A stretch of 64,000 nucleotides of DNA from Glaciihabitans sp. INWT7 (GTDB lineage Bacteria > Actinomycetota > Actinomycetes > Actinomycetales > Microbacteriaceae). Positions 1 to 64,000 of this stretch are shown in pieces (position 1 is the first letter of the stretch; every line of letters starts with the position of its first letter). The DNA lies in contig NZ_CP043653.1 of assembly GCF_014217685.1 (NCBI RefSeq), positions 372,001-436,000 of the forward strand, written 5' to 3'. A program made the position numbers and the translations under genes. The notes beneath the pieces are model-generated. The model searched no databases, was not told where the DNA came from, and saw nothing but the letters and a program-made list of their open reading frames with translations.

Positions 1-1460
1 TGCAACGCGGCCACATCCACGCGATCTGCGGGGAGAACGGCGCCGGCAAGTCCACGCTGATGAAAGTACTCAGTGGCGTCTACCCGCATGGCAGCTACGA
101 CGGCGACATCGTCTTCGAGAACGAGACCGTCGCCTTCCGCATCATCAACGACTCCGAGGCAGCGGGCATCGTCATCATCCACCAGGAGCTGGCGCTCAGC
201 CCATACCTGTCGATCGCGGAGAACATCTTCCTCGGCAACGAGCAGCAGACCGGCGGCTGGATCGACTGGAACAAGACGAACCTCGAAGCGGGAAAACTGC
301 TCGCGAGGGTCGGTCTCAAAGACAATCCCGTCACCAAGATCCGTGACATCGGCGTGGGAAAACAGCAGCTCGTGGAGATCGCCAAGGCGCTCTCTAAGGA
401 GGTGAAGCTCCTCATCCTCGACGAGCCCACCGCGGCGCTCAACGACGAGGATTCGGCGCACCTTCTCGACCTGATCAAGCACCTCAAGGGCCAGGGGATC
501 ACGTCGATCATCATCAGTCACAAGCTCAACGAGATCAAAGCGATCGCCGACGAGGTGACGATCATCCGCGACGGCAAGACGATCGAGACGCTCGATATGC
601 ACGCCGACGAGGTGACGGAAGAGCGCATCATCAAACTCATGGTCGGGCGCGACCTCGAGAGCCGGTTCCCCGCCCACACGCCGAAGATCGGCGAGGAGCT
701 GTTGCGCATCGAGGACTGGACCGTGCACCATCCTCTCGACCACGAACGAGAGGTGGTGAAAGAGGCCAATCTCTTCGTTCGCGCGGGGGAGATCGTGGGC
801 ATAGCCGGGCTCATGGGAGCGGGGCGCACCGAGCTCGCGATGAGTGTCTTCGGCAAGAGCTACGGCTACAACATCTCCGGGACCGTCTACAAGAGCGGCA
901 AGAAGATCGACACGACGACGGTCTCCGCCGCGATCGCCAACGGCATCGCCTACGCCACCGAGGATCGCAAGGTCTACGGCCTCAACCTCATCGACGACAT
1001 CAAGCGCAACATCTCGGGTGCCGCCCTCAATCTGCTCTCCCGCCGGGGCTGGATCGACGAGAACAGGGAGATCGTGGTGGCCGAGGGCTTCCGCAAGAGC
1101 ATGAACATCAAGGCACCGAACGTCGAGGTGCTCACGGGAAAGCTGTCGGGGGGAAACCAGCAGAAGGTCGTGCTCTCCAAGTGGATGTACTCGAACCCCG
1201 ACGTGCTGATCCTCGATGAGCCGACCCGGGGGATCGACGTCGGTGCGAAATACGAGATCTACGGCATCATCAACGCGCTCGCCGACGAAGGCAAGGGAGT
1301 GATCGTGATCTCCTCGGAGCTGCCGGAGCTCCTCGGCATCTGCGACCGTATCTACGCCCTCTCGGAGGGAAGAATCACCGCGGATCTGCCGCGCGAAGAA
1401 GCGACCGCAGAACGCGTCATGCAACTCATGACCCAGGAAAGGGAGAAGGACCACGAATGA
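1..1460 (+). CDS. mmsA: Multiple-monosaccharide ABC importer, ATP-binding protein (5'-truncated by window edge)
   Basis: This is the cytoplasmic ATPase of a CUT2 sugar importer. The reading frame is already open at the window edge (codons from base 3), so the N-terminus lies outside; comparison with the family suggests a few dozen codons are missing. Two nucleotide-binding domains are visible. The first has Walker [10 protein letters not shown] (bases 30-56) and the Walker B region [11 protein letters not shown]. The second has a degenerate P-loop (GLMGAGRTE), signature LSGGNQQKV and [13 protein letters not shown]. This double-NBD form with a catalytically weak second P-loop is typical of MmsA/GguA/XylG. 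The stop overlaps the next start (ATGA), so it is co-translated with the permease. The exact sugar cannot be read from the sequence. Confidence 0.93.
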
Positions 1461-2671
1461 GTGACCTGACCAAGAAACCAGTCGCGCAGAAGAGCGCCTT
1501 CGCGTCGGCGACGACCTACCTCGCCAGCCAGCTGCGCCAGATCGGCCTCTTCATCGCCCTGATCGTGATCGTGATCTTCTTCGAGATCACCACCGCGGGG
1601 ATCACCCTCAAACCGATCAACGTCTCCAACTTGATCGTGCAGAACAGCTACATCCTGATCCTGGCGATCGGTATGGTCATGGTGATCATCGCCGGGCACA
1701 TCGACCTCTCCGTCGGTTCTGTCGTCGCGTTCGTCGGAGCGATGGCGGGGGTGATGATCACCCAGTGGCACATTCCGTGGGGTCTAGCGATCGTGCTCTG
1801 TCTCGTCGTCGGCGCCCTCGTGGGCATGTGGCAGGGCTTCTGGATCGCCTACTTCCGGATACCCGCGTTCATCGTGACCCTGGCGGGGATGCTCACCTTC
1901 CGTGGCCTCACCCAGATCGCCCTCGGCAACGCGCAGATCTCGCCCTTCCCCGACGGCTTTCGGGCTCTCGGCTCAGGTTTCCTCCCGGACCTGGGCGGAG
2001 GCGTCAGCTTCCTCGAGCCTCTCACCGTCGGTATCGGCATCCTGGCCACGCTGTTGGTCATCGCCCAGGGCATCCGTCAGCGTGCCGCGCGACGCAAGTT
2101 CGCGGTGGAGGATGAGCCGCTGCCCTGGTTCATCGCCAAGCTGGTCTTCACCTCCGCACTCATCCTCCTGATCAGCTACCTCCTCGCCAGTTACAACGGA
2201 ACGCCGATCGTGCTCATCGTGCTCGGTCTGCTCGTCGTGATCTACTCCGCGGTGATGGCGCGGAGTGTCTTCGGACGCCATATCTACGCAATCGGCGGCA
2301 ATCTCAATGCCGCCGCGCTCTCGGGGATCAAGACCCAGCGGGTCACCTTCCTGCTGTTCGTGAACATGGGTGTGCTCTCGGCGCTCGCCGGACTCGTCTT
2401 CACCGCCCAGTTGAACCTGGCGAACCCGAAGGCCGGTGACGGATTCGAGCTCGACGCCATCGCGGCAGTGTTCATCGGTGGAGCGGCGGTGACGGGAGGA
2501 ATCGGAACGGTGACCGGGGCGATCGTCGGTGGCCTCATCATCGGGATCCTCAACAACGGCATGTCGATCCTCGGCGTCGGGTCCGAGTTCCAGCAGCTGA
2601 TCAAGGGACTCGTGCTTCTCGCCGCCGTCGCGTTCGACGTGTACAACAAGCGTCGCAACGGTGGTCGGTGA
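1457..2671 (+). CDS. mmsB: Multiple-monosaccharide ABC importer, permease
   Basis: A 404-residue integral membrane permease of the BPD_transp_2 (CUT2) family, partner of the upstream ATPase, with which it overlaps by 4 nt. About ten hydrophobic segments follow a short polar N-terminus, beginning near residue 30. The [10 protein letters not shown] loop and the [15 protein letters not shown] region near the C-terminus are CUT2 permease hallmarks. A polar insert around residues 190-225 ([19 protein letters not shown]) matches the longer MmsB/GguB branch rather than the ~330-residue RbsC type. The binding protein must lie upstream of the window. Confidence 0.93.
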
Positions 2672-2696
2672 CGCTGACAGGAAGGCGCCCAGGGGG

Positions 2697-2730
2697 GCTG
2701 ATCGTCGGGAGGCCGGCGATCAGCTAGCCT
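2697..2730 (+). promoter_or_regulatory. Inverted repeat and TAGCCT -10 box before the LacI gene
   Basis: The arms GCTGATCG (2697-2704) and CGATCAGC (2717-2724) are perfect complements separated by 12 nt. They are followed directly by TAGCCT (2725-2730), which lies 7 nt before the GTG start, as expected for a leaderless actinobacterial promoter. The palindrome could be an autoregulatory operator or a terminator for mmsAB. There is no T-run, which favours an operator slightly. Inference only. Confidence 0.4.
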
Positions 2731-2737
2731 CGGATTC

Positions 2738-3724
2738 GTGGCGAACATCATGGAGGTCGCGCGACTCGCGGGCGTCTCCCACCAGACCGTGTCGAGGGTG
2801 CTCAACAACGAGAACACGGTGCGCCCGCAGACGCGGGCCAAGGTGGAGGCCGCGATCCGGGAGCTGCGCTACCGACCGAGCTCCGTTGCCCGGGCGCTCG
2901 CTACCCGCAAGACCCGCACGCTGGGTCTCGTGAGCACGGGAAATCCCCTCTACGGTCCCGCGAGTATCGCCCTGGCCTTCAACGGGGCGGCACGCGAGGC
3001 CGGCTACCAGGTCATCACCGCCAGCATGGCCGAAGCCGATCGGGATGAGATTCTGCAAGCCATCGACGTGCTGCTGAGACAGCAGGTCGAAGCGATAGTG
3101 CTCGTCGCCTCCGACCACTCCTCGATCGAGGCGATCGACGGTCTCGAGCTCGACACACCGCTGGTGACCGCGGACTCGAGTGGGCACGGAAGCTTTCCCA
3201 GCGTCTCGATCGACCAGTTCTGTGGTGCCGAATTGGCCACAGCCCATCTCGCAGACCTCGGCCACCGGGACATCCTGCACCTCGCCGGTCCCGAGGGATC
3301 CCTCGACGCCCGGGAACGCGAGCGTGGCTGGAGGAGCGAGCTTGCCCGTCGGGGTCTTCCGGTGCACGAACCCTTGCACGGAGACTGGACTGCGGACAGC
3401 GGACGGTCCATCGGCGAGCACCTCATCGCCGCCGGCATGACCTCCGCGATCTTCGTTGCGAATGACCAGATGACGCTCGGCCTGCTTCATGCGCTGGATG
3501 ACCACGGCATCGCCGTGCCCGCAGAGGTGAGCATCGTCGGCTTCGACGACATCCCAGAAGCGGCGCACTTCTCACCCCCGCTCTCCACCATCCGACAGGA
3601 CTTCACCGAGCTCGGTCGCCGGATCATGGGCACGGTGTCGTCAGTGCTCGACGGGCGCGTGCTCACCGATCCGGTGAAGACCGCTCCCCACCTGGTGGAA
3701 CGCGAATCGGCGATTAGACGCTGA
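2738..3724 (+). CDS. LacI-family sugar-responsive transcriptional regulator
   Basis: A 328-residue LacI/GalR repressor. The N-terminal helix-turn-helix (MEVARLAGVSHQTVSRVLNN, residues 5-24) with hinge helix RPSSVARALA is followed by a periplasmic-binding-like effector domain ending in the usual SIVGFDDIPEA and STIRQDF motifs. The GTG at 2738 is chosen because TAGCCT sits 7 nt upstream (leaderless); an in-frame ATG at 2750 would remove only four residues. It lies 66 bp behind the mmsAB-like permease on the same strand and probably controls that importer or itself. The effector sugar is unknown. Confidence 0.9.
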   Translation: MANIMEVARLAGVSHQTVSRVLNNENTVRPQTRAKVEAAIRELRYRPSSVARALATRKTRTLGLVSTGNPLYGPASIALAFNGAAREAGYQVITASMAEADRDEILQAIDVLLRQQVEAIVLVASDHSSIEAIDGLELDTPLVTADSSGHGSFPSVSIDQFCGAELATAHLADLGHRDILHLAGPEGSLDARERERGWRSELARRGLPVHEPLHGDWTADSGRSIGEHLIAAGMTSAIFVANDQMTLGLLHALDDHGIAVPAEVSIVGFDDIPEAAHFSPPLSTIRQDFTELGRRIMGTVSSVLDGRVLTDPVKTAPHLVERESAIRR

Positions 3725-3736
3725 GGCTGCGTGCGC

Positions 3737-4627
3737 TCAACGCCCGGCGAGCGAACCACCGATCCCGCCGACGCTGAAGTACTTGTTCAGGGCGGCGAAG
3801 AGCAGGACCGGCGGCAGCATCATCACCACGGCGACCGCCATCACGAGGCCCCAGTTGGTCTGATTCTGTTGGAAGAACGTCTGCAGGCCGATCTGGAGCG
3901 TGTAGTTCTCGTCGGAGCGCAGGAACACGACAGCGACGAGGTAGTCGTTCCAGGCGAGCAGGAAGGCGAAGATCGCGGTGGAGAGCACGCCAGGCAACGA
4001 GTTGCGCAGCACGATCCGCGTGAAGCTTCCGAACACCGAGCATCCATCCATCCAGGCCGCCTCTTCGAGGGTGATCGGGATGGAGTCGAAGTAGGCGGCC
4101 ATCATCCAGATCGCCACCGACATGGTCGAGCCGACATAGATGATCGTGACCCCGACCAGATTGTCGACGAGGCCGATCTGGGCGAACAGGATGAAGAGTG
4201 GGATGACCGCGGTGACCACCGGAAGCGACTGCACGATGAACAGGATGAGGGAGTAGCCGGAGACGAGCCTGCTGCGTCCCCGCGAGAGCACATAACCGGC
4301 CGGCGCTGCGACCGTCACCGAGATGACGACCGTCACTAGGGTGACCAGGAGGCTGTTGGCGAGCCAGGTACCGACGGAGGTCTCGCTGAAGATCTTTCCG
4401 AAGTTCTCGAGCGTGACTCCGCGCGCGGTGCTGCCGAGCGAGGGTTCGAGAGAGAGCAGCACGACGGCGACGATCGGAACGAGAACGATGGCGCAGATGA
4501 CGAGGATCAGCACGAATCGCCACCACTTGCCCCGCTCCTGGGCCTGGCTCAGGGTGCGGCGCTTGACCGGTCGCGCGGTTGTCTTGAACTGCCCGACTAT
4601 CGCGGCACTGGAGGTTTCGACGCTCAT
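3737..4627 (-). CDS. CUT1 carbohydrate ABC importer, permease (second subunit)
   Basis: A 296-residue membrane permease of the MalG/LacG type. A polar N-terminal ~45 residues precede six hydrophobic segments. The cytoplasmic EAA loop (EEAAWMDGCSVFGSFTRIVLR) that docks onto the ATPase lies about 90 residues before the C-terminus. The ATG at 4627 overlaps the TGA of the upstream permease (ATGA) and is preferred over the longer upstream open frame. Last gene of the SBP-permease-permease operon; no ATPase is encoded here, so a shared MsmK-type ATPase elsewhere is likely. It converges with the LacI gene, leaving only 12 bp. Confidence 0.92.
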   Translation of the reverse strand: MSVETSSAAIVGQFKTTARPVKRRTLSQAQERGKWWRFVLILVICAIVLVPIVAVVLLSLEPSLGSTARGVTLENFGKIFSETSVGTWLANSLLVTLVTVVISVTVAAPAGYVLSRGRSRLVSGYSLILFIVQSLPVVTAVIPLFILFAQIGLVDNLVGVTIIYVGSTMSVAIWMMAAYFDSIPITLEEAAWMDGCSVFGSFTRIVLRNSLPGVLSTAIFAFLLAWNDYLVAVVFLRSDENYTLQIGLQTFFQQNQTNWGLVMAVAVVMMLPPVLLFAALNKYFSVGGIGGSLAGR

Positions 4628-5586
4628 TCGATGTTCACCTTTCGGATCTGGCGGTACAGCAGCGTGGCGATGATCACGAGCACGATGGTCATCATGAACG
4701 CGATCGCAACCCCCGGTCCGGTCTGGAAGTTCTGGAAGACGGTCGAATAGGCCAGCACCACGAGGGTCTGGGTGGAGTTGACCGGCCCGCCGCCGGTGAG
4801 CAGGAAGATGCTCGGGAAGTCGTTGACACAGAAGATGGTCATCAGGATCCAGCTGATGTAGGTCGAGCGGGAGATCATCGGGAGGGTGATCCGTCCGAAG
4901 GTCTGGAACGCGGAGGCTCCGTCGACCTTGGATGCCTCGTAGACGTTGACGTCGACGGAGGCCAGGGCCGAAGACATCATCATCATCATGAAAGGGAAGC
5001 TGATCCATACCTTGAAGACACAGACCGTCACCTGTGCGAGCAGTGGATCGGCGAGGAAGAGCACATTCCCGAGGCCGAGAGCCTGGGCGAGCACGGGGAG
5101 TGGTGATTGCGGAGTCGCCACCAGCCAGTTCCACGACGTGGCCGAGACGACGACCGGAACGACCCAGGGCAGGAGCAGCAACACCTTGAACACGCCGCCG
5201 GCCGGGATGCGGGTGCGGAGCAGCAGAGCCAACCCGAGCCCGATCGCCCAGCTGCCGAACACCCCGACGAGAGTGAAGACGACGGTGAATCCCGCCGCGT
5301 GCCAGAAGGCCGGGGTCTGCACCATGGAGATGTAGTTGTTCAGACCGACGAAATCGCCCGCGCTGAGCAGGTCGCCGTTGCGCAGAGACTGCAGCCCGGC
5401 ATAGATCACCGGGTACAGGTTCAACAGCACCAGGAGGATCAGCGACGGCAGAACGAAGAAGACGAAAGCCCGCGAGTGGGTGAACCGCCTTCGGCGTTCA
5501 CGCTCGCCCGCCGGTTTACCCGACCCGGCGTTGCCCACGCCGCTCCGCGCCTTCTTGAGCGCTCCGATCACGGACTCGGTCGTCAT
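4624..5586 (-). CDS. CUT1 carbohydrate ABC importer, permease (first subunit)
   Basis: A 320-residue MalF/UgpA-type permease. A basic cytoplasmic N-terminus (GERERRRRFTHSR) leads into the first membrane helix near residues 41-63, with five more following. The EAA motif is recognisable as YEASKVDGASAFQTFGRITLP. It follows the binding-protein gene by 73 bp, across a hairpin that may lower its expression relative to the binding protein, and overlaps the second permease by 4 nt. The substrate is probably an oligosaccharide or glycoside, but nothing in the sequence fixes it. Confidence 0.92.
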   Translation of the reverse strand: MTTESVIGALKKARSGVGNAGSGKPAGERERRRRFTHSRAFVFFVLPSLILLVLLNLYPVIYAGLQSLRNGDLLSAGDFVGLNNYISMVQTPAFWHAAGFTVVFTLVGVFGSWAIGLGLALLLRTRIPAGGVFKVLLLLPWVVPVVVSATSWNWLVATPQSPLPVLAQALGLGNVLFLADPLLAQVTVCVFKVWISFPFMMMMMSSALASVDVNVYEASKVDGASAFQTFGRITLPMISRSTYISWILMTIFCVNDFPSIFLLTGGGPVNSTQTLVVLAYSTVFQNFQTGPGVAIAFMMTIVLVIIATLLYRQIRKVNIE

Positions 5587-5620
5587 GTACTTCTCCTTTG
5601 AAGGTGGTCGAATGACACAA

Positions 5621-5650
5621 GGGTGGGCCCGACTCGCGTCGGACCCACCC
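5621..5650 (-). terminator. Intercistronic hairpin between binding-protein and permease genes
   Basis: The arms at 5621-5633 (gggtgggcccgac) and 5638-5650 (gtcggacccaccc) pair over 13 bp around a 4-nt loop. The single mismatch becomes a G-U pair in the minus-strand transcript, the strand that is transcribed. There is no T-run. It lies just after the binding-protein stop, where such hairpins protect or attenuate mRNA so that binding protein exceeds permease. Confidence 0.55.
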
Positions 5651-5659
5651 GAAGCGGCG

Positions 5660-6979
5660 TTACTTCATGAGGCCTTCCATCGAGGTCTGCAGCGCGGTGA
5701 GAGCAGCCTTCGAAGTCGTGTTGCCGCCGAGGATCGACTGCGCGAAGGTGATCATCGGAGCGGTCCCATCCACGGTGTTCGCGATGTTGTAAAACAGGCC
5801 CGATCCACCGGGGGCGGCCCAGGTCTTGAAGATCGGCTGCCATTCCTTGATGATCTTCACGTTGTTCGGGTCCGCCTGGAACTCAGGGGTCTCGGAGATC
5901 GACTTGAGCGGCGGAAGACCGATGCCCGTCTTCTTCGTCCACAGCTCCTTCATGTTCTGGTAGTAGTACGTGAGGAATGCCTCTGAACCCTCCTGGCTGG
6001 GAGTGTTCTTGTACATCATGATGTTGTTCGGGAAGTACAGGCCGCCCTTCTTGCCGCTCGGGCTGGTGAGCGGGCTGCCGACCACCAGGTCTCCCGCGAC
6101 GTCGCCGACAGCTCCCGCTGCGAGACCGGCGCCGTCCCATCCGAATCCGAACTTCTTGGCCTTCCACTGCGACTGCACGTTCGCACTCGTGTAGGTGGCG
6201 GATGCCGGGTCGCTGTAGCCGCTCTTCACGAGGTCGAGAATGAAGTCCATGGCCTCGATGTTCTCGGGCGTGACGCAGTCGGGCTTCTTGTCTGCGTTGA
6301 AGAGTCCGCCGCCGTTGTTGATCATGAATGCCGTGAGGATGTGGCTGCCGGTGAAGCTGCCGGCTCCGGAGCCGAGCCCGAAGCCGTACACCCCGTTCTT
6401 CTTGAGCGCCGCACAGACGTTGCGATAGGAATCCCAGTCCGTCGGGGATTCGACTCCGGCCTCCTGCATCAGCGTCTTGTTGTACCAGGAGATGCGCACG
6501 TCGAGGTTGTAGGGCACCGCAGCGTAGCCCTTGTCGGTCTTCAGCGTGTCGACGAGGCCGTCGAAGAAGTCGTCATAGATGCCGTCCTTCTTCCAGCTGT
6601 CGATGAGGTTGTCGGCGTAGGCGATCTTGCCCTGCTCGGCGAACTGGAATGCCTGCGTGCCGCCGCCGGAGCTCACCGCTGGCCCCGTGTTGGAAGCCAC
6701 TGCCGAGGAGAAGGTCTGGGTGAAGTTCGCCCACTGGATCTCTTGATAGGTGGCCGCGCCCACACCGGTCTTCGGCTTGTAGGCGAGGGTGATCTTCTTG
6801 TCGAGGGGATTGAACTCGGTGCCGCCCCACGGCATGTTCCAGAACTTGATCGCCTTGGCGGAACCTCCGGATCCGCCTCCCGTCGAACACGCGGCGAGGG
6901 CGGCGGTCGCTGCCACGCCCCCGGCAATTCCGAGGAACCCCCGCCTCGAGAAGGAAGAACCTGTGGATTGTGACGCCAT
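5660..6979 (-). CDS. Extracellular sugar-binding lipoprotein of CUT1 importer (Tat-type signal)
   Basis: A 439-residue solute-binding protein family 1 lipoprotein. The signal peptide has a twin-arginine motif (SFSRRGFLG, residues 9-17), a hydrophobic stretch and a lipobox ending AALAAC, so folded export by Tat and lipid anchoring are predicted. The rest is a typical maltose-binding-like fold (EIQWANFTQTF, DLVKSGYSDPAS, LYFPNNIMMYK). The open frame extends 66 codons upstream, but the ATG at 6979 is chosen because it places the signal peptide at the N-terminus. First gene of the minus-strand importer operon, divergent from its likely LacI regulator. Confidence 0.93.
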   Translation of the reverse strand: MASQSTGSSFSRRGFLGIAGGVAATAALAACSTGGGSGGSAKAIKFWNMPWGGTEFNPLDKKITLAYKPKTGVGAATYQEIQWANFTQTFSSAVASNTGPAVSSGGGTQAFQFAEQGKIAYADNLIDSWKKDGIYDDFFDGLVDTLKTDKGYAAVPYNLDVRISWYNKTLMQEAGVESPTDWDSYRNVCAALKKNGVYGFGLGSGAGSFTGSHILTAFMINNGGGLFNADKKPDCVTPENIEAMDFILDLVKSGYSDPASATYTSANVQSQWKAKKFGFGWDGAGLAAGAVGDVAGDLVVGSPLTSPSGKKGGLYFPNNIMMYKNTPSQEGSEAFLTYYYQNMKELWTKKTGIGLPPLKSISETPEFQADPNNVKIIKEWQPIFKTWAAPGGSGLFYNIANTVDGTAPMITFAQSILGGNTTSKAALTALQTSMEGLMK

Positions 6980-7183
6980 GACAGTTTCCTTTCCAGCCGC
7001 CGTCGCCAATGGCGGCGGCCATGATTCGTCTTTGGATGCATGTGTCGCTCTATGGGTGAAAAGGTTTCGTGGTGCGACGGTGTCAGTATTCAATGCTTCG
7101 AGGACGTTGTCAACAGATGGTGAGGGAGAGCGGAGCGCATTCCTCGCCTCAGAACAGCCGCGGATGACCGCTACCATGAGCGC

Positions 7184-8206
7184 ATGAGTCAGCTAAAGGT
7201 TTCGCCGGGTCGCGCCACGCTCGCGGAGATCGCGCGGGATGCATCCGTGTCGATGTCCACGGTGTCGAAGGTGCTCAACGGCAGGGCCGGCGTCTCGGAT
7301 GCCGTGCGCGAAAAAATCGAAGGGCTCTTGCACAGCGCCGGCTACAGCCGGCGGGGCAGCTCTCACGAGCAGGGCAAGCTGATCGAACTCGTCTTCGACA
7401 ACATCGACAGCGAGTGGTCCCTCCAGATCATCCGTGGGGTCGAGTCGGTGGCGCGGGAGAACGGCCTCAGCGTGATCCTGACCGAGAGCGGTGGTCATCT
7501 GCTGGTCGCACCGGACTGGATCGACGGGATCCTGCGACGGCAGCCGGTGGGGGTCGTGCTGCTCTTCTCGAACCTGTCCGTCGACCACAAGCGGCAGCTG
7601 GCGACCCGCAACATCCCGTTCGTCGTGCTCGATCCGGCGGGCGATCCCGACCCGGATGTCTCTTCGGTGGGCTCCGGCAACTGGTCGGGAGGCCTCGCAG
7701 CGACCAGGCACCTCATCGAGCTTGGGCATCGCCGCATCGCCCTGGTCAGCGGCCCGCAGGAGATGCTCTGCTCGCGAGCGCGCCTGTCCGGCTATCGTTC
7801 CGCGCTGGAGGAGGCGGGGATCGCGTTCGATCCGACCCTGATCGACGGGGGCCGGTTCCACTACGAAGATGGCGTCGCTGCCGGCATGAGGCTGCTCACG
7901 ATGCCGGACCGGCCCACCGCGATCTTCGCGGGCAACGACCTCCAGGCCTTCGGGGTCTACGAAGCCGCGCGACTTCTCGGACTGGTGGTGCCGGATGACA
8001 TCTCCGTCGTCGGCTTCGACGACGTGCCCAGCGCGAGCTGGATGGGGCCGAAGCTCACGACGGTACGCCAACCCCTGATCGAGATGGCCGAGCAGGCGAC
8101 GCGACTTGTGCTTGCTCTGCGCGACGACCCGGACCGCAAGCTCGTGCGCATAGACCTGGCGACGAGCCTGGTGGTGCGCGAGAGCACGGCCCCGCCGAAG
8201 GCGTAA
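7184..8206 (+). CDS. LacI-family regulator of the divergent sugar importer
   Basis: A 340-residue LacI/GalR protein. The HTH (LAEIARDASVSMSTVSKVLNG, from about residue 13) and ligand-binding domain (residues ~65-335, SVVGFDDVPSASWMGPKLTTVRQP) are complete. The start fits a leaderless transcript: TACCAT ends 6 nt before the ATG. The gene is divergent from the binding-protein gene across 204 bp, which must hold both promoters; I could not identify a convincing operator there beyond a weak GAAA-3-TTTC repeat at 7058-7068. It most likely represses the importer and perhaps the oxidoreductase operon downstream. Confidence 0.9.
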   Translation: MSQLKVSPGRATLAEIARDASVSMSTVSKVLNGRAGVSDAVREKIEGLLHSAGYSRRGSSHEQGKLIELVFDNIDSEWSLQIIRGVESVARENGLSVILTESGGHLLVAPDWIDGILRRQPVGVVLLFSNLSVDHKRQLATRNIPFVVLDPAGDPDPDVSSVGSGNWSGGLAATRHLIELGHRRIALVSGPQEMLCSRARLSGYRSALEEAGIAFDPTLIDGGRFHYEDGVAAGMRLLTMPDRPTAIFAGNDLQAFGVYEAARLLGLVVPDDISVVGFDDVPSASWMGPKLTTVRQPLIEMAEQATRLVLALRDDPDRKLVRIDLATSLVVRESTAPPKA

Positions 8207-8251
8207 TCCGCCCCGTCACTGGCGACACATTTCTGTGATCTCAGAGAAAAC

Positions 8252-8289
8252 TTGCGTTGATCGTCGCGAGCGGGATAACGTGTCGACAC
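8252..8289 (+). promoter_or_regulatory. Putative promoter and operator of the oxidoreductase/ThuA operon
   Basis: TTGCGT (8252-8257) and GATAAC (8274-8279) are spaced 16 bp like -35 and -10 boxes. The perfect 10-bp palindrome GTGTCGACAC (8280-8289) abuts the -10 box. CG-centred palindromes at this place are typical LacI-family operators, and a LacI gene is directly upstream. Inference from position and symmetry. Confidence 0.42.
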
Positions 8290-8344
8290 ACGCACAACGG
8301 CGAGCCAGGCAGTCGTCGCCGAACGGATGAAGGAGTCTGCGGAG

Positions 8345-9538
8345 ATGAGTCGACCCCCCTTCGGTGTGGCGCTCGTCGGCTACGGTTTCATGGGGGCAGC
8401 CCATTCCCAGGCGTGGCGCGTCGCACCCCGATTCTTCGACCTTCCGGTCGAGCCGCGGATGACGGTGATCGTCGGTCGTGACGCGTCGCGCGTCGATGCG
8501 GCCGCGCAACAGTTCGGCTGGGCCGAGTGGGAGACCGACTGGCGCCGGGTGATCGAGCGCGACGACATCGACCTCGTCGACATCTGCAGCCCGGGTGCCA
8601 CGCACGTCGAGATCGCGATAGCGGCCCTCGAGGCAGGCAAGCATGTACTCTGCGAAAAACCGCTCGCCAACACGGTCGGCGAGGCGGAGCGGATGGCCGA
8701 AGCCGCCCACCGGGCTGCGGAGCGCGGCGTCTACGCCATGGTCGGGTTCAGCTATCGGCGGGTGCCGGCCATCACCTTCGCCCGCGACCTGGTCGCGGCG
8801 GGCAAGATCGGCGAGCTCAGGCAGGTGCGGGCGCTCTACCTCCAGGACTGGCTGGTCGACGCGGAAGGTCCTATGACCTGGCGGCTCGACAAGGAGCTTG
8901 CGGGTTCCGGGTCGCTCGGTGATATCGGGGCGCACGCGATCGACGCCGTCCAGTTCGTCACGGGTCGGCGGGTGCAGGGCGTCAGCGGAATTCTGCAGAC
9001 TCTTGTGAACGAGCGTCCGCTGCTCGGCGAATCGATCGGCCTCAGCGGCACCGCCTCCCGGGAACGCGGCGTGGTGACCGTCGACGATGTGGCGCTGTTC
9101 ACGGCCAGGCTCGAGGGCGGCATCCTCGGTTCCTTCGAGGCCACGAGATACGCGACCGGGCGCAAGAACGCGTTCCGGCTCGAGTTCAGTGGTTCGCTCG
9201 GCGCGATGGCATTCGACCTCGAACGGATGAACGAACTCGAGTTCTACGACGGCACCGACCCGGCGGGCCTCCGCGGGTTCCGCCGCATCCTCATGACCGA
9301 GCCGGAGCACCCGTACATGGCGGCCTGGTGGCCGACCGGTCACGGCATCGGCTATGAACACCCCTTCTCGCACCAGGTGCGAGACCTACTGGTCGACATC
9401 GCCGCGGCCACCCAGCCGCAACCATCCTTCGACGACGGAGTGCAGGTGCAGCGGGTACTCGAGGCGGTCGAGACGAGCTCGGCGAGCGGGAGCTCCTGGA
9501 TCGAAGTGCACGACGGTTCTGAAACGCGGCAACTGTGA
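8345..9538 (+). CDS. Gfo/Idh/MocA-family NAD(P)-dependent oxidoreductase
   Basis: A 397-residue sugar/polyol dehydrogenase. The N-terminal Rossmann domain has VALVGYGFMGAAH (dinucleotide binding) and the family motif CEKPLAN around residue 105. The C-terminal alpha/beta domain includes GSGSLGDIGAHAID (substrate-site Asp and His). The ATG at 8345 is preferred to one at 8327 because AAGGAG (8330-8335) lies 9 nt before it and would otherwise be coding. First gene of a three-gene operon with a ThuA protein and a second oxidoreductase. The family oxidises inositols, sugars or 3-keto-glycosides; the substrate here is unknown. Confidence 0.88.
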   Translation: MSRPPFGVALVGYGFMGAAHSQAWRVAPRFFDLPVEPRMTVIVGRDASRVDAAAQQFGWAEWETDWRRVIERDDIDLVDICSPGATHVEIAIAALEAGKHVLCEKPLANTVGEAERMAEAAHRAAERGVYAMVGFSYRRVPAITFARDLVAAGKIGELRQVRALYLQDWLVDAEGPMTWRLDKELAGSGSLGDIGAHAIDAVQFVTGRRVQGVSGILQTLVNERPLLGESIGLSGTASRERGVVTVDDVALFTARLEGGILGSFEATRYATGRKNAFRLEFSGSLGAMAFDLERMNELEFYDGTDPAGLRGFRRILMTEPEHPYMAAWWPTGHGIGYEHPFSHQVRDLLVDIAAATQPQPSFDDGVQVQRVLEAVETSSASGSSWIEVHDGSETRQL

Positions 9539-9569
9539 GCGGCAATCGCCCTCCGAGGAGGAGAACTCG

Positions 9570-10280
9570 ATGACATCGGCAACACCACCGGCGCGCAACG
9601 CCCTGATCGTGAGGGGCGGGTGGGACGGACACCAGCCCGTCGAGACCACCGACTCGATGATCCCCTTTCTCGAGCGCAACGGGTTCACGGTGCGCGTCGA
9701 GGAATCACCAGCCGTCTACACGGATGCGGACTATCTGGCGACCGTCGACCTGATCCTGCAGATCAACACGATGGCATCCATCACGAAAGACGAATTCGCC
9801 GGGCTCCAGGCGGCCGTCCTCAACGGCACCGGGATGGGCGGATGGCACGGCGGTATCGCGGATTCTTACCGGGACAACGCGGACTACCTGCACATGATCG
9901 GAGGACAGTTCGCCCATCACGCCGGCAAGAATCCCTCCGACCGCACCGGCGAACAGTCCGACAACTACATCCCGTACACCGTGCACATCACCGACCTGGG
10001 GCGCTCGCATCCCATCACCCGCGGAATCGAGGACTTCGATCTGGTGACCGAGCAGTACTGGGTGCTGAGCGACGAATACAACGACGTGCTGGCAACGACC
10101 ACACAGTCGGTTCGTCCCTGGGATGCGTGGAATCGACCGGTCACCGCGCCCGCCATCTGGACGAGGCAATGGGGCAAAGGGCGCATCTTCGTCTCCGCGC
10201 CCGGCCATCGGCTCGAGATCCTCGACGACCCGAACGTTCGAACGATTGTGGAGAGAGGCTTACTGTGGGCGGCGCGCTGA
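9570..10280 (+). CDS. ThuA-domain protein (class I amidotransferase-like fold)
   Basis: A 236-residue cytosolic protein with the ThuA domain, as in trehalose-utilisation proteins: NALIVRGGWDGHQP at the start, NGTGMGGWHGGIADSYRDN in the middle and SHPITRGIEDF further on. A strong GAGGAGGAG Shine-Dalgarno at about 9555-9563 fixes the ATG at 9570; the open frame upstream is a shadow. In rhizobia ThuA works with ThuB, a Gfo/Idh/MocA oxidoreductase, on 3-keto-disaccharides. Here it lies between two such oxidoreductases and overlaps the second by 16 nt, supporting a common pathway. Confidence 0.87.
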   Translation: MTSATPPARNALIVRGGWDGHQPVETTDSMIPFLERNGFTVRVEESPAVYTDADYLATVDLILQINTMASITKDEFAGLQAAVLNGTGMGGWHGGIADSYRDNADYLHMIGGQFAHHAGKNPSDRTGEQSDNYIPYTVHITDLGRSHPITRGIEDFDLVTEQYWVLSDEYNDVLATTTQSVRPWDAWNRPVTAPAIWTRQWGKGRIFVSAPGHRLEILDDPNVRTIVERGLLWAAR

Positions 10281-11362
10281 ATATCGGAATCATCGGGGTC
10301 GGCACGATCAGTGCCCAGTATTTCGCAGAGTTCCCGAAGCTCGAGGGTCTGCATCTCGTGGCGGTCGCAGACGTCAACGAGGCTCGAGCGCGGGAGGTGG
10401 CGGCCGAGCAGGGCGTGGAGGCGCTGACCGTCGACGCTCTGCTCGCAGACCCGCGAATCGATGCGGTGCTGAACCTCACCATCCCCGCGGCGCACGTGGA
10501 GATCGCGACACGAGCTCTCCTTGCAGGCAAGCACGTCTACGGCGAAAAGCCCCTCGCGCTGGATCCTGCCGAGGCGGCGCCCATGCTCGAACTCGCTCGC
10601 CAGCGCGGCCTGCGCGTGGGCAGCGCGCCGGACACCGTTCTCGGCACGGGTGTGCAGACCGCGCGTGCGCTGTTGGACTCCGGATCCGTCGGCGACCCCG
10701 TCGCCGCGGCGGTGCACTGGAGCTCGCCGGGGCACGAGCTCTGGCATCCGGCGCCGCGGTTCTACTACCAGCCCGGGGGTGGGCCGCTGTTCGATATGGC
10801 CCCGTACTATCTCACGACTCTCGTGACGCTATTGGGCCCCGTGATCCGGGTGTCCGGCGTCGCGACGCGGTCGGGTCGGGATCGGTCGATCGCGTCGGGC
10901 GGAGATGCTGGCGGCAGCATCCCCGTCGATGTCGAGACCCATGTCAGCGCGATCCTGGAGCACGCGAACGGCGTGACGTCCACGGTGACGGTGAGCTTCG
11001 AGGTGTGGGCGTCGCGGGCGCCGCTGTTCGAGGTCTATGGAACCAAGGGCACCATCGCGGTACCGGATCCCAACCGCTTCTCCGACGCCGTGGAGGTCTG
11101 GACGGTGGAGACACCGGAATGGACCGAGGTGCCCGTCTCGGCGGGCTATGCGGATGCCGGCCGCGGCGTCGGGCTCGCCGATCTGGCGCGCGCCATCGAG
11201 ACCGATCGCCCCCACCGGGCGTCGGGGGAGCTGGCGTTCCACGTGCTCGAAATCATGGATGCGGTGCTCTGTGCGGCGAGTGAACACCGGGTGCTAGAGC
11301 TCACCAGCACCGTCGAACGACCGGAACCGGTTCCTTCAGGAGCCAGCCCGGCCAGTTGGTGA
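10265..11362 (+). CDS. Second Gfo/Idh/MocA-family oxidoreductase
   Basis: A 365-residue NAD(P)-dependent oxidoreductase starting VGGALNIGIIGVGTISAQYF (GTG at 10265, inside the end of the ThuA gene, preceded by GAGAG). The Rossmann motif GIIGVGTIS and the family motif GEKPLALD (near residue 95) are present, followed by the substrate domain with PRFYYQPGGGPLFDMAPYYL. A much longer open frame (from 9620) exists but translates the ThuA region in the wrong frame. Together with the importer it suggests uptake and redox conversion of a specific sugar or glycoside. Confidence 0.87.
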   Translation: MGGALNIGIIGVGTISAQYFAEFPKLEGLHLVAVADVNEARAREVAAEQGVEALTVDALLADPRIDAVLNLTIPAAHVEIATRALLAGKHVYGEKPLALDPAEAAPMLELARQRGLRVGSAPDTVLGTGVQTARALLDSGSVGDPVAAAVHWSSPGHELWHPAPRFYYQPGGGPLFDMAPYYLTTLVTLLGPVIRVSGVATRSGRDRSIASGGDAGGSIPVDVETHVSAILEHANGVTSTVTVSFEVWASRAPLFEVYGTKGTIAVPDPNRFSDAVEVWTVETPEWTEVPVSAGYADAGRGVGLADLARAIETDRPHRASGELAFHVLEIMDAVLCAASEHRVLELTSTVERPEPVPSGASPASW

Positions 11363-11574
11363 CGAGGGCCGGTAGTGGGCCGCGCTCGGGACTTGTGACA
11401 TCCACCGCATTCGAGCGCGCTGGCTTGTGAGATCTGCTCTTCGGATGAGGTGCTTCGTCTTGGCCAGAGATGTGCCCTGTTCGGGGGTATACCGGTCTGA
11501 AATTTGGCGCGTACGATTAAAAAAAATTACCTGGCGGCCCAGAACCCGTCGTGGCCTAACGGACGGACTCTGGC

Positions 11575-12594
11575 ATGAATTCTGCTCCCACTCTCGCTGC
11601 AGGTTCACCGAACCGCTGCCTCTCTCCCGGATTCTCACGCTCTGGCCCCATGCGATCGCTCAGGGGGGCGGCTCTGGGCATCGTACTCCCTGGCATGTTG
11701 GTGGTTTCTGGCGCAGGTCAGGCCAATGCGGTGACGCCGCCGTCGGTCGGTCTCGGGACCGCGGACAGTTTCGACGTGCTCGGGGCTTCGACCGTGACGA
11801 ATACCGGGAATTCGGTTATCAACGACGGTGATGTCGGTTTGTTTCCCGGGAGCGCAGTGGTGGGCTTTCCGCCGGCCATCGTCAGCAACGGGGTGATTCA
11901 TTCGAGCGATGCCCAGGCTGAGCAGGCCCAAAACGACGTTGTGACGGCGTATAACGATGCCGCTGGGCGAACGCCCGACGAGTCGAACATCATTGATCTC
12001 GGGGGGCGGACCTTGGTCCCTGGCGTGTATTCGGGAGATGCGCTCTCGATCACGGGCGACCTTACTCTCGACGGAGACGCATCTTCCGTCTTCATTTTCC
12101 AGGCCGCGAGCACGCTCATCACCGGTTCCGCGAGCCGTGTGCTTTTCACGGGCGGAGCGAATCAGTGCAATGTCTTCTGGAAAGTGGGAACCTCAGCGAC
12201 CTTGGGCAGTAACTCGACCTTCGTCGGCACGATCCTCGCGTTGACTGCGATTTCCGCCGATACCGGAGCCTCCATCACGGGACGCCTATTCGCTCGCACC
12301 GCCGCGGTGACGCTGGACGACAACACCATAGTGCGGTCGAGCGATTGTGCGCCGCGGTCGGCAATCGTGGCGAGCACGCCATCATCGATAACGCGAGCCG
12401 CGATTGCAGCTGCGGCTGCTGCTGCGGACGCTGCAACTGCACGGGCTGCCGCCATCCGAGCCGCGGAGCTCGCCGCCACGGGAGTCAATTCGGCTCCGCT
12501 CGCCATAACGGGGTCCCTCCTTGTCATCTTGGGATCGACGATGGTGATCGGCCGCAGGTTCACCAAAAGATCGCAGCGGCACCGGCTCGGCTGA
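11575..12594 (+). CDS. Wall-anchored ice-binding protein (DUF3494 family)
   Basis: A 339-residue secreted protein. Residues ~55-262 show the repetitive DUF3494 ice-binding beta-solenoid: DSFDVLGASTVTNTGNSVINDGDVGL, then VFIFQAASTLITGSAS, QCNVFWKVGTSATLGSNSTFVGTILA and TGRLFARTAAVTLDDN. An Ala-rich segment leads to LAATG (299-303), a hydrophobic stretch and a basic tail, which is a cell-wall sorting signal of the LAxTG type used by actinobacterial class E sortases. The ATG at 11650 (MRSLRGAALG) would give a canonical signal peptide cut near QANA-VTPP, so the true start may be there. Nearby DNA includes an A-rich stretch around 11520, unlike its neighbours, hinting at transfer. No sortase gene is in the window. 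Confidence 0.87.
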   Translation: MNSAPTLAAGSPNRCLSPGFSRSGPMRSLRGAALGIVLPGMLVVSGAGQANAVTPPSVGLGTADSFDVLGASTVTNTGNSVINDGDVGLFPGSAVVGFPPAIVSNGVIHSSDAQAEQAQNDVVTAYNDAAGRTPDESNIIDLGGRTLVPGVYSGDALSITGDLTLDGDASSVFIFQAASTLITGSASRVLFTGGANQCNVFWKVGTSATLGSNSTFVGTILALTAISADTGASITGRLFARTAAVTLDDNTIVRSSDCAPRSAIVASTPSSITRAAIAAAAAAADAATARAAAIRAAELAATGVNSAPLAITGSLLVILGSTMVIGRRFTKRSQRHRLG

Positions 12595-12745
12595 CGTTTC
12601 GAATCTCTGGCGGAGCGTTTTCGGCGGCACTGCGAAAAACTCCAGTCGACACAGAGCAAGTGGTGAATCCGGCTTGAATGCAGCAATGGAATCAAGGGAG
12701 CGCCGCTCCCTCGGTCCTTCGGGATTCCGCTTCGATGTCGGTGAT

Positions 12746-13195
12746 TCACCGACCGCGGGCGCGGCTGACGGCGTTGATGAGGAACGATCCCCTGATCGCC
12801 AGCCCGTACTTGCGCTCGAAGGTTAGGGTGCGTGGGTCGTGCAGGGCCTTCTCCACGTCGTCGACTTCGAGCCCCGTCAACAGGGCGACGTTCCGAACGG
12901 TGAGATGACACTCGGCCGTCAACGATCTGAAGATCGCCTTGAGCCGGTCGTCATCGGCGATCTGCAATCCCGTGGTCAGCTGCGCCGCGACAATCGAAAA
13001 TCTCGAGGTGTCGTCATTCGATGGGGGCTGCGTCTTCGTCGTGACTCGCGCCATCCCGGGCTGTGTGTTTTCGAGCAGGCGGAGAAGGGTGTCGGCCTGG
13101 ATTCCCGTGATGGCCTGGAGTGCATCCTCGGAGATGCGACCTTCCGCGACGAGGCGCCCCAGTTCCGCCGCGGGATCGTGTGCCTCCACCGTCAT
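12746..13195 (-). CDS. Small HTH-domain protein of unknown function
   Basis: A 149-residue protein I cannot assign to a named family. Residues ~10-45 (ELGRLVAEGRISEDALQAITGI) and ~85-125 (AECHLTVRNVALLTGLEVDDVEKAL) look like two helix-turn-helix modules, so DNA binding is plausible. No signal peptide or membrane segment is present. Codon use and the clean start at 13195 support a real gene. It lies alone between the ice-binding gene and the VOC gene, in tail-to-tail orientation with the former. Confidence 0.65.
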   Translation of the reverse strand: MTVEAHDPAAELGRLVAEGRISEDALQAITGIQADTLLRLLENTQPGMARVTTKTQPPSNDDTSRFSIVAAQLTTGLQIADDDRLKAIFRSLTAECHLTVRNVALLTGLEVDDVEKALHDPRTLTFERKYGLAIRGSFLINAVSRARGR

Positions 13196-13306
13196 GGCTG
13201 TTCTCCATTCTCTTCGTTGAACGACGGGAAAAGGCTAGACGGTGTGTCATCCACGCGCATTCCTGGCGCTGGAGCGCGGCTTCGAGCCGGGCACGTCGCA
13301 TCCGTC

Positions 13307-13673
13307 CTAGGCACGGTCGTGGAGCGTGATCCGATAGCCGTCGGGATCGGCGAAGGTGAACGTGCGCCCGAATGGTCCGTCGACCGGAGCCGAGACGATC
13401 GTGTGACCGTCGGCGAGGAGCGCGTCGTGGATCGCCTGGACGTCGGTGGCGTGGAGCCAGATGGCGACGCCGATTCCGGGCTGACTGACGGATGCGAGAT
13501 CCGTGCCGGCAATGACGTCGCGGAGCGCGAACGCGATCGGAGTCGTTTCGAACACGACGGCATGGGGAGGGCCGGCCTGGGAGCGGACGAGGCCGAGATA
13601 GCGCTCATAGAAGGCTTGCGACGCGTCGAGGTCGCGCCTGAAGGGAGATGAAGTCGGGGCCGGTTGCAGCCAT
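13307..13673 (-). pseudogene. VOC (glyoxalase-like) protein gene with an apparent frameshift
   Basis: The 3' part encodes a clear VOC-family C-terminus (VVFETTPIAFALRDV ... GRTFTFADPDGYRITLHDRA). The expected N-terminus starts at an ATG at 13673 with an AAGGAG ribosome site (MAATGPDFISLQ), but the frame then breaks. The typical continuation RDLDASQAFYERYLGLV is in another frame, so a +1 or -2 change lies at about 13634-13640. As read, the first frame stops after 22 codons. It is divergent from a MarR gene and shares its operators, so it was probably a MarR-controlled resistance or stress gene. The break could be a real mutation or a sequencing error. Confidence 0.72.
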
Positions 13674-13692
13674 GGTCGTGCTCCTTAGATTG

Positions 13693-13708
13693 TGTCAGTT
13701 TTCTGACA
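13693..13708. promoter_or_regulatory. MarR operator copy 1
   Basis: TGTCAG-tttt-CTGACA is a perfect 6-bp inverted repeat with a 4-nt centre in the 62-bp divergent gap between the VOC and MarR genes. The same arms and spacing recur 28 bp away, which is why I read it as a dimeric MarR binding site. Confidence 0.75.
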
Positions 13709-13720
13709 CGTCACAATCTA

Positions 13721-13736
13721 TGTCAGACTTCTGACA
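13721..13736. promoter_or_regulatory. MarR operator copy 2, abutting the MarR start codon
   Basis: TGTCAG-actt-CTGACA repeats the first operator exactly in its arms. Its last base is the A of the marR ATG (13736), so a bound repressor would cover its own start, implying tight autoregulation. Confidence 0.75.
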
Positions 13737-14191
13737 TGAGTCAAGACGGAGTCGCTGTCGACCTGGAGACATCACTGGGGTACCTGCTGAAGGAGGCTTC
13801 CAGTGCCCTTCGCTCGGCCATGGAGGCGGTGCTGCGCCCGCTCGGGATGACCGTGACCCACTACTCATGCCTGGAGTTGCTCGCCCAGCGCCCTGGCCTC
13901 TCGAACTCCGAACTTGCGAGAGGAGCGTTCGTGACCCGGCAGTCGATGAACGTGCTGCTGCAAGCGTTGGAACGAGACGGCTATGTGACCAGGCCGGCGG
14001 AGGCTCCCGTGGGCAAAGTCCTTCCCACACGGCTCACCCCGCGGGGCAGGCGCAGCCTCGATGCGGCGAGCGCCGCAGTGCGATCCGTCGAGATGCGGAT
14101 GCTGGGCGGCATCACGAAGCCCGAGCAGTCGGAGGCGTTCCGGATCCTCCGGAGCATGATCGATTCACTGCACGACGAAGACGGTGAATGA
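13736..14191 (+). CDS. MarR-family transcriptional regulator
   Basis: A 151-residue winged-helix regulator. After an N-terminal dimerisation helix, the DNA-binding region reads LAQRPGLSNSELARGAFVTRQSMNVLLQALERDGYVTRPAEAPVGKVLPTRLTPRG (about residues 48-105), a typical MarR wing. The ATG at 13736 is chosen because the second operator ends on it; an upstream in-frame start at 13664 would place both operators inside the coding sequence. It is divergent from the VOC gene, which it presumably represses. The ligand is unknown. Confidence 0.88.
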   Translation: MSQDGVAVDLETSLGYLLKEASSALRSAMEAVLRPLGMTVTHYSCLELLAQRPGLSNSELARGAFVTRQSMNVLLQALERDGYVTRPAEAPVGKVLPTRLTPRGRRSLDAASAAVRSVEMRMLGGITKPEQSEAFRILRSMIDSLHDEDGE

Positions 14192-14312
14192 TTTGCCCTG
14201 GTCTGCGTGCCGATTTCGGATTCTTCGGGCGGTCGACCGGTCATGATCCCGCCCCGGTAGGGCGGAGCTGGCGTCCGACAGCCATTGCCGCCGGGGGGAG
14301 CCGGAAGCCGGG

Positions 14313-14741
14313 TTAGCGGTCGAGCCATTTCGATCGCACCTGCACGTCGGAGTCTTCGTAACCGAGATGATCGTAGAAACCCAGGACGGCATCGTTGCCG
14401 GAACGGATCATGAGCTGCACCTTGACCGCGCCCTCGGCCCGGAGCCACGTTTCGGCGGCCGCCATCAGCTGCCGCCCGAGGCCGGTGCTCCGGTGACCGG
14501 AGTCCACCGCGAGGTAGTAGATCCAGCCCCGGTGTCCGTCGTGGCCCACCATTGCGGTTCCCACAAGCCCCCTCTCGCCATCGAAGGCCCCGAGCACCGT
14601 GGATGTCGGCCCGTCCAGCGCTCGCTGCAGGTCGGTCTCCGGCGGGTTCCACGGCCGGGTCAGGCCGACACGGCTCCACAGGATGACCGCCGCCGGGATG
14701 TCAGCCGAGGTCACATCACGAATCTCCATGCCATCCAGCAT
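14313..14741 (-). CDS. GNAT-family N-acetyltransferase (YpeA-like)
   Basis: A 142-residue single-domain GNAT protein. The N-terminus (MEIRDVTSADIPAAVILW ... RPWNPPETDL) and YYLAVDSGHRSTGLGRQLMAAAETWL (acetyl-CoA pyrophosphate loop, R/G-rich) closely resemble E. coli YpeA. The C-terminal GNDAVLGFYDHLGYE is also family-typical. The start is either the ATG at 14741 or, matching YpeA better, the ATG at 14729; neither has a clear Shine-Dalgarno. The acceptor substrate is unknown. It converges with the MarR gene. Confidence 0.85.
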   Translation of the reverse strand: MLDGMEIRDVTSADIPAAVILWSRVGLTRPWNPPETDLQRALDGPTSTVLGAFDGERGLVGTAMVGHDGHRGWIYYLAVDSGHRSTGLGRQLMAAAETWLRAEGAVKVQLMIRSGNDAVLGFYDHLGYEDSDVQVRSKWLDR

Positions 14742-14792
14742 GTCAGGCCGAGATCAGCGCCGCGGGCTCGGGCGATCGGCTCAGGACCCACG

Positions 14793-14977
14793 CTAGTGGC
14801 GAACCGGTCTTAGCCGGTGGGGCGCATCCGACACCTTGAGGAACTCGCAGGTGGACTCGCCCGGGTAGCCGAACGCGACGCCTAATACCTTGGTGTTCAC
14901 CTCCATGCGGATCCGGTAGACGCCCGCGTCATCACCGAAGCCTCGAGTCGGCTGACCGGCACCCGAGGCACCGCAGG
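14793..14977 (-). pseudogene. Possible gene remnant downstream of the SecD-head lipoprotein
   Basis: Directly after the lipoprotein stop (14979-14981) the same frame stays open to a TAG at 14793-14795 and reads protein-like (GDDAGVYRIRMEVN, then TKVLGVAFGYPGESTCEFLKV). The only start is an internal ATG at 14906, giving 37 residues without a ribosome site. It may be the C-terminal remnant of a decayed gene. I do not recognise the family. Confidence 0.25.
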
Positions 14978-14978
14978 C

Positions 14979-15485
14979 TCAGGGAGTCTCTGTTCCCTTC
15001 AGCGCGGCGGCGGTCTGCTCGGCCTCGGAGGCGCTTGCGAAGGCGAGTGTGAGCGGGCCGGCGGTGATCGGTGCTGCAACGAGCGGCGCAGAGAGCACCC
15101 GGCCGTCGAGCAGGATCGCCAGCTTCTTGCCGACGGCGCCCCCGGATACCGTGCCGAGGGTGCTGGTGTCGGCGGTGCTCAGCTCGAGGACGACAGAGTT
15201 CGCCGATCCCTGGCCCGTGGGGGAGGTGACGGAGGTGGGCGTGACTGCACCAAGCGACTCGCCCAGTTCGTAGGTGATCGTGCCGGCCATGTTGCACGCC
15301 GTGCCCGGGTCGTGCGAGGTGAGGGCCCGAGCATCGCAGGCTCCGTCGACCGATGACGTGACGAGACGGAACTCGAGCGGCTTGACCGACGACGGGGTGT
15401 CGCCGCCGGCGGCGCTGGTGCAGCCGGTGAGGAGCAAGACCCCCGCGAACAGAGCGCCGGAGCGGACGCCAAAACGAGTATTCAT
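14979..15485 (-). CDS. Lipoprotein with a SecDF P1 head-like domain
   Basis: A 168-residue secreted lipoprotein. The signal peptide ends in the lipobox LLTGC (Cys at about residue 22). The mature part resembles the periplasmic P1 head of SecD: EFRLVTSSVDGACDA, a Cys pair, then GKKLAILLDGRVLSAPLVAAPITAGPLTLAFASASEAEQTAAALK near the C-terminus. Such stand-alone head-domain lipoproteins occur in actinobacteria; no role is established to my knowledge. It is not linked to sec genes here. Confidence 0.8.
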   Translation of the reverse strand: MNTRFGVRSGALFAGVLLLTGCTSAAGGDTPSSVKPLEFRLVTSSVDGACDARALTSHDPGTACNMAGTITYELGESLGAVTPTSVTSPTGQGSANSVVLELSTADTSTLGTVSGGAVGKKLAILLDGRVLSAPLVAAPITAGPLTLAFASASEAEQTAAALKGTETP

Positions 15486-15573
15486 CTTTTTACAGTAGAG
15501 GTCTGCGGCGCCCGGGGGAAGGACGAGATCGCGTGGTGAGCGAGACCGGCGCGGCGAGGCCTAGAGTGATCGC

Positions 15574-15873
15574 ATGAGCGGCCGGCTGGATCAACCCATC
15601 TCCCTCGACTACGGCTTCCTTGGCGCGATCGGCGTGGATGTCAAGGGTGAGATCTGGTCTGCGGTGGAGGTTCCCGGCAGCAGGGAGCTGTTCGGAAGTC
15701 TGCGATCGGTGCGCGTCGACGCGACGGTGGACGGTGTGCTCGTGGAGGACATCGGGCTGATGCCCACAGGCTCAGGCGAGCTGATGCTGTCGGTCAGCGC
15801 CCCGCTGCGCAAGAAGCTCAGCAAAGACATCGGGCACGAGGTTCAGGTCGTGCTGGTGCGGCGCCTCACCTGA
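15574..15873 (+). CDS. DUF1905-family small protein
   Basis: A 99-residue protein whose second half matches the DUF1905 pattern: GEIWSAVEVPG, FGSLRSVRVDATVDGV, SGELMLSVSAPLRKKLSKDIGHEVQVVL. The fold is a small beta barrel; members occur alone or fused to YdeI-like domains, with no proven function. No signal peptide. It stands alone and converges with xylB. Confidence 0.78.
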   Translation: MSGRLDQPISLDYGFLGAIGVDVKGEIWSAVEVPGSRELFGSLRSVRVDATVDGVLVEDIGLMPTGSGELMLSVSAPLRKKLSKDIGHEVQVVLVRRLT

Positions 15874-15887
15874 GGCAGTGGCGCCGA

Positions 15888-17306
15888 TCAGCGCCGCGCG
15901 GCGTACTGCTCTCGGATGATCGCCCGGGTGTCGTTGGCCGGGCGTGCTGAGAATTGGAGCGGCCAATCCGGGCGAGTCCCTTTGAGGGCCCACGCGGCCT
16001 GGAGCGCGGCACCGAGAGCCACGTACTCTCCCGGGGTGGGCACCTCGACGGGGATGTCGAACACCTGGGCGGCGATCGTCGAGACCGCGTCATTCTGTGC
16101 CGCACCGCCGATGAGGAGGATGCGCCGGGCATCGACGCCCTGCGCCCGGATGGCGTCCAGCCCGTCGGCAAGCCCGCACAGCATCCCCTCGATGGCGGAT
16201 CTGGCAAGGTCGGACCGGGTCGCAGATGTGAGGGTGAGACCGAAGAGCGTCGCCGTGGCGTCGGGCAGGTTGGGGGTGCGCTCGCCCTCGAAATAGGGCT
16301 GTAACACCACGCCGCCAGCCCCGGGCGGCGCCTGCAGGGCGAGCATCCCGAGTTCTGCATGGTCGACCCCGAGCAGTCCTGCGACGGAGTCGAGCACGCG
16401 GGCCGCGTTCAGGGTGGCCACCAGCGGAAGGAATGCGCCGCTGGCATCCGCGAAACCGGCGACCGTGCCGGAGGAGTCGGCAGACACGGTCTCGGTGACG
16501 GCGAAGACCGTGCCGCTCGTGCCGATCGAGACGACGACGTCGCCGGGGCCCGCACCGAGCCCGAGTGCGGCGCCGGCATTGTCGCCCGCGCCCACCCCGA
16601 TGACACGACCGGCGCGGATGCCGTGGGCGGGCAGTGCAGCGGTCTCTCCGCCGCGCGCTCCCGGCTTCATCACGCGCGGGAGGATCGCCGCATGGCCCAG
16701 CGCAAGCTCGAGCAGCTCGCGGTCGTACCGGCCGGTGTTCGGATTCCAATAGCCGGTGCCGCTCGCATCGGAGCGGTCGGTGATCAGCTCTTCGAGCCGC
16801 GGTCCGCCGACGGTCTCATCGGCGGGTCCGAAGCCGCGCAGTCGCCAGGTGAGCCAGTCGTGGGGAAGCACCACCGCTTCGACCCGAGCCGCGTTCTCCG
16901 GCTCGTTGTCGCGTAGCCACCGCAGTTTGGTCGCCGTGAAGCTCGCGACGGGTACGAGACCGGTGCGCTGCGCATAGTCCTGTGCGCCGACCTCCGCGAT
17001 GAGATCCGTCGCGGCGCGAGCGGAGCGGGTGTCGTTCCACAGCAGGGCGGGGCGGATGACACGGCCCTCGACATCCAGCACGACCATGCCGTGCTGCTGG
17101 CCCGCGATGGAGACGGCGGCGACGTCGGCGAGGCCGCCGGCGTCATCGATCGCCGCGAGCAGCGCATCCCACCAGGCCGCGGGATCCACCTCCGTGCCGT
17201 CGGGATGGGTGGCTCGGCCGGAGCGCACCACCTCACCGGTGCCGGCGTCGCGAATCACCACCTTGCAACTCTGGGTCGACGAATCGACTCCGGCGACCAG
17301 TGTCAT
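15888..17306 (-). CDS. xylB: Xylulokinase
   Basis: A 472-residue FGGY-family kinase that phosphorylates D-xylulose with ATP to xylulose 5-phosphate, which then enters the pentose phosphate pathway. It starts with the ATP-site strand [26 protein letters not shown] and LLWNDTRS are xylulokinase signatures, and [15 protein letters not shown] with [12 protein letters not shown] forms the second nucleotide-binding part. Length is normal. It follows xylA across a 136-bp gap holding a MITE-like inverted repeat that may reduce its expression. Confidence 0.95.
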
Positions 17307-17332
17307 GCGTGTCTACTCCGCTCGTATAGGTG

Positions 17333-17432
17333 CATTATTCAGGAACCTGTGGTGCAGGGGGTGCTGGCGTGACAGGAGTTCTCCCCACGCGCCTCACCGG
17401 CACCATCCGTCCCACAGGTTCCTGAATAATGA
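17333..17432. mobile_element. MITE-like element with 20-bp perfect terminal inverted repeats
   Basis: The 20-nt arm at 17333-17352 (starting CATTATTCAGGAAC) is perfectly complementary to 17412-17431. The ~60-nt interior has weaker complementarity of its own (GGTGCTGG against CCGGCACC). AGGTG occurs on both flanks (17328-17332 and 17433-17437), like a target-site duplication. It has no coding capacity. The alternatives are a folded intercistronic RNA element between xylA and xylB or a twin operator. Confidence 0.6.
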
Positions 17433-17442
17433 AGGTGCGGGG

Positions 17443-18633
17443 TCAGCGGGCACCGAGCAGGTGTTCGATCGCCAGCTGGTTGAGGCGCACGAAGCCGAAA
17501 CCCTTGCCACCGAAATACGATTCGGTATCGAAGTCTTCGAACGCGGCGCGGTCGGCGAGCAGCTCGTCGTAGGTCTCCCCGGCGGAGAGGGTCGTCTCCT
17601 GGATCTGCGCGACGCGCGATGCCGCGAGGGCATCCTGCACCTCGGGGTCCGCCCGGAACGCCGCCGCGCGCTCCTTGAGCAGGAGGTAGGTGCGCATGTT
17701 CGCGGCAGCGGAATCCCAGACGCCGGTGATGTCCTCGGTGCGGGAAGGCTTGTAGTCGAAGTGGCGCGGTCCGTCGTAAGACGGCCCACCATCCGCCCCG
17801 CCATTCTCGAGCAGGTCGACGAGGGCGAAGGCGTTTGCCAGGTCGCCGTGGCCGAAGACCAGGTCCTGGTCGTATTTGATGCCCTTCTGGCCATTGAGGT
17901 CGATGTGGAAGAGCTTGCCCTGGTAGAGCGCCTGCGCGATTCCCGAGGTGAAGTTGAGGCCGGCCATCTGCTCGTGCCCGACCTCCGGGTTGACGCCGAA
18001 GAGCTCAGGGCGCTCGAGCGTCTCGATGAAGGCGATGGCATGACCGACCGTGGGCAGCAGGATGTCGCCGCGCGGCTCATTCGGCTTCGGCTCGATCGCG
18101 AAACGGATGTCGTAGCCCTTGTCGGTCACGTACTGCGCAAAGACGTTCACGGCCTCGCGGTATCGCTCGAGGGCGCCACGGATGTCTTTGGCCGAGTCGT
18201 ACTCCGCACCCTCGCGACCGCCCCACATCACGAAGGTCTTGGCGCCGAGTTCGACGCCGAGCTCGAGCTGCCGCATCGCCTTGCGCATCGCGAAGCGCCG
18301 CACGCCGCGGTCGTTGGAGGTGAAGCCGCCGTCTTTGAACACGGGCGCACTGAACAGGTTGGTGGTGACCATCGGGATGATCATCCCGGTGTCGGAGAGT
18401 GCCTGCTTGAGGCGGTCGATCTGCTTCTGGCGCTCGGCATCCGATGATCCGAAGGGGAACAGGTCGTCGTCGTGGAAGGTGAGGCCGTAGGCGCCGAGTT
18501 CGGCGAGGCGGGTGACGGCCTCGACCACGTCGAGCGGAGGGCGGGTGGGTCCGCCGAAGGGGTCGGATCCGTTGTATCCCACCGTCCACAGGCCGAAGGA
18601 GAACTTATCGTCGCGGGTGGGGGTGCTCGTCAT
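17443..18633 (-). CDS. xylA: Xylose isomerase
   Basis: A 396-residue TIM-barrel isomerase converting D-xylose to D-xylulose with two divalent metal ions. Family motifs are in order: [11 protein letters not shown] (catalytic His), [22 protein letters not shown] (metal-binding Glu), [15 protein letters not shown], and LFHIDLNGQ followed by [12 protein letters not shown]. The length and [10 protein letters not shown] start are those of the actinobacterial class I enzyme. First gene of the xylAB transcript, divergent in function from the ROK gene behind it. A candidate repressor half-site (AATATGTT) is 44-51 bp upstream. Confidence 0.97.
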
Positions 18634-18676
18634 GATCGCTATCCTTCAACGTCGGTGGTGATTTGTTGGATCTGTG

Positions 18677-18684
18677 AACATATT
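18677..18684 (-). promoter_or_regulatory. Candidate XylR half-site upstream of xylA
   Basis: AATATGTT on the minus strand, preceded by TTCAGT, is the only octamer I find shared between the xylA upstream region and the xylF upstream region (20058-20065). It is AT-rich within GC-rich DNA, as an operator would be. Weak evidence. Confidence 0.3.
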
Positions 18685-18766
18685 ACTGAATTCCTCGTCC
18701 CACGCAATCTCGGCGCCGCCCCGCCCTGTCTAGGCTCTGCCGGAACCACCACGCGGAGCCGGATTC

Positions 18767-19978
18767 CTACGGGGCCGAGCGCAGGGGAAACCCGGCCGGA
18801 TCCGCGAGCAGCGATTCGAAGGCGAGTTCGCCGGCGCCGATCATGAGGAGGTCATCCGCGAGCTCCGAAGGGATGATCTGCACGCAGTCGAATGAGGCAG
18901 CGAGTGCGCTGTTCCGGCCGAAATCCCGCAGTCGCGCCGGCTGGGCCGACTGAAGCGCAGCAAGGAATCCCCCGAGCACGATCAGCTTGGGGTTGAGCAG
19001 ATTGACCACATTGCGCAGCGCGACGATGAGCATGTCGAGTTGCCGCGTGACTTCGGCAGCCACCCGAGGGTCGGTGCTCGACGCGAGAGCAGCCGCCAAC
19101 CGGCCGACGGATTGCGACGAGAGGCCGGTGACCTCGAGCAGGCGGTCGCGACGCACCTCGGTCTCCAGGCATCCGAATGCGCCGCAGTGGCAGGCGATGC
19201 CGGTGGGATTCACCATGGTGTGGCCGAGCTCGCCGGCGTATCCCGCGGTGCCCAGAAGCGGCACTCCACCGGTGATGATTCCTCCACCGATGCCGCTCGC
19301 CCCACCGTTGACGTAGATGAGATCGGAGACCGCCCTTCCGCTTCCGAAAGAGCTTTCCGCCAGCGCGCCGAGATGAGCGTCGTTCGCGGCCCAGACGGGA
19401 AGACCCGTCACCTGCTGCAACATCTCGGCGAATGGTTCGCCGCGCCAGCCGAGGTGTGGCGCAAGGCGCACCAGCCCATCGGTCTCACGAACGAGCCCGG
19501 GCACGGCCACTCCGACTCCGGCGATGCGGTGCTCGAGAGTGAGCTCGGGCCGCAGGCCGTCGAGGATCTGAGCCGTCACCCGCACGGCGTCGGATGCGGT
19601 CGGTGGGCTGGTGAGCTGGTGCCTCTCAGTGCGCAAGACCCTGCCGCCGAGACCGACCACGCCGACGGTTATGGCATCGATCTCGGGGTTCACGGCGATT
19701 CCGACCGGGGTGGAACTCGGTCTGACCATCGGGCTGGGTCGCCCGACCTGGTTCGTGGATTCCGCGCTCTCCTCACGCACCAGATCGTGCTCGACCAGTT
19801 CGGAGACGAGGGCGGCGATGGTGGATCGGTTGAGACCCATCGCCTGAGTGAGCTGGGAGCGGCTCAACCCCCGCGTGCGGTGAACCAGCCCGAGGATCGT
19901 CGAGAGGTTGTGTCGACGCACGTGGTCGTTGCTGTTCCCGCGGGTTCCCGCCGAAGGCTCCGCGAGGCTCATTCCCAC
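18767..19978 (-). CDS. xylR: ROK-family repressor of the xylose locus
   Basis: A 403-residue ROK transcriptional regulator. The N-terminal winged HTH (TRGLSRSQLTQAMGLNRSTIAALVSELVEHDLV, about residues 35-67) precedes a sugar-kinase-like domain with GGASGIGGGIITGGVPLLGTAGYAGELGH and the zinc motif (CHCGAFGCLE). It lies between xylAB and the xylFGH-like importer, divergent from the importer, the usual place for actinobacterial XylR. It is expected to release DNA on binding xylose; that is inference from family and context. Confidence 0.88.
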   Translation of the reverse strand: MGMSLAEPSAGTRGNSNDHVRRHNLSTILGLVHRTRGLSRSQLTQAMGLNRSTIAALVSELVEHDLVREESAESTNQVGRPSPMVRPSSTPVGIAVNPEIDAITVGVVGLGGRVLRTERHQLTSPPTASDAVRVTAQILDGLRPELTLEHRIAGVGVAVPGLVRETDGLVRLAPHLGWRGEPFAEMLQQVTGLPVWAANDAHLGALAESSFGSGRAVSDLIYVNGGASGIGGGIITGGVPLLGTAGYAGELGHTMVNPTGIACHCGAFGCLETEVRRDRLLEVTGLSSQSVGRLAAALASSTDPRVAAEVTRQLDMLIVALRNVVNLLNPKLIVLGGFLAALQSAQPARLRDFGRNSALAASFDCVQIIPSELADDLLMIGAGELAFESLLADPAGFPLRSAP

Positions 19979-20057
19979 AACCTACTCGTTTCATCGAGGA
20001 CGGGATCCCGCTCGGTCTTGTCCCCGGTCGAAATCGGTTATCAAAACGTTACAGCGG

Positions 20058-20065
20058 AATATGTT
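20058..20065 (+). promoter_or_regulatory. Candidate XylR half-site upstream of the xylF-like gene
   Basis: AATATGTT here matches the octamer upstream of xylA. It sits in the 185-bp gap between the divergent ROK gene and the binding-protein gene, near an AACGTT palindrome (20045-20050). Weak evidence. Confidence 0.3.
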
Positions 20066-20163
20066 GCGATAGGCGCGATATTGCTTCACACTTCATCTGC
20101 CATCGCTCAATGCAGAGTGTGGACACTGAGGAGTGCATTCCTTCCGACCAGAAAGGGAGCGAA

Positions 20164-21243
20164 ATGAAGTCTTCTTCATGGATCTCTGTCGCCGTCGTCG
20201 TATCCGCCTCAGCACTGCTGCTCAGCGGGTGTGCCTCGAGCGGAAACAGCAGCGGTGGTTCCGACACCTCCAAGCGCGCGTGCGTCATTCTTCCGGATTC
20301 GTCTTCGTCCCCTCGGTGGGAGAACGGCGACCGCCCGGCCCTCGACAAGGCATTCACCGATGCGGGATTCACCGCCGACATCCAGAACGCCCAGGGTGAC
20401 ACCAACAAGTACGCCACTCTCGCCGATCAGGAACTCACCAAGGGCTGCGGCGTGATGATCCTCGTCGACTACAACGGCGCCGCCGTCGCCGTGACGCAGA
20501 AAGCCCAGAAGCAGGGCATCCCGGTGATCGCCTACGACCGACCCATCACGACCGGGTCGAAGGACTCGCCCTCGATGCTCGCCGACTACTACGTCTCCTT
20601 TGACAACGAGAAGGTCGGTGCCCTCGAGGGTCAGTCGATCGTCGACGGTCTCAAGGCGGCAGGCAAGGACCCCGCGAGCGCGGTGGTGGTGTACATGGGT
20701 GGTGACCCGACGGACGGAAACGCGAAGCTGTTCCACGATGGCGCCGCAAAGGTGATGGGCGATGCCGGGATCAAGCCCGCGGCCGAACCGGTCGGAGTCT
20801 GGGACGGCGACAAGTCGGCGACCAACTTCGAACAGGCGCTGACCTCGCTCGGTGGCAAAGTCGACGCGGTGTGGGTCGCCAACGACACCAACGCTGCCGG
20901 TGTCATCACCATCCTCGACAAGAACGGTCTCACCGTGCCGGTCTCCGGGCAGGATGCATCGGTCGCCGGTTTGCAGAACGTGCTGCTCGGAAAGCAGTCG
21001 GCGACGGTGTACAAGCCGTTCAAGCTCGAGGCGAGCGCTGCGTCCGACCTGGCGATCCAGTTGCTGAAGGGCAAGAAGCCGGCTGCCGCCACTCAGCTCT
21101 ACGGCAAGCCGTTCATCGCTGTCACTCCGATCCTGGTGACCGCCGACAAGGTGCAGAGCGTCGTCGACGCGGGAGACGCGAAGGCGTCCGACATCTGCAC
21201 CGCTGATGTGGCTGCTGCATGCACAAAGAACGGCGTGAAGTAG
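20164..21243 (+). CDS. xylF: Xylose-type sugar-binding lipoprotein (CUT2)
   Basis: A 359-residue periplasmic-binding-protein family 4 lipoprotein. The signal peptide ends in LLSGC (Cys at about residue 20), then a Ser/Gly linker. The mature domain (CVILPDSSSSPRWENGDRPALDKAFTDAGF, GIPVIAYDRPI, VWVANDTNAAGVITIL) resembles XylF. AAAGGGAG about 5 nt before the ATG at 20164 decides the start over one at 20110. First gene of the importer operon in the xylose locus. Xylose as substrate is inferred from the adjacent xylA, xylB and ROK genes. Confidence 0.88.
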   Translation: MKSSSWISVAVVVSASALLLSGCASSGNSSGGSDTSKRACVILPDSSSSPRWENGDRPALDKAFTDAGFTADIQNAQGDTNKYATLADQELTKGCGVMILVDYNGAAVAVTQKAQKQGIPVIAYDRPITTGSKDSPSMLADYYVSFDNEKVGALEGQSIVDGLKAAGKDPASAVVVYMGGDPTDGNAKLFHDGAAKVMGDAGIKPAAEPVGVWDGDKSATNFEQALTSLGGKVDAVWVANDTNAAGVITILDKNGLTVPVSGQDASVAGLQNVLLGKQSATVYKPFKLEASAASDLAIQLLKGKKPAAATQLYGKPFIAVTPILVTADKVQSVVDAGDAKASDICTADVAAACTKNGVK

Positions 21244-21284
21244 GCCCACCACCGACCCCTCAGCGGGTCACCCAACAGGAAGCT

Positions 21285-21315
21285 CCGCGCCGGGTTCGTG
21301 TGGTTCACGGCGCGG
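21285..21315 (+). terminator. Intercistronic hairpin 1 after the xylF-like gene
   Basis: CCGCGCCG (21285-21292) pairs perfectly with CGGCGCGG (21308-21315), followed by GGTCTTTCT. It may be a partial Rho-independent terminator keeping binding-protein mRNA more abundant than that of the downstream ATPase. Confidence 0.55.
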
Positions 21316-21327
21316 GGTCTTTCTGAC

Positions 21328-21363
21328 GCTGCGGCGATGCGATGACCATCGCATCGCCGCAGC
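21328..21363 (+). terminator. Intercistronic hairpin 2 (17-bp perfect stem)
   Basis: The arm at 21328-21344 (gctgcggcgatgcgatg) is perfectly complementary to 21347-21363, with only 2 nt between, so the loop must open to about 6 nt. It is the second hairpin in 80 bp before the ATPase gene and probably an mRNA-stability or attenuation element. Confidence 0.6.
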
Positions 21364-21398
21364 ACCGACGTCAGCGGTGTCAACGGAAAGGAACTGTC

Positions 21399-22151
21399 AT
21401 GGATGAGCCGATCATCGAATTGACGAATGTCAAGAAGAGCTTCGGGCCGGTGAGTGTGCTCAAGGGGGTCTCTCTGAAGGTCTATCCGGGCAAGATCACC
21501 GCCCTGGTCGGCGACAACGGCGCGGGTAAATCCACCCTCATCAAAGGGCTGGCCGGTGTTCAGCCCTACGACGAGGGTGAAGTGCGCTTCGAGGGGGTTG
21601 AGGTAGCCCTCCACAATCCCCGCGAGGCCACTCATCTCGGCATCGAAGTCGTCTACCAGGACCTGGCGCTGTGCGACAACCTCGACATCGTGCAGAACAT
21701 GTTCCTCGGTCGTGAAGAGACGGAGTTCGGCACCTTCGATGAGGGGCGGATGGAACGCGAGGCCTCCGAGACGCTTCAGTCCCTCGCAGTTCGCACCGTC
21801 AAATCCGTGCGCCAGAAGGTGTCGTCGCTGTCGGGAGGGCAGCGTCAGACCGTCGCGATCGCCCGCTCCGTGCTCAAGTCGGCGAAGGTCGTGATCCTCG
21901 ATGAACCGACGGCCGCCCTCGGAGTGGCGCAGACCGAACAGGTGCTGGCTCTGGTCACGAGGTTGGCCGAGCGCGGAGTCGGAGTGCTCATGATCAGCCA
22001 CAATCTGGTCGACGTCTTCCAGGTCGCCGACTACATCAACGTGCTCTATCTGGGGCAGATGGTCGCTTCGGTGGAGACTTCGAAGACGACGAGCGACGAT
22101 GTCGTCGGATACATCACCGGAAGCAAGACCTACACGGAGGTGCCCGCGTGA
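21399..22151 (+). CDS. Half-size sugar ABC importer ATPase (XylG-like, single NBD)
   Basis: A 250-residue ATP-binding protein with one nucleotide-binding domain: Walker A GDNGAGKST (about residue 36), signature LSGGQRQTVAIARS, Walker [12 protein letters not shown] and switch His in MISHNL. Classical XylG/RbsA have two fused NBDs (~500 residues), so here a homodimer is expected. AAAGGAAC before the ATG at 21399 sets the start. It overlaps the permease start by 4 nt (GTGA). Confidence 0.92.
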   Translation: MDEPIIELTNVKKSFGPVSVLKGVSLKVYPGKITALVGDNGAGKSTLIKGLAGVQPYDEGEVRFEGVEVALHNPREATHLGIEVVYQDLALCDNLDIVQNMFLGREETEFGTFDEGRMEREASETLQSLAVRTVKSVRQKVSSLSGGQRQTVAIARSVLKSAKVVILDEPTAALGVAQTEQVLALVTRLAERGVGVLMISHNLVDVFQVADYINVLYLGQMVASVETSKTTSDDVVGYITGSKTYTEVPA

Positions 22152-23431
22152 GCGCGATCGCTTCGTCCGATGCCCGTGCCGCCGAGGCCAGCGCGCCAGG
22201 CCCGATCGGCAGTGGACAGGATGGCGGGCTCCGCGACCAGGCGACCGCCTACTTGCAGCGCATCCGCAGCGGCGAGATGGGGGCGCTTCCCGCGGTCGCC
22301 GGATTCGTGGTGCTCTGCGTTCTCTTCACGGTGCTGAGCCCGTACTTCCTCACCGAACGGAACTTCGCCAACCTGCTCACCCAGGCGGCGACACTCGTGA
22401 TGCTCGCGATGGCCCTGGTCTTCGTGATCTTGCTGGGGGAGATCGACCTCTCGGCCGGAGTCACCTCCGGCGTGGCGATGTCGCTCTTCGTGGTGCTCTC
22501 GAACCCCGGCGGAATCGCGATGAACTGGATTCTCGCCCTGCTGATCTCCCTGGTCACCGGATTGGCGATCGGCCTGTTCATCGGGTTCTTCGTCGCGCGG
22601 GTCGGGATCCCCTCCTTCGTCGTGACCCTCGGATTGTTCCTCGGCTTCCAGGGGCTCCAGCTGATCATCATCGGCGACGGCGGGCTCTACCGGATTCAGC
22701 AGCCCGAGATCCTCGCGATCCAGAACAGCAATCTGCCGGTGTGGGCCGGATGGGTGATGCTCGGCGTCATCCTCGCAATCTCCCTCTTGACGACGCTCCT
22801 CGATCGACGTCGACGCACTCGCGCGGGGGTTGCCAACCGCACGATCTCGTTGCTGTGGATCCGTCTCGCCGTGATCGCTGTCATCGGCGGGGTGGTCATC
22901 GCCCTGCTCAGCCAGAATCGAGGCACGGGCTTCCTGGCCGTCTCGGGTGTGCCGATAGTGGTGCCGATCACCCTGTTCATCCTTTGGATCGGAACCTTCG
23001 TGCTCGACCGGACCAAATTCGGTCGCTACCTCTATGCCGTGGGTGGCAACCCCGAGGCAGCTCGCCGATCCGGGATCAAGGTCGTCGGTATCAAATGGGC
23101 TGCCTTCGCCGTCTGTTCGACCCTTGCGGTGATATCGGGGGTCTTCAGCGCGAGCAAGGTCGGATCGGTGGACGCAGCGTTCGGCCGTGACATCGTGCTC
23201 AGCGGGGTCGCCGCGGCCGTGGTCGGCGGGGTCAGTCTCTTCGGAGGCCGCGGGCGACTCATCCACGGCGCGATCGGCGCTCTGGTGATCGCGGTGATCA
23301 CCAACGGGCTTGGGCTGCTCAATCTGCCCGGCGGCGTCAACTTCCTCGTCACCGGCGGGGTGCTCATCCTTGCCGCGACGATCGATGCCGTGTCCCGGGT
23401 GAGGGCCGGTGGTTCACTCACGAGGAGGTAG
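22148..23431 (+). CDS. xylH: Xylose-type ABC importer permease (XylH-like)
   Basis: A 427-residue BPD_transp_2 permease with a long polar N-terminus (~45 residues) and about ten to twelve hydrophobic segments. LLGEIDLSAGVTSG and GGVSLFGGRGRLIHG are the conserved CUT2 loops. A basic insert (LDRRRRTRAGVANR, ~residues 218-231) divides the two halves, as in XylH. GTG start overlapping the ATPase stop. With the ATPase dimer and the XylF-like lipoprotein it forms the complete xylose importer. Confidence 0.9.
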   Translation: MSAIASSDARAAEASAPGPIGSGQDGGLRDQATAYLQRIRSGEMGALPAVAGFVVLCVLFTVLSPYFLTERNFANLLTQAATLVMLAMALVFVILLGEIDLSAGVTSGVAMSLFVVLSNPGGIAMNWILALLISLVTGLAIGLFIGFFVARVGIPSFVVTLGLFLGFQGLQLIIIGDGGLYRIQQPEILAIQNSNLPVWAGWVMLGVILAISLLTTLLDRRRRTRAGVANRTISLLWIRLAVIAVIGGVVIALLSQNRGTGFLAVSGVPIVVPITLFILWIGTFVLDRTKFGRYLYAVGGNPEAARRSGIKVVGIKWAAFAVCSTLAVISGVFSASKVGSVDAAFGRDIVLSGVAAAVVGGVSLFGGRGRLIHGAIGALVIAVITNGLGLLNLPGGVNFLVTGGVLILAATIDAVSRVRAGGSLTRR

Positions 23432-23531
23432 GGCCGATTCGCGATCCCCTACGGCGGCTCAGCCCGCGTCGCCGGCCCGGGGTCTATGCGACTTCGGGAA
23501 TAGTCTGCGGCCGAGCCTGTTGTCCCTCTAA

Positions 23532-24761
23532 GTGACCACGACCCTGCACCCCGGCGATTCCCTGTCGCGGCGCCAGCGACTCGTCTACGTGCTCGTGCTC
23601 GGAGCGCTCACCGCGCTCGGGCCGTTCACCGTGGATCTGTACCTTCCCGCCTTTCCGGCCCTCCAGAGCGATCTCGGCGTATCGAAAGCACTCATCCAGC
23701 TGACGCTCACGGCCACGACCATCGGTTTCGGTGTCGGCCAGCTGCTCGTCGGTCCCTGGAGCGACAAGGTCGGCCGACGCATCCCGCTCATCGTGGCGAG
23801 CTCGGTTCACGTGCTCGCCAGTCTCGGCGCGTCGCTCTCACCCGACATCGTCTGGCTGGGCTTCTTCCGGGTGCTGCAGGGGATGGGCGCTGCTGCCGGA
23901 GGAGTGGTGGCGATGGCTCTGGTGCGCGACCTCTTTGGAGGTGTGCCCCTCGTGCGGATGCTGTCGAGGCTGGCCCTGGTGAGCGGACTCGCGCCGATCC
24001 TCGCGCCCGTCATCGGGTCTCAGCTCTTGCGCTTCGTCGACTGGCGGGGCATCTTCGTCTTCCTCACGGCCTACGGCGTGCTTGTGGTGATCGCCGCGGT
24101 GTTCTTCATCGTCGAGACCCTGCCGCGGGATCGACGCACAGACAGGGGGCACAGCACGGCCCGCGAACGATACGGGGCGATCTTCAGCGACCGGGTGTTC
24201 GTCGGTGTGGCCATCATCGGGGCGATGAGTTTCTCGGGACTCTTCGCCTACCTCTCCGCGTCATCGTTTCTGTTCCAGGATGTCTACGGGCTCTCCGCCC
24301 AGCAGTTCGGTCTGCTATTCGCCATCAACTCGCTCGGAGTCGTCGCCGGGGTGCAGATCAGTTCGCGGCTGGCCCGCCGCATCGGCCCGCAGTGGATCCT
24401 CGCCTGCTCGACGGCGGTGCTGCTGGTCTCGTCTCTGACGATCGTGGTACTCGACTCGCTGCACGTCGGGCTGCTCGGCATCCTCATCCCCCTGTGGTTC
24501 TTCATCGCCGCCTGCGGGTTCGGCTTTCCGCTCGTGCAGGTGCTCGGACTGGTGAATCACGCCGGGGAGGCTGCGACAGCGGCATCCGTTCTCGGAGCGG
24601 TGAACTTCGGGCTCGCCGGCCTGATCTCGCCGATCGTCGGCCTGTTCGGCATCCACAATGCGGTGCCGATGGGAACCGTCATGGCCTCCACGGCCGCGAT
24701 CTCGGTGCTCGCTCTGTGGTTCGTCGTGCGCCCGCGCACCGTACCGGCACTCGGGCACTGA
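23532..24761 (+). CDS. Bcr/CflA-family MFS drug-efflux transporter
   Basis: A 409-residue major-facilitator protein with 12 predicted membrane helices. The N-terminal LGALTALGPFTVDLYLPAFPAL is the Bcr/CflA (DHA1) signature, and GPWSDKVGRRIPL is the MFS motif A loop after helix 2. The GTG at 23532 fits the start. Predicted proton-coupled export of drugs or metabolites from the cytoplasm; the substrate is unknown. It stands alone after the xylose operon. Confidence 0.9.
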   Translation: MTTTLHPGDSLSRRQRLVYVLVLGALTALGPFTVDLYLPAFPALQSDLGVSKALIQLTLTATTIGFGVGQLLVGPWSDKVGRRIPLIVASSVHVLASLGASLSPDIVWLGFFRVLQGMGAAAGGVVAMALVRDLFGGVPLVRMLSRLALVSGLAPILAPVIGSQLLRFVDWRGIFVFLTAYGVLVVIAAVFFIVETLPRDRRTDRGHSTARERYGAIFSDRVFVGVAIIGAMSFSGLFAYLSASSFLFQDVYGLSAQQFGLLFAINSLGVVAGVQISSRLARRIGPQWILACSTAVLLVSSLTIVVLDSLHVGLLGILIPLWFFIAACGFGFPLVQVLGLVNHAGEAATAASVLGAVNFGLAGLISPIVGLFGIHNAVPMGTVMASTAAISVLALWFVVRPRTVPALGH

Positions 24762-24809
24762 GAAAGCAAGCCCTCGATCCAGTTCCGGATGGTTCTGTAG
24801 CGTTGGAGT

Positions 24810-25523
24810 ATGCCTAACATCGTTCGACCAGAGTCCGCTCCCGAGCAGCAGGCAGCGCGCGTCAGCCGCCGCTGGCCGCTGGTGAGCGGAGGGATGGCGG
24901 TGCTGCTCGTCGCCGCTCTCGGCGCGATCATCGCCTACCGCGACAACAACCTGCCGTTCTCATTCGATCTCGCCTTCCTCGGCGAGCTGGTGGAGCATCG
25001 CTCGCCCTTCTGGACCGTGCCGGCGCTGGTGATGAACAACATCGGCGCGGGCATCATCGGCGTCTTCATCGTTCCGATCGCCATCTCGCTGCTCTTCCTC
25101 CTGTTCCGGATGAAGTGGGCCGCGCTCTACTTCCTGATCGCGACGATCGTGAGCGCCGGTCTCGTGCAGCTGCTCAAGAACACCTTCGATCGCCCGCGGC
25201 CGGAGGACATCCTGGTCACCGCGGATCCCGGGTCATTCCCCTCCGGGCATACGGCGAACGCGGCGACGATGGCGGTTGTGCTCGCTCTCGTGCTCCGTCG
25301 GGTCTGGATCTGGGCTGCCGGCACCATCTATACGGTCATCATGTTGCTCAGCCGCACCTACCTCGGCGCGCATTGGCTGAGCGACACCATCGGAGGTCTC
25401 GTGCTCGGCAGCGCCGTCGCCGTGATCGTCTGGGCACCCCTCGCCCATCGACTGCTCATCGAGCGCGAGGGCCGCATCGGGCCGGTCAAACCCATCGTGA
25501 CCGAATCTGCCGCCACCCGCTAG
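24810..25523 (+). CDS. PAP2-superfamily membrane phosphatase
   Basis: A 237-residue membrane protein with about six hydrophobic segments. The three phosphatase motifs are intact: KNTFDRPRP (about residue 127), PSGHT (about 146) and SRTYLGAHWLSD (about 183-194). Such enzymes dephosphorylate lipid phosphates such as phosphatidic acid or undecaprenyl pyrophosphate on the outer face of the membrane. It starts 48 bp after the MFS gene; no functional link is evident. Confidence 0.9.
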   Translation: MPNIVRPESAPEQQAARVSRRWPLVSGGMAVLLVAALGAIIAYRDNNLPFSFDLAFLGELVEHRSPFWTVPALVMNNIGAGIIGVFIVPIAISLLFLLFRMKWAALYFLIATIVSAGLVQLLKNTFDRPRPEDILVTADPGSFPSGHTANAATMAVVLALVLRRVWIWAAGTIYTVIMLLSRTYLGAHWLSDTIGGLVLGSAVAVIVWAPLAHRLLIEREGRIGPVKPIVTESAATR

Positions 25524-25532
25524 CGTTATGAC

Positions 25533-26810
25533 ATGAGAATCCTCCTCGTCGGCGCCGGAGGCGTCGGCAACGCGATCGCGAAGATCGCCGCCCGACGTAC
25601 CTTCTTCGAGACGATGGTCGTGTGCGACTACGACCTCGCCCGCGCCGAGGCGACGATCGCCTGGATCGAGGCGAAGCACGGCCCACAGGGGGACCGTTTC
25701 GTCGCCGCGAAGATCGACGCCTCCGACCCGGATGATGTGGCGGCGGTGGCGAGGGCGCACACCATCAGTCACGTGATGAACGCGGTCGAGCCGAAGTTCG
25801 TGCCGACGATCTTCGCGGGCGCGCTCGCCGCCGGTGCGGACTACCTCGACATGGCGATGAGCCTGTCGGAGCCGCATCCCACCGAGCCGTATTCCGAGAC
25901 CGGCGTGAAGCTCGGCGACGACCAGTTCGCGCAGGCACCCGACTGGGAGACGGCCGGTCGCCTCGCCCTCGTGGGCATGGGAGTGGAGCCCGGGCTGAGC
26001 GACGTGTTCGCCCGCTATGCCGCCGACCACCTGTTCACCGAGATCGACGAACTCGGGGTGCGTGACGGCGCGAACCTCGTGGTTCGAGACGACCTCGGAA
26101 ACGAGATCTTCGCGCCGTCTTTCAGCATCTGGACCACGATCGAGGAGTGCCTGAACCCCCCGGTGATCTGGGAGAAGGATCGCGGGTGGTACGCCACCGA
26201 GCCTTTCAGCGACCCGGAGGTCTTCGACTTTCCCGGCGGCATCGGCCCGGTCGAGTGCGTGAACGTGGAGCACGAGGAGGTGCTGCTCATGCCGCGATGG
26301 GTCGACGCCAAGCGCGCGACCTTCAAGTACGGTCTCGGCAACGAATTCATCGGCATCCTCAAGACGCTGCATCAGCTCGGGCTGGACAAGACCGCGCCGG
26401 TGCGCGTGCGGTCAGCTAATGGCCCTGTGGAAGTGGCTCCGCGCGATGTCGTCGCGGCCGGACTGCCCGATCCGGCAAGTCTCGGGCCACGGATGAGCGG
26501 CAAGACCTGCGCCGGACTGTGGGTGACCGGACGCGGCCTCGATGGAGAGCCGAAGGCCGTCTACCTCTATCACGTGGCAGACAACGAGTGGACGATGGCC
26601 GAATACGAGGCTCAGTGCGTGGTCTGGCAGACCGCGCTGAACCCGGTGATCGCGCTGGAACTGCTCGCGTCCGGAACCTGGTCGGGCACCGGTGTTCTCG
26701 GCCCGGAGGCTTTCGACGCCGAGCCCTTCCTCGAGTTGATGGCTCGCCCGGAAGCAGACGACGGATACGGCCAGGAATGGGGCCTCGAGGACCGCACCGT
26801 GGCGGTGTGA
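25533..26810 (+). CDS. Saccharopine dehydrogenase-like oxidoreductase
   Basis: A 425-residue protein with an N-terminal Rossmann domain (MRILLVGAGGVGNAIAKIAA) and a C-terminal domain of the Sacchrp_dh family (GGIGPVECVNVEHEEVLLMPRWVDAKRATFKYGLG). It probably catalyses an NAD(P)-linked reaction on an amino acid or imine adduct. It overlaps the downstream enolase-superfamily gene by 4 nt, so the two act together, perhaps in conversion or racemisation of an N-substituted amino acid. The length is between bacterial Lys9-like and carboxynorspermidine-type enzymes; the substrate is unknown. Confidence 0.85.
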   Translation: MRILLVGAGGVGNAIAKIAARRTFFETMVVCDYDLARAEATIAWIEAKHGPQGDRFVAAKIDASDPDDVAAVARAHTISHVMNAVEPKFVPTIFAGALAAGADYLDMAMSLSEPHPTEPYSETGVKLGDDQFAQAPDWETAGRLALVGMGVEPGLSDVFARYAADHLFTEIDELGVRDGANLVVRDDLGNEIFAPSFSIWTTIEECLNPPVIWEKDRGWYATEPFSDPEVFDFPGGIGPVECVNVEHEEVLLMPRWVDAKRATFKYGLGNEFIGILKTLHQLGLDKTAPVRVRSANGPVEVAPRDVVAAGLPDPASLGPRMSGKTCAGLWVTGRGLDGEPKAVYLYHVADNEWTMAEYEAQCVVWQTALNPVIALELLASGTWSGTGVLGPEAFDAEPFLELMARPEADDGYGQEWGLEDRTVAV

Positions 26811-27919
26811 GGGTCCACGCGCTGGAACTGCACCGTCTGGCCATCCCCCTGGTGCGTCCCTTCGAGACGTCGTTCGGCCGCCAGACCGGCCGCCAGGTGC
26901 TCATGGTGCGCGTGAGGACCGATGTGGGAGACGGCTGGGGTGAGTGCGTCGCCGGCACGGATCCGGTGTACTCGAGCGAGTACGTGGACGGGTGCGAAGA
27001 CGTCATCCGTCACTATCTCGGTCCGGCATTGTTCGCGGCCGATGATGTCACGGCCGAGGGTGTCGCGGCACTCTTCGCCTTCGTGATCGGTCATCGCATG
27101 GCGAAGGCTGCTGTCGAGACGGCGGTGCTCGACGCCCAGTTGCGCGCCGTCGACACCAGTTTTGCCAGCTACTTCGGCGCCGAACGTGTCGAGGTGGACT
27201 GCGGCGTCTCGGTGGGCATCTCCCCGACCATCCCGGCGCTGCTCGACGAGGTGTCTCTGTATGTGTCGCAGGGATACCGTCGGATCAAGCTCAAGATCAA
27301 ACCGGGGTGGGACCTCGAACCGGTCGCCGCGGTGCGCGATCTGCTCGGCCCGGATGCCCTGCTCCAGGTCGACGCGAACACCGCGTACACCCTGCTCGAC
27401 CTCGATCGGCTCCGACGCCTCGACGACTACGACCTGCTGCTCATCGAGCAGCCGTTCGTGGAGGACGACATGCGCTCACACGTCTCTCTGGCCAGGACGA
27501 TTTCGACTCCGGTGTGCCTAGACGAGTCGATCGTGAACACCGAGCTCGCGCTCGATGCGATCGATCGTGGTGCCACCAGCATCATCAATATCAAGGCGGG
27601 CCGCATGGGCGGGTACCTCGAGGCGCTCGCCCTCCACGACGCGTGTGTCGAGCAGGGCGTTCCCGTCTGGTGTGGAGGGATGCTGGAGACCGGGGTGGGT
27701 CGGGCCGCGAATGTCGCCCTCGCCGCACTGCCCGGGTTCACGCTGCCGGGTGACACCTCGGCATCCGACCGCTACTTCGCTGAGGACCTCACCGAGCCTT
27801 TCGTGCTCCACGACGGTCGGCTGACCGTGCCGACCGGCCCGGGTAGCGGAGTGACGGTGCGGGAAGAGCTGCTGGGCGCCTGGTCGCAGCGTCCCGTAGA
27901 GGTGCTGCGCGCGGACTGA
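26807..27919 (+). CDS. Enolase-superfamily enzyme (MenC/N-succinylamino-acid racemase-like)
   Basis: A 370-residue muconate-lactonising-type enolase-superfamily protein. The catalytic features are in order: RIKLKIKPGWD (Lys of KxK), LLQVDANTAY (first metal Asp), LLIEQPF (Glu), CLDESIVN (Asp) and INIKAGRMGG (second catalytic Lys). This arrangement fits o-succinylbenzoate synthase or N-acylamino-acid racemase. No men genes are nearby, and the overlapping saccharopine-dehydrogenase-like partner favours an amino-acid role. GTG start inside the upstream stop (GTGA). Confidence 0.86.
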   Translation: MRVHALELHRLAIPLVRPFETSFGRQTGRQVLMVRVRTDVGDGWGECVAGTDPVYSSEYVDGCEDVIRHYLGPALFAADDVTAEGVAALFAFVIGHRMAKAAVETAVLDAQLRAVDTSFASYFGAERVEVDCGVSVGISPTIPALLDEVSLYVSQGYRRIKLKIKPGWDLEPVAAVRDLLGPDALLQVDANTAYTLLDLDRLRRLDDYDLLLIEQPFVEDDMRSHVSLARTISTPVCLDESIVNTELALDAIDRGATSIINIKAGRMGGYLEALALHDACVEQGVPVWCGGMLETGVGRAANVALAALPGFTLPGDTSASDRYFAEDLTEPFVLHDGRLTVPTGPGSGVTVREELLGAWSQRPVEVLRAD

Positions 27920-28761
27920 GGGAGCTACTCGCCCCCAGCCGTCAGGAGTTGCTCGCTGGGCATCGCGGGGGAGCGGTTTGCGACGGCTCCGCACGGTGGG
28001 CGTCGGTGGTAGCGGCCCAGGGGGTTTGCGGCAGTGGTGTGTGTGCGATCCCGTGCCCGTCCGTCACAGGTTGCTCGTTGGGCACTTCTGGGGAGCAGTT
28101 TGTGACGGGAGGGCGGCCCTGGCGGGTGACGGTGGGCGTGAAGGGGCGTCCCGTCCGTCGCAGTCTGCTCGTTCGGCGCCGTGGGGGAGCAGTTTGTGGC
28201 GGTTGGGCGGCTTTCGCGGGCGGGTGTCGGCGCGAGGGGGCGTCCCGTCCGTCGCGGTCTGCTCGTTCGGCGCCATGAGGAAGCCGTTTGAGTTGGTTGG
28301 GGGGGTGGCGCGGGACGCGGCGGCGCCGGAGTCTGTGCGGCAGGAGTGCGCGCGACGCCACGGTGATCCGTCACAGGTTGCTCGTTTGGCACTTCTGGGG
28401 AGCCGTTTGCGACGGGCGTCAGTCGGAGCGAGGGGCTGGCCGCGCGAGGGGGTCTCCATCCGTCGCAGTCTGCCCATTCGGCAACCTGGGGGAGCCGTTT
28501 GTGACGGGTGGCAGTCGGCGCAAGGGGCTGTCAGGGCGAGGGGCACCCCGTCCGTCGCAGTATGCCCGTTCGGCAACCTGGGGGAGCCGTTTTTGACGGG
28601 TGGGCGGCCCTGGCGGGTGTCTGTCGGGGCGAGGGGGTCTCCGTCCGTCGCACTCTGCTCGTTCGGCGCCATGAGGAAGCCGTTTGTGACGGGTGGGTCT
28701 GACTGTTTGCGCACGCCTCGCGCTTGTAGAGGCTGACGGGGCGGGTCAGTATCATGGCGAC
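27920..28761. repeat. Gene-free region carrying eight 48-bp palindromic repeats
   Basis: Eight copies of a 48-nt unit lie at 27939-27986, 28061-28108, 28155-28202, 28249-28296, 28368-28415, 28460-28507, 28552-28599 and 28645-28692. The best unit (copy 2) forms a 16-bp stem: CCGTCACA pairs with TGTGACGG and TGCTC with GAGCA, joined by three G-U pairs, around a 16-nt loop. Spacers are 44-46 nt (twice 71-74) and resemble each other, giving a period of mostly 92-94 bp. Mismatches read as G-U in the plus-strand RNA. Long open frames occur on both strands, but the units fall in different frames, so they are not protein repeats. Confidence 0.85.
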
Positions 28762-30669
28762 ATGACGGATGCTGCTGCCCTGGTCGAAGCTGCGAAGAAG
28801 GCTCTTGCGGATGCCGAGGCGGCACTCGCAGCAGAGAAGGCCGGCGCCGAGGTTACCTCTGAGCAGCCGACGGCCGCAGCACCGCAGCCGGCACGCGCGC
28901 CCGAGTCGTCGGCCGCGCCCGCGCCGTCCGCCACCGTCGCCCAGTCAGCCACCGTCGCCCAGTCAGCCACAGCCGCCCAGTCCGCCACCGCCGCCCAGTC
29001 CGCCACCGCCGCCCAGTCAGCCGCCGCCCCAGCCACCCCTCCCATCGCGCCCCCTTCACCCGACGGCCCCCTCGATGCGGCCGCCGTCGAAGTGATCCGT
29101 TCCGGTTATGCGTTCAGCGGCACTGTGCTCGAGATCGGCGCCCTCGTGAACGGCGACGCGCAGCCTCAGGTGCAAGTGCGCATCCCGATCGCCATGCTCA
29201 ACCGGCACGGCCTCGTCGCGGGGGCGACCGGCACCGGCAAGACCCGAACGCTGCAGGTGCTCGCCGAGCAGCTCGCTGCGGCGGGAGTTCCCGTATTCGC
29301 GGCGGACATCAAGGGCGACCTCTCCGGGGTGGCGACGGCGGGCTCGGAGAATCCCAAGCTCATCGATCGCACCAACGGCATCGGGCAGCACTGGACCGGG
29401 GCATCCTTTCCCACCGAGTATTTCGCCCTCGGAGGGGTGGGCAAGGGTGTGCCCGTTCGCGCAACGGTCTCTGGTTTCGGCCCGTTGCTGCTGTCGAAGG
29501 TGCTCGGTCTCAATGGAACCCAGGAGTCCTCTCTCGGGCTGGTGTTCCACTACGCGGCCCAGGCCGGGCTGCCACTCGTCGATCTCTCCGATCTTCGGGC
29601 CGTGCTCAGCTATCTCACGAGTGCCGACGGCAAGGGCGAGCTCACCGGCCTCGGCGGGCTATCGAGCGCGACAGTCGGAGTGATCCTGCGGGAGCTGATC
29701 ACCTTCGCCGACCAGGGGGCCGACGTGTTCTTCGGCGAGCCGGAGATCGACACCGCCGACTTCCTGCGCACCCACCCGGATGGCCGCGGGATCATCAGCC
29801 TGCTCGAGGTTCCGGGGGTGCAGGACAAGCCCGAGCTCTATTCCACCTTCCTGATGTGGCTGCTCGCCGACCTGTTCAACGACCTGCCCGAAGTCGGAGA
29901 TCTCGACAAGCCCAAGCTCGTGTTCTTCTTCGACGAGGCCCATCTGCTCTTCAAGAACGCATCGAAGGACTTCCTCGACTCGATCACCCAGACTGTGCGG
30001 CTCATCCGCTCGAAGGGTGTCGGCATCGTCTTCGTGACGCAGACGCCCAAGGACGTGCCCGGCGATGTGCTCGCCCAGCTCGGATCGCGCATCCAGCATC
30101 AGCTGCGGGCGTTCACTCCGGATGACGCGAAGGCTCTCAAGGCGACGGTGTCCACCTACCCGAACTCCGACTACGACCTCGGGAGCGTGCTCACCACCCT
30201 CGCCACCGGGGAGGCAATCGTCACCGTCATGGGTGAGAAAGGCGCACCGACACCGGTCGCGTGGACCCGGCTCCGGGCACCGCAGGGCGCGATGTCGCCG
30301 AGCGCTCCCGAGCTGATCGAGGCGACTATCGCGGCATCCGCCCTTCTGCCCAAGTACGGCACGGCGATCGACAACGAGTCGGCCAAAGAGATGCTCGGGC
30401 GCAAACTCGAGGCGGCGGCGGCGACGGCGGCGGCGGCGAACACCGCGGCCGAGCAGGCGGCCGCGGCGAAACAGCAGCAGGCCGATTACGAGCGGATGCT
30501 GCGCGAGGCCAAGAAGTCCCAGCCGCGCGCCTCCTCTTCGACGAGCCGCCGAGCGCCGGCCCCGCGGGCGGAGAAGAATCCGATCACCGACTTCCTCGGA
30601 TCATCCGCCGGCAAGTCGATAGTGAACTCGGTGGTGAAGGGCATCTTCGGCACACTGCGCCGTCGCTGA
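28762..30669 (+). CDS. HerA-like helicase/ATPase (DUF853 family)
   Basis: A 635-residue RecA/FtsK-like ATPase. An N-terminal coiled-coil-prone helix and an Ala/Pro/Gln linker with five 6-residue repeats (57-86) precede the ATPase core: Walker A GATGTGKT (154-161) and Walker B FFFDEAH (DEAH at 391-394), then VTQTPKDVPGDVLAQLGSRIQHQLRAFTPDD. The C-terminus is an Ala-rich coil and a basic tail. TATCAT ends 6 nt before the ATG at 28762, suggesting a leaderless start. HerA-type enzymes translocate DNA, but the DUF853 branch has no settled role. It lies directly beside the palindrome array. Confidence 0.88.
   Translation: MTDAAALVEAAKKALADAEAALAAEKAGAEVTSEQPTAAAPQPARAPESSAAPAPSATVAQSATVAQSATAAQSATAAQSATAAQSAAAPATPPIAPPSPDGPLDAAAVEVIRSGYAFSGTVLEIGALVNGDAQPQVQVRIPIAMLNRHGLVAGATGTGKTRTLQVLAEQLAAAGVPVFAADIKGDLSGVATAGSENPKLIDRTNGIGQHWTGASFPTEYFALGGVGKGVPVRATVSGFGPLLLSKVLGLNGTQESSLGLVFHYAAQAGLPLVDLSDLRAVLSYLTSADGKGELTGLGGLSSATVGVILRELITFADQGADVFFGEPEIDTADFLRTHPDGRGIISLLEVPGVQDKPELYSTFLMWLLADLFNDLPEVGDLDKPKLVFFFDEAHLLFKNASKDFLDSITQTVRLIRSKGVGIVFVTQTPKDVPGDVLAQLGSRIQHQLRAFTPDDAKALKATVSTYPNSDYDLGSVLTTLATGEAIVTVMGEKGAPTPVAWTRLRAPQGAMSPSAPELIEATIAASALLPKYGTAIDNESAKEMLGRKLEAAAATAAAANTAAEQAAAAKQQQADYERMLREAKKSQPRASSSTSRRAPAPRAEKNPITDFLGSSAGKSIVNSVVKGIFGTLRRR
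28930..29019 (+). repeat. Five tandem 18-bp repeats in the HerA-like gene
   Basis: Five units of about 18 bp (gccaccgtcgcccagtca and variants) encode ATVAQS/ATAAQS, residues 57-86. In-frame tandem repeats of this kind change copy number easily, so linker length may vary between strains. Confidence 0.85.
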
Positions 30670-30697
30670 GACTGCCGGAGGCTCGTCTCAGGCGACG
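30661..30697. terminator. Bidirectional terminator hairpin between convergent genes
   Basis: CGTCGCTGAGAC (30661-30672) pairs with GTCTCAGGCGACG (30685-30697, one bulged base). It overlaps the stop codons of both convergent genes, the HerA-like ATPase and the small membrane protein. Position and symmetry suggest termination for both strands. Confidence 0.55.
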
Positions 30698-31320
30698 AAG
30701 GGCAGGCCGAGCAGCACCATGAGGCCGAGCACGATTCCGACGCAGACCAGGCCGATGAGCACGATGACCGCGATGGCGAGACCTCGGCGGTTCTCGAACC
30801 AGTAGGCGGTTCCGGAATACAGCTCGAAGAACTGTTTCGGGGTGAGCGGCTCGGCCGGTTCCTCGAGCGGCGTGCCGATAGCGGCCGCGGCCTGGCGCAT
30901 CGATTCCTCCGTCCAGAAGATTCCGCGCATTCGCAGGATCCGCTCCCCGCGAGCATTTCGCAGAATCAGTTGCGGGAGGGTCTCGCTCGACGAGGAACTG
31001 AAGGTCTGGGCGAGAACCATCGAACTCACCTCTGAGATGGGCGTGACCACCGGGCGCCGGAAGAATCCACGTTCGGTGAAGTGGTCCGCTGAGATGACCA
31101 CATACGTCGTCCTCAGGAGGTAGAGACCGACAAAGAACAGGACGATGACGAGCGCCTCGGTGATGGCCGACACCCGCCACGAACCGCTGGGAAGACCGAG
31201 GGTGATCAGCGTCGCGACGATCGGGATCGGCACGATGATGAAGATCAGGATGCCGCTCCGCAGGAGGCTGCGCCGGGGTCGAAGCCAGACGTCGCCATTC
31301 CTGTCGTTCGCAACCGGCAT
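30688..31320 (-). CDS. Membrane protein with a PH-like domain, unknown function
   Basis: A 210-residue protein. Two hydrophobic segments (about residues 20-45 and 53-75) are followed by a soluble bPH-like region (YVVISADHFTERGFFRRPVVTPISEVSSMVL, then LILRNARGERILRMRG) and a C-terminal membrane helix (LAIAVIVLIGLVCVGIVLGLMVL). GGGGAG lies just before the ATG at 31320, which excludes the long upstream frame running through the tRNA. No function can be assigned. Confidence 0.72.
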   Translation of the reverse strand: MPVANDRNGDVWLRPRRSLLRSGILIFIIVPIPIVATLITLGLPSGSWRVSAITEALVIVLFFVGLYLLRTTYVVISADHFTERGFFRRPVVTPISEVSSMVLAQTFSSSSSETLPQLILRNARGERILRMRGIFWTEESMRQAAAAIGTPLEEPAEPLTPKQFFELYSGTAYWFENRRGLAIAVIVLIGLVCVGIVLGLMVLLGLPFVA

Positions 31321-31437
31321 GCGATCTCCCCGAAAGCGCCGATCACTGGCGCAGCGACAGGACCGTGCCGATTCCAGCGCTCCTAGTAGCGCTGTACTTC
31401 CGTCCGATTCCCGTCGGGCGGGGTGACACGTTCTGCG

Positions 31438-31522
31438 CGGAGAATGGGGGATTCGAACCCCCGAGGGCTTGCACCCAACACGCTTTCCAAGCGTGCGCCA
31501 TAGGCCACTAGGCGAATTCTCC
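31438..31522 (-). tRNA. tRNA-Ser(GGA)
   Basis: An 85-nt type II tRNA on the minus strand. The acceptor stem GGAGAAT/ATTCTCC, T arm with GGTTCGAAT, long variable arm and anticodon stem CACGC/GCGTG around TTGGAAA give anticodon GGA (reads UCC). The discriminator is G, as expected for Ser. The CCA end is not encoded. Confidence 0.95.
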
Positions 31523-31748
31523 TGGGCGGCCCGACCCACAAGTGAGGGGAGGCCATGAAGAATCTTACGGGATGATCCATACGGGGCATGACGGCACTCA
31601 CTGTCGCGGACATCGGTCTGTTCACATCCGCAACGTGATCGGGGCATCCGGTCGCTGGACAGTGTTCAGTGTGTACTCACTGATTTACGGACAGAAGCTC
31701 GTGAGAACCGGGAACTCGGCGTATTTCCCGAATCGTTACCGAATCAGC

Positions 31749-31777
31749 TTGTGAACAACCAGAGAACTTTGTAAAGT
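31749..31777 (+). promoter_or_regulatory. Promoter of the 31.8-kb transporter operon with XRE half-site
   Basis: TTGTGA (31749-31754), a 17-bp spacer and TAAAGT (31772-31777) form a good -35/-10 pair 60 bp before the first permease start. TTGTAAAG (31769-31776) overlaps the -10 box and equals one arm of the palindrome upstream of the XRE gene at 48401. The rest of 31523-31836 holds no gene. Confidence 0.55.
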
Positions 31778-31836
31778 GACACTCAACACTCGTCAGGTGA
31801 CGCCGAAGTCGCCTGAGGAAAAATGTTGGGAGAAGC

Positions 31837-32856
31837 ATGACCGACGCGACGACGCGTGGCACCGCCAGACTTTCGAGTGCCCGATTCGCTGTTTCCAAGG
31901 GCTTCGTCACCGTGGGCGTCTCGACGGTTCTCCTTTTCATCGTCTGTGCCGTTGCCGCCCCGTCGAGTGTCGCCCCCGGTGCCGTCCTCGGAATGATCCC
32001 CTTCGCTGCGGTACTCGCCATCGTGGGTCTCGGGCAGATGCTGGTCGTGCAGCAGGGGGGCATCGACCTCTCGATTCCGGGTGCAGTATCCCTCGCCATC
32101 GTCATCGTCAGCCACGAGCCGAATGGTGACAACAGCAAACTGGTGCCCGCCATCCTGCTTGCCATCGGCTACGCGATCGCCGCCGGATTGCTCAACGGGT
32201 TCATGGTCGGACGACTCGGCCTCAACTCGATCATCGCCACGCTGGGCACAAACGCGCTGCTCTATGGCGCCGTGCTCGGAATCTCCGGCGGTACCCCCCG
32301 AAGCACCACCCGACTGCTCGCGTCCGTCGCCGGCGGCCTGACCTTCGGCATCCCGAACTCCGCATTCTTTGCGCTCGGCGCGCTCGTGGTCGTCGCCGTG
32401 ATGGTCAAGCGCACGGTCGCCGGTCGCCGCTTCGAGGCCATCGGCGCGAACCCCTTCACCGCCCGTGCAACCGGACTCCGCGTGCGCGTCCACCAGTCAC
32501 TGGCTTTCGTCTGGGCACAGCTTCTCTATTGCCTCGCCGGCATTCTTCTCGCGGGGATCACCAACCAGCCGACCGCCTTCCAGGGTGACTCCTACCTACT
32601 CCCCGCTGTGGCGGTCGTCGTGCTCGGTGGCACCTCGCTACTGGGCGGTCGCGGATTCCCGATCGCCACGGTGATCGCCGCCATCTTCCTGAGCCAGCTC
32701 GACCAGTTCGTGCTGTCCCTCGGAGTGCCCTTCGCGGTGCGCACGCTGGTGCAAGCCGGTGCGCTCGCGGTGGGGGTCGCGCTGTACACCGTGGACTGGC
32801 CCGCGATCCGGCAACGGATCCGGCCGAGGTCCCCCCGAATCACCGCGCCGGCCTGA
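31837..32856 (+). CDS. CUT2 sugar ABC importer permease
   Basis: A 339-residue BPD_transp_2 permease with about nine hydrophobic segments. VQQGGIDLSIPGAVSLA and LGGTSLLGGRGFPIATV are the characteristic CUT2 loops. GGGAGAAG precedes the ATG. It heads an operon with a binding lipoprotein and a fused ATPase-permease that brings a second membrane domain, so the importer may be a hetero-permease. It opens the 25-kb catabolic cluster. Confidence 0.9.
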   Translation: MTDATTRGTARLSSARFAVSKGFVTVGVSTVLLFIVCAVAAPSSVAPGAVLGMIPFAAVLAIVGLGQMLVVQQGGIDLSIPGAVSLAIVIVSHEPNGDNSKLVPAILLAIGYAIAAGLLNGFMVGRLGLNSIIATLGTNALLYGAVLGISGGTPRSTTRLLASVAGGLTFGIPNSAFFALGALVVVAVMVKRTVAGRRFEAIGANPFTARATGLRVRVHQSLAFVWAQLLYCLAGILLAGITNQPTAFQGDSYLLPAVAVVVLGGTSLLGGRGFPIATVIAAIFLSQLDQFVLSLGVPFAVRTLVQAGALAVGVALYTVDWPAIRQRIRPRSPRITAPA

Positions 32857-32939
32857 TCGGTCGGCGCGCACAGAATTTCGACGGAGCGGTCGAAAACACG
32901 CGACAGAGGCGTCGCAATCAACCCAGGAGGAAAGTGCAC

Positions 32940-34046
32940 ATGAAACGTCGCAATACATTCGCCATGCTTGCCACGACTGTCGTGGCGGTATCACTGGCGC
33001 TCGCCGGCTGCAGCAGCTCGTCTACCGACAGCGGCTCGACCTCGGGTGCAGGAAAGGCCCCGGCGGGCGCACCGTCGTGGTGTGGCCCCAAGAAGATCAC
33101 CCTCGGACTTCTCGACGGATTCGGCGGCAACAGCTGGCGACTCGTCACGACTGCCGCCGGTGCTGACGAGGTCAAGAAGTGCGCGAGCGTCACCAAGTAC
33201 GAGTACGCGGACGGCCAGGGCGACACGCAGAAGTCGATCTCGGACATCCAGGGAATGGTCGCGAAGGGCGTCGACGCTCTCGTGGTATTCCCGGACGCGG
33301 GCCAGGCCATGCTTCCCGCCCTCCGCAGCGCCTACAAGGCCGGCGTCGTGACGGTGCCGTACCGCGTCTTCCCCGGTGGTAAAGACGGCGTGGACTACAC
33401 CGCATGGATCGGAGCCGACTTCACGACCGACGGCAAGAACTGGGGCAACTGGATCAAGACCAACCTGCCCGACGGTGGCAACATCCTCTTCGTCAGCGGG
33501 CCGAAGGGCAACAGCCAGGCCACCGACGAGCTGAAGGGCCTCAAGTCGGTGCTCACCGACTCGAAGTACAAGTACATCGGTGAGACGCCAGAGGTCACGA
33601 ACTGGGACCCGGCGCTGACGCAGCAGGTGCTCACCGCAGACATCGCCAAGTACCCGAAGATCGACGTGATCGTCTCCGACTTCGGACCGTCCCTGGTGGG
33701 AGCACTTCCCGCCTTCGCCAAGGGTGGACGCTCGATTCCGGCACTCGTGACATCCGACGGCAACTCGCTCGGCTGCTTCTACGAGGACAACAAGGCAGCC
33801 AACCCCGATTTCAAGCTGATGACTGTAGCGACGGGCAACGACAACGTGCGTCTCGCCGTCCAGTACGCCGTCGCGAAGGCAACCGGTGGAAAGCTTCCCG
33901 CAGACAAGGTCTTCAAGGCTCCGGCCTTCGAGGACTCGGTGAGCGGAACGCCGAGCCAGGTGCAGTGCGAGAAGGACCTGCCGGGTGACATCTACCTGTC
34001 GGCCCAGATGTCGCCGACCGACCAGGCGGCGCTGCTCAAGAAGTAG
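32940..34046 (+). CDS. Sugar-binding lipoprotein (periplasmic-binding family 4)
   Basis: A 368-residue binding lipoprotein. The signal peptide ends in LAGC (Cys at about residue 22) before a Ser/Gly linker. The binding domain follows (ITLGLLDGFGGNSWRLVTTAAGADEVKK, GVDALVVFPDAGQAMLPALRSAYKAGV, DVIVSDFGPSLVGALPAF). AGGAGG (32925-32930) lies 9 nt before the ATG at 32940, deciding it over a GTG 6 nt upstream. Several internal Cys (SWCGPKK, KKCAS, LGCFYED, VQCEKD) could form disulfides. Ligand unknown. Confidence 0.9.
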   Translation: MKRRNTFAMLATTVVAVSLALAGCSSSSTDSGSTSGAGKAPAGAPSWCGPKKITLGLLDGFGGNSWRLVTTAAGADEVKKCASVTKYEYADGQGDTQKSISDIQGMVAKGVDALVVFPDAGQAMLPALRSAYKAGVVTVPYRVFPGGKDGVDYTAWIGADFTTDGKNWGNWIKTNLPDGGNILFVSGPKGNSQATDELKGLKSVLTDSKYKYIGETPEVTNWDPALTQQVLTADIAKYPKIDVIVSDFGPSLVGALPAFAKGGRSIPALVTSDGNSLGCFYEDNKAANPDFKLMTVATGNDNVRLAVQYAVAKATGGKLPADKVFKAPAFEDSVSGTPSQVQCEKDLPGDIYLSAQMSPTDQAALLKK

Positions 34047-34053
34047 GACTGTC

Positions 34054-34086
34054 GGGCCGGCCGCGACACTTCGTCGTGGCCGGCCC
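34054..34086 (+). terminator. Intercistronic hairpin after the binding-protein gene
   Basis: GGGCCGGCC plus CGAC (34054-34067) pairs with GTCG plus GGCCGGCCC (34073-34086) around a 5-nt loop. There is no T-run. It is the third importer operon in the window with a strong hairpin directly after the binding-protein gene. Confidence 0.6.
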
Positions 34087-34136
34087 CTAGCCCGTTCCAC
34101 CCTGAATCACCGCATCGACTGCAAAGGCGCACACTC

Positions 34137-36671
34137 GTGAACAACCAGGACACCATCGACGTGACCACCCCAGACAGGGTTCCCGCCCTTGCCCCGGCGA
34201 CCCTCACGATGTCGCATATCTCCAAGCTCTACTCGGGCGTCGCTGCACTCTCAGACGTCTCGGTCACGATCTCACCGGGCGAGGTCCACGCCATCCTCGG
34301 CGAGAACGGGGCCGGCAAATCCACCCTGATGAACGTCGCATCCGGTACCGCACAGCCCGACGGCGGCACCATCGAATTCGAAGGCACTCCGACCGGCGTG
34401 CTGAGCCCCGTGATCGCGGGGCAGCTCGGCATCGCGATCGTGCACCAGCATCCAGCCGTGCTCCCCGACATGACCGTGCTCGAGAACCTGCAAGTGGCGC
34501 TGCCGGCGTCGGTCTTCTCGACCGGCAGCAGTGTGGATGCTACGGCTGCCGCGCTCCTCGCGGACGTCGGCCTCTCCGTGCACCTGCGCGACCGGGTCGA
34601 ACTGCTCACGGTGGCCCAGAAGCACCTGTTGGAGATCGCGAAGGCTCTCGCCCTCAAGCCAAAGCTGCTCATCCTCGACGAGCCGACCGCCCCCCTGGGG
34701 CAGGACTCCGTCACGCTGCTCTTCGACCGCGTGCGGGCAGTCGTGGCGGCGGGCACCGCCGTCGTCTACATCACCCACCGCCTCGCGGAGGTGCGAGAGC
34801 TCGCCGACCGTGTCACCGTGCTGCGGGATGGGCGGGTTCGCGGTTCGGTACCGGTCGACCAGATCACCGACGACGAACTCCTCGCCATGATCGTGGGTCG
34901 GCAACTCGAATCCACCTTCCCCGCGAAACACGTTCCAGCGCCGGACGACGAGGTCAACTTCACGCTGGATGGCCTCACCGGCCCGGGCTTCGCCAAGATC
35001 TCGATCGAGGCAGTCCGGGGAGAGATCGTCGGAATCGCGGGAGTCGTGGGGAATGGCCAGAGCGAGCTCATGCGCGCTCTCGCCGGCCTCGAGGATTTCA
35101 CGGGAACGGTGCGGGTCGCGGATGCGACCCTGACCTCCCGGGACCTCCTGCGCGATGCCGCCTTCATGCCTGCAGACCGCCATCGCGAGGGCCTGATGAT
35201 GTCGCTCTCGGTGCGCGAGAACGCCGCGGTCTCCGCGCTCACGAAGTTCCGCCGCTGGCGACTTCTCAGCCGCAAAAGAGAACTCGGAACCGTCGGACAG
35301 ACGCTCGGATCACTCGCGGTCAAGGCAGCATCGATGGATGCCGTCGTCTCCTCGCTCTCGGGCGGTAACCAACAGAAGGTGGTGATGGCCCGTGCGCTGC
35401 TCTCCGAACCGCGGATGGTCATCGCCGACGAGCCGACGCAGGGGGTGGATGTCGGAGCCCGCGCCGAGATCTACGGCATCCTTCGCGAGGTATCCGCCTC
35501 CGGAATCCCGGTGGTGGTCGCCTCCTCCGATGCGAAGGAACTCGAGGGACTCTGCGACCGAGTGATCGTCATGTCGCGCGGACACGCTGTGGAAGTGCTT
35601 CGCGGCAGCGAGATCAGCGAAGAACGGATGATCACGGCGGCGGTGCGTTCGACGACGCGGTCGGTCTCCGTGGATTCGGTGACCGACGCCTCGAAGTCCT
35701 CGGGGCTGCGACGATTCGTGCAGGGGGACTACGCACCGGCGGTGCTGCTCGTGGGCGTGATCGCGCTGCTCGGCTCCTTCATCTTCAGCCAGAACGCCCG
35801 CTACCTCTCCGACTTCAATATCTATTCCGTGCTCACACTGGTGAGCGCGCTCGGGTTCATCGCGCTCGGGCAGACGATGTCCCTGTTGATCGGCGGGATC
35901 GACCTGTCCGTCGGGCCCCTCGCCGGATTCCTGGTCGTGATCGCGTCGTTCTTCATCAACGACGGAAAGCCCCCACTGGCGATAGTCCTCGGTTTCGTCC
36001 TGATGGTCGTGGTCGCGGGCGCGGTGGGCCTCGTGAACGGCTCGCTCATCCGGTTCGCCAAGTTCACGCCGATCGCGGCGACCCTCACCATGTACATCGC
36101 CCTCCAGGGGCTCAGCTTCATCCTGAGGGACGGGCCGGATGGATACATCAATTCGACTGTCACCGCGGTGATCGGGTGGCAGATCGGTCCGGTTCCCGGC
36201 GCTTTCCTCGTGCTCGTGATCGCGACCCTTGTTGCCGAGTTCTTCCTGCGCAAGAGAAGGTGGGGCTGGCGTCTGCGGGCGACCGGATCGAGCGAAGAGT
36301 CGGCGCGCCGGTCCGGTGTCGGCATCAATCGCACCGTGATCCTCGCGTACGTTGCGACGTCGCTCTTCACCTTCGCCGGGGCGGTCATGCTCATGGCGCA
36401 GATCGGCGTGGGGGATCCCGCCCAGGGAGTCGGATACACCCTCACCAGCATCACCGCCGTCGTGCTCGGCGGCACCAGCCTTCTCGGCGGGCGTGGCACC
36501 TTCGTCGGCACCCTTCTCGGCTCGATCCTGCTCGTGCAGGTGCTCAATGCGACGAGCTTCCTTGGGCTGTCGCAGATGTGGCAGTACATCTTCCAGGGAC
36601 TGCTCATCCTCGCGGCAGCCATCCTCTTCTCTGTGGTGCGAGCGCGCAAACAGAAACGTGAAGTCGTATGA
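34137..36671 (+). CDS. Fused ABC importer: two ATPase domains plus permease in one polypeptide
   Basis: An 844-residue fusion. Residues ~20-260 are the first NBD (Walker [21 protein letters not shown]); ~285-510 the second (degenerate GVVGNGQSE P-loop, [29 protein letters not shown]); ~535-840 a CUT2 permease with about nine membrane segments (LLIGGIDLSVGPLAG, LGGTSLLGGRGTFVGT). There is no stop or frame break at the junction near residue 520-535, which reads as a natural linker. These are normally separate RbsA- and RbsC-like proteins. With the 31837 permease the complex would hold two different membrane halves. GTG start with AAAGG upstream. Confidence 0.92.
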   Translation: MNNQDTIDVTTPDRVPALAPATLTMSHISKLYSGVAALSDVSVTISPGEVHAILGENGAGKSTLMNVASGTAQPDGGTIEFEGTPTGVLSPVIAGQLGIAIVHQHPAVLPDMTVLENLQVALPASVFSTGSSVDATAAALLADVGLSVHLRDRVELLTVAQKHLLEIAKALALKPKLLILDEPTAPLGQDSVTLLFDRVRAVVAAGTAVVYITHRLAEVRELADRVTVLRDGRVRGSVPVDQITDDELLAMIVGRQLESTFPAKHVPAPDDEVNFTLDGLTGPGFAKISIEAVRGEIVGIAGVVGNGQSELMRALAGLEDFTGTVRVADATLTSRDLLRDAAFMPADRHREGLMMSLSVRENAAVSALTKFRRWRLLSRKRELGTVGQTLGSLAVKAASMDAVVSSLSGGNQQKVVMARALLSEPRMVIADEPTQGVDVGARAEIYGILREVSASGIPVVVASSDAKELEGLCDRVIVMSRGHAVEVLRGSEISEERMITAAVRSTTRSVSVDSVTDASKSSGLRRFVQGDYAPAVLLVGVIALLGSFIFSQNARYLSDFNIYSVLTLVSALGFIALGQTMSLLIGGIDLSVGPLAGFLVVIASFFINDGKPPLAIVLGFVLMVVVAGAVGLVNGSLIRFAKFTPIAATLTMYIALQGLSFILRDGPDGYINSTVTAVIGWQIGPVPGAFLVLVIATLVAEFFLRKRRWGWRLRATGSSEESARRSGVGINRTVILAYVATSLFTFAGAVMLMAQIGVGDPAQGVGYTLTSITAVVLGGTSLLGGRGTFVGTLLGSILLVQVLNATSFLGLSQMWQYIFQGLLILAAAILFSVVRARKQKREVV

Positions 36672-36695
36672 CCCGACTCCGGCGGGGGTAGCCGG

Positions 36696-37349
36696 ATGGA
36701 CACGCTCGGCACCCGCCTCAAGGAGCTCCGACGGAAGTCCGGACTGAGCCTGCGCGAGCTCGCTCGCCAGGTGGATGTGTCGCCGTCCTTCGTCTCCCAG
36801 ATCGAGAATGGCAAATCGCAGCCCTCCGTCGCGACCCTCTACGCGTTCTCCCGCCGCTTGAATGTCACGGTCGACGAACTCTTCGAGGGACGCCTCGCGC
36901 CCACCGCGGAGGAGACGGTGCCGGCAGAAAACGGGCTGACGGACCCGGCTTCGGCGTGGCGCCCCTCGGAGTTCGCCAACCGGATCTCGGTAGTGCATCC
37001 GAGCCACCGCTCACGCCTCGACATGGCCGCGGGGGTGGTCTGGGAACGACTGGCGGCGACGCCCGAGACATCGGTGAGCTTCATGAAGATCCTCTACAAG
37101 CCCGGCGCCTCGTCCGCCGACACCGAAGAACTCTCCCGGCACGCGGGCTATGAATACGGGTACGTCACCGCCGGGCAGCTCGAGGTGAGGATCGGGGAGG
37201 AGGTATTCGTGCTGAACGAAGGCGAATCCCTCGGCTTCGACTCGTCGATACCGCACCTGTTCCGCAACCCCGGGACCGTGGAGATGCACGGCATCTGGTT
37301 TGTGCACGGCCGGGGCGACCATGCCGAACCGACTATTTCAGAACACTAG
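36696..37349 (+). CDS. XRE-family regulator with C-terminal cupin domain
   Basis: A 217-residue regulator. The HTH_3 domain is at residues 5-60 (LRRKSGLSLRELARQVDVSPSFVSQIENGKSQPSVATLY) and the cupin at about 140-210 (HAGYEYGYVTAGQLEVRIGEEVFVLNEGESLGFDSSIPHLFRN). It is a clear paralog of the gene at 47126, matching over most of both domains. The cupin probably senses a pathway intermediate. It follows the importer operon by 24 bp and precedes the first alcohol dehydrogenase by 17 bp, so it belongs to the same transcription unit. Confidence 0.9.
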   Translation: MDTLGTRLKELRRKSGLSLRELARQVDVSPSFVSQIENGKSQPSVATLYAFSRRLNVTVDELFEGRLAPTAEETVPAENGLTDPASAWRPSEFANRISVVHPSHRSRLDMAAGVVWERLAATPETSVSFMKILYKPGASSADTEELSRHAGYEYGYVTAGQLEVRIGEEVFVLNEGESLGFDSSIPHLFRNPGTVEMHGIWFVHGRGDHAEPTISEH

Positions 37350-37366
37350 ACACAGGGAAACAGAAC

Positions 37367-38425
37367 ATGCGCGCAGCCGTCTTCCATGGAGCACACGACA
37401 TCCGTATCGAGCAGGTCGATGCGCCCACCGGTGCTGGCCCCGGCGAGGTGCTGCTTCGCCCATTCTGGTGCGGCATCTGCGGCACCGATCTGCACGAATA
37501 CGCCGCCGGCCCCATCGTGATCCCCACGCACCCGCATCCCCTCACCGGGGCATCGGCTCCCCAGATCCTGGGCCACGAATTCTCCGCCGAGGTTCTCGAG
37601 ATCGGTGCGGGGGTCACGAACGTGTCGGTCGGGCAGCGCGTCTCGGTCATGCCGATCATCTCCTGTGGGCGGTGCTATTTCTGCCGGCGAGGCCTCAACC
37701 ACCTCTGTGTGGACATGGGATGCGTCGGCTTGAGCTTCGCCTGGGGTGGCATCGCCGAACTGGCCCTTGTGCCGGCCAGCCAGGTGTATGCGCTGCCGGA
37801 TGCGTTGTCGGAGATCCAGGGCGCGCTCGTGGAACCCACTGCTGTTGCCGCCTACGGGGTGGACACCGCGGGGGTGCGCCCGGGAGACACCGTGCTGATC
37901 ACGGGTGCCGGGCCCATCGGGGCGCTCGCCTCGATCTACGCGAACTCCATCGGCGCGCGGGTGTTCGTCTCCGAGGTCAACCCGGTGAGGGCTGCGCTGG
38001 CTCGTTCCCTCGATGTGGGCGAGGTGCTCGATCCCTCCGCCATGGACGTCGTCGGCTACCTGAGGGACGCCACCGCCGGCATCGGTGTGGATGCGGTGGT
38101 CGAGTGCTCAGGCAACGAACGTGCGCTGCAGACGGGCTTCGGTGCTGTTCGGTCCGCCGGAACGATCACGCAGACCGGCCTGCACACTCGCCCCGCTTCG
38201 ATCGATCCGATGCAGGTCTCGCTGCGGGAGATCACCTACAACGGCACGTGGTGCTATCCGCTCACCGACTGGCCGCGCGTGATCGACCTCATCGCCCGCA
38301 AGGGGCTGCCGGTCGAACGGGTCGTCACGGCGGAGATCGCGGTGGCTGATCTGGTGGAGAAGGGATTCGACACCCTGCTCGACCCGAGCGGCAACGAGGT
38401 GAAAGTACTCGTCAACGCGCGCTGA
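37367..38425 (+). CDS. Zinc-dependent alcohol dehydrogenase, (R,R)-butanediol dehydrogenase-like
   Basis: A 352-residue MDR-family enzyme. The catalytic zinc site (CGICGTDLHEY with C38; GHEFSAEV) and the structural zinc lobe (SCGRCYFCRRGLNHLC) are complete; the NAD-binding motif is GAGPIGALAS. It resembles (R,R)-2,3-butanediol dehydrogenases and is a close paralog of the gene at 49788. It probably oxidises a secondary alcohol group of the imported compound. It ends at a strong terminator shared with the convergent VOC gene. Confidence 0.88.
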   Translation: MRAAVFHGAHDIRIEQVDAPTGAGPGEVLLRPFWCGICGTDLHEYAAGPIVIPTHPHPLTGASAPQILGHEFSAEVLEIGAGVTNVSVGQRVSVMPIISCGRCYFCRRGLNHLCVDMGCVGLSFAWGGIAELALVPASQVYALPDALSEIQGALVEPTAVAAYGVDTAGVRPGDTVLITGAGPIGALASIYANSIGARVFVSEVNPVRAALARSLDVGEVLDPSAMDVVGYLRDATAGIGVDAVVECSGNERALQTGFGAVRSAGTITQTGLHTRPASIDPMQVSLREITYNGTWCYPLTDWPRVIDLIARKGLPVERVVTAEIAVADLVEKGFDTLLDPSGNEVKVLVNAR

Positions 38426-38438
38426 CCTTCCTGAGAGA

Positions 38439-38470
38439 GTAGAGCGCCACTGAACAGTGTGGCGCTCTAC
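38439..38470. terminator. Bidirectional terminator, 12-bp perfect stem
   Basis: GTAGAGCGCCAC (38439-38450) pairs perfectly with 38459-38470 around an 8-nt loop, between the convergent dehydrogenase and VOC genes. A clear intrinsic-type hairpin, without a long T-run. Confidence 0.75.
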
Positions 38471-38474
38471 CGGG

Positions 38475-38924
38475 TCATGCGGAGGGGGACTGCCAGATCT
38501 CCAGCTGGATGCCGTCGGGGTCGCGGAGATAGGCCCACTTGGATCCCGCGTGGACGCCGGACTCGAGGGTGATCGGCGGGGCGTTGAAGACGGCCCCCTT
38601 CGCGGTCAGGTCTGCGTACGCGGCATCGAGGTTCGACACCTCCAGGCAGATATGAGCAGACCCGATGTCGCCATTGGTCCGGTCGAATTGGCGGCCGACC
38701 GGATGCTGGTACTCGAGGAATTCGATGCGCGTGCTTCCCAATGAAATCATGGCGAAGGAGAGATGTGCTTCGGGAACCTGGAGGGCCTCGGAGAGTGCTT
38801 CGCCCGATCCGTCGGTCACGTCTCCCGGGGTGAGCCCGAACATGCGCGAATACCACTCGAACGACTGTTTGATGTCGCTGACCGAAAGGCCGATGTGGTG
38901 CACTCCCGAGATGGCGAAACTCAT
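38475..38924 (-). CDS. VOC-family (glyoxalase/dioxygenase-like) protein
   Basis: A 149-residue VOC protein: ISGVHHIGLSVSDIKQSFEWYSRMFGL at the start (metal-ligand His), SAHICLEVSNLDAAYADL in the middle and AYLRDPDGIQLEIWQS (Glu) at the end, giving the usual metal-site pattern of methylmalonyl-CoA epimerase or lactoylglutathione lyase. Its catabolic neighbours favour an epimerase or isomerase role. It is divergent from the SDR gene; a candidate shared operator lies between them at 39031-39046. Confidence 0.82.
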   Translation of the reverse strand: MSFAISGVHHIGLSVSDIKQSFEWYSRMFGLTPGDVTDGSGEALSEALQVPEAHLSFAMISLGSTRIEFLEYQHPVGRQFDRTNGDIGSAHICLEVSNLDAAYADLTAKGAVFNAPPITLESGVHAGSKWAYLRDPDGIQLEIWQSPSA

Positions 38925-39030
38925 TGCAACTCCTTTGTTGGCGTGGGTGGAACGTCAGGCACGAATACGACCAGAACACGAATCTGCATCGATCCGGGCA
39001 GCAACAGTTTGACTCATCGCGAACGAACTG

Positions 39031-39046
39031 TACAGTGAGACTATAC
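39031..39046. promoter_or_regulatory. Candidate cluster operator / -10 region before the SDR gene
   Basis: TACAGTGAGACTATAC resembles TACAGTGAACACTACA at 46962. TACAGT can itself be a -10 box. Both sites lie in divergent gaps of the same catabolic cluster, so a common XRE-cupin regulator is plausible. Confidence 0.38.
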
Positions 39047-39115
39047 AAACGCGACGCCGGGGTGACTCAGTGCACACACTGGACAACGGCTCGCATCTGC
39101 AAGGGAGCAGAGTAG

Positions 39116-39895
39116 ATGAGCGATCGATTGGCCGGGCGCACCATTGTCGTCACCGGCGGCGGTTCCGGCATCGGTGCCGGCATCAGCCGCGGCTTCGCGG
39201 CCGAGGGGGCGAACGTCGTGATCGCTGACCTCAACCTCGAGGCCGGACAGGCCGTCGCGAACGAGATCACCGCCTCCCAGGGATCCGCCTTCGCGACCCG
39301 CGTCGATATCACCGACCGCGCGACCGTCGCCCAGGGGATCGCGGATGCGGTGGCTCGGTTCGGCAGGATCGACGCCTACTTCAACAACGCCGGAATGAAC
39401 TCCCCCATGAAGTTCCTGGAGATCACCGAGCAGAATTTCGAGCTGATCATGCGGGTGAACGCGCTCGGAGTGCTCATCGGGATCCAGGAGGCAGCGAAGC
39501 AGTTCCTTGCCCAGGGGGGCGGGGGCAAGATCGTGAACACCGCCTCCATCGCGGGCCGCACCGGATTCCCCAGCTTCGCGCCGTACAGCGCGGCGAAGGC
39601 TGCCGTGATCTCCCTCACTCAGGCCGGCGCCCGGTCGCTGGCATCGCACGGGATCACGGTCAATGCCTTCGCTCCGGGAGTCGTGGCGACCCCCCTCTGG
39701 ACAAAGCTCGATGCCGACCTGGAGAAAATGGGCGAAGGCGACTCGGGGTTCGACTCGATGGCGAGCGACATCCTGCTCGGTCGCCCCGCCCAACCCGAAG
39801 ACATCGCCCCGACGGCGATCTTTCTCGCGAGCTCTGATTCCGACTACATCACCGGCCAGGTCATCGCGATCGAAGGCGGAATGATCCTCGTCTGA
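39116..39895 (+). CDS. Short-chain dehydrogenase/reductase
   Basis: A 259-residue classical SDR. The cofactor motif TGGGSGIG (residues 14-21), NNAG, catalytic Ser of TASIAG and the YxxxK motif (YSAAK) are all present; D38 of VVIADLN suggests NAD preference. Resembles acetoin/diacetyl reductases and polyol dehydrogenases. GGGAGCAGAGTAG precedes the ATG. First of five plus-strand enzyme genes (39116-43414) closely spaced as one operon. Confidence 0.9.
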   Translation: MSDRLAGRTIVVTGGGSGIGAGISRGFAAEGANVVIADLNLEAGQAVANEITASQGSAFATRVDITDRATVAQGIADAVARFGRIDAYFNNAGMNSPMKFLEITEQNFELIMRVNALGVLIGIQEAAKQFLAQGGGGKIVNTASIAGRTGFPSFAPYSAAKAAVISLTQAGARSLASHGITVNAFAPGVVATPLWTKLDADLEKMGEGDSGFDSMASDILLGRPAQPEDIAPTAIFLASSDSDYITGQVIAIEGGMILV

Positions 39896-39935
39896 TGTGC
39901 ACCCTCGACTTCAACCGGCCCGGAAAGGACCACCG

Positions 39936-41318
39936 ATGACCACAGCAACCTTTGGCACCAACGCCGTCGATTGGGAGACCAGGATCGACTTCGACCGGCT
40001 TCGCGAGGAACGTCTCGCCCGGCTGCGGGTGAAGCTCGAGGAGTCGGATCTTGGCTCCTTGCTCGCCTTCGACTTCGCGAACATCCGCTACATGTCCAGC
40101 ACCCACATCGGCACGTGGGCGATGGACAAGCTCATCCGCTTCTCGCTGATCACCCGCAACAGCGACCCCATCGTGTGGGACTTCGGCTCGGCGGCAAAAC
40201 ACCACTCCCTCTCCAACCCGTGGCTCGACACCACCACGTCGGAGATGGATGCAGACCCGCACGCGCCTCATCACGGAGCGGTGCGCCCCCGCGCGGAGTC
40301 GGGCTCCCGCGCGGGGATCTCCACTCTCCGTGGCGCATTCAACCCCAATGCGGGCATCGCCGAAGAGCTGGCTCGCAAGATCAAGCGCGAGCTCGAGAAG
40401 TTCGGCGTGGCGAACGAACCGCTCGGGGTCGATGTCATCGAGCTCCCCGTGCTCTTCGCCCTGAAGTCGCTCGGCATCGATGTCGTCGACGGGCAGCAGG
40501 TCTTCCTCGAGGCGCGGGCGATCAAGGGGCGGGACGAGATCTCCCTCCTGACGCAGGCCGCATCGATGGTGGACTCCGCCTACGAGACCCTGTACGAGTT
40601 CCTGCGCCCCGGTGTTCGAGAGAACGAGACCGTCGGTCTCGTCTCGAAGACGCTGTACGACCTCGGCTCGGAGTACGTGGAGGGCGTGAATGCGATCTCG
40701 GGCGAGCGCTGCTCACCGCATCCCCACGTCTTCTCAGACCGCCTCATCCGGCCGGGAGATCCGGCATTCTTCGACATCCTGCACAGCTACCAGGGCTACC
40801 GCACCTGCTACTACCGCACCTTCGCTGTCGGTTCCGCGTCTTCGGCGCAGAACGATGCCTACACCCGCGCCCGGGAATACATGGATCGGGCGATCGCGCT
40901 GGTGCGTCCGGGGGCTACGACGGCGGACATCGTCAAGGTCTGGCCGAAGGCGCAGGAATTCGGATTCCCCGACGAAGAGGCGGCTTTCGCCCTCCAGTAC
41001 GGTCACGGAGTCGGACTCTCGATCTGGGAGAAGCCGATCTTCTCTCGCCTGGTCTCGCTCGAACACCCCGAGGTGCTCGAGGAGGGGATGGTTTTCGCCC
41101 TCGAAACGTACTGGCCCTCGGCGGACGGCATCGGGGCGGCTCGCATCGAGGAAGAGCTGGTGGTCACGGCGACCGGCTGCGAGGTGATCACGAAGTTTCC
41201 GGCGGAGAAGCTCCTGGTGGCCGGACAGCGCTACTTCAGCGTGGATGGACCACTCCCGACCCTGCGGAACGCGCAGTCCCACCTCAATACACCCGAGGGT
41301 CGCGGCGACATCGCCTGA
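39936..41318 (+). CDS. M24-fold (creatinase/aminopeptidase P-like) protein with a substituted metal ligand
   Basis: A 460-residue protein with an N-terminal creatinase-type domain (~1-180) and a pita-bread domain. The metal-site motifs are FFDILHSYQGYRTCYYRTF, QYGHGVGL, AFALETYW and ARIEEELVVT. The first Asp (D280), the His and both Glu are kept, but the second Asp of the motif is Cys (C291). So a standard two-metal aminopeptidase is doubtful; creatinase- or DddP-type lyase/hydrolase relatives in M24 also depart from the peptidase pattern. GGAAAGGA lies 6 nt before the ATG at 39936. Its place among dehydrogenases suggests hydrolysis or elimination on the pathway substrate. Confidence 0.82.
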   Translation: MTTATFGTNAVDWETRIDFDRLREERLARLRVKLEESDLGSLLAFDFANIRYMSSTHIGTWAMDKLIRFSLITRNSDPIVWDFGSAAKHHSLSNPWLDTTTSEMDADPHAPHHGAVRPRAESGSRAGISTLRGAFNPNAGIAEELARKIKRELEKFGVANEPLGVDVIELPVLFALKSLGIDVVDGQQVFLEARAIKGRDEISLLTQAASMVDSAYETLYEFLRPGVRENETVGLVSKTLYDLGSEYVEGVNAISGERCSPHPHVFSDRLIRPGDPAFFDILHSYQGYRTCYYRTFAVGSASSAQNDAYTRAREYMDRAIALVRPGATTADIVKVWPKAQEFGFPDEEAAFALQYGHGVGLSIWEKPIFSRLVSLEHPEVLEEGMVFALETYWPSADGIGAARIEEELVVTATGCEVITKFPAEKLLVAGQRYFSVDGPLPTLRNAQSHLNTPEGRGDIA

Positions 41319-41351
41319 GCGATCGCAACCGAGAACAGCCGGAGGACGACG

Positions 41352-42416
41352 ATGAAAGCGGCCCTGTATTACGGCACCCACGATGTGCGCATCGAGCAGG
41401 TGCCCGATCCCGTCAGAAGGCCGGGAGAAGCCCTGCTGCGCATTCTGCGCAGCGGGATGTGCGGAACGGATGCCACGGAGTGGAAAGCCGGCCCGCACAC
41501 CTTCCCCGTGCCCGGACCCCATCCGCGCACGGGACACAGCGGTCCGATGATCCTCGGCCACGAGTTCATCGGTGAGGTGCTGGAAGTCGACAGCGGAGGC
41601 CGGTTCGCTGTCGGGGACATCGTCGCGAGCGGCGCCGGCGTCTGGTGCGGGGAGTGCGTGAGGTGCCGAGAGGGCCGCACCAACCTGTGTCTCAACTACT
41701 ACACCCTCGGTCTCAACACCGACGGGGGAATGGCCGAGTTCGTCTCCTGCCCCGAGCGCGCACTGGTGCCCGTGCCGACGGGGCTCTCCCTCGACCTCGC
41801 GGGACTCTCGCAACCCTTGGCGGTCGGCCTTCATGCCGCCCGGCGGTCAGGGGTGAAGGACGGCGAGTCCGTCGTCATCATCGGAGCGGGCGCCATCGGA
41901 TCCTTCGTGCTTGCGGGGCTGAAGTCGCTCGCCGACATCGACCTCACCGTCGTCGACTTCGCCGGGGCACGCCTCGATCGCGCCCTGCGGTTGGGGGCGA
42001 ACCGCGTGATCGCGGTGGACGACGAGACGCGAGAGGCAGTGCTCGCCGCGGTCGGGGAGCGCGGCGCCGATCGTGTGGTCGAAGCGAGCGGAGCTCCCGG
42101 GCAACTGAACAACGCGATCTCGCTCGTGCGCACCGGAGGCACCATCCTGCAGGTCGGCCTGCCGTCGAAGGAACAGTCCGTAGACATCCATTCGCTCGTC
42201 ATGCGGGAGATCACCGTGCGAACGACCCTCGCGCACGTGTGCGGCGAAGACCTCGAGCCCGCGCTGCGCATCCTGGCGACCACCGAGCTCGGCACCGAGC
42301 TCCTCGACACCGACACCGCGGGCGGTGTGCTGCCGCTCGACAGGCTCGCTGAGCAACTCGAACGCCTCGCGACCGGCACGCTCGAAGGCAAAGTGCTCTT
42401 CGACCCCTCCCTCTAA
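41352..42416 (+). CDS. Zinc-dependent alcohol dehydrogenase (threonine/sorbitol dehydrogenase-like)
   Basis: A 354-residue MDR enzyme. Catalytic zinc motif GMCGTDATEW and GHEFIGEV, structural zinc lobe WCGECVRCREGRTNLC, and cofactor motif GAGAIGSFV are complete. It is clearly different from the butanediol-type pair at 37367 and 49788. GGAGGACGACG precedes the ATG. A separate oxidation step of the pathway, or a parallel substrate, is inferred. Confidence 0.86.
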   Translation: MKAALYYGTHDVRIEQVPDPVRRPGEALLRILRSGMCGTDATEWKAGPHTFPVPGPHPRTGHSGPMILGHEFIGEVLEVDSGGRFAVGDIVASGAGVWCGECVRCREGRTNLCLNYYTLGLNTDGGMAEFVSCPERALVPVPTGLSLDLAGLSQPLAVGLHAARRSGVKDGESVVIIGAGAIGSFVLAGLKSLADIDLTVVDFAGARLDRALRLGANRVIAVDDETREAVLAAVGERGADRVVEASGAPGQLNNAISLVRTGGTILQVGLPSKEQSVDIHSLVMREITVRTTLAHVCGEDLEPALRILATTELGTELLDTDTAGGVLPLDRLAEQLERLATGTLEGKVLFDPSL

Positions 42417-42433
42417 ACCCGAAGGATCCCCTC

Positions 42434-43414
42434 ATGAAGGCATTGCAATTCTCCGCCCAGGATGTTCCAGAGATCGCAGAACTCCCCATCCCCGACATCG
42501 CGGACGATGAAGTTCTGGTCGCGGCCCGATCCGTGGGCGTCTGCCACTCCGACATCGACCTGTTGGAGGGCCGGTACATCATCCCCTTCAGCTACCCGAT
42601 CATCCCCGGACACGAGTGGTCGGGAGAGATCGTGAAGGTGGGACGCAAGGTCACTGGCTTTTCCGTGGGGGACCGGGTGGTGGGGGAATGCGTGATCGCA
42701 GCCGATCACTTCGGTTTCTCGATCAGCGGTGCTGCGGCAGAGTTCTTCGTTGCCAAGCCGTCGTGGTTGCATAAGCTTCCCGACCAGATCTCCTTCACCG
42801 TCGGTGCACTCGTCGAGCCCTTCAGCGTCGCGTACTACGCACTCGTGCGGGCCGGGGGAGTGGATGCGAGCGACACCGTCGTGGTGCTGGGCGCCGGGCC
42901 GGTCGGACTCGCCGTCACTGCCGCGGCTGCCGCGATGGGCGCGGTCACGGTCGTGGTCGAGCCGGCCGAGGGCCGTCGTGGGATCGCACTGTCACTCGGA
43001 GCGAAGCACGCGGTGCATCCGGACGACGTCGTCGCCCTCCTGGCCGACATCACCGCCGGTCGGGGCGCCGATCTCGTGGTCGAGGCATCCGGTCGCCCGG
43101 CGGTGATGGCCACCGCTCTGGAGCTCGTCGCGTTCCAGGGCCGCATCGCCTATATCGGTATCGATGTGGGGCGCGAAGCGTCCGCGAAGCTCGGGCTGAT
43201 CCAGTCGAAGGAATTGCGGATCACCGGATCCATCGGCTCCCCCGGCGTCTGGCCGGAGACCCTGCGCTTCCTTGCGAACAGCGGGATCGACCTCAGCCCT
43301 CTCGTGACCCAGCACTTCGGTGTCGATGAGGCACTCGATGCGCTGGATGCCGCGCACCATCCGGAGTCGACGATCAAGGCGCACATCGACCTGGTCGGCA
43401 CGCTTCCGGCCTGA
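42434..43414 (+). CDS. MDR-family dehydrogenase lacking the structural zinc lobe
   Basis: A 326-residue alcohol-dehydrogenase-like protein. The catalytic site is kept (GVCHSDIDLLEG, GHEWSGEI), but the four-Cys structural zinc loop is absent: the sequence runs VVGECVIAADHFGFSISGAAAEFF. The cofactor motif is GAGPVGLAV. The shorter length reflects this loss, which also occurs in some other MDR branches. Separated by 17 bp from the previous dehydrogenase and last in the operon. Confidence 0.84.
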   Translation: MKALQFSAQDVPEIAELPIPDIADDEVLVAARSVGVCHSDIDLLEGRYIIPFSYPIIPGHEWSGEIVKVGRKVTGFSVGDRVVGECVIAADHFGFSISGAAAEFFVAKPSWLHKLPDQISFTVGALVEPFSVAYYALVRAGGVDASDTVVVLGAGPVGLAVTAAAAAMGAVTVVVEPAEGRRGIALSLGAKHAVHPDDVVALLADITAGRGADLVVEASGRPAVMATALELVAFQGRIAYIGIDVGREASAKLGLIQSKELRITGSIGSPGVWPETLRFLANSGIDLSPLVTQHFGVDEALDALDAAHHPESTIKAHIDLVGTLPA

Positions 43415-43420
43415 CGAATA

Positions 43421-43456
43421 GGGCCGCCCCTCCGGCGGAAGCGGGAGGGACGGCCC
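43421..43456. terminator. Bidirectional terminator between convergent genes
   Basis: GGGCCGCCCCTCC (43421-43433) pairs with 43444-43456, 12 of 13 bases, around a 10-nt loop. It separates the plus-strand enzyme operon from the minus-strand operon ending at 43477. Confidence 0.7.
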
Positions 43457-43476
43457 GGAGTAGCCGGATTCGCCCG

Positions 43477-44559
43477 TTACGGAATGATCCGCGCAGCCCG
43501 GTAGCGGTCGACCTTGTCGAAGAAGCTGTCCGGGGTTCCTCGGAAGTTCAAGAAACCGGCCTTCCGGCTCTTGGTCATATCGGTGAGGCACTCGATCTCG
43601 CGCCCGAGGTCGCCGTCGGAATGCCACCAGGAGGCAAGCCGCCCGAGGTCCGTCTCGACGAGTCCGTTCTTCTCGGCGATGCCGGCCCAGGTCTGCTCCA
43701 TCCCGCGCATCTGGTCCGCGAGGAGGCGGGGTTCGCCCTCGAATCCCTCCCAGTCGAGACCGAAGTGCTCGGCGATACGAGGCCACAGCCAGCGCCAGCG
43801 GAAGACGTCGCCGTTGGCGATGTTGAAGGCCTCGTTCTCGGCCTCTGGATGGGTGCCGGCCCAGATCAACTGCTCTCCGAGCAGGTCGGCATCCGTCACA
43901 TCGGTGAGGCCGTTCCACTGCGTGGCGGAGCCGGGAAAGACGAAGGGGAGGCCGAGTTCCTTGCAGATGGTGGCGTACACCGACAGGGTGAGCGCCATGT
44001 TCATGGCGTTTCCGGTGGCGAAACCGAAGACGGTGTGGGCGCGGTGCACGCTCCAGGTGAACCCGTTGCGCTCGGCCGAGCTGAACACCTCGTCCTCCTG
44101 CGCGTAATAGAAGTTCGGGAAGTCGAGGCGCGGCTCCTCCTCGTGGAATGGGGTATCCGCCATCACGCCCTGCCCGTAGAACTCGAATGGCCCGAGGTAG
44201 TGCTTGAGCCCGGTGAGCAGCGAGACATGGCGCACCGACTTCTCGGGCTCGAGAGCGGCGAGCACGTTGCGAACCGTGGCGCTGTTCACTTCGATGTTCT
44301 GAGCCTCCGTGTCGTGTCGCATCCAGGCGGTGATGATCACAAGCTCCGGCGCCGATCCGGCGAGGGCCGAGGCGAGACCGTCCGGGTCGAGCAGGTCGGC
44401 GACCGCGTTGGTCACTCCGGGGATCTGCACGGATCCGCTGCGGGACAGACCGGTGACCTGCCAGCCCTGCTCGGCGAGCTGGCGGCTCACCGTCTGGCCG
44501 GCGATGCCGGTGGAACCGACGACGAGCGCTCTGCGCTGATCCGTCTGTGTAGTTGTCAT
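43477..44559 (-). CDS. PRISE-type SDR (progesterone 5-beta-reductase/iridoid synthase-like)
   Basis: A 360-residue extended SDR. The N-terminal NADP motif RALVVGSTGIAGQTV and GWQVTGLSRSG, together with LLTGLKHYLGPFEFYGQG and NFYYAQEDEVF (catalytic Tyr in the PRISE position), place it in the PRISE family, whose members reduce activated C=C bonds of enones. The ATG at 44559 is taken because the extra 19 upstream codons look unlike the family. Last gene of the minus-strand operon. Confidence 0.82.
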   Translation of the reverse strand: MTTTQTDQRRALVVGSTGIAGQTVSRQLAEQGWQVTGLSRSGSVQIPGVTNAVADLLDPDGLASALAGSAPELVIITAWMRHDTEAQNIEVNSATVRNVLAALEPEKSVRHVSLLTGLKHYLGPFEFYGQGVMADTPFHEEEPRLDFPNFYYAQEDEVFSSAERNGFTWSVHRAHTVFGFATGNAMNMALTLSVYATICKELGLPFVFPGSATQWNGLTDVTDADLLGEQLIWAGTHPEAENEAFNIANGDVFRWRWLWPRIAEHFGLDWEGFEGEPRLLADQMRGMEQTWAGIAEKNGLVETDLGRLASWWHSDGDLGREIECLTDMTKSRKAGFLNFRGTPDSFFDKVDRYRAARIIP

Positions 44560-44616
44560 GGGGCTGTGGACCTCTCTGTTGATCGTGTGTGACCGTGATG
44601 GTGATGCATGGCGCAA

Positions 44617-45501
44617 TCAGTCGGGCTGTACGAGCCCGCGGGTGACCTCGGCGATAGCCGACCAGTCGAGACCGGCCAGCGCCGGATCGGCCAGCGCCGA
44701 CTCGAAGACGTCTCTCAGCACCGGAGCCGATGGCAGCGTGACGCCATGGGCGGCCGCGGCCTGTTCGGTGAGTGCGAGATCCTTGAGTCCGAGCGCGACA
44801 GTGAATCCGGGGGGCGAGTACGCCTTGCGCGCGATGAGAGCGCCATAGCCGGTGTATGCCGCCCCGGTGAACGCGGCGTCGGTGAGGATCTCGACGAAAG
44901 TCTCACCGTCGACCCCTCCCCGCTCGATGAGCGTCACCGACTCGGCGAGGGCCTGCAGGGCGTGGATCAGGTTGTAGTTCACGCCGATCTTCACCAGGTT
45001 CGCGTTCCTCGGCTGGGCCCCGACCACCCAGGTGCGCTTGCCCAGGATGTCGAGATAGGGCTTGGCGCGCTCGACGGCGCTGGCACTGCCCGCCGCAACG
45101 ATGTTGAGGGTGCCGCTCGCGGCGAGGTTCGCGCGGCCGAGGACAGGAGCGGCCACATACTCCACGCCAGCCTGTCGATGCACCTCGACCAACCGGTCCG
45201 TCGCCGCGAGACTGAGGGTGGAATGGCAGACGTGCAGCGACCCTGCTGGCGCCGCCGTAAGCGACTCGGCGGTGAAGGTCGCTTCCGCGGCATCGTCGTT
45301 GGAGAGCATCGAGAAGAACAAGCCGGTGGCGATCGCCTCGCCGGCGTTCTCAGCGCGCTCGGCCCCGGCGTCCACAACCGCATCGGCGGCAGAGGCAGTG
45401 CGATTCCACACCCGGATGGAATGTCCGGAGTCGAGCAGGTGGCGGGCCATCGCCGCGCCCATCGTGCCGAGTCCGAGGAAGCCGAGTTGCGGCATTGTCA
45501 T
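44617..45501 (-). CDS. 3-hydroxyisobutyrate dehydrogenase-family oxidoreductase
   Basis: A 294-residue beta-hydroxyacid dehydrogenase. LGFLGLGTMGAAMARHLL binds NAD(P), ASGTLNIVAAGS is the substrate loop, and NLVKIGVNYNL contains the catalytic Lys. The fold and length match 3-HIBADH, tartronate semialdehyde reductase and imine reductases. It overlaps the aldehyde dehydrogenase stop by 4 nt (ATGA). With that enzyme it could oxidise a hydroxy-acid or semialdehyde intermediate. Confidence 0.87.
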   Translation of the reverse strand: MTMPQLGFLGLGTMGAAMARHLLDSGHSIRVWNRTASAADAVVDAGAERAENAGEAIATGLFFSMLSNDDAAEATFTAESLTAAPAGSLHVCHSTLSLAATDRLVEVHRQAGVEYVAAPVLGRANLAASGTLNIVAAGSASAVERAKPYLDILGKRTWVVGAQPRNANLVKIGVNYNLIHALQALAESVTLIERGGVDGETFVEILTDAAFTGAAYTGYGALIARKAYSPPGFTVALGLKDLALTEQAAAAHGVTLPSAPVLRDVFESALADPALAGLDWSAIAEVTRGLVQPD

Positions 45502-46874
45502 CCCTCCCAGATCGTCTTGAGGTTGCAGAACTCACGGATTCCCGCCGCGGCGAGTTCCCGTCCGTATCCGGACACCTTGATGCCACCGAACGGCAATTCG
45601 GGGTAGGAGATCGTCATGTCGTTGACGAACACCGCTCCCGCCTGGAGTTCGCGCGTGAAGTAGGCGCGCTCGCCCTCATCCGTGGTCCACACGTTCGAGC
45701 TGAGGCCGAAGTCGGTGCCGTTGGCGATGGCGAGGGCCTCCGCCGCATCCGCCACCCGGTAGAGGCTTGCGACCGGGCCGAAGGTCTCCTCGAGATACAG
45801 GCGCATCTCCCGAGTGATGCCCTCGATGATGGTGGGCGGGTAGAACCATCCCGGTCCAGGGGGCATCGCGCCTCCGACGAGGGCGGTTGCCCCTTTGCCG
45901 AGCGCGTCGTCAACGAGCGCGGCCAGATCCCGGCGCCCTCCCTCGGTGGAGACCGGGCCGACCTCGGTGTCGGGGTCCATTGGATCGCCGACGCGCAGTG
46001 CTGCCATCCGGGAGACAAACAGCTCGCGGAACTCGTCGTACACGTCCGAGTGCACGATGAATCGCTTGGCGGCGATGCAGGACTGACCGTTATTGCCGGT
46101 GCGCGAGGTGACGGCGAGCGCCACTGCCGCGGGAACATCCGCGCTCGGCATGACGATGAATGGATCAGACCCGCCGAGCTCCAGAACCGCTTTCTTGATG
46201 CTGCCGCCCGCGATGGAGGCGACTGATCGACCCGCGGGCTCCGAGCCGGTCAGCGTCACTGCCACCACCCGTCGGTCTTCGATGACCGTTTTGACCTCTG
46301 CGGAGCCGATCAGCAGCGTGGAGAACGCACCCTCCGGGAATCCGCCGCGGGTGAACAGGGTGTCGAGGTACAGGGCAGTCTGCGGAACGTTCGACGCGTG
46401 CTTCAGCAAGCCGATGTTCCCCGCCATCAGGGCCGGCGCTGCGAAGCGGATGACCTGCCAGAGTGGGTAGTTCCAGGGCATGACGGCGAGCACGATCCCG
46501 AGCGGCTGGTAGATGGCTCGTGCGGAGCTCGCGCCGACAGAAGAGGGATCGTCAAGCACCTCGTCGGCGAGAAAGCCTTCGGCATTCGCGGCGTAGAAGC
46601 GCATGTTTTTTGCGCATTTGAGCGCCTCAGCCCGCGCGGAGGCCAGGGTCTTGCCCATCTCGATGGTGAGGATGCGGGCGATCATCTCCACCTCGGACTC
46701 GAGCAACTCCGCGGTGGCGATCATCCACTCCGCCCGCTGGGCGAAGGTGGTCGCGTGCAACGTCTCGAACGCACGACTTGCCGTCACGAGCCGAGTCTCG
46801 ACCTCCTCCGGCGTGTGGGCCGTGAAGCTGCGCTCGGTGAGTCCGGTGGTGGGGTTGACAGTGGCGATCGCCAT
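45498..46874 (-). CDS. NAD(P)-dependent aldehyde dehydrogenase (succinate-semialdehyde type)
   Basis: A 458-residue ALDH. Cofactor region VMPWNYPLWQ, LTGSEPAGRSV, catalytic Glu in VLELGGSDPFIV and catalytic Cys in RTGNNGQSCIAAKRF are intact. Short N-terminus and sequence resemble GabD-like enzymes. AGGAG about 8 nt before the ATG at 46874 decides the start against the longer upstream frame. First gene of the three-gene minus-strand operon, divergent from an XRE-cupin gene. Confidence 0.9.
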   Translation of the reverse strand: MAIATVNPTTGLTERSFTAHTPEEVETRLVTASRAFETLHATTFAQRAEWMIATAELLESEVEMIARILTIEMGKTLASARAEALKCAKNMRFYAANAEGFLADEVLDDPSSVGASSARAIYQPLGIVLAVMPWNYPLWQVIRFAAPALMAGNIGLLKHASNVPQTALYLDTLFTRGGFPEGAFSTLLIGSAEVKTVIEDRRVVAVTLTGSEPAGRSVASIAGGSIKKAVLELGGSDPFIVMPSADVPAAVALAVTSRTGNNGQSCIAAKRFIVHSDVYDEFRELFVSRMAALRVGDPMDPDTEVGPVSTEGGRRDLAALVDDALGKGATALVGGAMPPGPGWFYPPTIIEGITREMRLYLEETFGPVASLYRVADAAEALAIANGTDFGLSSNVWTTDEGERAYFTRELQAGAVFVNDMTISYPELPFGGIKVSGYGRELAAAGIREFCNLKTIWEG

Positions 46875-46961
46875 GAGATTGCTCCTGAAAGACGGGATGG
46901 CCCCTGGCCGATTTCCCGACATCCGCACGGATGCGCACTTCCGACCCTGGACATGTGCAGT

Positions 46962-46978
46962 TACAGTGAACACTACAG
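46962..46978. promoter_or_regulatory. Candidate XRE-cupin operator in the aldehyde dehydrogenase/XRE gap
   Basis: TACAGTGAACACTACAG shares TACAGTGA with 39031-39046 and TGAACACT with the reverse strand of 31659-31673. All three lie upstream of cluster operons. TACAGT could also act as a -10 box. Confidence 0.4.
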
Positions 46979-47125
46979 GGGTTCAGCGCGGCGCTCAATG
47001 CCACCCCGCCAGGCCCTGTGTATATTGGTCCCACCCCGATCAGGGGTTCGAGCAGCCTCATCAGAGCCCGTCACCCGGCCCCGTGCCGGTCGTCCTGCCC
47101 GAGCTGGACATTCGTGAAGGTATCC

Positions 47126-47767
47126 ATGGAGAGTTTGGGTTCGCGCCTGAAGGACATCAGGCTCAAGGCGGGGCTCACCCTGCGCGAATTGGCCCGACAG
47201 GCCGAAGTGTCGCCGTCGTTCGTCTCGCAGATCGAGAATGGCAAGTCGCAACCCTCAGTGGCCACCCTCTACGTCTTCTCGCAGTTGCTCGACGTGTCGG
47301 TCGACGAGCTCTTCGAGGCGCGAGATCCCCATCCTCAGCCCGCCCGGTTCGTCGGACAGGAGGAAGGGTGGGAGCCCGGGGGACCGAAGAATCCCACCAG
47401 CGCGTGGCCACCGACCGCGTACTCCAACCGGGTTTCCGTGGTGCACCCGACCCATCGGCCGCATCTCAACATGGCTGAGGGAGTGGTCTGGGAGAGGCTG
47501 GCGGCGACCCCTGAACACGCCGCCAACTTCATGAAGATCACCTACGCGCCGGGGGCGACCTCGACCGCTGGCGGCGACCTCGTGAGCCATGTCGGGTGGG
47601 AGTACGGCTACGTGCTCGAGGGCGAGCTCGAGGTCACGATCGGAGAAGAGGTCTTCCACCTGCATTCGGGCGAATCACTCGGATTCGATTCGGCCATCCC
47701 CCATGTGCTCCGCAACCCGGGCGAGACGGAGTTCGTGGGCCTGTGGTTCGTGCACGGCACGTCCTGA
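47126..47767 (+). CDS. XRE-family regulator with C-terminal cupin domain (paralog of 36696 gene)
   Basis: A 213-residue regulator: HTH at residues 5-60 (LKDIRLKAGLTLRELARQAEVSPSFVSQIENGKSQPSVATLY) and cupin at ~135-208 (HVGWEYGYVLEGELEVTIGEEVFHLHSGESLGFDSAIPHVLRN). Near-identical stretches with the 36696 protein show a recent duplication. The ATG at 47126 has GTGAAGG just upstream; the frame continues 36 codons further up but is not family-like. It is divergent from the aldehyde dehydrogenase operon, which it probably controls. Confidence 0.9.
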   Translation: MESLGSRLKDIRLKAGLTLRELARQAEVSPSFVSQIENGKSQPSVATLYVFSQLLDVSVDELFEARDPHPQPARFVGQEEGWEPGGPKNPTSAWPPTAYSNRVSVVHPTHRPHLNMAEGVVWERLAATPEHAANFMKITYAPGATSTAGGDLVSHVGWEYGYVLEGELEVTIGEEVFHLHSGESLGFDSAIPHVLRNPGETEFVGLWFVHGTS

Positions 47768-47774
47768 CGGCGAA

Positions 47775-48401
47775 TCAGACCTCGCCGCTCACCTTCAGCC
47801 AGATGCCGCTGGCGGGCTCAACGCCGGAGTTGTGGAAGCGATGCGGTCGCGCGGGATCGAAGCTGAACGAGTCGCCGGCGCGGAGCTTGACCGTGGAGTC
47901 TTCCAGCTCGAGATCGAGTTCGCCGGCGACGAGGTAGGCGTTCTCGCTGCCCGGGTGAGTCATCAACGATCCGTCGGACGAGCTCGATGCGCCCGGCTCG
48001 TACGTCACGAGCACTGCTTCTGCGAGGCTGAGCGGGGCTGAAGCGACCAGTTCCCAGCGCACACCATTTCCGATCTCGAGGATCGGCCGCGCGCCGGATG
48101 CCCGGTGCTCGAGTCGTGCACCGGAGGCGAGCGCGTCCGCCTCCGCTCTGCCGGGTGCTCCCGTATCGGTAGCCGCTCCGGGGACGCGACTCACGGTGAG
48201 GGGGAGACCCATCACCTGGTCGAGGGAGATTCCGAAGAAGTTCACCAGGGCGTACAACGTGCTCACCGAGGGTTGCGTGTGGCCGAGCTCGATCTGGGAG
48301 ATGAGGGCAGCCGAGACGCCGATCTCGGCGGCGACTCCACGCAGGCTCAACCCGCGGTCGGTACGGGCTGCCTTGAGGCGCAGGGCGAGATCGGAAGCCA
48401 T
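47775..48401 (-). CDS. XRE-family regulator with cupin domain (distinct subfamily)
   Basis: A 208-residue regulator. HTH residues 5-60 (LKAARTDRGLSLRGVAAEIGVSAALISQIELGHTQPSVSTLY) and a cupin (GSENAYLVAGELDLELEDSTVKLRAGDSFSFDPARPHRFHN) are present, but the sequence is only distantly related to the 36696/47126 pair. A perfect palindrome 16 bp upstream of its start is its likely operator. It is convergent with the 47126 regulator and divergent from the EboE-like gene. Confidence 0.89.
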   Translation of the reverse strand: MASDLALRLKAARTDRGLSLRGVAAEIGVSAALISQIELGHTQPSVSTLYALVNFFGISLDQVMGLPLTVSRVPGAATDTGAPGRAEADALASGARLEHRASGARPILEIGNGVRWELVASAPLSLAEAVLVTYEPGASSSSDGSLMTHPGSENAYLVAGELDLELEDSTVKLRAGDSFSFDPARPHRFHNSGVEPASGIWLKVSGEV

Positions 48402-48416
48402 CCGAATCCTCCAGTC

Positions 48417-48437
48417 TTGTAAAGCTTGACTTTACAA
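48417..48437. promoter_or_regulatory. Palindromic operator between the XRE and EboE-like genes
   Basis: TTGTAAAG (48417-48424), 5 nt, then CTTTACAA (48430-48437): perfect 8-bp arms, AT-rich in GC-rich DNA. Placed to control both the XRE gene and the divergent EboE-like operon. One arm recurs at 31769-31776 over a -10 box. Confidence 0.72.
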
Positions 48438-48582
48438 CACGCGCGCACGACCATGGAGGAGATCGTTAACAGTCACTAAACACATGCGCGAATGCCCGAA
48501 CCGAAAAGTCCCTCGCGGGACGGCTTCGGCATTCGCAGGCGCGACACTCTCGTCATCGGGGACGAGGAGAAAGAAGCTTCCC

Positions 48583-49791
48583 ATGGATCTCGGCAACGGC
48601 CTCGGCCACCTCACCTACTCGACCCTGGTTCACGCGGGGGACACCTGGGATGAGATGAAAAACAGCCTCCACTCTTTCGTGCCCGCCGTGAAGGAGCGAG
48701 TCGCGCCCGACCAGCGTTTCGGTGTCTCGCTCCGCATCTCGGCGGCATCCGCCCGTACTCTCACCGAGCAACCGGCCGAGCGTGCAGAACTCACGCAGTT
48801 TCTCGACGACCACGACCTCTACGTCTACACGGTCAACGCGTTCCCGTACGGTCCGTTCAAGGGCGACCTCGTGATGGAGCGGGTCTACGAGCCCGATTGG
48901 GCCACGGATGACCGGGTCGCCTACACGAACTCGGTCGCCGACATCCTCGCGGAGATCGCGCCGACGGATATCAGCCCCAGCATCCAGACTGCCCCGCTCG
49001 CCTTCGCGCCGAACGTGGTCGACGACGACTACATCACCCACTTCACCACCAATCTGCTGCGGGTCGTCGCTCACCTCTCCGAGCTGGAGGCGAGCTCGGG
49101 CCGCCGGGTGAAGCTCGCGTTGGAACCCGAACCCGCCTGCTTCCTCGAGACCACCGCGGAAACCGTGGAGTACTTCACCACCCGGATCTACTCGACGGCC
49201 GGCATCTCCGAGCTCGCCCGGCTCACCGGACTGCCGATGTCAGAGGCGGAGGGAGCCATGCGCCGCTATCTCGGTGTCGTCTTCGACATCGGGCACCAGG
49301 CGGTCGGCTTCGAGGACATCCCGGCGTCGCTGCGCAGTCTCGTCGAGGCGGGCATCCCGATCTTCAAACTGCAGGAGGCGGCGGCGCTCTGGGTGAAGGA
49401 CCTGACTCTCGACATCGTTCCCCAGTTGCGCGTCTTCACCGACACGATCTATCTGAGCCAGACCACGATGCGCCGCGGGGGAGAGGTGACGAAGTTCCTC
49501 ACGCTGGGTGAAGCGCTCGATGCATTCGAGGCCGATCCCCGCCCCACCGAGATCCGCACTCACTTTCACGTGCCCGTGTTCCTCGAGGAACTCGGCCCGT
49601 TCGTCACGACCAGGTTCGCCGTGCAGGAGGCTCTGGCGATGCACCGCGAGACGCCGCTCTCCGATCACCTCGAGATCGAGACCTACACCTGGGACGTGCT
49701 TCCCGCCGATCTCAAGACCGGAGACATCACCGACTACGTCACGCGCGAGCTCGAGTTCGTGCGCGGCGAACTGCTGGACCCGCGTCCGTGA
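48583..49791 (+). CDS. EboE-like TIM-barrel protein
   Basis: A 402-residue protein resembling EboE of the ebo metabolite-traffic cluster and, more distantly, sugar isomerase barrels: LGHLTYSTLVHAGDTWDEM, FGVSLRISAASARTL, VYTVNAFPYGPFKGDLVMERVYEPDW, VKLALEPEPACFLETTAET and GVVFDIGHQAVGFED (likely metal ligands Glu, Asp, His). No other ebo genes are here. GAGGAGA lies about 13 nt before the ATG at 48583, which starts the conserved part; the frame extends 33 codons further up. It overlaps the dehydrogenase GTG by 4 nt, so an isomerase-like step in the same pathway is plausible. Confidence 0.75.
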   Translation: MDLGNGLGHLTYSTLVHAGDTWDEMKNSLHSFVPAVKERVAPDQRFGVSLRISAASARTLTEQPAERAELTQFLDDHDLYVYTVNAFPYGPFKGDLVMERVYEPDWATDDRVAYTNSVADILAEIAPTDISPSIQTAPLAFAPNVVDDDYITHFTTNLLRVVAHLSELEASSGRRVKLALEPEPACFLETTAETVEYFTTRIYSTAGISELARLTGLPMSEAEGAMRRYLGVVFDIGHQAVGFEDIPASLRSLVEAGIPIFKLQEAAALWVKDLTLDIVPQLRVFTDTIYLSQTTMRRGGEVTKFLTLGEALDAFEADPRPTEIRTHFHVPVFLEELGPFVTTRFAVQEALAMHRETPLSDHLEIETYTWDVLPADLKTGDITDYVTRELEFVRGELLDPRP

Positions 49792-50852
49792 GGGCCGCGG
49801 TCTTCCATGCCGCCGGCGACATCCGTGTCGAGGATGTCGACCGCCCCGCCGGTCCGGCCGCCGGCCAGGTGCTCGTCGCACCCCTGTGGTGCGGCATCTG
49901 CGGCACCGACCTGCACGAGTATGCGCAGGGCCCGATCGTGATCCCGACCACGCCGCATCCTCTCACTGCGGCGTGCGGAGCCCAGATCCTCGGTCACGAG
50001 TTCTCGGCCACGGTGATCGAGACCGGTGCGGGGGTCACCAACGTCGTCGCCGGCCAGCGGGTGTCGATCATGCCGCTGCTCTCCTGCGGGGAGTGCTATT
50101 TCTGCCGTCGCGGTCTCAACCACCTCTGCCGCGTCATGGCGGCGGTCGGACTCAGCTACCAGTCCGGCGGCATCGCCGAACTGGCCATCGTGCCCGCTGC
50201 CAACGTCTTCGCGCTGCCCGACGGCGTCTCCGATCTGCAGGGCGCGGTTGTGGAGCCGGGAGCGGTGGCGGCCTACGGCGTCGACACGGCGGGCGTCCGT
50301 CCGGGCGACACGGTGCTCATCACCGGTGCCGGGCCGATCGGCGCCCTCGCGTCGCTGTACGCGGCATCCCTCGGGGCGAAGGTCTTCGTGTCGGAGATGA
50401 ACCCGGTGCGCGCGGCTCTCGTGCGCGGCTTCGACATCGGCACGGTTCTCGACCCCGGCGCGATCGACGTGCCGGCCTACCTGCGTGATGCGACCGACGG
50501 CATCGGGGTGGATGCCGTGATCGAGTGCTCGGGAAACGAACGCGCGCTCCAGGCGGCCATCGCCTCGGTGCGGTCCGCCGGCCGCATCTCGCAGACGGGA
50601 CTGCACACCAAGCCGGCGTCGATCGACCCGATGGTGCTCTCGGAGCACGACATCACACTCTCGGGCACCTGGTGCTTTCCGGTGACCGACTGGCCGCGCA
50701 TCATCGACCTGATCGAGCGTGGCCGCTACCCGGTGGAGAAGATCGTCACCGCGCAGATCGCCATGGCAGACGTCGTCGAGCGCGGCTTCGAGACCCTGCT
50801 CTCACCCGTCGGCGACCAGGTGAAGGTGCTCGTGAGCGCCGCATCCCTCTAA
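49788..50852 (+). CDS. Zinc-dependent alcohol dehydrogenase, butanediol dehydrogenase-like (paralog of 37367 gene)
   Basis: A 354-residue MDR enzyme with catalytic zinc motif WCGICGTDLHEY and GHEFSATV, structural zinc lobe SCGECYFCRRGLNHLC and NAD motif GAGPIGALAS. Long shared stretches with the gene at 37367 mark a duplication within the cluster. GTG start overlaps the EboE-like stop (GTGA). The two copies may act on different stereoisomers or respond to different regulators. Confidence 0.88.
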   Translation: MRAAVFHAAGDIRVEDVDRPAGPAAGQVLVAPLWCGICGTDLHEYAQGPIVIPTTPHPLTAACGAQILGHEFSATVIETGAGVTNVVAGQRVSIMPLLSCGECYFCRRGLNHLCRVMAAVGLSYQSGGIAELAIVPAANVFALPDGVSDLQGAVVEPGAVAAYGVDTAGVRPGDTVLITGAGPIGALASLYAASLGAKVFVSEMNPVRAALVRGFDIGTVLDPGAIDVPAYLRDATDGIGVDAVIECSGNERALQAAIASVRSAGRISQTGLHTKPASIDPMVLSEHDITLSGTWCFPVTDWPRIIDLIERGRYPVEKIVTAQIAMADVVERGFETLLSPVGDQVKVLVSAASL

Positions 50853-50868
50853 AGTCTCGGAGAATCTC

Positions 50869-51891
50869 ATGACCGACCAGAAGATCGCCGTGCTCGGCAC
50901 CGGAGCCAATGGAGCGTCCATCGGCGCGGACCTCACGCGCGCCGGCCTCGACGTGACCCTCATCGAGCAGTGGCCTGCCCACGTCGAGGCGATGCGCAGG
51001 CACGGCATCCGGGTGCAGCTGCCGGAAGAGACCATCACGACCCCGGTGACCGTCATCAACCTGTGTGAGGTCGCGACTCTTCGCGAGAAGTTCGACGTGG
51101 TGCTTGTGCTCATGAAGGCCTATGACACCACCTGGGCAACCGAGCTGATCAAGCCATATGTCGCCTCGGACGGGCTCGTCGTGGGTGTACAGAACGGCAT
51201 GACCGTCGACGACATCGCGCGCGTGGTGGGCGTCGAACGCACGCTCGGCGCCGTGATCGAGATCTCGTCGAACATGTTCGAACCCGGCATCGTCGAGCGG
51301 CAGAGTCCGCACGCGCGCTCCTGGTTCGCGGTCGGCGGCATCGACCCGTCCACGCGCGGCCGGGAACACGAGGCCGCCGACCTGCTTCGCCACTCCGGCA
51401 CGGTCGAGGTCACCGACGACATCCGTTCGTCCAAGTGGATGAAGCTCGTCGTCAACGCCGCGGAGCTCGTGCCCTCGGCGATCCTCGGTCTGCCGCTCGC
51501 CGAGGCGGTGCGGGTGCCGGGAATGCGGGAGTACATGATCGAGGCCGGGCAGGAGGCAGTGCGCACGACCCTCGCCATCGGTAACCGCGTCGTGCCGATC
51601 TTCGGCATGTCCGCCGACGACGTGACGAGCCCGGAACAGTTCACGGAGGTGCTCCTGGATGCCGTGCTCAACGACTACACGCTGCCGTCGACCCGGACCA
51701 CGGTGCTGCAGGACTGGATGAAGGGACGTCGAAGCGAGGTCGACCAGATCAACGGACTGGTCGTCGACGAGCAGCGCAGGATGGGTGGCCGGGCCCCGGC
51801 CAACCAGATCGCCGTGGAGCTTGCGCACCGCATCGAGAGTGGCGAGCTGGAGGCCAGTCCGGCGAACGCGGCATTGCTCACCGGCCACTAA
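50869..51891 (+). CDS. Ketopantoate reductase-family (ApbA/PanE) oxidoreductase
   Basis: A 340-residue 2-dehydropantoate 2-reductase-like protein. N-terminal KIAVLGTGANGASIGADL binds NADP, VLVLMKAYDT and VGVQNGMTVDDIA are family-typical, and the catalytic Lys is in SSKWMKLVVNAAELVPSA. No panB or panC is nearby, and the operon is catabolic, so reduction or oxidation of a different 2-keto/hydroxy acid is likely. Last gene of the EboE-ADH operon; its end overlaps the convergent GntR gene by 4 nt. Confidence 0.86.
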   Translation: MTDQKIAVLGTGANGASIGADLTRAGLDVTLIEQWPAHVEAMRRHGIRVQLPEETITTPVTVINLCEVATLREKFDVVLVLMKAYDTTWATELIKPYVASDGLVVGVQNGMTVDDIARVVGVERTLGAVIEISSNMFEPGIVERQSPHARSWFAVGGIDPSTRGREHEAADLLRHSGTVEVTDDIRSSKWMKLVVNAAELVPSAILGLPLAEAVRVPGMREYMIEAGQEAVRTTLAIGNRVVPIFGMSADDVTSPEQFTEVLLDAVLNDYTLPSTRTTVLQDWMKGRRSEVDQINGLVVDEQRRMGGRAPANQIAVELAHRIESGELEASPANAALLTGH

Positions 51892-52553
51892 CCCTGTGCG
51901 AAGAGCTCCGGGTGCCGGCCGAGCTCGAGGCGCGTGCGACGGATGTGCCCGGCGAGAACGCGCTCGGCATCCGTGCTGTCGCCACGCCGGATCGCGCCGA
52001 CCAGCAACTGGTGTTCATAGTGCACCGCCCGGTTGCCGTCGGGTCCGATCAGCAGGGTGAACGCCCGGCGATAGTGCTGGGTCGAGTTCCAGAGCCGGTG
52101 CACCGTGTCGCCGAGGATCGAGGTGGTTGCGCCGGTGTAGGAGAGCAGGTGGAACTCCCGGTCGAGATGAAGGAAGGTCTCGACATCCGATCCGGCCTGC
52201 ATCTCGTCGGCGAGCTGCTGCAGGCGGTCGAGAGTCTCGGTCGAGAGATGCGGCAGGCTGTACCGCAGCAGCAGCGGCTCGATGCGCTCCCTGATCTGGT
52301 AGACCTCCTCGCATTCGGCGAGGCTCAGGTGGGCGACCCACGCACCGGTGTTCGCGATGAGAGTGACAAGGCCGTCCGCCTCGAGAATGCGGAGCGCTTC
52401 CCGCACCGGGATGCGGCTCGCGCCGAACTCCTCGGCAATGTCCTCCTGCCGGATGCGCGCACCCGGCGCGTACTCGCCGCTCAGGATGGCGTCCCGCACC
52501 CGCGCCGCGATGCGGTTGCCGGCGGAGCCGTCGCGGCTGGCGGTGGGGATCAT
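51888..52553 (-). CDS. GntR-family regulator (FadR/FCD subfamily)
   Basis: A 221-residue regulator. The winged HTH covers about residues 12-75 (IRQEDIAEEFGASRIPVREALRILEADGLVTLIANTGAWVAHL) and the FCD effector domain residues 90-215, with the His/Asp-rich metal-type pocket (DREFHLLSYTGA, HEY/HYEHQLLVGAIRRGD). It probably controls the divergently arranged VOC and E1-E2 genes; candidate sites are at 53138-53153 and 53191-53205. It is minus-strand, in front of the VOC gene's end. Confidence 0.88.
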   Translation of the reverse strand: MIPTASRDGSAGNRIAARVRDAILSGEYAPGARIRQEDIAEEFGASRIPVREALRILEADGLVTLIANTGAWVAHLSLAECEEVYQIRERIEPLLLRYSLPHLSTETLDRLQQLADEMQAGSDVETFLHLDREFHLLSYTGATTSILGDTVHRLWNSTQHYRRAFTLLIGPDGNRAVHYEHQLLVGAIRRGDSTDAERVLAGHIRRTRLELGRHPELFAQG

Positions 52554-52580
52554 GGGCGCCTCAGGACGAAGGAGATCGGA

Positions 52581-53114
52581 CTATTCGGACGGGTGCGCCG
52601 GATGCCACAGTTTAACCGCGGCATCCCGCTCATAGGCCTTCCCGTCCGGGTAGCTCACGAGTTCGAACTGCATTCCCCAGGGGCTGCGGAAATAGACCCA
52701 GCGCTGGCCGGTGCTCCAGCTCGATGATTGCGTCGGTTCGGCCATGATCTCGACTCCGTTGGAGCGCAGGTGGTCGAGAGCCAGGTCGAAGTCGTCGACA
52801 TAGAACGCCAGGTGGTGGCCGCCGATGTCGCTGTTGCGGGGTTCGGGGGCTGCGCCATCCGCGGAGTCGTATTGGAAGATCTCGAAATTCGGGCCGTGGC
52901 CGCAGCGGAAGAAGCGCAGTTCGCGCATCACGGTGCGCGGGTGCACGCCGAGGTGGTCGAGCATCCAGTCGTCGTGCTCATGCGCGAAGGGTCCGAGCGA
53001 GTAGATGAGCTGGCAGCCGATGATGTCGACGAAGAAGCGTTCGGCCTCGTCGAGATCCGGCACAGTGAATCCGATGTGCTCGGTGCCTCTCAAGCCCGGG
53101 ATACCTATGCCCAT
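52581..53114 (-). CDS. VOC-family protein
   Basis: A 177-residue VOC protein with two beta-alpha-beta-beta-beta modules: GTEHIGFTVPDLDEAERFFVDIIGC at the start and GGHHLAFYVDDFDLALDHLRSNGVEI, then WVYFRSPWGMQFELVSYP. His in EHIGF, His in GGHHLAF and Glu in QFELV are candidate metal ligands. GAAGGAG before the ATG at 53114 decides the start over a longer frame. It is only distantly like the VOC gene at 38475. Divergent from the E1 gene. Confidence 0.83.
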   Translation of the reverse strand: MGIGIPGLRGTEHIGFTVPDLDEAERFFVDIIGCQLIYSLGPFAHEHDDWMLDHLGVHPRTVMRELRFFRCGHGPNFEIFQYDSADGAAPEPRNSDIGGHHLAFYVDDFDLALDHLRSNGVEIMAEPTQSSSWSTGQRWVYFRSPWGMQFELVSYPDGKAYERDAAVKLWHPAHPSE

Positions 53115-53137
53115 GACCGACTCCTTCGTCTCGTGTT

Positions 53138-53205
53138 GTATCCAAAATAGTACGCAATCCGGTCTTCCGCTCAGAAATGAGGGCAATTTCGTATCAATTG
53201 GATGC
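53138..53205. promoter_or_regulatory. Two candidate GntR operators in the VOC/E1 divergent gap
   Basis: GTATCCAAAATAGTAC (53138-53153) and, on the opposite strand, GCATCCAATTGATAC (53191-53205) share GYATCCAA...TAC. Both are AT-rich imperfect palindromes between the VOC start and the E1 start. The GntR gene is the nearest regulator. Inference. Confidence 0.45.
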
Positions 53206-53276
53206 AATCGGCGCTATCGTGTGAAGGACATGGAGCCGATTCGCGTGAATCGGCGCGACCGATGGAGACTGTGCAC

Positions 53277-55466
53277 ATGGCGAAACAACGACGTTTGGAT
53301 CCACAGGCTCCCTGGGTGCAGCTCACCACGAGTGCCCAGGACTGGAAGAACGCGGATCCGGCGCTCCTCGCGACGATGCTTGGCCAGCTCCACCTCATCC
53401 GTGCCTTCGAAGAAACGGTGCTCGAACTCGCCGGTGAGGGCCTCGTTCACGGACCCGCGCATTCGAGCATCGGCCAGGAGGGTGGCGCGGTCGGCTCGAT
53501 CGTCGGCCTCGGCTCCGCGGACGCCATCAACGGTTCCCACCGGGGGCACCACCAGTTCCTGGCCAAGGCGGTCAACCACGTCTCCGGCGGCACACTCGAC
53601 CTCGCCGCGCTCGTCACCGAAGACATCCAGACGGTGCTGCAGCGAACCCTCGCCGAGATCCTCGGTCTCGCCCAGGGCTACTGCCGCGGTCGAGGAGGAT
53701 CGATGCACCTGCAGTGGTTCGAGGCCGGGGCGCTCGGAACCAACGCGATAGTCGGCGGCGGCGTTCCGCTGGCAGCGGGGAACGCGTGGGCGCAGAAGCA
53801 CGCCGGCACCGCTGACGTCACGGTCTCCTATTTCGGCGACGGGGCCACCAATATCGGCTCGGTGCTCGAGACGATGAACCTCGCCTCTGCCTGGAAGCTG
53901 CCGATCTCCTTCTTCATCGAGAACAACCTCTACGCCGTCTCGACCACCGTGGAGGAGGCCACCGGCGAGCCGCGCCTCTCGGCCCGTGCGCTGGGCTTCG
54001 GCATCCCCTCCTGGCGCGTCGACGGCATGGATCCGCTTGCCGTCCACCTCGCCATGAAAGCCGCCGAGGAGATCATGCGTTCCGGAGGCGGTCCGACCGT
54101 GATCGAGGCGGAGGTCTACCGCTTCTTCCACCAGAACGGGCCGTACCCGGGGAGCGCATTCGGCTATCGCACCAAGGAGGAAGAGGCGGCTTGGCGCGCC
54201 CGAGATCCCCTCGACCGGGTGGCGCGCGAAATGATCGCGCTCGCACAGATCGACGAGCGCGGCGTCGCGTCGGTGCGCGAGCAGGCGCAGTCCGCCATGC
54301 GGGATGCGGTGGGGCAGCTGCTCGAGGCCGATCCGGAGACCGCCGGTAAGCGCCGCATTCGTCCGGAGCTCTGGCCCGACGTCGACTTCGTCAACGTGGG
54401 TGTGCGCGGTGACGCCAGCGAGCTCGCCGGACTGCGCACCCTCGAGCCGAGTACGGCCACTGCGGCGACTGAGAAGACCAAGTTCGTGGATGCCGTCGCC
54501 AGCGTCATGGATCGACGCATGGCCGAAGACGAGCGAATCATCGTGCTCGGAGAAGACGTGCATCGCCTCAACGGAGGCACCAACGGAGCCACCAAGGGTC
54601 TCGCCAAGAAGTTCGCCGACCGGGTGCTCGGCACCCCGATCAGCGAGAACGCCTTCGCGGGACTCGGCGGCGGGATGGCCCTCGACGGTCGCTATCGACC
54701 CGTCGTGGAATTCATGTACCCCGACTTCATGTGGGTCGCCGCCGACCAGGTGTTCAACCAGATCGGCAAGGCCCGCCACATGTTCGGCGGCGAGAACCCA
54801 GTGCCGCTCGTGCTGCGCACCAAGGTCGCCATGGGTTCCGGTTACGGTTCACAGCACCTCATGGACCCGGCCGGGATCTTCGCGACCAGTCCCGGCTGGC
54901 GTATCGTGGCGCCGTCGTGCCCTGCCGACTACATCGGCCTGATGAACACGGCGCTCGCCCTGCAGGATCCGGTGCTCGTGATCGAGCATGTCGACCTCTA
55001 TGCCGACAGCGGCGAGGTTCCCGTCGGTGACCTCGACTACTGCATCCCGCTCGGCACGGCAGCAATTCGGCGCACCGGCAGCGACGTCACGGTGATCAGC
55101 TACCTCAATATGGTCAAGCACTCCCTCGAAGCGGTGGAGCAGACCGGGATGGACGCCGAGGTGATCGATCTGCGCTGGCTGGATCGGGCATCCCTCGACT
55201 GGGACACCATCGGTGAGAGTATCCGCAAGACGAACGCCGTGCTGATCGTCGAACAGGGCGCTCGCGGCACGTCCTACGGCGGATGGCTCTCCGACGAGAT
55301 CCAGCGCCGATTCTTCGACTACCTCGACCAGCCGGTCGAACGGGTCACCGGCGGCGAGGCGAGCCCGAGCATCTCCCGAGTGCTCGAGCGCGCGGCGATC
55401 GCCCGAACGGAAGAGGTCGTCCTCGGCCTCGAGAAGATCAAGCGTGGACTGGGCGGTAGCCGCTGA
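53277..55466 (+). CDS. 2-oxo acid/acetoin dehydrogenase-type E1, alpha and beta subunits fused
   Basis: A 729-residue TPP-dependent E1. Residues ~1-370 are the alpha part: HGPAHSSIGQEGGAVG, then the TPP motif GDGATN (from residue 187) ending in SFFIENNLYAVST. After a short linker, residues ~400-729 are the beta part: TEKTKFVDAVASVMDRRMAEDERIIVLGEDVH, MYPDFMWVAADQVFNQIGKARHMFGG, DLRWLDRASLDWDTI. Subunits are more often separate (AcoA/AcoB, PdhA/B). GGAG 9 nt before the ATG at 53277 picks this start. It overlaps the E2 start by one base. Predicted to decarboxylate or cleave a 2-oxo acid or acetoin-like ketone, passing the acyl to E2. Confidence 0.88.
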   Translation: MAKQRRLDPQAPWVQLTTSAQDWKNADPALLATMLGQLHLIRAFEETVLELAGEGLVHGPAHSSIGQEGGAVGSIVGLGSADAINGSHRGHHQFLAKAVNHVSGGTLDLAALVTEDIQTVLQRTLAEILGLAQGYCRGRGGSMHLQWFEAGALGTNAIVGGGVPLAAGNAWAQKHAGTADVTVSYFGDGATNIGSVLETMNLASAWKLPISFFIENNLYAVSTTVEEATGEPRLSARALGFGIPSWRVDGMDPLAVHLAMKAAEEIMRSGGGPTVIEAEVYRFFHQNGPYPGSAFGYRTKEEEAAWRARDPLDRVAREMIALAQIDERGVASVREQAQSAMRDAVGQLLEADPETAGKRRIRPELWPDVDFVNVGVRGDASELAGLRTLEPSTATAATEKTKFVDAVASVMDRRMAEDERIIVLGEDVHRLNGGTNGATKGLAKKFADRVLGTPISENAFAGLGGGMALDGRYRPVVEFMYPDFMWVAADQVFNQIGKARHMFGGENPVPLVLRTKVAMGSGYGSQHLMDPAGIFATSPGWRIVAPSCPADYIGLMNTALALQDPVLVIEHVDLYADSGEVPVGDLDYCIPLGTAAIRRTGSDVTVISYLNMVKHSLEAVEQTGMDAEVIDLRWLDRASLDWDTIGESIRKTNAVLIVEQGARGTSYGGWLSDEIQRRFFDYLDQPVERVTGGEASPSISRVLERAAIARTEEVVLGLEKIKRGLGGSR

Positions 55467-56890
55467 TGGCCACGATCGTGCGGATGCCCGAGGTGCTCGC
55501 CAACGCCACGGAAGCCGCGATCCAGGGCTGGCTCGTCTCCGAAGGCGACAGCATCGAGGTGGGTCAGCCGCTCGCCGAGATCGAGACCGAGAAGGCGATG
55601 GTGGAGTTTAATTCCGAGGTGGCGGGCGTGCTCGTCCGCCTTCTGGTCGGTGAGGGGGACTCCGTGGACGTCGGAGCCCCGATCGGCGTGATCGCCGCGC
55701 CGGGGGAAACGGATGTCGACGTCGCGGCCCTCCTCGCCGGCGAGAATTCTCCGACCGCCACACCGTCGTCCGACACCGCGCCGCCGGTACCGGATGACGG
55801 AGCCACCGCGCTCGAGAGTGAGGACTCGCATGCCGCGGCCGCCGGCGATTTGCCGTCTGCTCCGCCCAGCGCTGCCCCCGCGATCGACCTGCGCGCCCCG
55901 GCTTCGCCTGCGCCTGCTGCGGCCGCGCCCGCTTCGACTGTGCCCGCTTCGGCCGCGCCTACCTCACCTGCGCCCGCCGATTCCGATCCTCGGCGGTTTG
56001 CGAGCCCTCTCGTCCGTCGTCTCGCCCGGGAGCGCTCGCTCGACCTCGGGGCAGTCGTCGGGTCCGGGCCCAACGGACGGATCGTCCGTCGCGACCTCGA
56101 TGGTCTCGTGGCGCCGGCAGTCACCGCGTCCGCGATCCCCGCGGTGTCGGCCGCCCGCCCGGTGGTGGTCGCTGCCCCGGCCTCATCGCCCGCAACCCCC
56201 GATTCGGCGTACGGATTCACGGACATCCCGCACACCGGGATGCGCCGGGCGATAGCGCGACGCCTGACCGAGAGCAAGTCGTCGGTTCCCCACTTCTACG
56301 TGACAGCGGACTGCCGGGTCGACCGCCTGCTCGCGCTTCGAGCTGAAATCAACGCCACTGCGCCACGCAAGATCTCGGTCAACGATTTCATCGTGAAGGC
56401 CGTCGCCGCGGCGCTCCTCGATGTTCCCGCGGCCAATGCCACCTGGGGAGAGGAATCGACGCGGCGATACGAGCACGTCGACCTCTCGGTGGCGGTCTCC
56501 ACCGAGGGAGGTCTGCTCACTCCCGTGCTTCGGGGCGTGGACTCCCTCAGCCTGTCGGCGATCAGCGCAGCCATCGCAGACCTCGCAGAGAGGGCGCGAG
56601 CAGGCAAGCTGCGCCAGCAGGAGCTCGAGGGCGGCAGCTTTGCCGTCTCGAACCTCGGGATGTACGGTGTGGACGAGTTCTCGGCCATCCTGAACCCGCC
56701 ACAGTCAGGCATCCTCGCGGTGGGAGCGGCCAAGCAACGAGCCGTGGTGGAGGATGGCCAGCTCGTGGTCGGCACCGTCATGACCGTGACACTCTCGGCG
56801 GATCACCGAGTGGTCGACGGCGCGGTCGCGGCCGAGTGGCTCTCCGCCTTCGTGCGGCACATCGAGAACCCGCTCTCGATGCTGATCTGA
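55466..56890 (+). CDS. Dihydrolipoyl acyltransferase E2 component
   Basis: A 474-residue E2 subunit. One lipoyl domain (1-80) with the lipoyl-lysine in ETEKAM (K43), a long Ala/Pro linker (~95-175), an E3-binding domain (FASPLVRRLARERSLDLGAVVGSGPNGRIVRRDL, ~177-210) and a catalytic domain ending DHRVVDGA (H447, D451). No E3 (lipoamide dehydrogenase) gene is present, so a housekeeping copy is needed. It pairs with the fused E1 and is the last gene of the catabolic cluster before ffs. Confidence 0.92.
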   Translation: MATIVRMPEVLANATEAAIQGWLVSEGDSIEVGQPLAEIETEKAMVEFNSEVAGVLVRLLVGEGDSVDVGAPIGVIAAPGETDVDVAALLAGENSPTATPSSDTAPPVPDDGATALESEDSHAAAAGDLPSAPPSAAPAIDLRAPASPAPAAAAPASTVPASAAPTSPAPADSDPRRFASPLVRRLARERSLDLGAVVGSGPNGRIVRRDLDGLVAPAVTASAIPAVSAARPVVVAAPASSPATPDSAYGFTDIPHTGMRRAIARRLTESKSSVPHFYVTADCRVDRLLALRAEINATAPRKISVNDFIVKAVAAALLDVPAANATWGEESTRRYEHVDLSVAVSTEGGLLTPVLRGVDSLSLSAISAAIADLAERARAGKLRQQELEGGSFAVSNLGMYGVDEFSAILNPPQSGILAVGAAKQRAVVEDGQLVVGTVMTVTLSADHRVVDGAVAAEWLSAFVRHIENPLSMLI

Positions 56891-56907
56891 CCGGCTAAAC
56901 TATCGGT

Positions 56908-56995
56908 GGCTCCTCGCGTGGCGCCATCCAGGCCAACTCCCCCAGGACGGAAACGTAGCAAGGGTAACCGGGCTCTGGCGGGTGCGCGAGGAGTC
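56908..56995 (+). ncRNA. ffs: Small bacterial signal recognition particle RNA (4.5S type)
   Basis: The ends GGCTCCTCGCG and CGCGAGGAGTC pair into the long hairpin, with the conserved apical region around ACGGAAACGTAGCAAGGG. TAAACT (56896-56901) is a -10 box about 7 bp before the 5' end. ffs close to dnaX-recR is a common arrangement. Exact ends are approximate. Confidence 0.82.
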
Positions 56996-57047
56996 ACTTA
57001 AGTTAAGGGCACGGCCACCGCACACCTGCGGAGCCTAGGCTGGGCTC

Positions 57048-59147
57048 GTGACCCGCAGCATCTACATCACCTCCGTCGAAGGGCATGCCGGCAAGTCGAC
57101 GGTCGCCCTCGGAATGCTCGACACCCTCAGCCATGAGACCGAGCGGGTCGGAGCGTTCCGCCCGGTCGCTCGCTCGAGCGACGAGCGCGACTACGTGCTC
57201 GAGATGCTCCTCTCCCACGATGGCGTCGACCTGGACTACGACGAGTGCGTCGGTGTGAGCTACGACGACGTGCACACCGATCCGGAGGCGGCCCTCAGCG
57301 AGATCGTCTCTCGCTTCAAGGCGGTAGAGCGCCAGTGTGACGCCGTCGTCATCCTCGGCTCCGATTACACGGATGTCGGCAGCCCCACCGAACTCGGATT
57401 CAATGCGCGCATCGCGGCCAACCTCGGGGCACCGGTGCTCCTCGTCCTCGGCGGACAGCAGTCTGATGCCGCGGGCAGTCGCAGCCCGGACGACCTGCGC
57501 CAGGTCTTCACCCTCGCCCGCCAAGAGCTGGACAGCGCCCACGCCCATGTGCTCGGCATCGTGGTCAACCGCGCCGACCCCGATCGTCTCGATCAGATCA
57601 TCGCCGCGGTGGAGGAGGAGAGCGATCGGCTGCCTGTGTGGGCCATCCCGGAAGACCGCTTCCTCATCGCGCCGAGCATCGCCTCGCTCATGGAGGCCGT
57701 CGACGGCACCCTGATCAAGGGAGACCCCGCGCTCCTCGGCCGGGAATCGCTCGGAGTCGTCGTCGCCGCCATGTCGATGGAGAACGTGCTCACTCGCCTC
57801 ATCGAAGGCGGTGTGGTCGTGGTGCCGGGGGACCGGTCCGACGTGCTGCTTGCGGTGCTCATGGCGAACGCCGCCGAGACCTTCCCGTCCGTCTCCGCGA
57901 TCATCCTCAACGGCGGGTTCGAGCTGCTGCCCCAGATCGCCCTGCTTATCGACGGTCTCGACAACACCCTGCCGATCATCCGCAACTCGCTCGGAACGTA
58001 TGACACCGCCTTGCGGATCACGCAGACCCGCGGGAGGCTCGCCCCGGAATCGCCTCGCAAGTACGACACCGCCCTTGCCCTCTTCGAGCAGCATGTCGAC
58101 GCCGATGTGCTGCTGCGCCTGCTCGATGTGAGTCGTTCCGATGTGGTGACGCCGCTCATGTTCGAATACGACCTCCTCGACCGGGCCAGGTCCAATCCCC
58201 AGCACATCGTCTTGCCCGAGGGCAGTGACGACCGCATCCTGCGGGCCGCCTCCACACTGTTGCGCCGCGGGGTCGCCCGCCTCACGATCCTCGGTGACGA
58301 GTCGGAGATCCGGGCCCGCGCCACCGATCTGGGACTCGACATCGCGGATGCCGACATCCTCAGTCCTTTCGACCCGGAGTTGCGGGAGCAATTCGCCGAG
58401 GAATACACCCGGTTGCGCGCGCACAAGGGACTGCAGCTCGAGGAGGCTCGCGAGACCGTCACCGATGTCTCCTACTTCGGCACGATGATGGTGCACCTCG
58501 GGCTCGCCGATGGCATGGTCTCGGGGGCCGCGCACACCACTGCCCACACCATCCGGCCCGGTTTCGAGATCATCAAGACCAATCCCGGGGTCTCGGTCGT
58601 CTCGAGTGTGTTCCTGATGTGTCTCGAGGATCGCGTTCTCGTCTACGGCGACTGTGCGGTGAACCCGGATCCGAATTCCGACCAGCTCGCCGACATCGCG
58701 ATCTCCTCCGCGACCACCGCCCAGCAGTTCCAGATCGAGCCGCGCATAGCGATGCTGTCGTACTCCACCGGAGCATCCGGCGCCGGGGCCGACGTCGACA
58801 AGGTGCGCACGGCAACGGAACTGGTGCGCTCGCGCAGGCCGGACCTGCTCGTGGAGGGGCCGATCCAGTACGACGCCGCAGTCGACATCGCCGTCGGCAA
58901 ATCGAAGATGCCGGATTCGCAAGTGGCAGGCCGGGCGACGGTCTTCATCTTCCCCGACCTCAACACCGGCAACAACACCTATAAGGCGGTTCAGCGCAGC
59001 GCCGGTGCGGTGGCCATCGGCCCCGTGCTTCAGGGCCTTCGCAAACCCATCAACGACCTGTCCCGTGGTGCGCTCGTCCAGGACATCGTGAACACCGTGG
59101 CCATCACGGCGATCCAGGCTCAGACCCTCCAGCTGGTCGAGCAGTGA
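57048..59147 (+). CDS. pta: Phosphate acetyltransferase
   Basis: A 699-residue long-type Pta converting acetyl-CoA and phosphate to acetyl phosphate. The N-terminal domain (1-~360) is the BioD/DRTGG-like regulatory region (SVEGHAGKSTVALGML), and the C-terminal ~320 residues are the catalytic PTA_PTB domain (NPQHIVLPEGSDDRILRAA, GMVSGAAHTTAHTIRP, MLSYSTGASGAG, GPIQYDAA). TAGGCT ends 6 nt before the GTG start, indicating a leaderless transcript. The last codons (QLVEQ) lie in a REP-like repeat that runs into the intergenic space before ackA. Confidence 0.95.
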   Translation: MTRSIYITSVEGHAGKSTVALGMLDTLSHETERVGAFRPVARSSDERDYVLEMLLSHDGVDLDYDECVGVSYDDVHTDPEAALSEIVSRFKAVERQCDAVVILGSDYTDVGSPTELGFNARIAANLGAPVLLVLGGQQSDAAGSRSPDDLRQVFTLARQELDSAHAHVLGIVVNRADPDRLDQIIAAVEEESDRLPVWAIPEDRFLIAPSIASLMEAVDGTLIKGDPALLGRESLGVVVAAMSMENVLTRLIEGGVVVVPGDRSDVLLAVLMANAAETFPSVSAIILNGGFELLPQIALLIDGLDNTLPIIRNSLGTYDTALRITQTRGRLAPESPRKYDTALALFEQHVDADVLLRLLDVSRSDVVTPLMFEYDLLDRARSNPQHIVLPEGSDDRILRAASTLLRRGVARLTILGDESEIRARATDLGLDIADADILSPFDPELREQFAEEYTRLRAHKGLQLEEARETVTDVSYFGTMMVHLGLADGMVSGAAHTTAHTIRPGFEIIKTNPGVSVVSSVFLMCLEDRVLVYGDCAVNPDPNSDQLADIAISSATTAQQFQIEPRIAMLSYSTGASGAGADVDKVRTATELVRSRRPDLLVEGPIQYDAAVDIAVGKSKMPDSQVAGRATVFIFPDLNTGNNTYKAVQRSAGAVAIGPVLQGLRKPINDLSRGALVQDIVNTVAITAIQAQTLQLVEQ

Positions 59148-59170
59148 GCGCTGGCGAGCGCATCGAGACC
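59135..59170. repeat. REP-like 36-bp element spanning the pta stop codon
   Basis: The element starts GGTCGAG (59135) and ends ATCGAGACC (59170), with GAGCG and GCGAGCG in between. The same layout recurs twice in the same orientation and twice reversed inside dnaX. It encodes the last four residues of Pta and fills most of the 43-bp gap to ackA. Confidence 0.65.
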
Positions 59171-59190
59171 CCCATCCGAACGGACACCGC

Positions 59191-60318
59191 GTGACCCAGA
59201 TCTTCGTCGTCAATTCCGGCTCGTCTTCGATCAAATACCAGCTCATCGACGTCGAGACCGAGCACGTCGCCCTCAGCGGCCTCATCGAGCGGATCGGCGA
59301 GCCCGGTTCCGGAGTCGAGGACCATGAGGCCGGGATGCGGCAGGTGCTCGCGAGGCTGGGATCGGCGGATCAGATCGTCGCCGTCGGACACCGGGTGGTT
59401 CATGGCGGATCGATCTTCGACCGCGCGACGGTCGTGACCGCCGAGGTGGAGTCGCAGATCGACCAACTCTCCGCGCTCGCGCCGCTCCATAATCCGGCGA
59501 ACCTGCAGGGCATCCGGGCGGCGCGAAAGGCGCTGCCGGAGGTGCCGCAGGTGGCCGTCTTCGACACCGCGTTCCACCAGACGCTGCCTCCCGCCGCCTA
59601 CACGTACGCCATCGATGCCGAGCTCGCTGAGGAACATCAGGTGCGGCGCTACGGATTCCACGGCACATCCCACAAGTACGTCTCCGAGCAGGCGGCGCTC
59701 TTCCTCGACCGGCCACTCGGCGAACTCAAGACCATCGTGCTCCACCTCGGCAACGGGGCATCCGTCGCCGCAATCGACAGGGGGATCTCGGTCGAGACCA
59801 GCATGGGGATGACGCCGCTTGAGGGCCTGGTGATGGGCACGCGCTCCGGGGACATCGATGCCGCGGTACTGATCCACCTGCACCGTCACGCCGGCCTAGA
59901 CTTCGACGACCTGGATACTCTCCTCAATCGCCGGAGCGGCCTCCTCGGCCTCACCGGCACCAGCGACATGCGCGACGTGCAGGATGCCGCGTCGAAGGGT
60001 GACGCGACTGCGGAAGCCGCGCTTGCGGTCTACCGTCACCGCGTTCGCCGGTACATCGGGGCGTACATCGCGCATCTCGGCGGCCTCGACGCCCTCGTGT
60101 TCACCGCCGGAGTCGGGGAGAACAACGTGCTGCTTCGGCGCCGGACTCTGGCCGGGCTCGAGTTTCTCGGAATCTCGATCGACCACGACCGCAACGAGCT
60201 CATCTGCAAGAAGCCGCGTTTCATCTCCCCTGACGGTTCCCCCGTCGCTGTGCTGGTGATCCCCACCAACGAGGAGCTCGAGATCGCACGCCAGGTCCAG
60301 GAACTGGTGGCACGGTAG
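59191..60318 (+). CDS. ackA: Acetate kinase
   Basis: A 375-residue acetate kinase making ATP and acetate from acetyl phosphate, or the reverse for acetate assimilation. VNSGSSSIKYQL at the start, FDTAFHQTLPP, RRYGFHGTSHKYV (catalytic His), LHLGNGASVAAI and FTAGVGENN are all in place. GTG start. Paired with pta as usual; both sit just after the E1-E2 genes that likely yield acetyl-CoA, though pta-ackA is a core pair and the link may be chance. Confidence 0.96.
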   Translation: MTQIFVVNSGSSSIKYQLIDVETEHVALSGLIERIGEPGSGVEDHEAGMRQVLARLGSADQIVAVGHRVVHGGSIFDRATVVTAEVESQIDQLSALAPLHNPANLQGIRAARKALPEVPQVAVFDTAFHQTLPPAAYTYAIDAELAEEHQVRRYGFHGTSHKYVSEQAALFLDRPLGELKTIVLHLGNGASVAAIDRGISVETSMGMTPLEGLVMGTRSGDIDAAVLIHLHRHAGLDFDDLDTLLNRRSGLLGLTGTSDMRDVQDAASKGDATAEAALAVYRHRVRRYIGAYIAHLGGLDALVFTAGVGENNVLLRRRTLAGLEFLGISIDHDRNELICKKPRFISPDGSPVAVLVIPTNEELEIARQVQELVAR

Positions 60319-60328
60319 CGCGACCCTT

Positions 60329-60362
60329 ACCGATGAATCGATCGCCGACGCGGGTCATCGGT
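60329..60362. terminator. Putative terminator after ackA
   Basis: ACCGATGA (60329-60336) pairs with TCATCGGT (60355-60362) across 18 nt, followed by agcgcttt. It lies between ackA and the convergent NAD-binding gene. Confidence 0.4.
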
Positions 60363-60381
60363 AGCGCTTTCGCGCGCCCGG

Positions 60382-61029
60382 CTACAGCTCGGCGAGGGCG
60401 TCAGCGAGGGGCGTCTGCCCAGAGATGGCTTCGAATTGCCTTCCGACTGCGGTGTCACCGATGAGCAGCGCCGCAAGGAGAGCGGCGACATCCGCTCGAG
60501 GGATGCTGCCGCGACCGACCGACTCGCCCAGGGTCACGACACCGGTGGGTTCCGAATCGGTGAGGCTGCCCGGGCGCACGATGGTCCAGTCGAGGTCGCG
60601 CTCGCGAACCGCGGCATCCGCCTCACTCTTCGCCCGGAGATAGACCTGGAATCCGTCATCGGAGGGGGCGTCGAAGGTGTCGGCGCCCATCGATGAAACG
60701 ACGATCATCCGGCGCACCCCGGCTCGAACAGAGGCATCGGCGAGAAGGATCGCGCCGTCACGATCCAGGGTCAGCTTGCGATCGGGGCCGCTGTCCGGTC
60801 CTGCTCCGGCGGCGAAGACGGTGGCATCTGCGCCCGTGAGCGCACCAGCCAGTTCGTCGATGGTCGAATGTTCGAGGTCGAGCAGCAGTGGAGTGGCGCC
60901 GACGGCGCGAAGATCGTCAGCCTGTTCCGGATTCCGGATGATTCCGACCGGTTCGTGCCCGGCCTCGGCGAGTTTGCGGGCGAGGAGCAGGGCGATCTTT
61001 CCGTGCCCTCCGGCAATGACTATGCGCAT
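60382..61029 (-). CDS. NAD(P)-binding atypical SDR (NmrA/YwnB-like)
   Basis: A 215-residue protein: MRIVIAGGHGKIALLLARKLAEAGHEPVGIIRN is an NADP-binding Rossmann start; MIVVSSMGAD and DWTIVRPGSLTD are typical of the NAD(P)H-binding (NAD_binding_10) family. The ATG at 61029 begins the conserved motif; the upstream 98 codons of open frame translate the tandem repeat and are not genuine. Possibly a redox sensor or reductase; substrate unknown. Confidence 0.85.
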   Translation of the reverse strand: MRIVIAGGHGKIALLLARKLAEAGHEPVGIIRNPEQADDLRAVGATPLLLDLEHSTIDELAGALTGADATVFAAGAGPDSGPDRKLTLDRDGAILLADASVRAGVRRMIVVSSMGADTFDAPSDDGFQVYLRAKSEADAAVRERDLDWTIVRPGSLTDSEPTGVVTLGESVGRGSIPRADVAALLAALLIGDTAVGRQFEAISGQTPLADALAEL

Positions 61030-61315
61030 GCCTCCACCGTACGCCTCTGCATAATTCCTGCAATCCGTGCGATCGGGCCGGGATGTCCCCGAGATATCGG
61101 GACCGGGATCCCGGCCGGCGAATTCTGCAGGAGTTGTGCGGGGGAGCCGGAGCAGGCTGCAGGAGTTGTGCGGGGGAGCCGGAGCAGTCCGCAGGAGTTG
61201 TGCGGGGGAGCCGGAGCAGTCAGCAGGCGGATGGGGTGGGCGGCGACCTCGGAGCGGCCAGCGGCCGATGGCGAACACCGGGGGCCGGGTCGGTGGCTGC
61301 CGGTAGTCTTGGCTG
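61030..61315. repeat. Intergenic region with three tandem 32-bp repeats
   Basis: Copies start at 61127, 61159 and 61191 (unit begins gcaggagttgtgcggggg) and end at about 61222, nearly identical. CCGGGATCCCGG (about 61103-61114) is a perfect palindrome just before. At the right end TAGTCT (61304-61309) is 6 nt before the dnaX GTG, fitting a leaderless dnaX promoter. No gene is seen. Confidence 0.75.
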
Positions 61316-63466
61316 GTGGTCACCGCCCTGTATCGCCGTTATCGGCCAGAGACTTTCGCCGAGCTGATCGGGCAGTCGCAGGTGACCGATCCGCTGCGCA
61401 CGGCGCTGCGAAACGACCGGGTCAACCACGCCTATCTATTCAGCGGACCGCGCGGCTGCGGCAAGACGACATCCGCCCGCATCCTTGCCCGGTGCCTCAA
61501 CTGCGTCGAGGGCCCCACCGATACTCCGTGCGGCGTCTGCCCGAGCTGCATCGAGCTGAGCCGCGACGGCGGCGGGTCGATGGATGTCGTGGAGATCGAT
61601 GCCGCAAGCCACAACGGTGTCGACGACGCACGCGACCTGCGGGAGCGCGCAGTGTTCGCGCCGGCCCGGGATCGCTACAAGATCTTCATCCTCGACGAAG
61701 CGCACATGGTGACGCCCCAGGGCTTCAACGCGCTGCTGAAGATCGTCGAAGAGCCGCCGGAGCACGTCAAGTTCATCTTCGCGACGACGGAGCCCGAGAA
61801 GGTGATCGGCACCATCCGGTCGCGAACCCACCACTACCCGTTCCGTCTCGTTCCTCCCGCGCAGATGCTCGAGTATGTGCAGTCGCTCTGCGCGAGCGAG
61901 AAGGTGGACGTCGAAGCCGGCGTGCTGCCACTCGTCGTTCGGGCGGGTGGCGGTTCGGTGCGCGACACGCTTTCGCTTCTCGATCAGCTCATCGCCGGTT
62001 CCGAGGGTTCATCCGTGCAGTACGAGCGCGCTGTGGCGCTGCTCGGCTACACCCATGGCGCTCTGCTCGGTGAGGTCGTCGATGCTCTCGGAGCCCGGGA
62101 TGCCTCGGCCGCCTTCGCCGCGATCGACCGCGTGATCCAGACCGGCCAAGACCCGCGTCGGTTCGTCGAAGACCTCCTCGAACGACTGCGCGACCTCATC
62201 ATCGTGAGCGCCACCGGCGAGGGGGCAGCGGCCGTCCTGCGCGGAGTGCAGCCCGACGAGCTCGACCGCATGGCGCAGCAGGCCTCGAGGTTCGGAACAG
62301 CCGAGCTCTCTCGGGCCGCGGATGTCGCGAACTCGGCTCTCACCGAGATGACCGGTGCGACCTCCCCCCGTCTTCACCTCGAGCTCATGATCGCGCGCGT
62401 GCTCGTGCCAGCGAGCGACGAGACCAACCGCGGAGCCCTCGCGAGGGTCGAGCGCCTGGAACGACGCATCGGTATGGACAGTCCAGACGGTCGAGCAGCG
62501 ATCGCCAGCGAGCGTATCGAGACCGCCGCACCGCCCGCCGGTCCAGTAGCGAGCGCTAGCGAGCGTATCGAGACCCCCGCCGTTCAGCCGACGGGGCTCG
62601 ATGCAGGCGCCGAGCGTTCTACTAGACCCGCGGTGCCCTCCGCCGGTCTGGATACGGGCGCTGAGCGCCCTGCTCAACCCGCGGAACCGTCCGCCAGCGA
62701 GCGCATCGAGGCCTCTGCGCCTCCGGTCGGCCCTGTCTACGGCTTCGGCGCCGCCGCACAGACTGCCGAGCCGGTCATGGAACCCCCGATCGTCCCGAGC
62801 GTCGTCACCTTCCAGCAGGTGAAGGACAGCTGGCCCGAGATCCTCGAGCGCGTGGAAAAAGCCAAGCGGACCGCCTGGATGGTCGTCTACACCGCTACTC
62901 CGCTCGCGCTGCGTGACGGCAACATCCTCGATCTGTCCTTCGCCAGCCAGACCGATGTCGACGCTCTCAAGCAGCGCACCACCCCCGGCGAGGGAATCTC
63001 GGACTACCTCAAGCAGGCTGTCTACGACGTGCTAGGGTTCCGTCCGTTGCTGACCGCCCGCGCGGAGACCCCCCGCACGGAGCCGGCTCGCGCGGAGGCG
63101 CCGCCCGCGCCCCATGCAGCGCGACCCCCCGTCGCCGATGGCCCGACCACCTCGCAGGAGCCCCCCGAGCAGACCGAGCCCGACATCGAACCACCGGCTC
63201 CCTCCGGTGCCACCTGGGAGACTGCGGTCATCACCGACTCGGAGCCGGAGACCAAGCCCAAACCCGTGCCCGAGAAGAAGCGGATGCCCGAGCCCGTGAT
63301 CGCGCCGCCCGAGCCGGCCGAGCCCGCGGCTCCGAAACGCCCCGCACCGGTCGCAATGGCCGACGGCAAGCAGCGTTATGGGGAATCCGTGGTGCGGGAG
63401 ATCCTCGGTGCGAGCTTCATCGAAGAACAGACCGTGGCCCCCCGGGTCGCCCCGAGAGAGCAGTAG
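61316..63466 (+). CDS. dnaX: DNA polymerase III gamma/tau subunit
   Basis: A 716-residue clamp-loader ATPase. [17 protein letters not shown], Walker [17 protein letters not shown], the zinc module (C-x8-C-x2-C pattern in [18 protein letters not shown]) and Walker [10 protein letters not shown] are at residues 1-130. The tau extension has a Pro/Ala/Glu-rich linker whose part at about residues 391-466 (62489-62713) is made of REP-like repeats, read as ASERIET and GAER. A compact domain follows ([25 protein letters not shown]). The GTG start is 6 nt after TAGTCT. I see no slippery site for a gamma product. Confidence 0.95.
62489..62713. repeat. Cluster of REP-like elements inside dnaX
   Basis: Copies at 62489-62524 and 62540-62575 (36 bp; start GGTCGAG or GGTCCAG, end GAGCGTATCGAGACC) are nearly equal. 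Copies at 62594-62628 and 62645-62679 are in reverse orientation (start GGGCTCGATGC and GGTCTGGATACG), and a partial forward copy is at about 62683-62713. The same element spans the pta stop (59135-59170). All keep the dnaX frame open. Confidence 0.75.
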
Positions 63467-63468
63467 GC

Positions 63469-64000
63469 GTGTACGACGGAATCGTCCAGGAACTGATCGA
63501 CGAACTCGGGCGCCTGCCCGGTATCGGGCCGAAATCGGCACAGCGCATCGCTTTCCACATTTTGCAGACCGAGACCTTCGACGTCACCCACCTCGCGGAG
63601 GTGCTGATGACGGTGAAGGAGAAGGTGCGCTTCTGCGACATCTGTGGCAACGTCACGGAGCAGGAGCTCTGCAACATCTGTCGCGATCCGCGTCGTTCTC
63701 CCGCCACGATCTGTGTGGTCGAAGAGGCGAAGGATGTCGTTGCGATCGAGCGCACCCGCGAGTTCAAGGGGCTCTATCACGTGCTCGGCGGCGCCATCAG
63801 TCCCATCGACGGCATCGGACCGGACGACCTGCGCATCCGCCAGTTGATGCAGCGCCTCGCCGACGGCGTGGTCACCGAGGTGATCATCGCCACCGATCCC
63901 AATCTGGAGGGGGAGGCGACGGCGACCTATCTCTCTCGCATGCTGATGCATCTCGATCTTCGCGTCACGCGGCTCGCCTCCGGACTCCCCGTGGGCGGCG
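63469..64000 (+). CDS. recR: Recombination protein RecR (3'-truncated by window edge)
   Basis: The first 177 residues of RecR, a zinc-finger/Toprim protein loading RecA at gaps with RecO/RecF. HhH region ([24 protein letters not shown]), four-Cys zinc finger ([18 protein letters not shown]) and Toprim start ([51 protein letters not shown]) are present. GTG start 2 bp after the dnaX stop. The ybaB gene often found between dnaX and recR is absent. Confidence 0.96.

Follow-up and report, generated by a model that had tools for sequence, protein, structure and literature searches.

The palindrome array in the window

The window analysed here is a 64,000-nucleotide stretch of the genome of Glaciihabitans sp. 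INWT7 (G000; contig NZ_CP043653.1, positions 372,001 to 436,000), and other genomes and loci are referred to below by G and L numbers. Two plus-strand genes, an enolase-superfamily MR_MLE gene and a HerA-like one, are separated by an 842-bp gap, which is mostly filled by eight palindromes (Table 1). A first-pass annotation made from the sequence alone had reported eight 48-nt units, a tandem period of ~93 bp and a HerA-like (DUF853) gene next to them, and all of this was borne out: every unit was found where it had been placed, Tandem Repeats Finder (TRF) independently gives periods of 94 and 92, and the gene downstream of the array matches PF05872 with an E value of 1.8e-179. The start-to-start distances of the eight units are 122, 94, 94, 119, 92, 92, and 93, leaving spacers of 74, 46, 46, 71, 44, 44, and 45 nt. 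Whereas a CRISPR array needs near-identical repeats and unrelated spacers, the window units are only 65-79% alike to unit 1 and their spacers are related to each other, which rules out this identity. An Rfam search of positions 27000-29500 gave 0 matches up to E = 1, and no match to the array was found among plasmids.

Table 1. Coordinates of the window array, its neighbouring genes, and the five nuclease-like genes first found between palindromes.
Feature	Location	Strand	Remarks
Left neighbour, enolase-superfamily MR_MLE gene	26810..27919	+	3' end toward array; context, outside element
Palindrome unit 1	27939..27986	.	48 bp, dyad-symmetric
Tandem stretch, period 94	28056..28301	.	Units 2-4 and related spacers; TRF score 282
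Palindrome unit 2	28061..28108	.	Best preserved; CCGTCA...TGACGG exact
Palindrome unit 3	28155..28202	.	
Palindrome unit 4	28249..28296	.	Right arm decayed
Palindrome unit 5	28368..28415	.	
Tandem stretch, period 92	28397..28697	.	End of unit 5 to unit 8 and related spacers; TRF score 350
Palindrome unit 6	28460..28507	.	
Palindrome unit 7	28552..28599	.	
Palindrome unit 8	28645..28692	.	
Right neighbour, HerA-like (HerA_C) gene	28762..30669	+	Context, outside element
Nuclease gene, H. solani	L086		Palindromes at both ends
Nuclease gene, G253	L121		Protein 58% identical to H. solani L086 protein
Nuclease gene, G366	L147		Protein 55% identical to H. solani L086 protein
Nuclease gene, G000	L105 = G000:C1:3164970-3165881		Protein 42% identical to H. 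solani L086 protein
Nuclease gene, G007	L115 12728-13761		Frame broken; 37% to H. solani L086 over the piece used

Other repeats in the window include an 18-bp tandem repeat of 5.7 copies at 28926-29028 in the HerA-like gene, where it gives SATAAQ-type repeats in the N-terminal part of the protein, and a 32-bp tandem repeat of 3.2 copies with 94% matches (TRF) at 61124-61227. The strongest palindrome in the window by palindrome scan is a perfect one at 21328-21363 with 16-bp arms and a 4-nt loop (GCTGCGGCGATGCGAT/ATCGCATCGCCGCAGC). An ABC-transporter-like ORF starts within this palindrome, at 21342.

A dispersed palindrome family with a near-constant frame

A covariance model of the eight window units retrieves them together with weaker copies elsewhere on the same chromosome. 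In G000, the pattern CCGTCA-N36-TGACGG with at most one mismatch occurs at 90 sites and its reversed control at 7. When the window and 15 other G000 stretches were scanned on both strands with a sequence-only model of 34 copies, 129 matches resulted; scores on G000 are not independent, since the model was built from this genome's own copies. These matches were merged by hand into 64 copies, the weakest of which are doubtful, in 14 of the 16 G000 sources. Among the 14 sources, two contain one copy each and the remaining ones 3 to 8; 2 of the 64 copies lie apart from the array of their stretch, and each of the G000 arrays examined in detail has its own spacers and centres.

The palindromes range from 48 to ~64 bp in size and have a near-constant frame, conserved arms, and an unconserved centre, the majority-base fraction being 0.98-1.0 in the CCGTCA/TGACGG core versus 0.48-0.66 in the centre. 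Among CCGTCA/TGACGG pairs with gaps of 20-60, a gap of exactly 36 was found for 26 of 29 pairs in G000, 18 of 19 in G007, and 55 of 62 distinct pairs in Herbiconiux, although these figures are partly ascertained because the loci were partly picked by matches to that same pattern. The consensus half-sites begin with CCGTCA and diverge inward: CCGTCACAAACTGCTC in G000, CCGTCACTAACTGCTCGCTGG in G007, CCGTCACAAACCGCCC in H. solani, CCGTCACGATCCGCCC in G253, CCGTCACTTTTTGCGC in G366, CCGTCACTTTCCAC in G393, CCGTCACGAACGGCT in G216, and CCGTCAGAAGATGCTCTT in G189. Outward, the species-specific arms extend the palindrome to ~60-64 bp.

The exact pattern (0 mismatches) is abundant in a few genomes, with 26 occurrences in G000 and 18 in G007, which belong to the same genus, and 23 in H. 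solani (G297) and 29 in G366, both of genus g12 (Herbiconiux). The other 394 of the 398 family genomes contain 0-8, and the other eight listed members of the genus of G000 and G007 contain 0-2. Some of the lower counts, those in G393, G216, G189, and G253, represent real elements with other inner arms, and others resemble chance or coding matches. When the named genome collection, with the window's own records left out, was scanned for a stricter exact pattern, 11 stretches were hit, 10 of which are from H. solani.

Spacings between units fall into three groups in separate arrays (the window and L093-L105), namely 82-84, 92-94, and 101-106 bp. The groups are separated by roughly a helical turn, and the ranges of 85-91 and 95-100 bp are empty. 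A period scan for helical phasing of the array spacings had no clear peak at 10.5 (0.45 versus 0.55 near 10.9).

Genomic location

The location of the palindromes was surveyed at 48 places in four genomes using simple codon-usage gene calls, and four places were left untyped. Convergent genes flank 30 of the 44 copies or arrays that were typed, co-directional genes 12, and divergent genes 2. In G000, 11 of the 14 palindrome places are convergent; counting these 11, the same stretches have 126 adjacent gene pairs, of which 24 are convergent. Some single copies occupy almost the whole interval from one stop codon to the other (for example L095 3024-3071), and two of the six places of G253 fall inside predicted genes.

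RNA fold and linkage to HerA

Because the arms of the window units had appeared to mismatch as G-U in the plus-strand RNA, the first-pass annotation had considered an RNA fold under selection, besides a site acted on by the HerA-like protein and an expanded REP family. The mismatch bias is real in the window array, where G-T and A-C occupy 21 and 6 of 128 cells, but it is gone in 30 other G000 copies (29 versus 28 of 480 cells) and in three relatives (13/10, 6/5, and 10/15). We read the local excess as shared ancestry within one array. In the 34 G000 copies, standard pairs make up 75.9% of the arm cells versus 76.8% after partner shuffling, and none of the covariation measures exceeded its shuffles.

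Arm pairing tested genome by genome gave a divided answer. Among eight genomes tested, no excess of arm pairing was found in six (G000, G007, H. solani, G393, G253, and G189), and these are described by two independently conserved inverted half-sites. The inner arms of G366 are paired in 269 of 320 cells versus 237.2, with 0 of 2000 shuffles as high, and also after removal of four GCCC-type copies (238 of 280 versus 218.4, 0 of 5000 shuffles), the excess lying mainly in two columns that separate half-site subtypes. In G216, represented by 5 copies only, 45 of 50 inner-arm cells are paired versus 37.5 (2 of 2000 shuffles as high). Given the excess pairing in G366 and G216, the palindrome may form a hairpin in some genomes, and a dimeric protein and a hairpin would account equally well for the symmetric way in which the arms change from species to species.

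A link to HerA is not supported: only 1 of the 14 G000 palindrome places adjoins HerA, a copy is present at 1 of the 7 HerA loci scanned within the genus (G007), and the HerA gene of G003 has no palindrome. The array beside HerA in G000 and the single copy there in G007 would be expected of an RNA element or a partition site acting with HerA, but the scattered distribution, together with the lack of covariation in G000 and of an Rfam match, makes this reading extremely improbable.

A nuclease-like gene between palindromes

Five genomes have a single ORF set between two palindromes that are ~1.07-1.24 kb apart, and the encoded proteins are related to each other (Table 1). At the G000 gene, an array stands on the right, and the left palindrome has decayed to a 17.5-bit match; the palindrome finder saw nothing on either side at its threshold, and the 20-mer flank match is 17/20. 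The C-terminal part of these proteins resembles DUF559 and REase_MTES_1575, with all five under the Pfam cut-offs, and an NCBIfam search with the five gave nothing meaningful. Within a family of 30 members, REase_MTES_1575 matches 27 (best 1.6e-8) and DUF559 matches 22 (best 1.2e-6) at E<=0.05, the PADLOC AbiEi model matches 11 (best 1.2e-13), and residues E216, D249, H266, and D276 are invariant. The family has domain matches in common with DUF559, REase_MTES_1575, and AbiEi-domain proteins. Comparison with PDB profiles gave a match to 3hrl, an endonuclease-like protein (E 0.0021), and a match to 3r3p ('Mobile intron protein'), which we take to be I-Bth0305I, was not significant (E = 0.78). 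An AlphaFold model of the H. solani protein alone had a mean pLDDT of 32.5, which is too low for use. A published description places MTES_1575 itself among the Vsr REases, as a novel one fused to HEPN as well as other domains (PMC3710099).

In G007 the nuclease gene runs over two reading frames, yet 21 palindromes of G007 are well kept. Either the nuclease was lost recently, or a second enzyme serves the palindromes of this genome. G000 has a second nuclease gene, L203 (G000:C1:1160831-1161724), whose two ends share a different sequence (GAGTTGCA...) at 18/20, and no half-site of this type was found at up to 3 mismatches in the window or 15 other G000 stretches scanned.

Gene-palindrome pairing across the order

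A profile of the protein was searched in 17 genomes (15 with a match) and in 149 genomes of the order (64 with a match), and flanks were read for 78 genes, namely the best E-value matches that became loci and 19 of 20 further ones. Many of the 78 genes have a long imperfect palindrome on one or both sides whose sequence is particular to that gene, and beside many of them the palindrome is nearly perfect. In a test which scores shared sequence, not palindromes, and which includes the five discovery cases, 51 of 77 genes have a 20-mer in common between their left and right flanks of 260 bp, at >=18/20. Mismatched flanks reached this level in 5 of 600 pairs from different genomes and 3 of 164 pairs from different genes of one genome. 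With the same threshold, 15 of the next 20 order-level genes were positive versus 6 of 380 mismatched pairs, so that 26 of 77 and 5 of 20 genes fail the test.

Palindromes themselves were compared with those of 204 control genes, drawn largely from palindrome-rich stretches. Palindromes on both sides sharing an 18-mer at >=14/18 were found for 37 of the 78 nuclease genes versus 5 of the 204 controls; one of these 5 is a nuclease gene itself and two (L173 and L175) are intervals between CCGTCA-family members. A strong palindrome is present on at least one side of 51 of 78 nuclease genes versus 77 of 204 controls, and on both sides of 26 versus 6. Among 37 genes, the likeness of the palindromes did not follow protein identity (Mantel rho 0.08, 253 of 2000 shuffles as high), and it tracks identity only in 7 pairs at >=50% identity. 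Among 75 typed loci of nuclease units, the gap is convergent at 32 and divergent at 9.

Members of the family were also read in plasmid and phage records. Three Arthrobacter plasmid genes, one of which is annotated as WP_054009319.1, hypothetical protein, and one gene on a phage-labelled contig (MT837503.1) all pass the 20-mer test (4/4), with clear palindromes on both sides in one and on one side in the rest. At least two weak relatives are on viral contigs among the matches listed (600 pattern stretches).

At G004 L193, positions 1285-1430 hold a repeat of AGGGGACA...TGTCCCCT units with a 93-bp period, which is that of the window array. The repeat adjoins a nuclease gene that fails the flank test, and it is perhaps another array of the same kind.

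A neutral origin, in which an old terminator hairpin was duplicated in tandem with no partner protein, would account for the location at 3' ends and for arrays with related spacers. We regard it as very unlikely, considering that a 48-bp frame with conserved arms and an unconserved centre is kept across species and that the flanks of the nuclease genes match each other in a gene-specific manner.

Orthologous loci

Six genomes have a nuclease gene in a Herbiconiux gap between dapD-like and citrate synthase genes, names which were assigned by reading the proteins. The sequence at one end of this nuclease gene matches that at the other, and it differs between species: the palindrome is of the CCGTCA type in H. 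solani, G253, G393, and G023 and of the GCCAA type in G366 and G143. Five nuclease proteins of this locus are 48-58% identical to each other, and neighbour-gene matches are mostly 78-97%, with 53-67% for one G143 flank query.

The gap between MR_MLE and HerA genes forms a series. It measures 21 bp and has no palindrome in G003, measures 313 bp and has one palindrome in G007, and contains eight palindromes in G000. In G189, which belongs to another genus, a nuclease gene lies between the HerA and MR_MLE orthologues, and its flanks share a 20-mer at 20/20, of a type other than that of the window. We read this gap as a recurrent site for such units, and the series of G003, G007, G000, and G189 links the array of the window with the nuclease family through position in addition to sequence. 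Filled and empty sites looked too diverged for an insertion boundary, such as the target-site duplication of a MITE, to be read.

At G366 L142, no nuclease gene is present where G253, G012, and G004 have one, and positions 1561-1608 hold a 48-bp palindrome of another sequence (GCGTCACTCGTC...GACGAGTGACGC), possibly a gene-less site.

Discussion

The pairing of a nuclease-like gene with a palindrome is well supported, and everything that we propose beyond it, including cleavage and mobility by the nuclease, we infer from sequence comparisons. With a probability of roughly 0.6, the copies clustered in the window array are gene-less versions of a palindromic DNA site belonging to the nuclease gene family, the palindrome being the dyad site of the nuclease and cut at its centre. 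In this scenario, the protein would be a homodimeric EDxHD/Vsr-type nuclease in which each monomer reads one ~24-30-bp arm, so that the ~60-bp palindrome would be the dyad recognition site, with cleavage in the unconserved centre. A gene between two palindromes would represent the occupied form and a solitary palindrome the empty form. Cutting and break repair at a palindrome would move or copy the gene, or a short DNA between two half-sites, into other palindromes, where repair would scramble the centre and recognition would preserve the arms and their spacing. Local duplication of a palindrome with its spacer would then give tandem arrays such as that of the window. We propose that palindromes survive chiefly at 3' ends since an insertion in such a place causes little damage. 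Several observations weigh against the nuclease-site reading: the likeness to 3r3p is not significant and the five discovery proteins are under the Pfam cut-offs; 26 of 77 and 5 of 20 genes fail the flank test, and strong palindromes are frequent beside control genes as well; the flanks of the G000 gene are weak; palindrome likeness does not follow protein identity over 37 genes; the G007 gene is broken although its genome has well-kept palindromes; the arms covary in G366 and G216, which a plain double-strand site does not require; and complete sites flank the gene, unlike in classical homing.

EDxHD homing endonucleases have a Vsr-like catalytic domain with an E, D, H, D signature. According to a review, their representative I-Bth0305I has several domains and forms a dimer on a target almost 60 bp long (PMC3943268), and an extended DNA-binding region and a long target would be common to both systems. 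Taken together with the 48 to ~64 bp of the palindromes, their near-constant frame and unconserved centre, and the four invariant residues, this is most simply explained by a dimeric nuclease that would cut its palindrome in the middle. In contrast, the genes described here have complete sites on both sides, together with many dispersed gene-less sites. No gene was found inserted in and interrupting its own target, the palindromes being complete on both sides where both were scored, and no intron or intein was seen.

REPs and BIMEs with a RAYT, as described in PMC3733652, have in common with the present family the dispersed palindromes, the arrays, the 3'-end or convergent location, and an enzyme gene bordered by palindromes. 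As in a REPtron, the copies here are extragenic and mostly at 3' ends or between convergent genes (2 of 48 places are inside predicted genes), and the enzyme gene is bordered, albeit by a different enzyme family and with 26 of 77 genes failing the flank test. The enzyme of a REPtron is a Y1 transposase, whereas the paired protein here has a Vsr-type nuclease domain. REPs are given as 20-40 bp with a GTAG or CGTC tag (PMC3733652); the present palindromes measure 48 to ~64 bp, their arms being 16-30 bp long, and their 48-bp frame pairs to the arm ends, leaving no unpaired tag. The CGTC REPs, which apparently have no dedicated transposase according to Di Nocera et al. 2013 (PMC3733652), have stems of 8-9 bp, loops of mostly 4-5, and CGTC unpaired at one end. 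Both families contain CGTC, but in the present palindromes CCGTCA has its counterpart TGACGG in the opposite arm, at a distance of 36 bp. An expanded REP family is, of the three ideas of the first-pass annotation, the closest in behaviour, but Y1_Tnp (PF01797) was found in 0 of 12 genomes, with 5 of 14 control genomes positive, whereas a REPtron calls for a Y1/HUH tyrosine transposase (RAYT). The layout is REPtron-like with another enzyme, and its complete flanking sites are unlike classical homing.

The REPtron-like layout, in which a gene is bordered by palindromes that are amplified elsewhere, also raises the question of whether the nuclease acts on hairpins at its ends in single-stranded DNA, like RAYT or IS200/IS605 TnpA, with the solitary palindromes as miniature mobile copies. 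The excess pairing of inner arms in G366 and G216 and the near-perfect palindromes beside many genes would agree with such a transposition. Considering that the domain is Vsr-like and not HUH/Y1, that PF01797 is missing from the 12 genomes searched, that six of eight genomes (G000 included) have no covariation, and that the G366 signal comes mainly from two subtype columns, we hold this alternative to be doubtful.

Alternatively, the nuclease may not move the palindromes at all, and an AbiEi-like N-terminal domain would bind them as operators or as transcription barriers between convergent genes, leading to autoregulation and insulation. The AbiEi matches in 11 of 30 members, the convergent location of 30 of 44 typed copies or arrays with only 2 divergent, and the copies that nearly fill a stop-to-stop gap are what one would expect. 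It is unlikely nonetheless, since autoregulation does not need a palindrome at both ends of the gene, the palindrome is absent from the G003 HerA locus, and the counts of the exact pattern are 26 and 18 in two members of the genus versus 0-2 in the other eight listed.

Returning to the nuclease-site reading, we consider the chances about even that these elements constitute a widespread and undescribed class of selfish DNA in Actinobacteria. Such an element would consist of a Vsr/EDxHD-type nuclease gene bounded by two ~60-bp dyad targets and would spread by cutting at the centre and pasting between half-sites; gene and palindrome would be specific to a lineage, and gene-less sites and tandem arrays would accumulate in some lineages. 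In the accessible text of open-licence PMC papers, none was found linking DUF559, MTES_1575, or AbiEi-type proteins to flanking palindromes, and the pairing may be undescribed within the scope of that literature.

In summary, the nuclease-site reading offers a specific and testable role for the poorly characterised DUF559/MTES_1575-like proteins, and a partner enzyme for a family of intergenic palindromes that lacks a RAYT. The palindrome beside each gene would predict the long target of the encoded protein, so that many natural pairs of enzyme and site may be readable from genomes. The origin of REP-like repeats without a tyrosine transposase would thereby become a question that can be tested at the bench.
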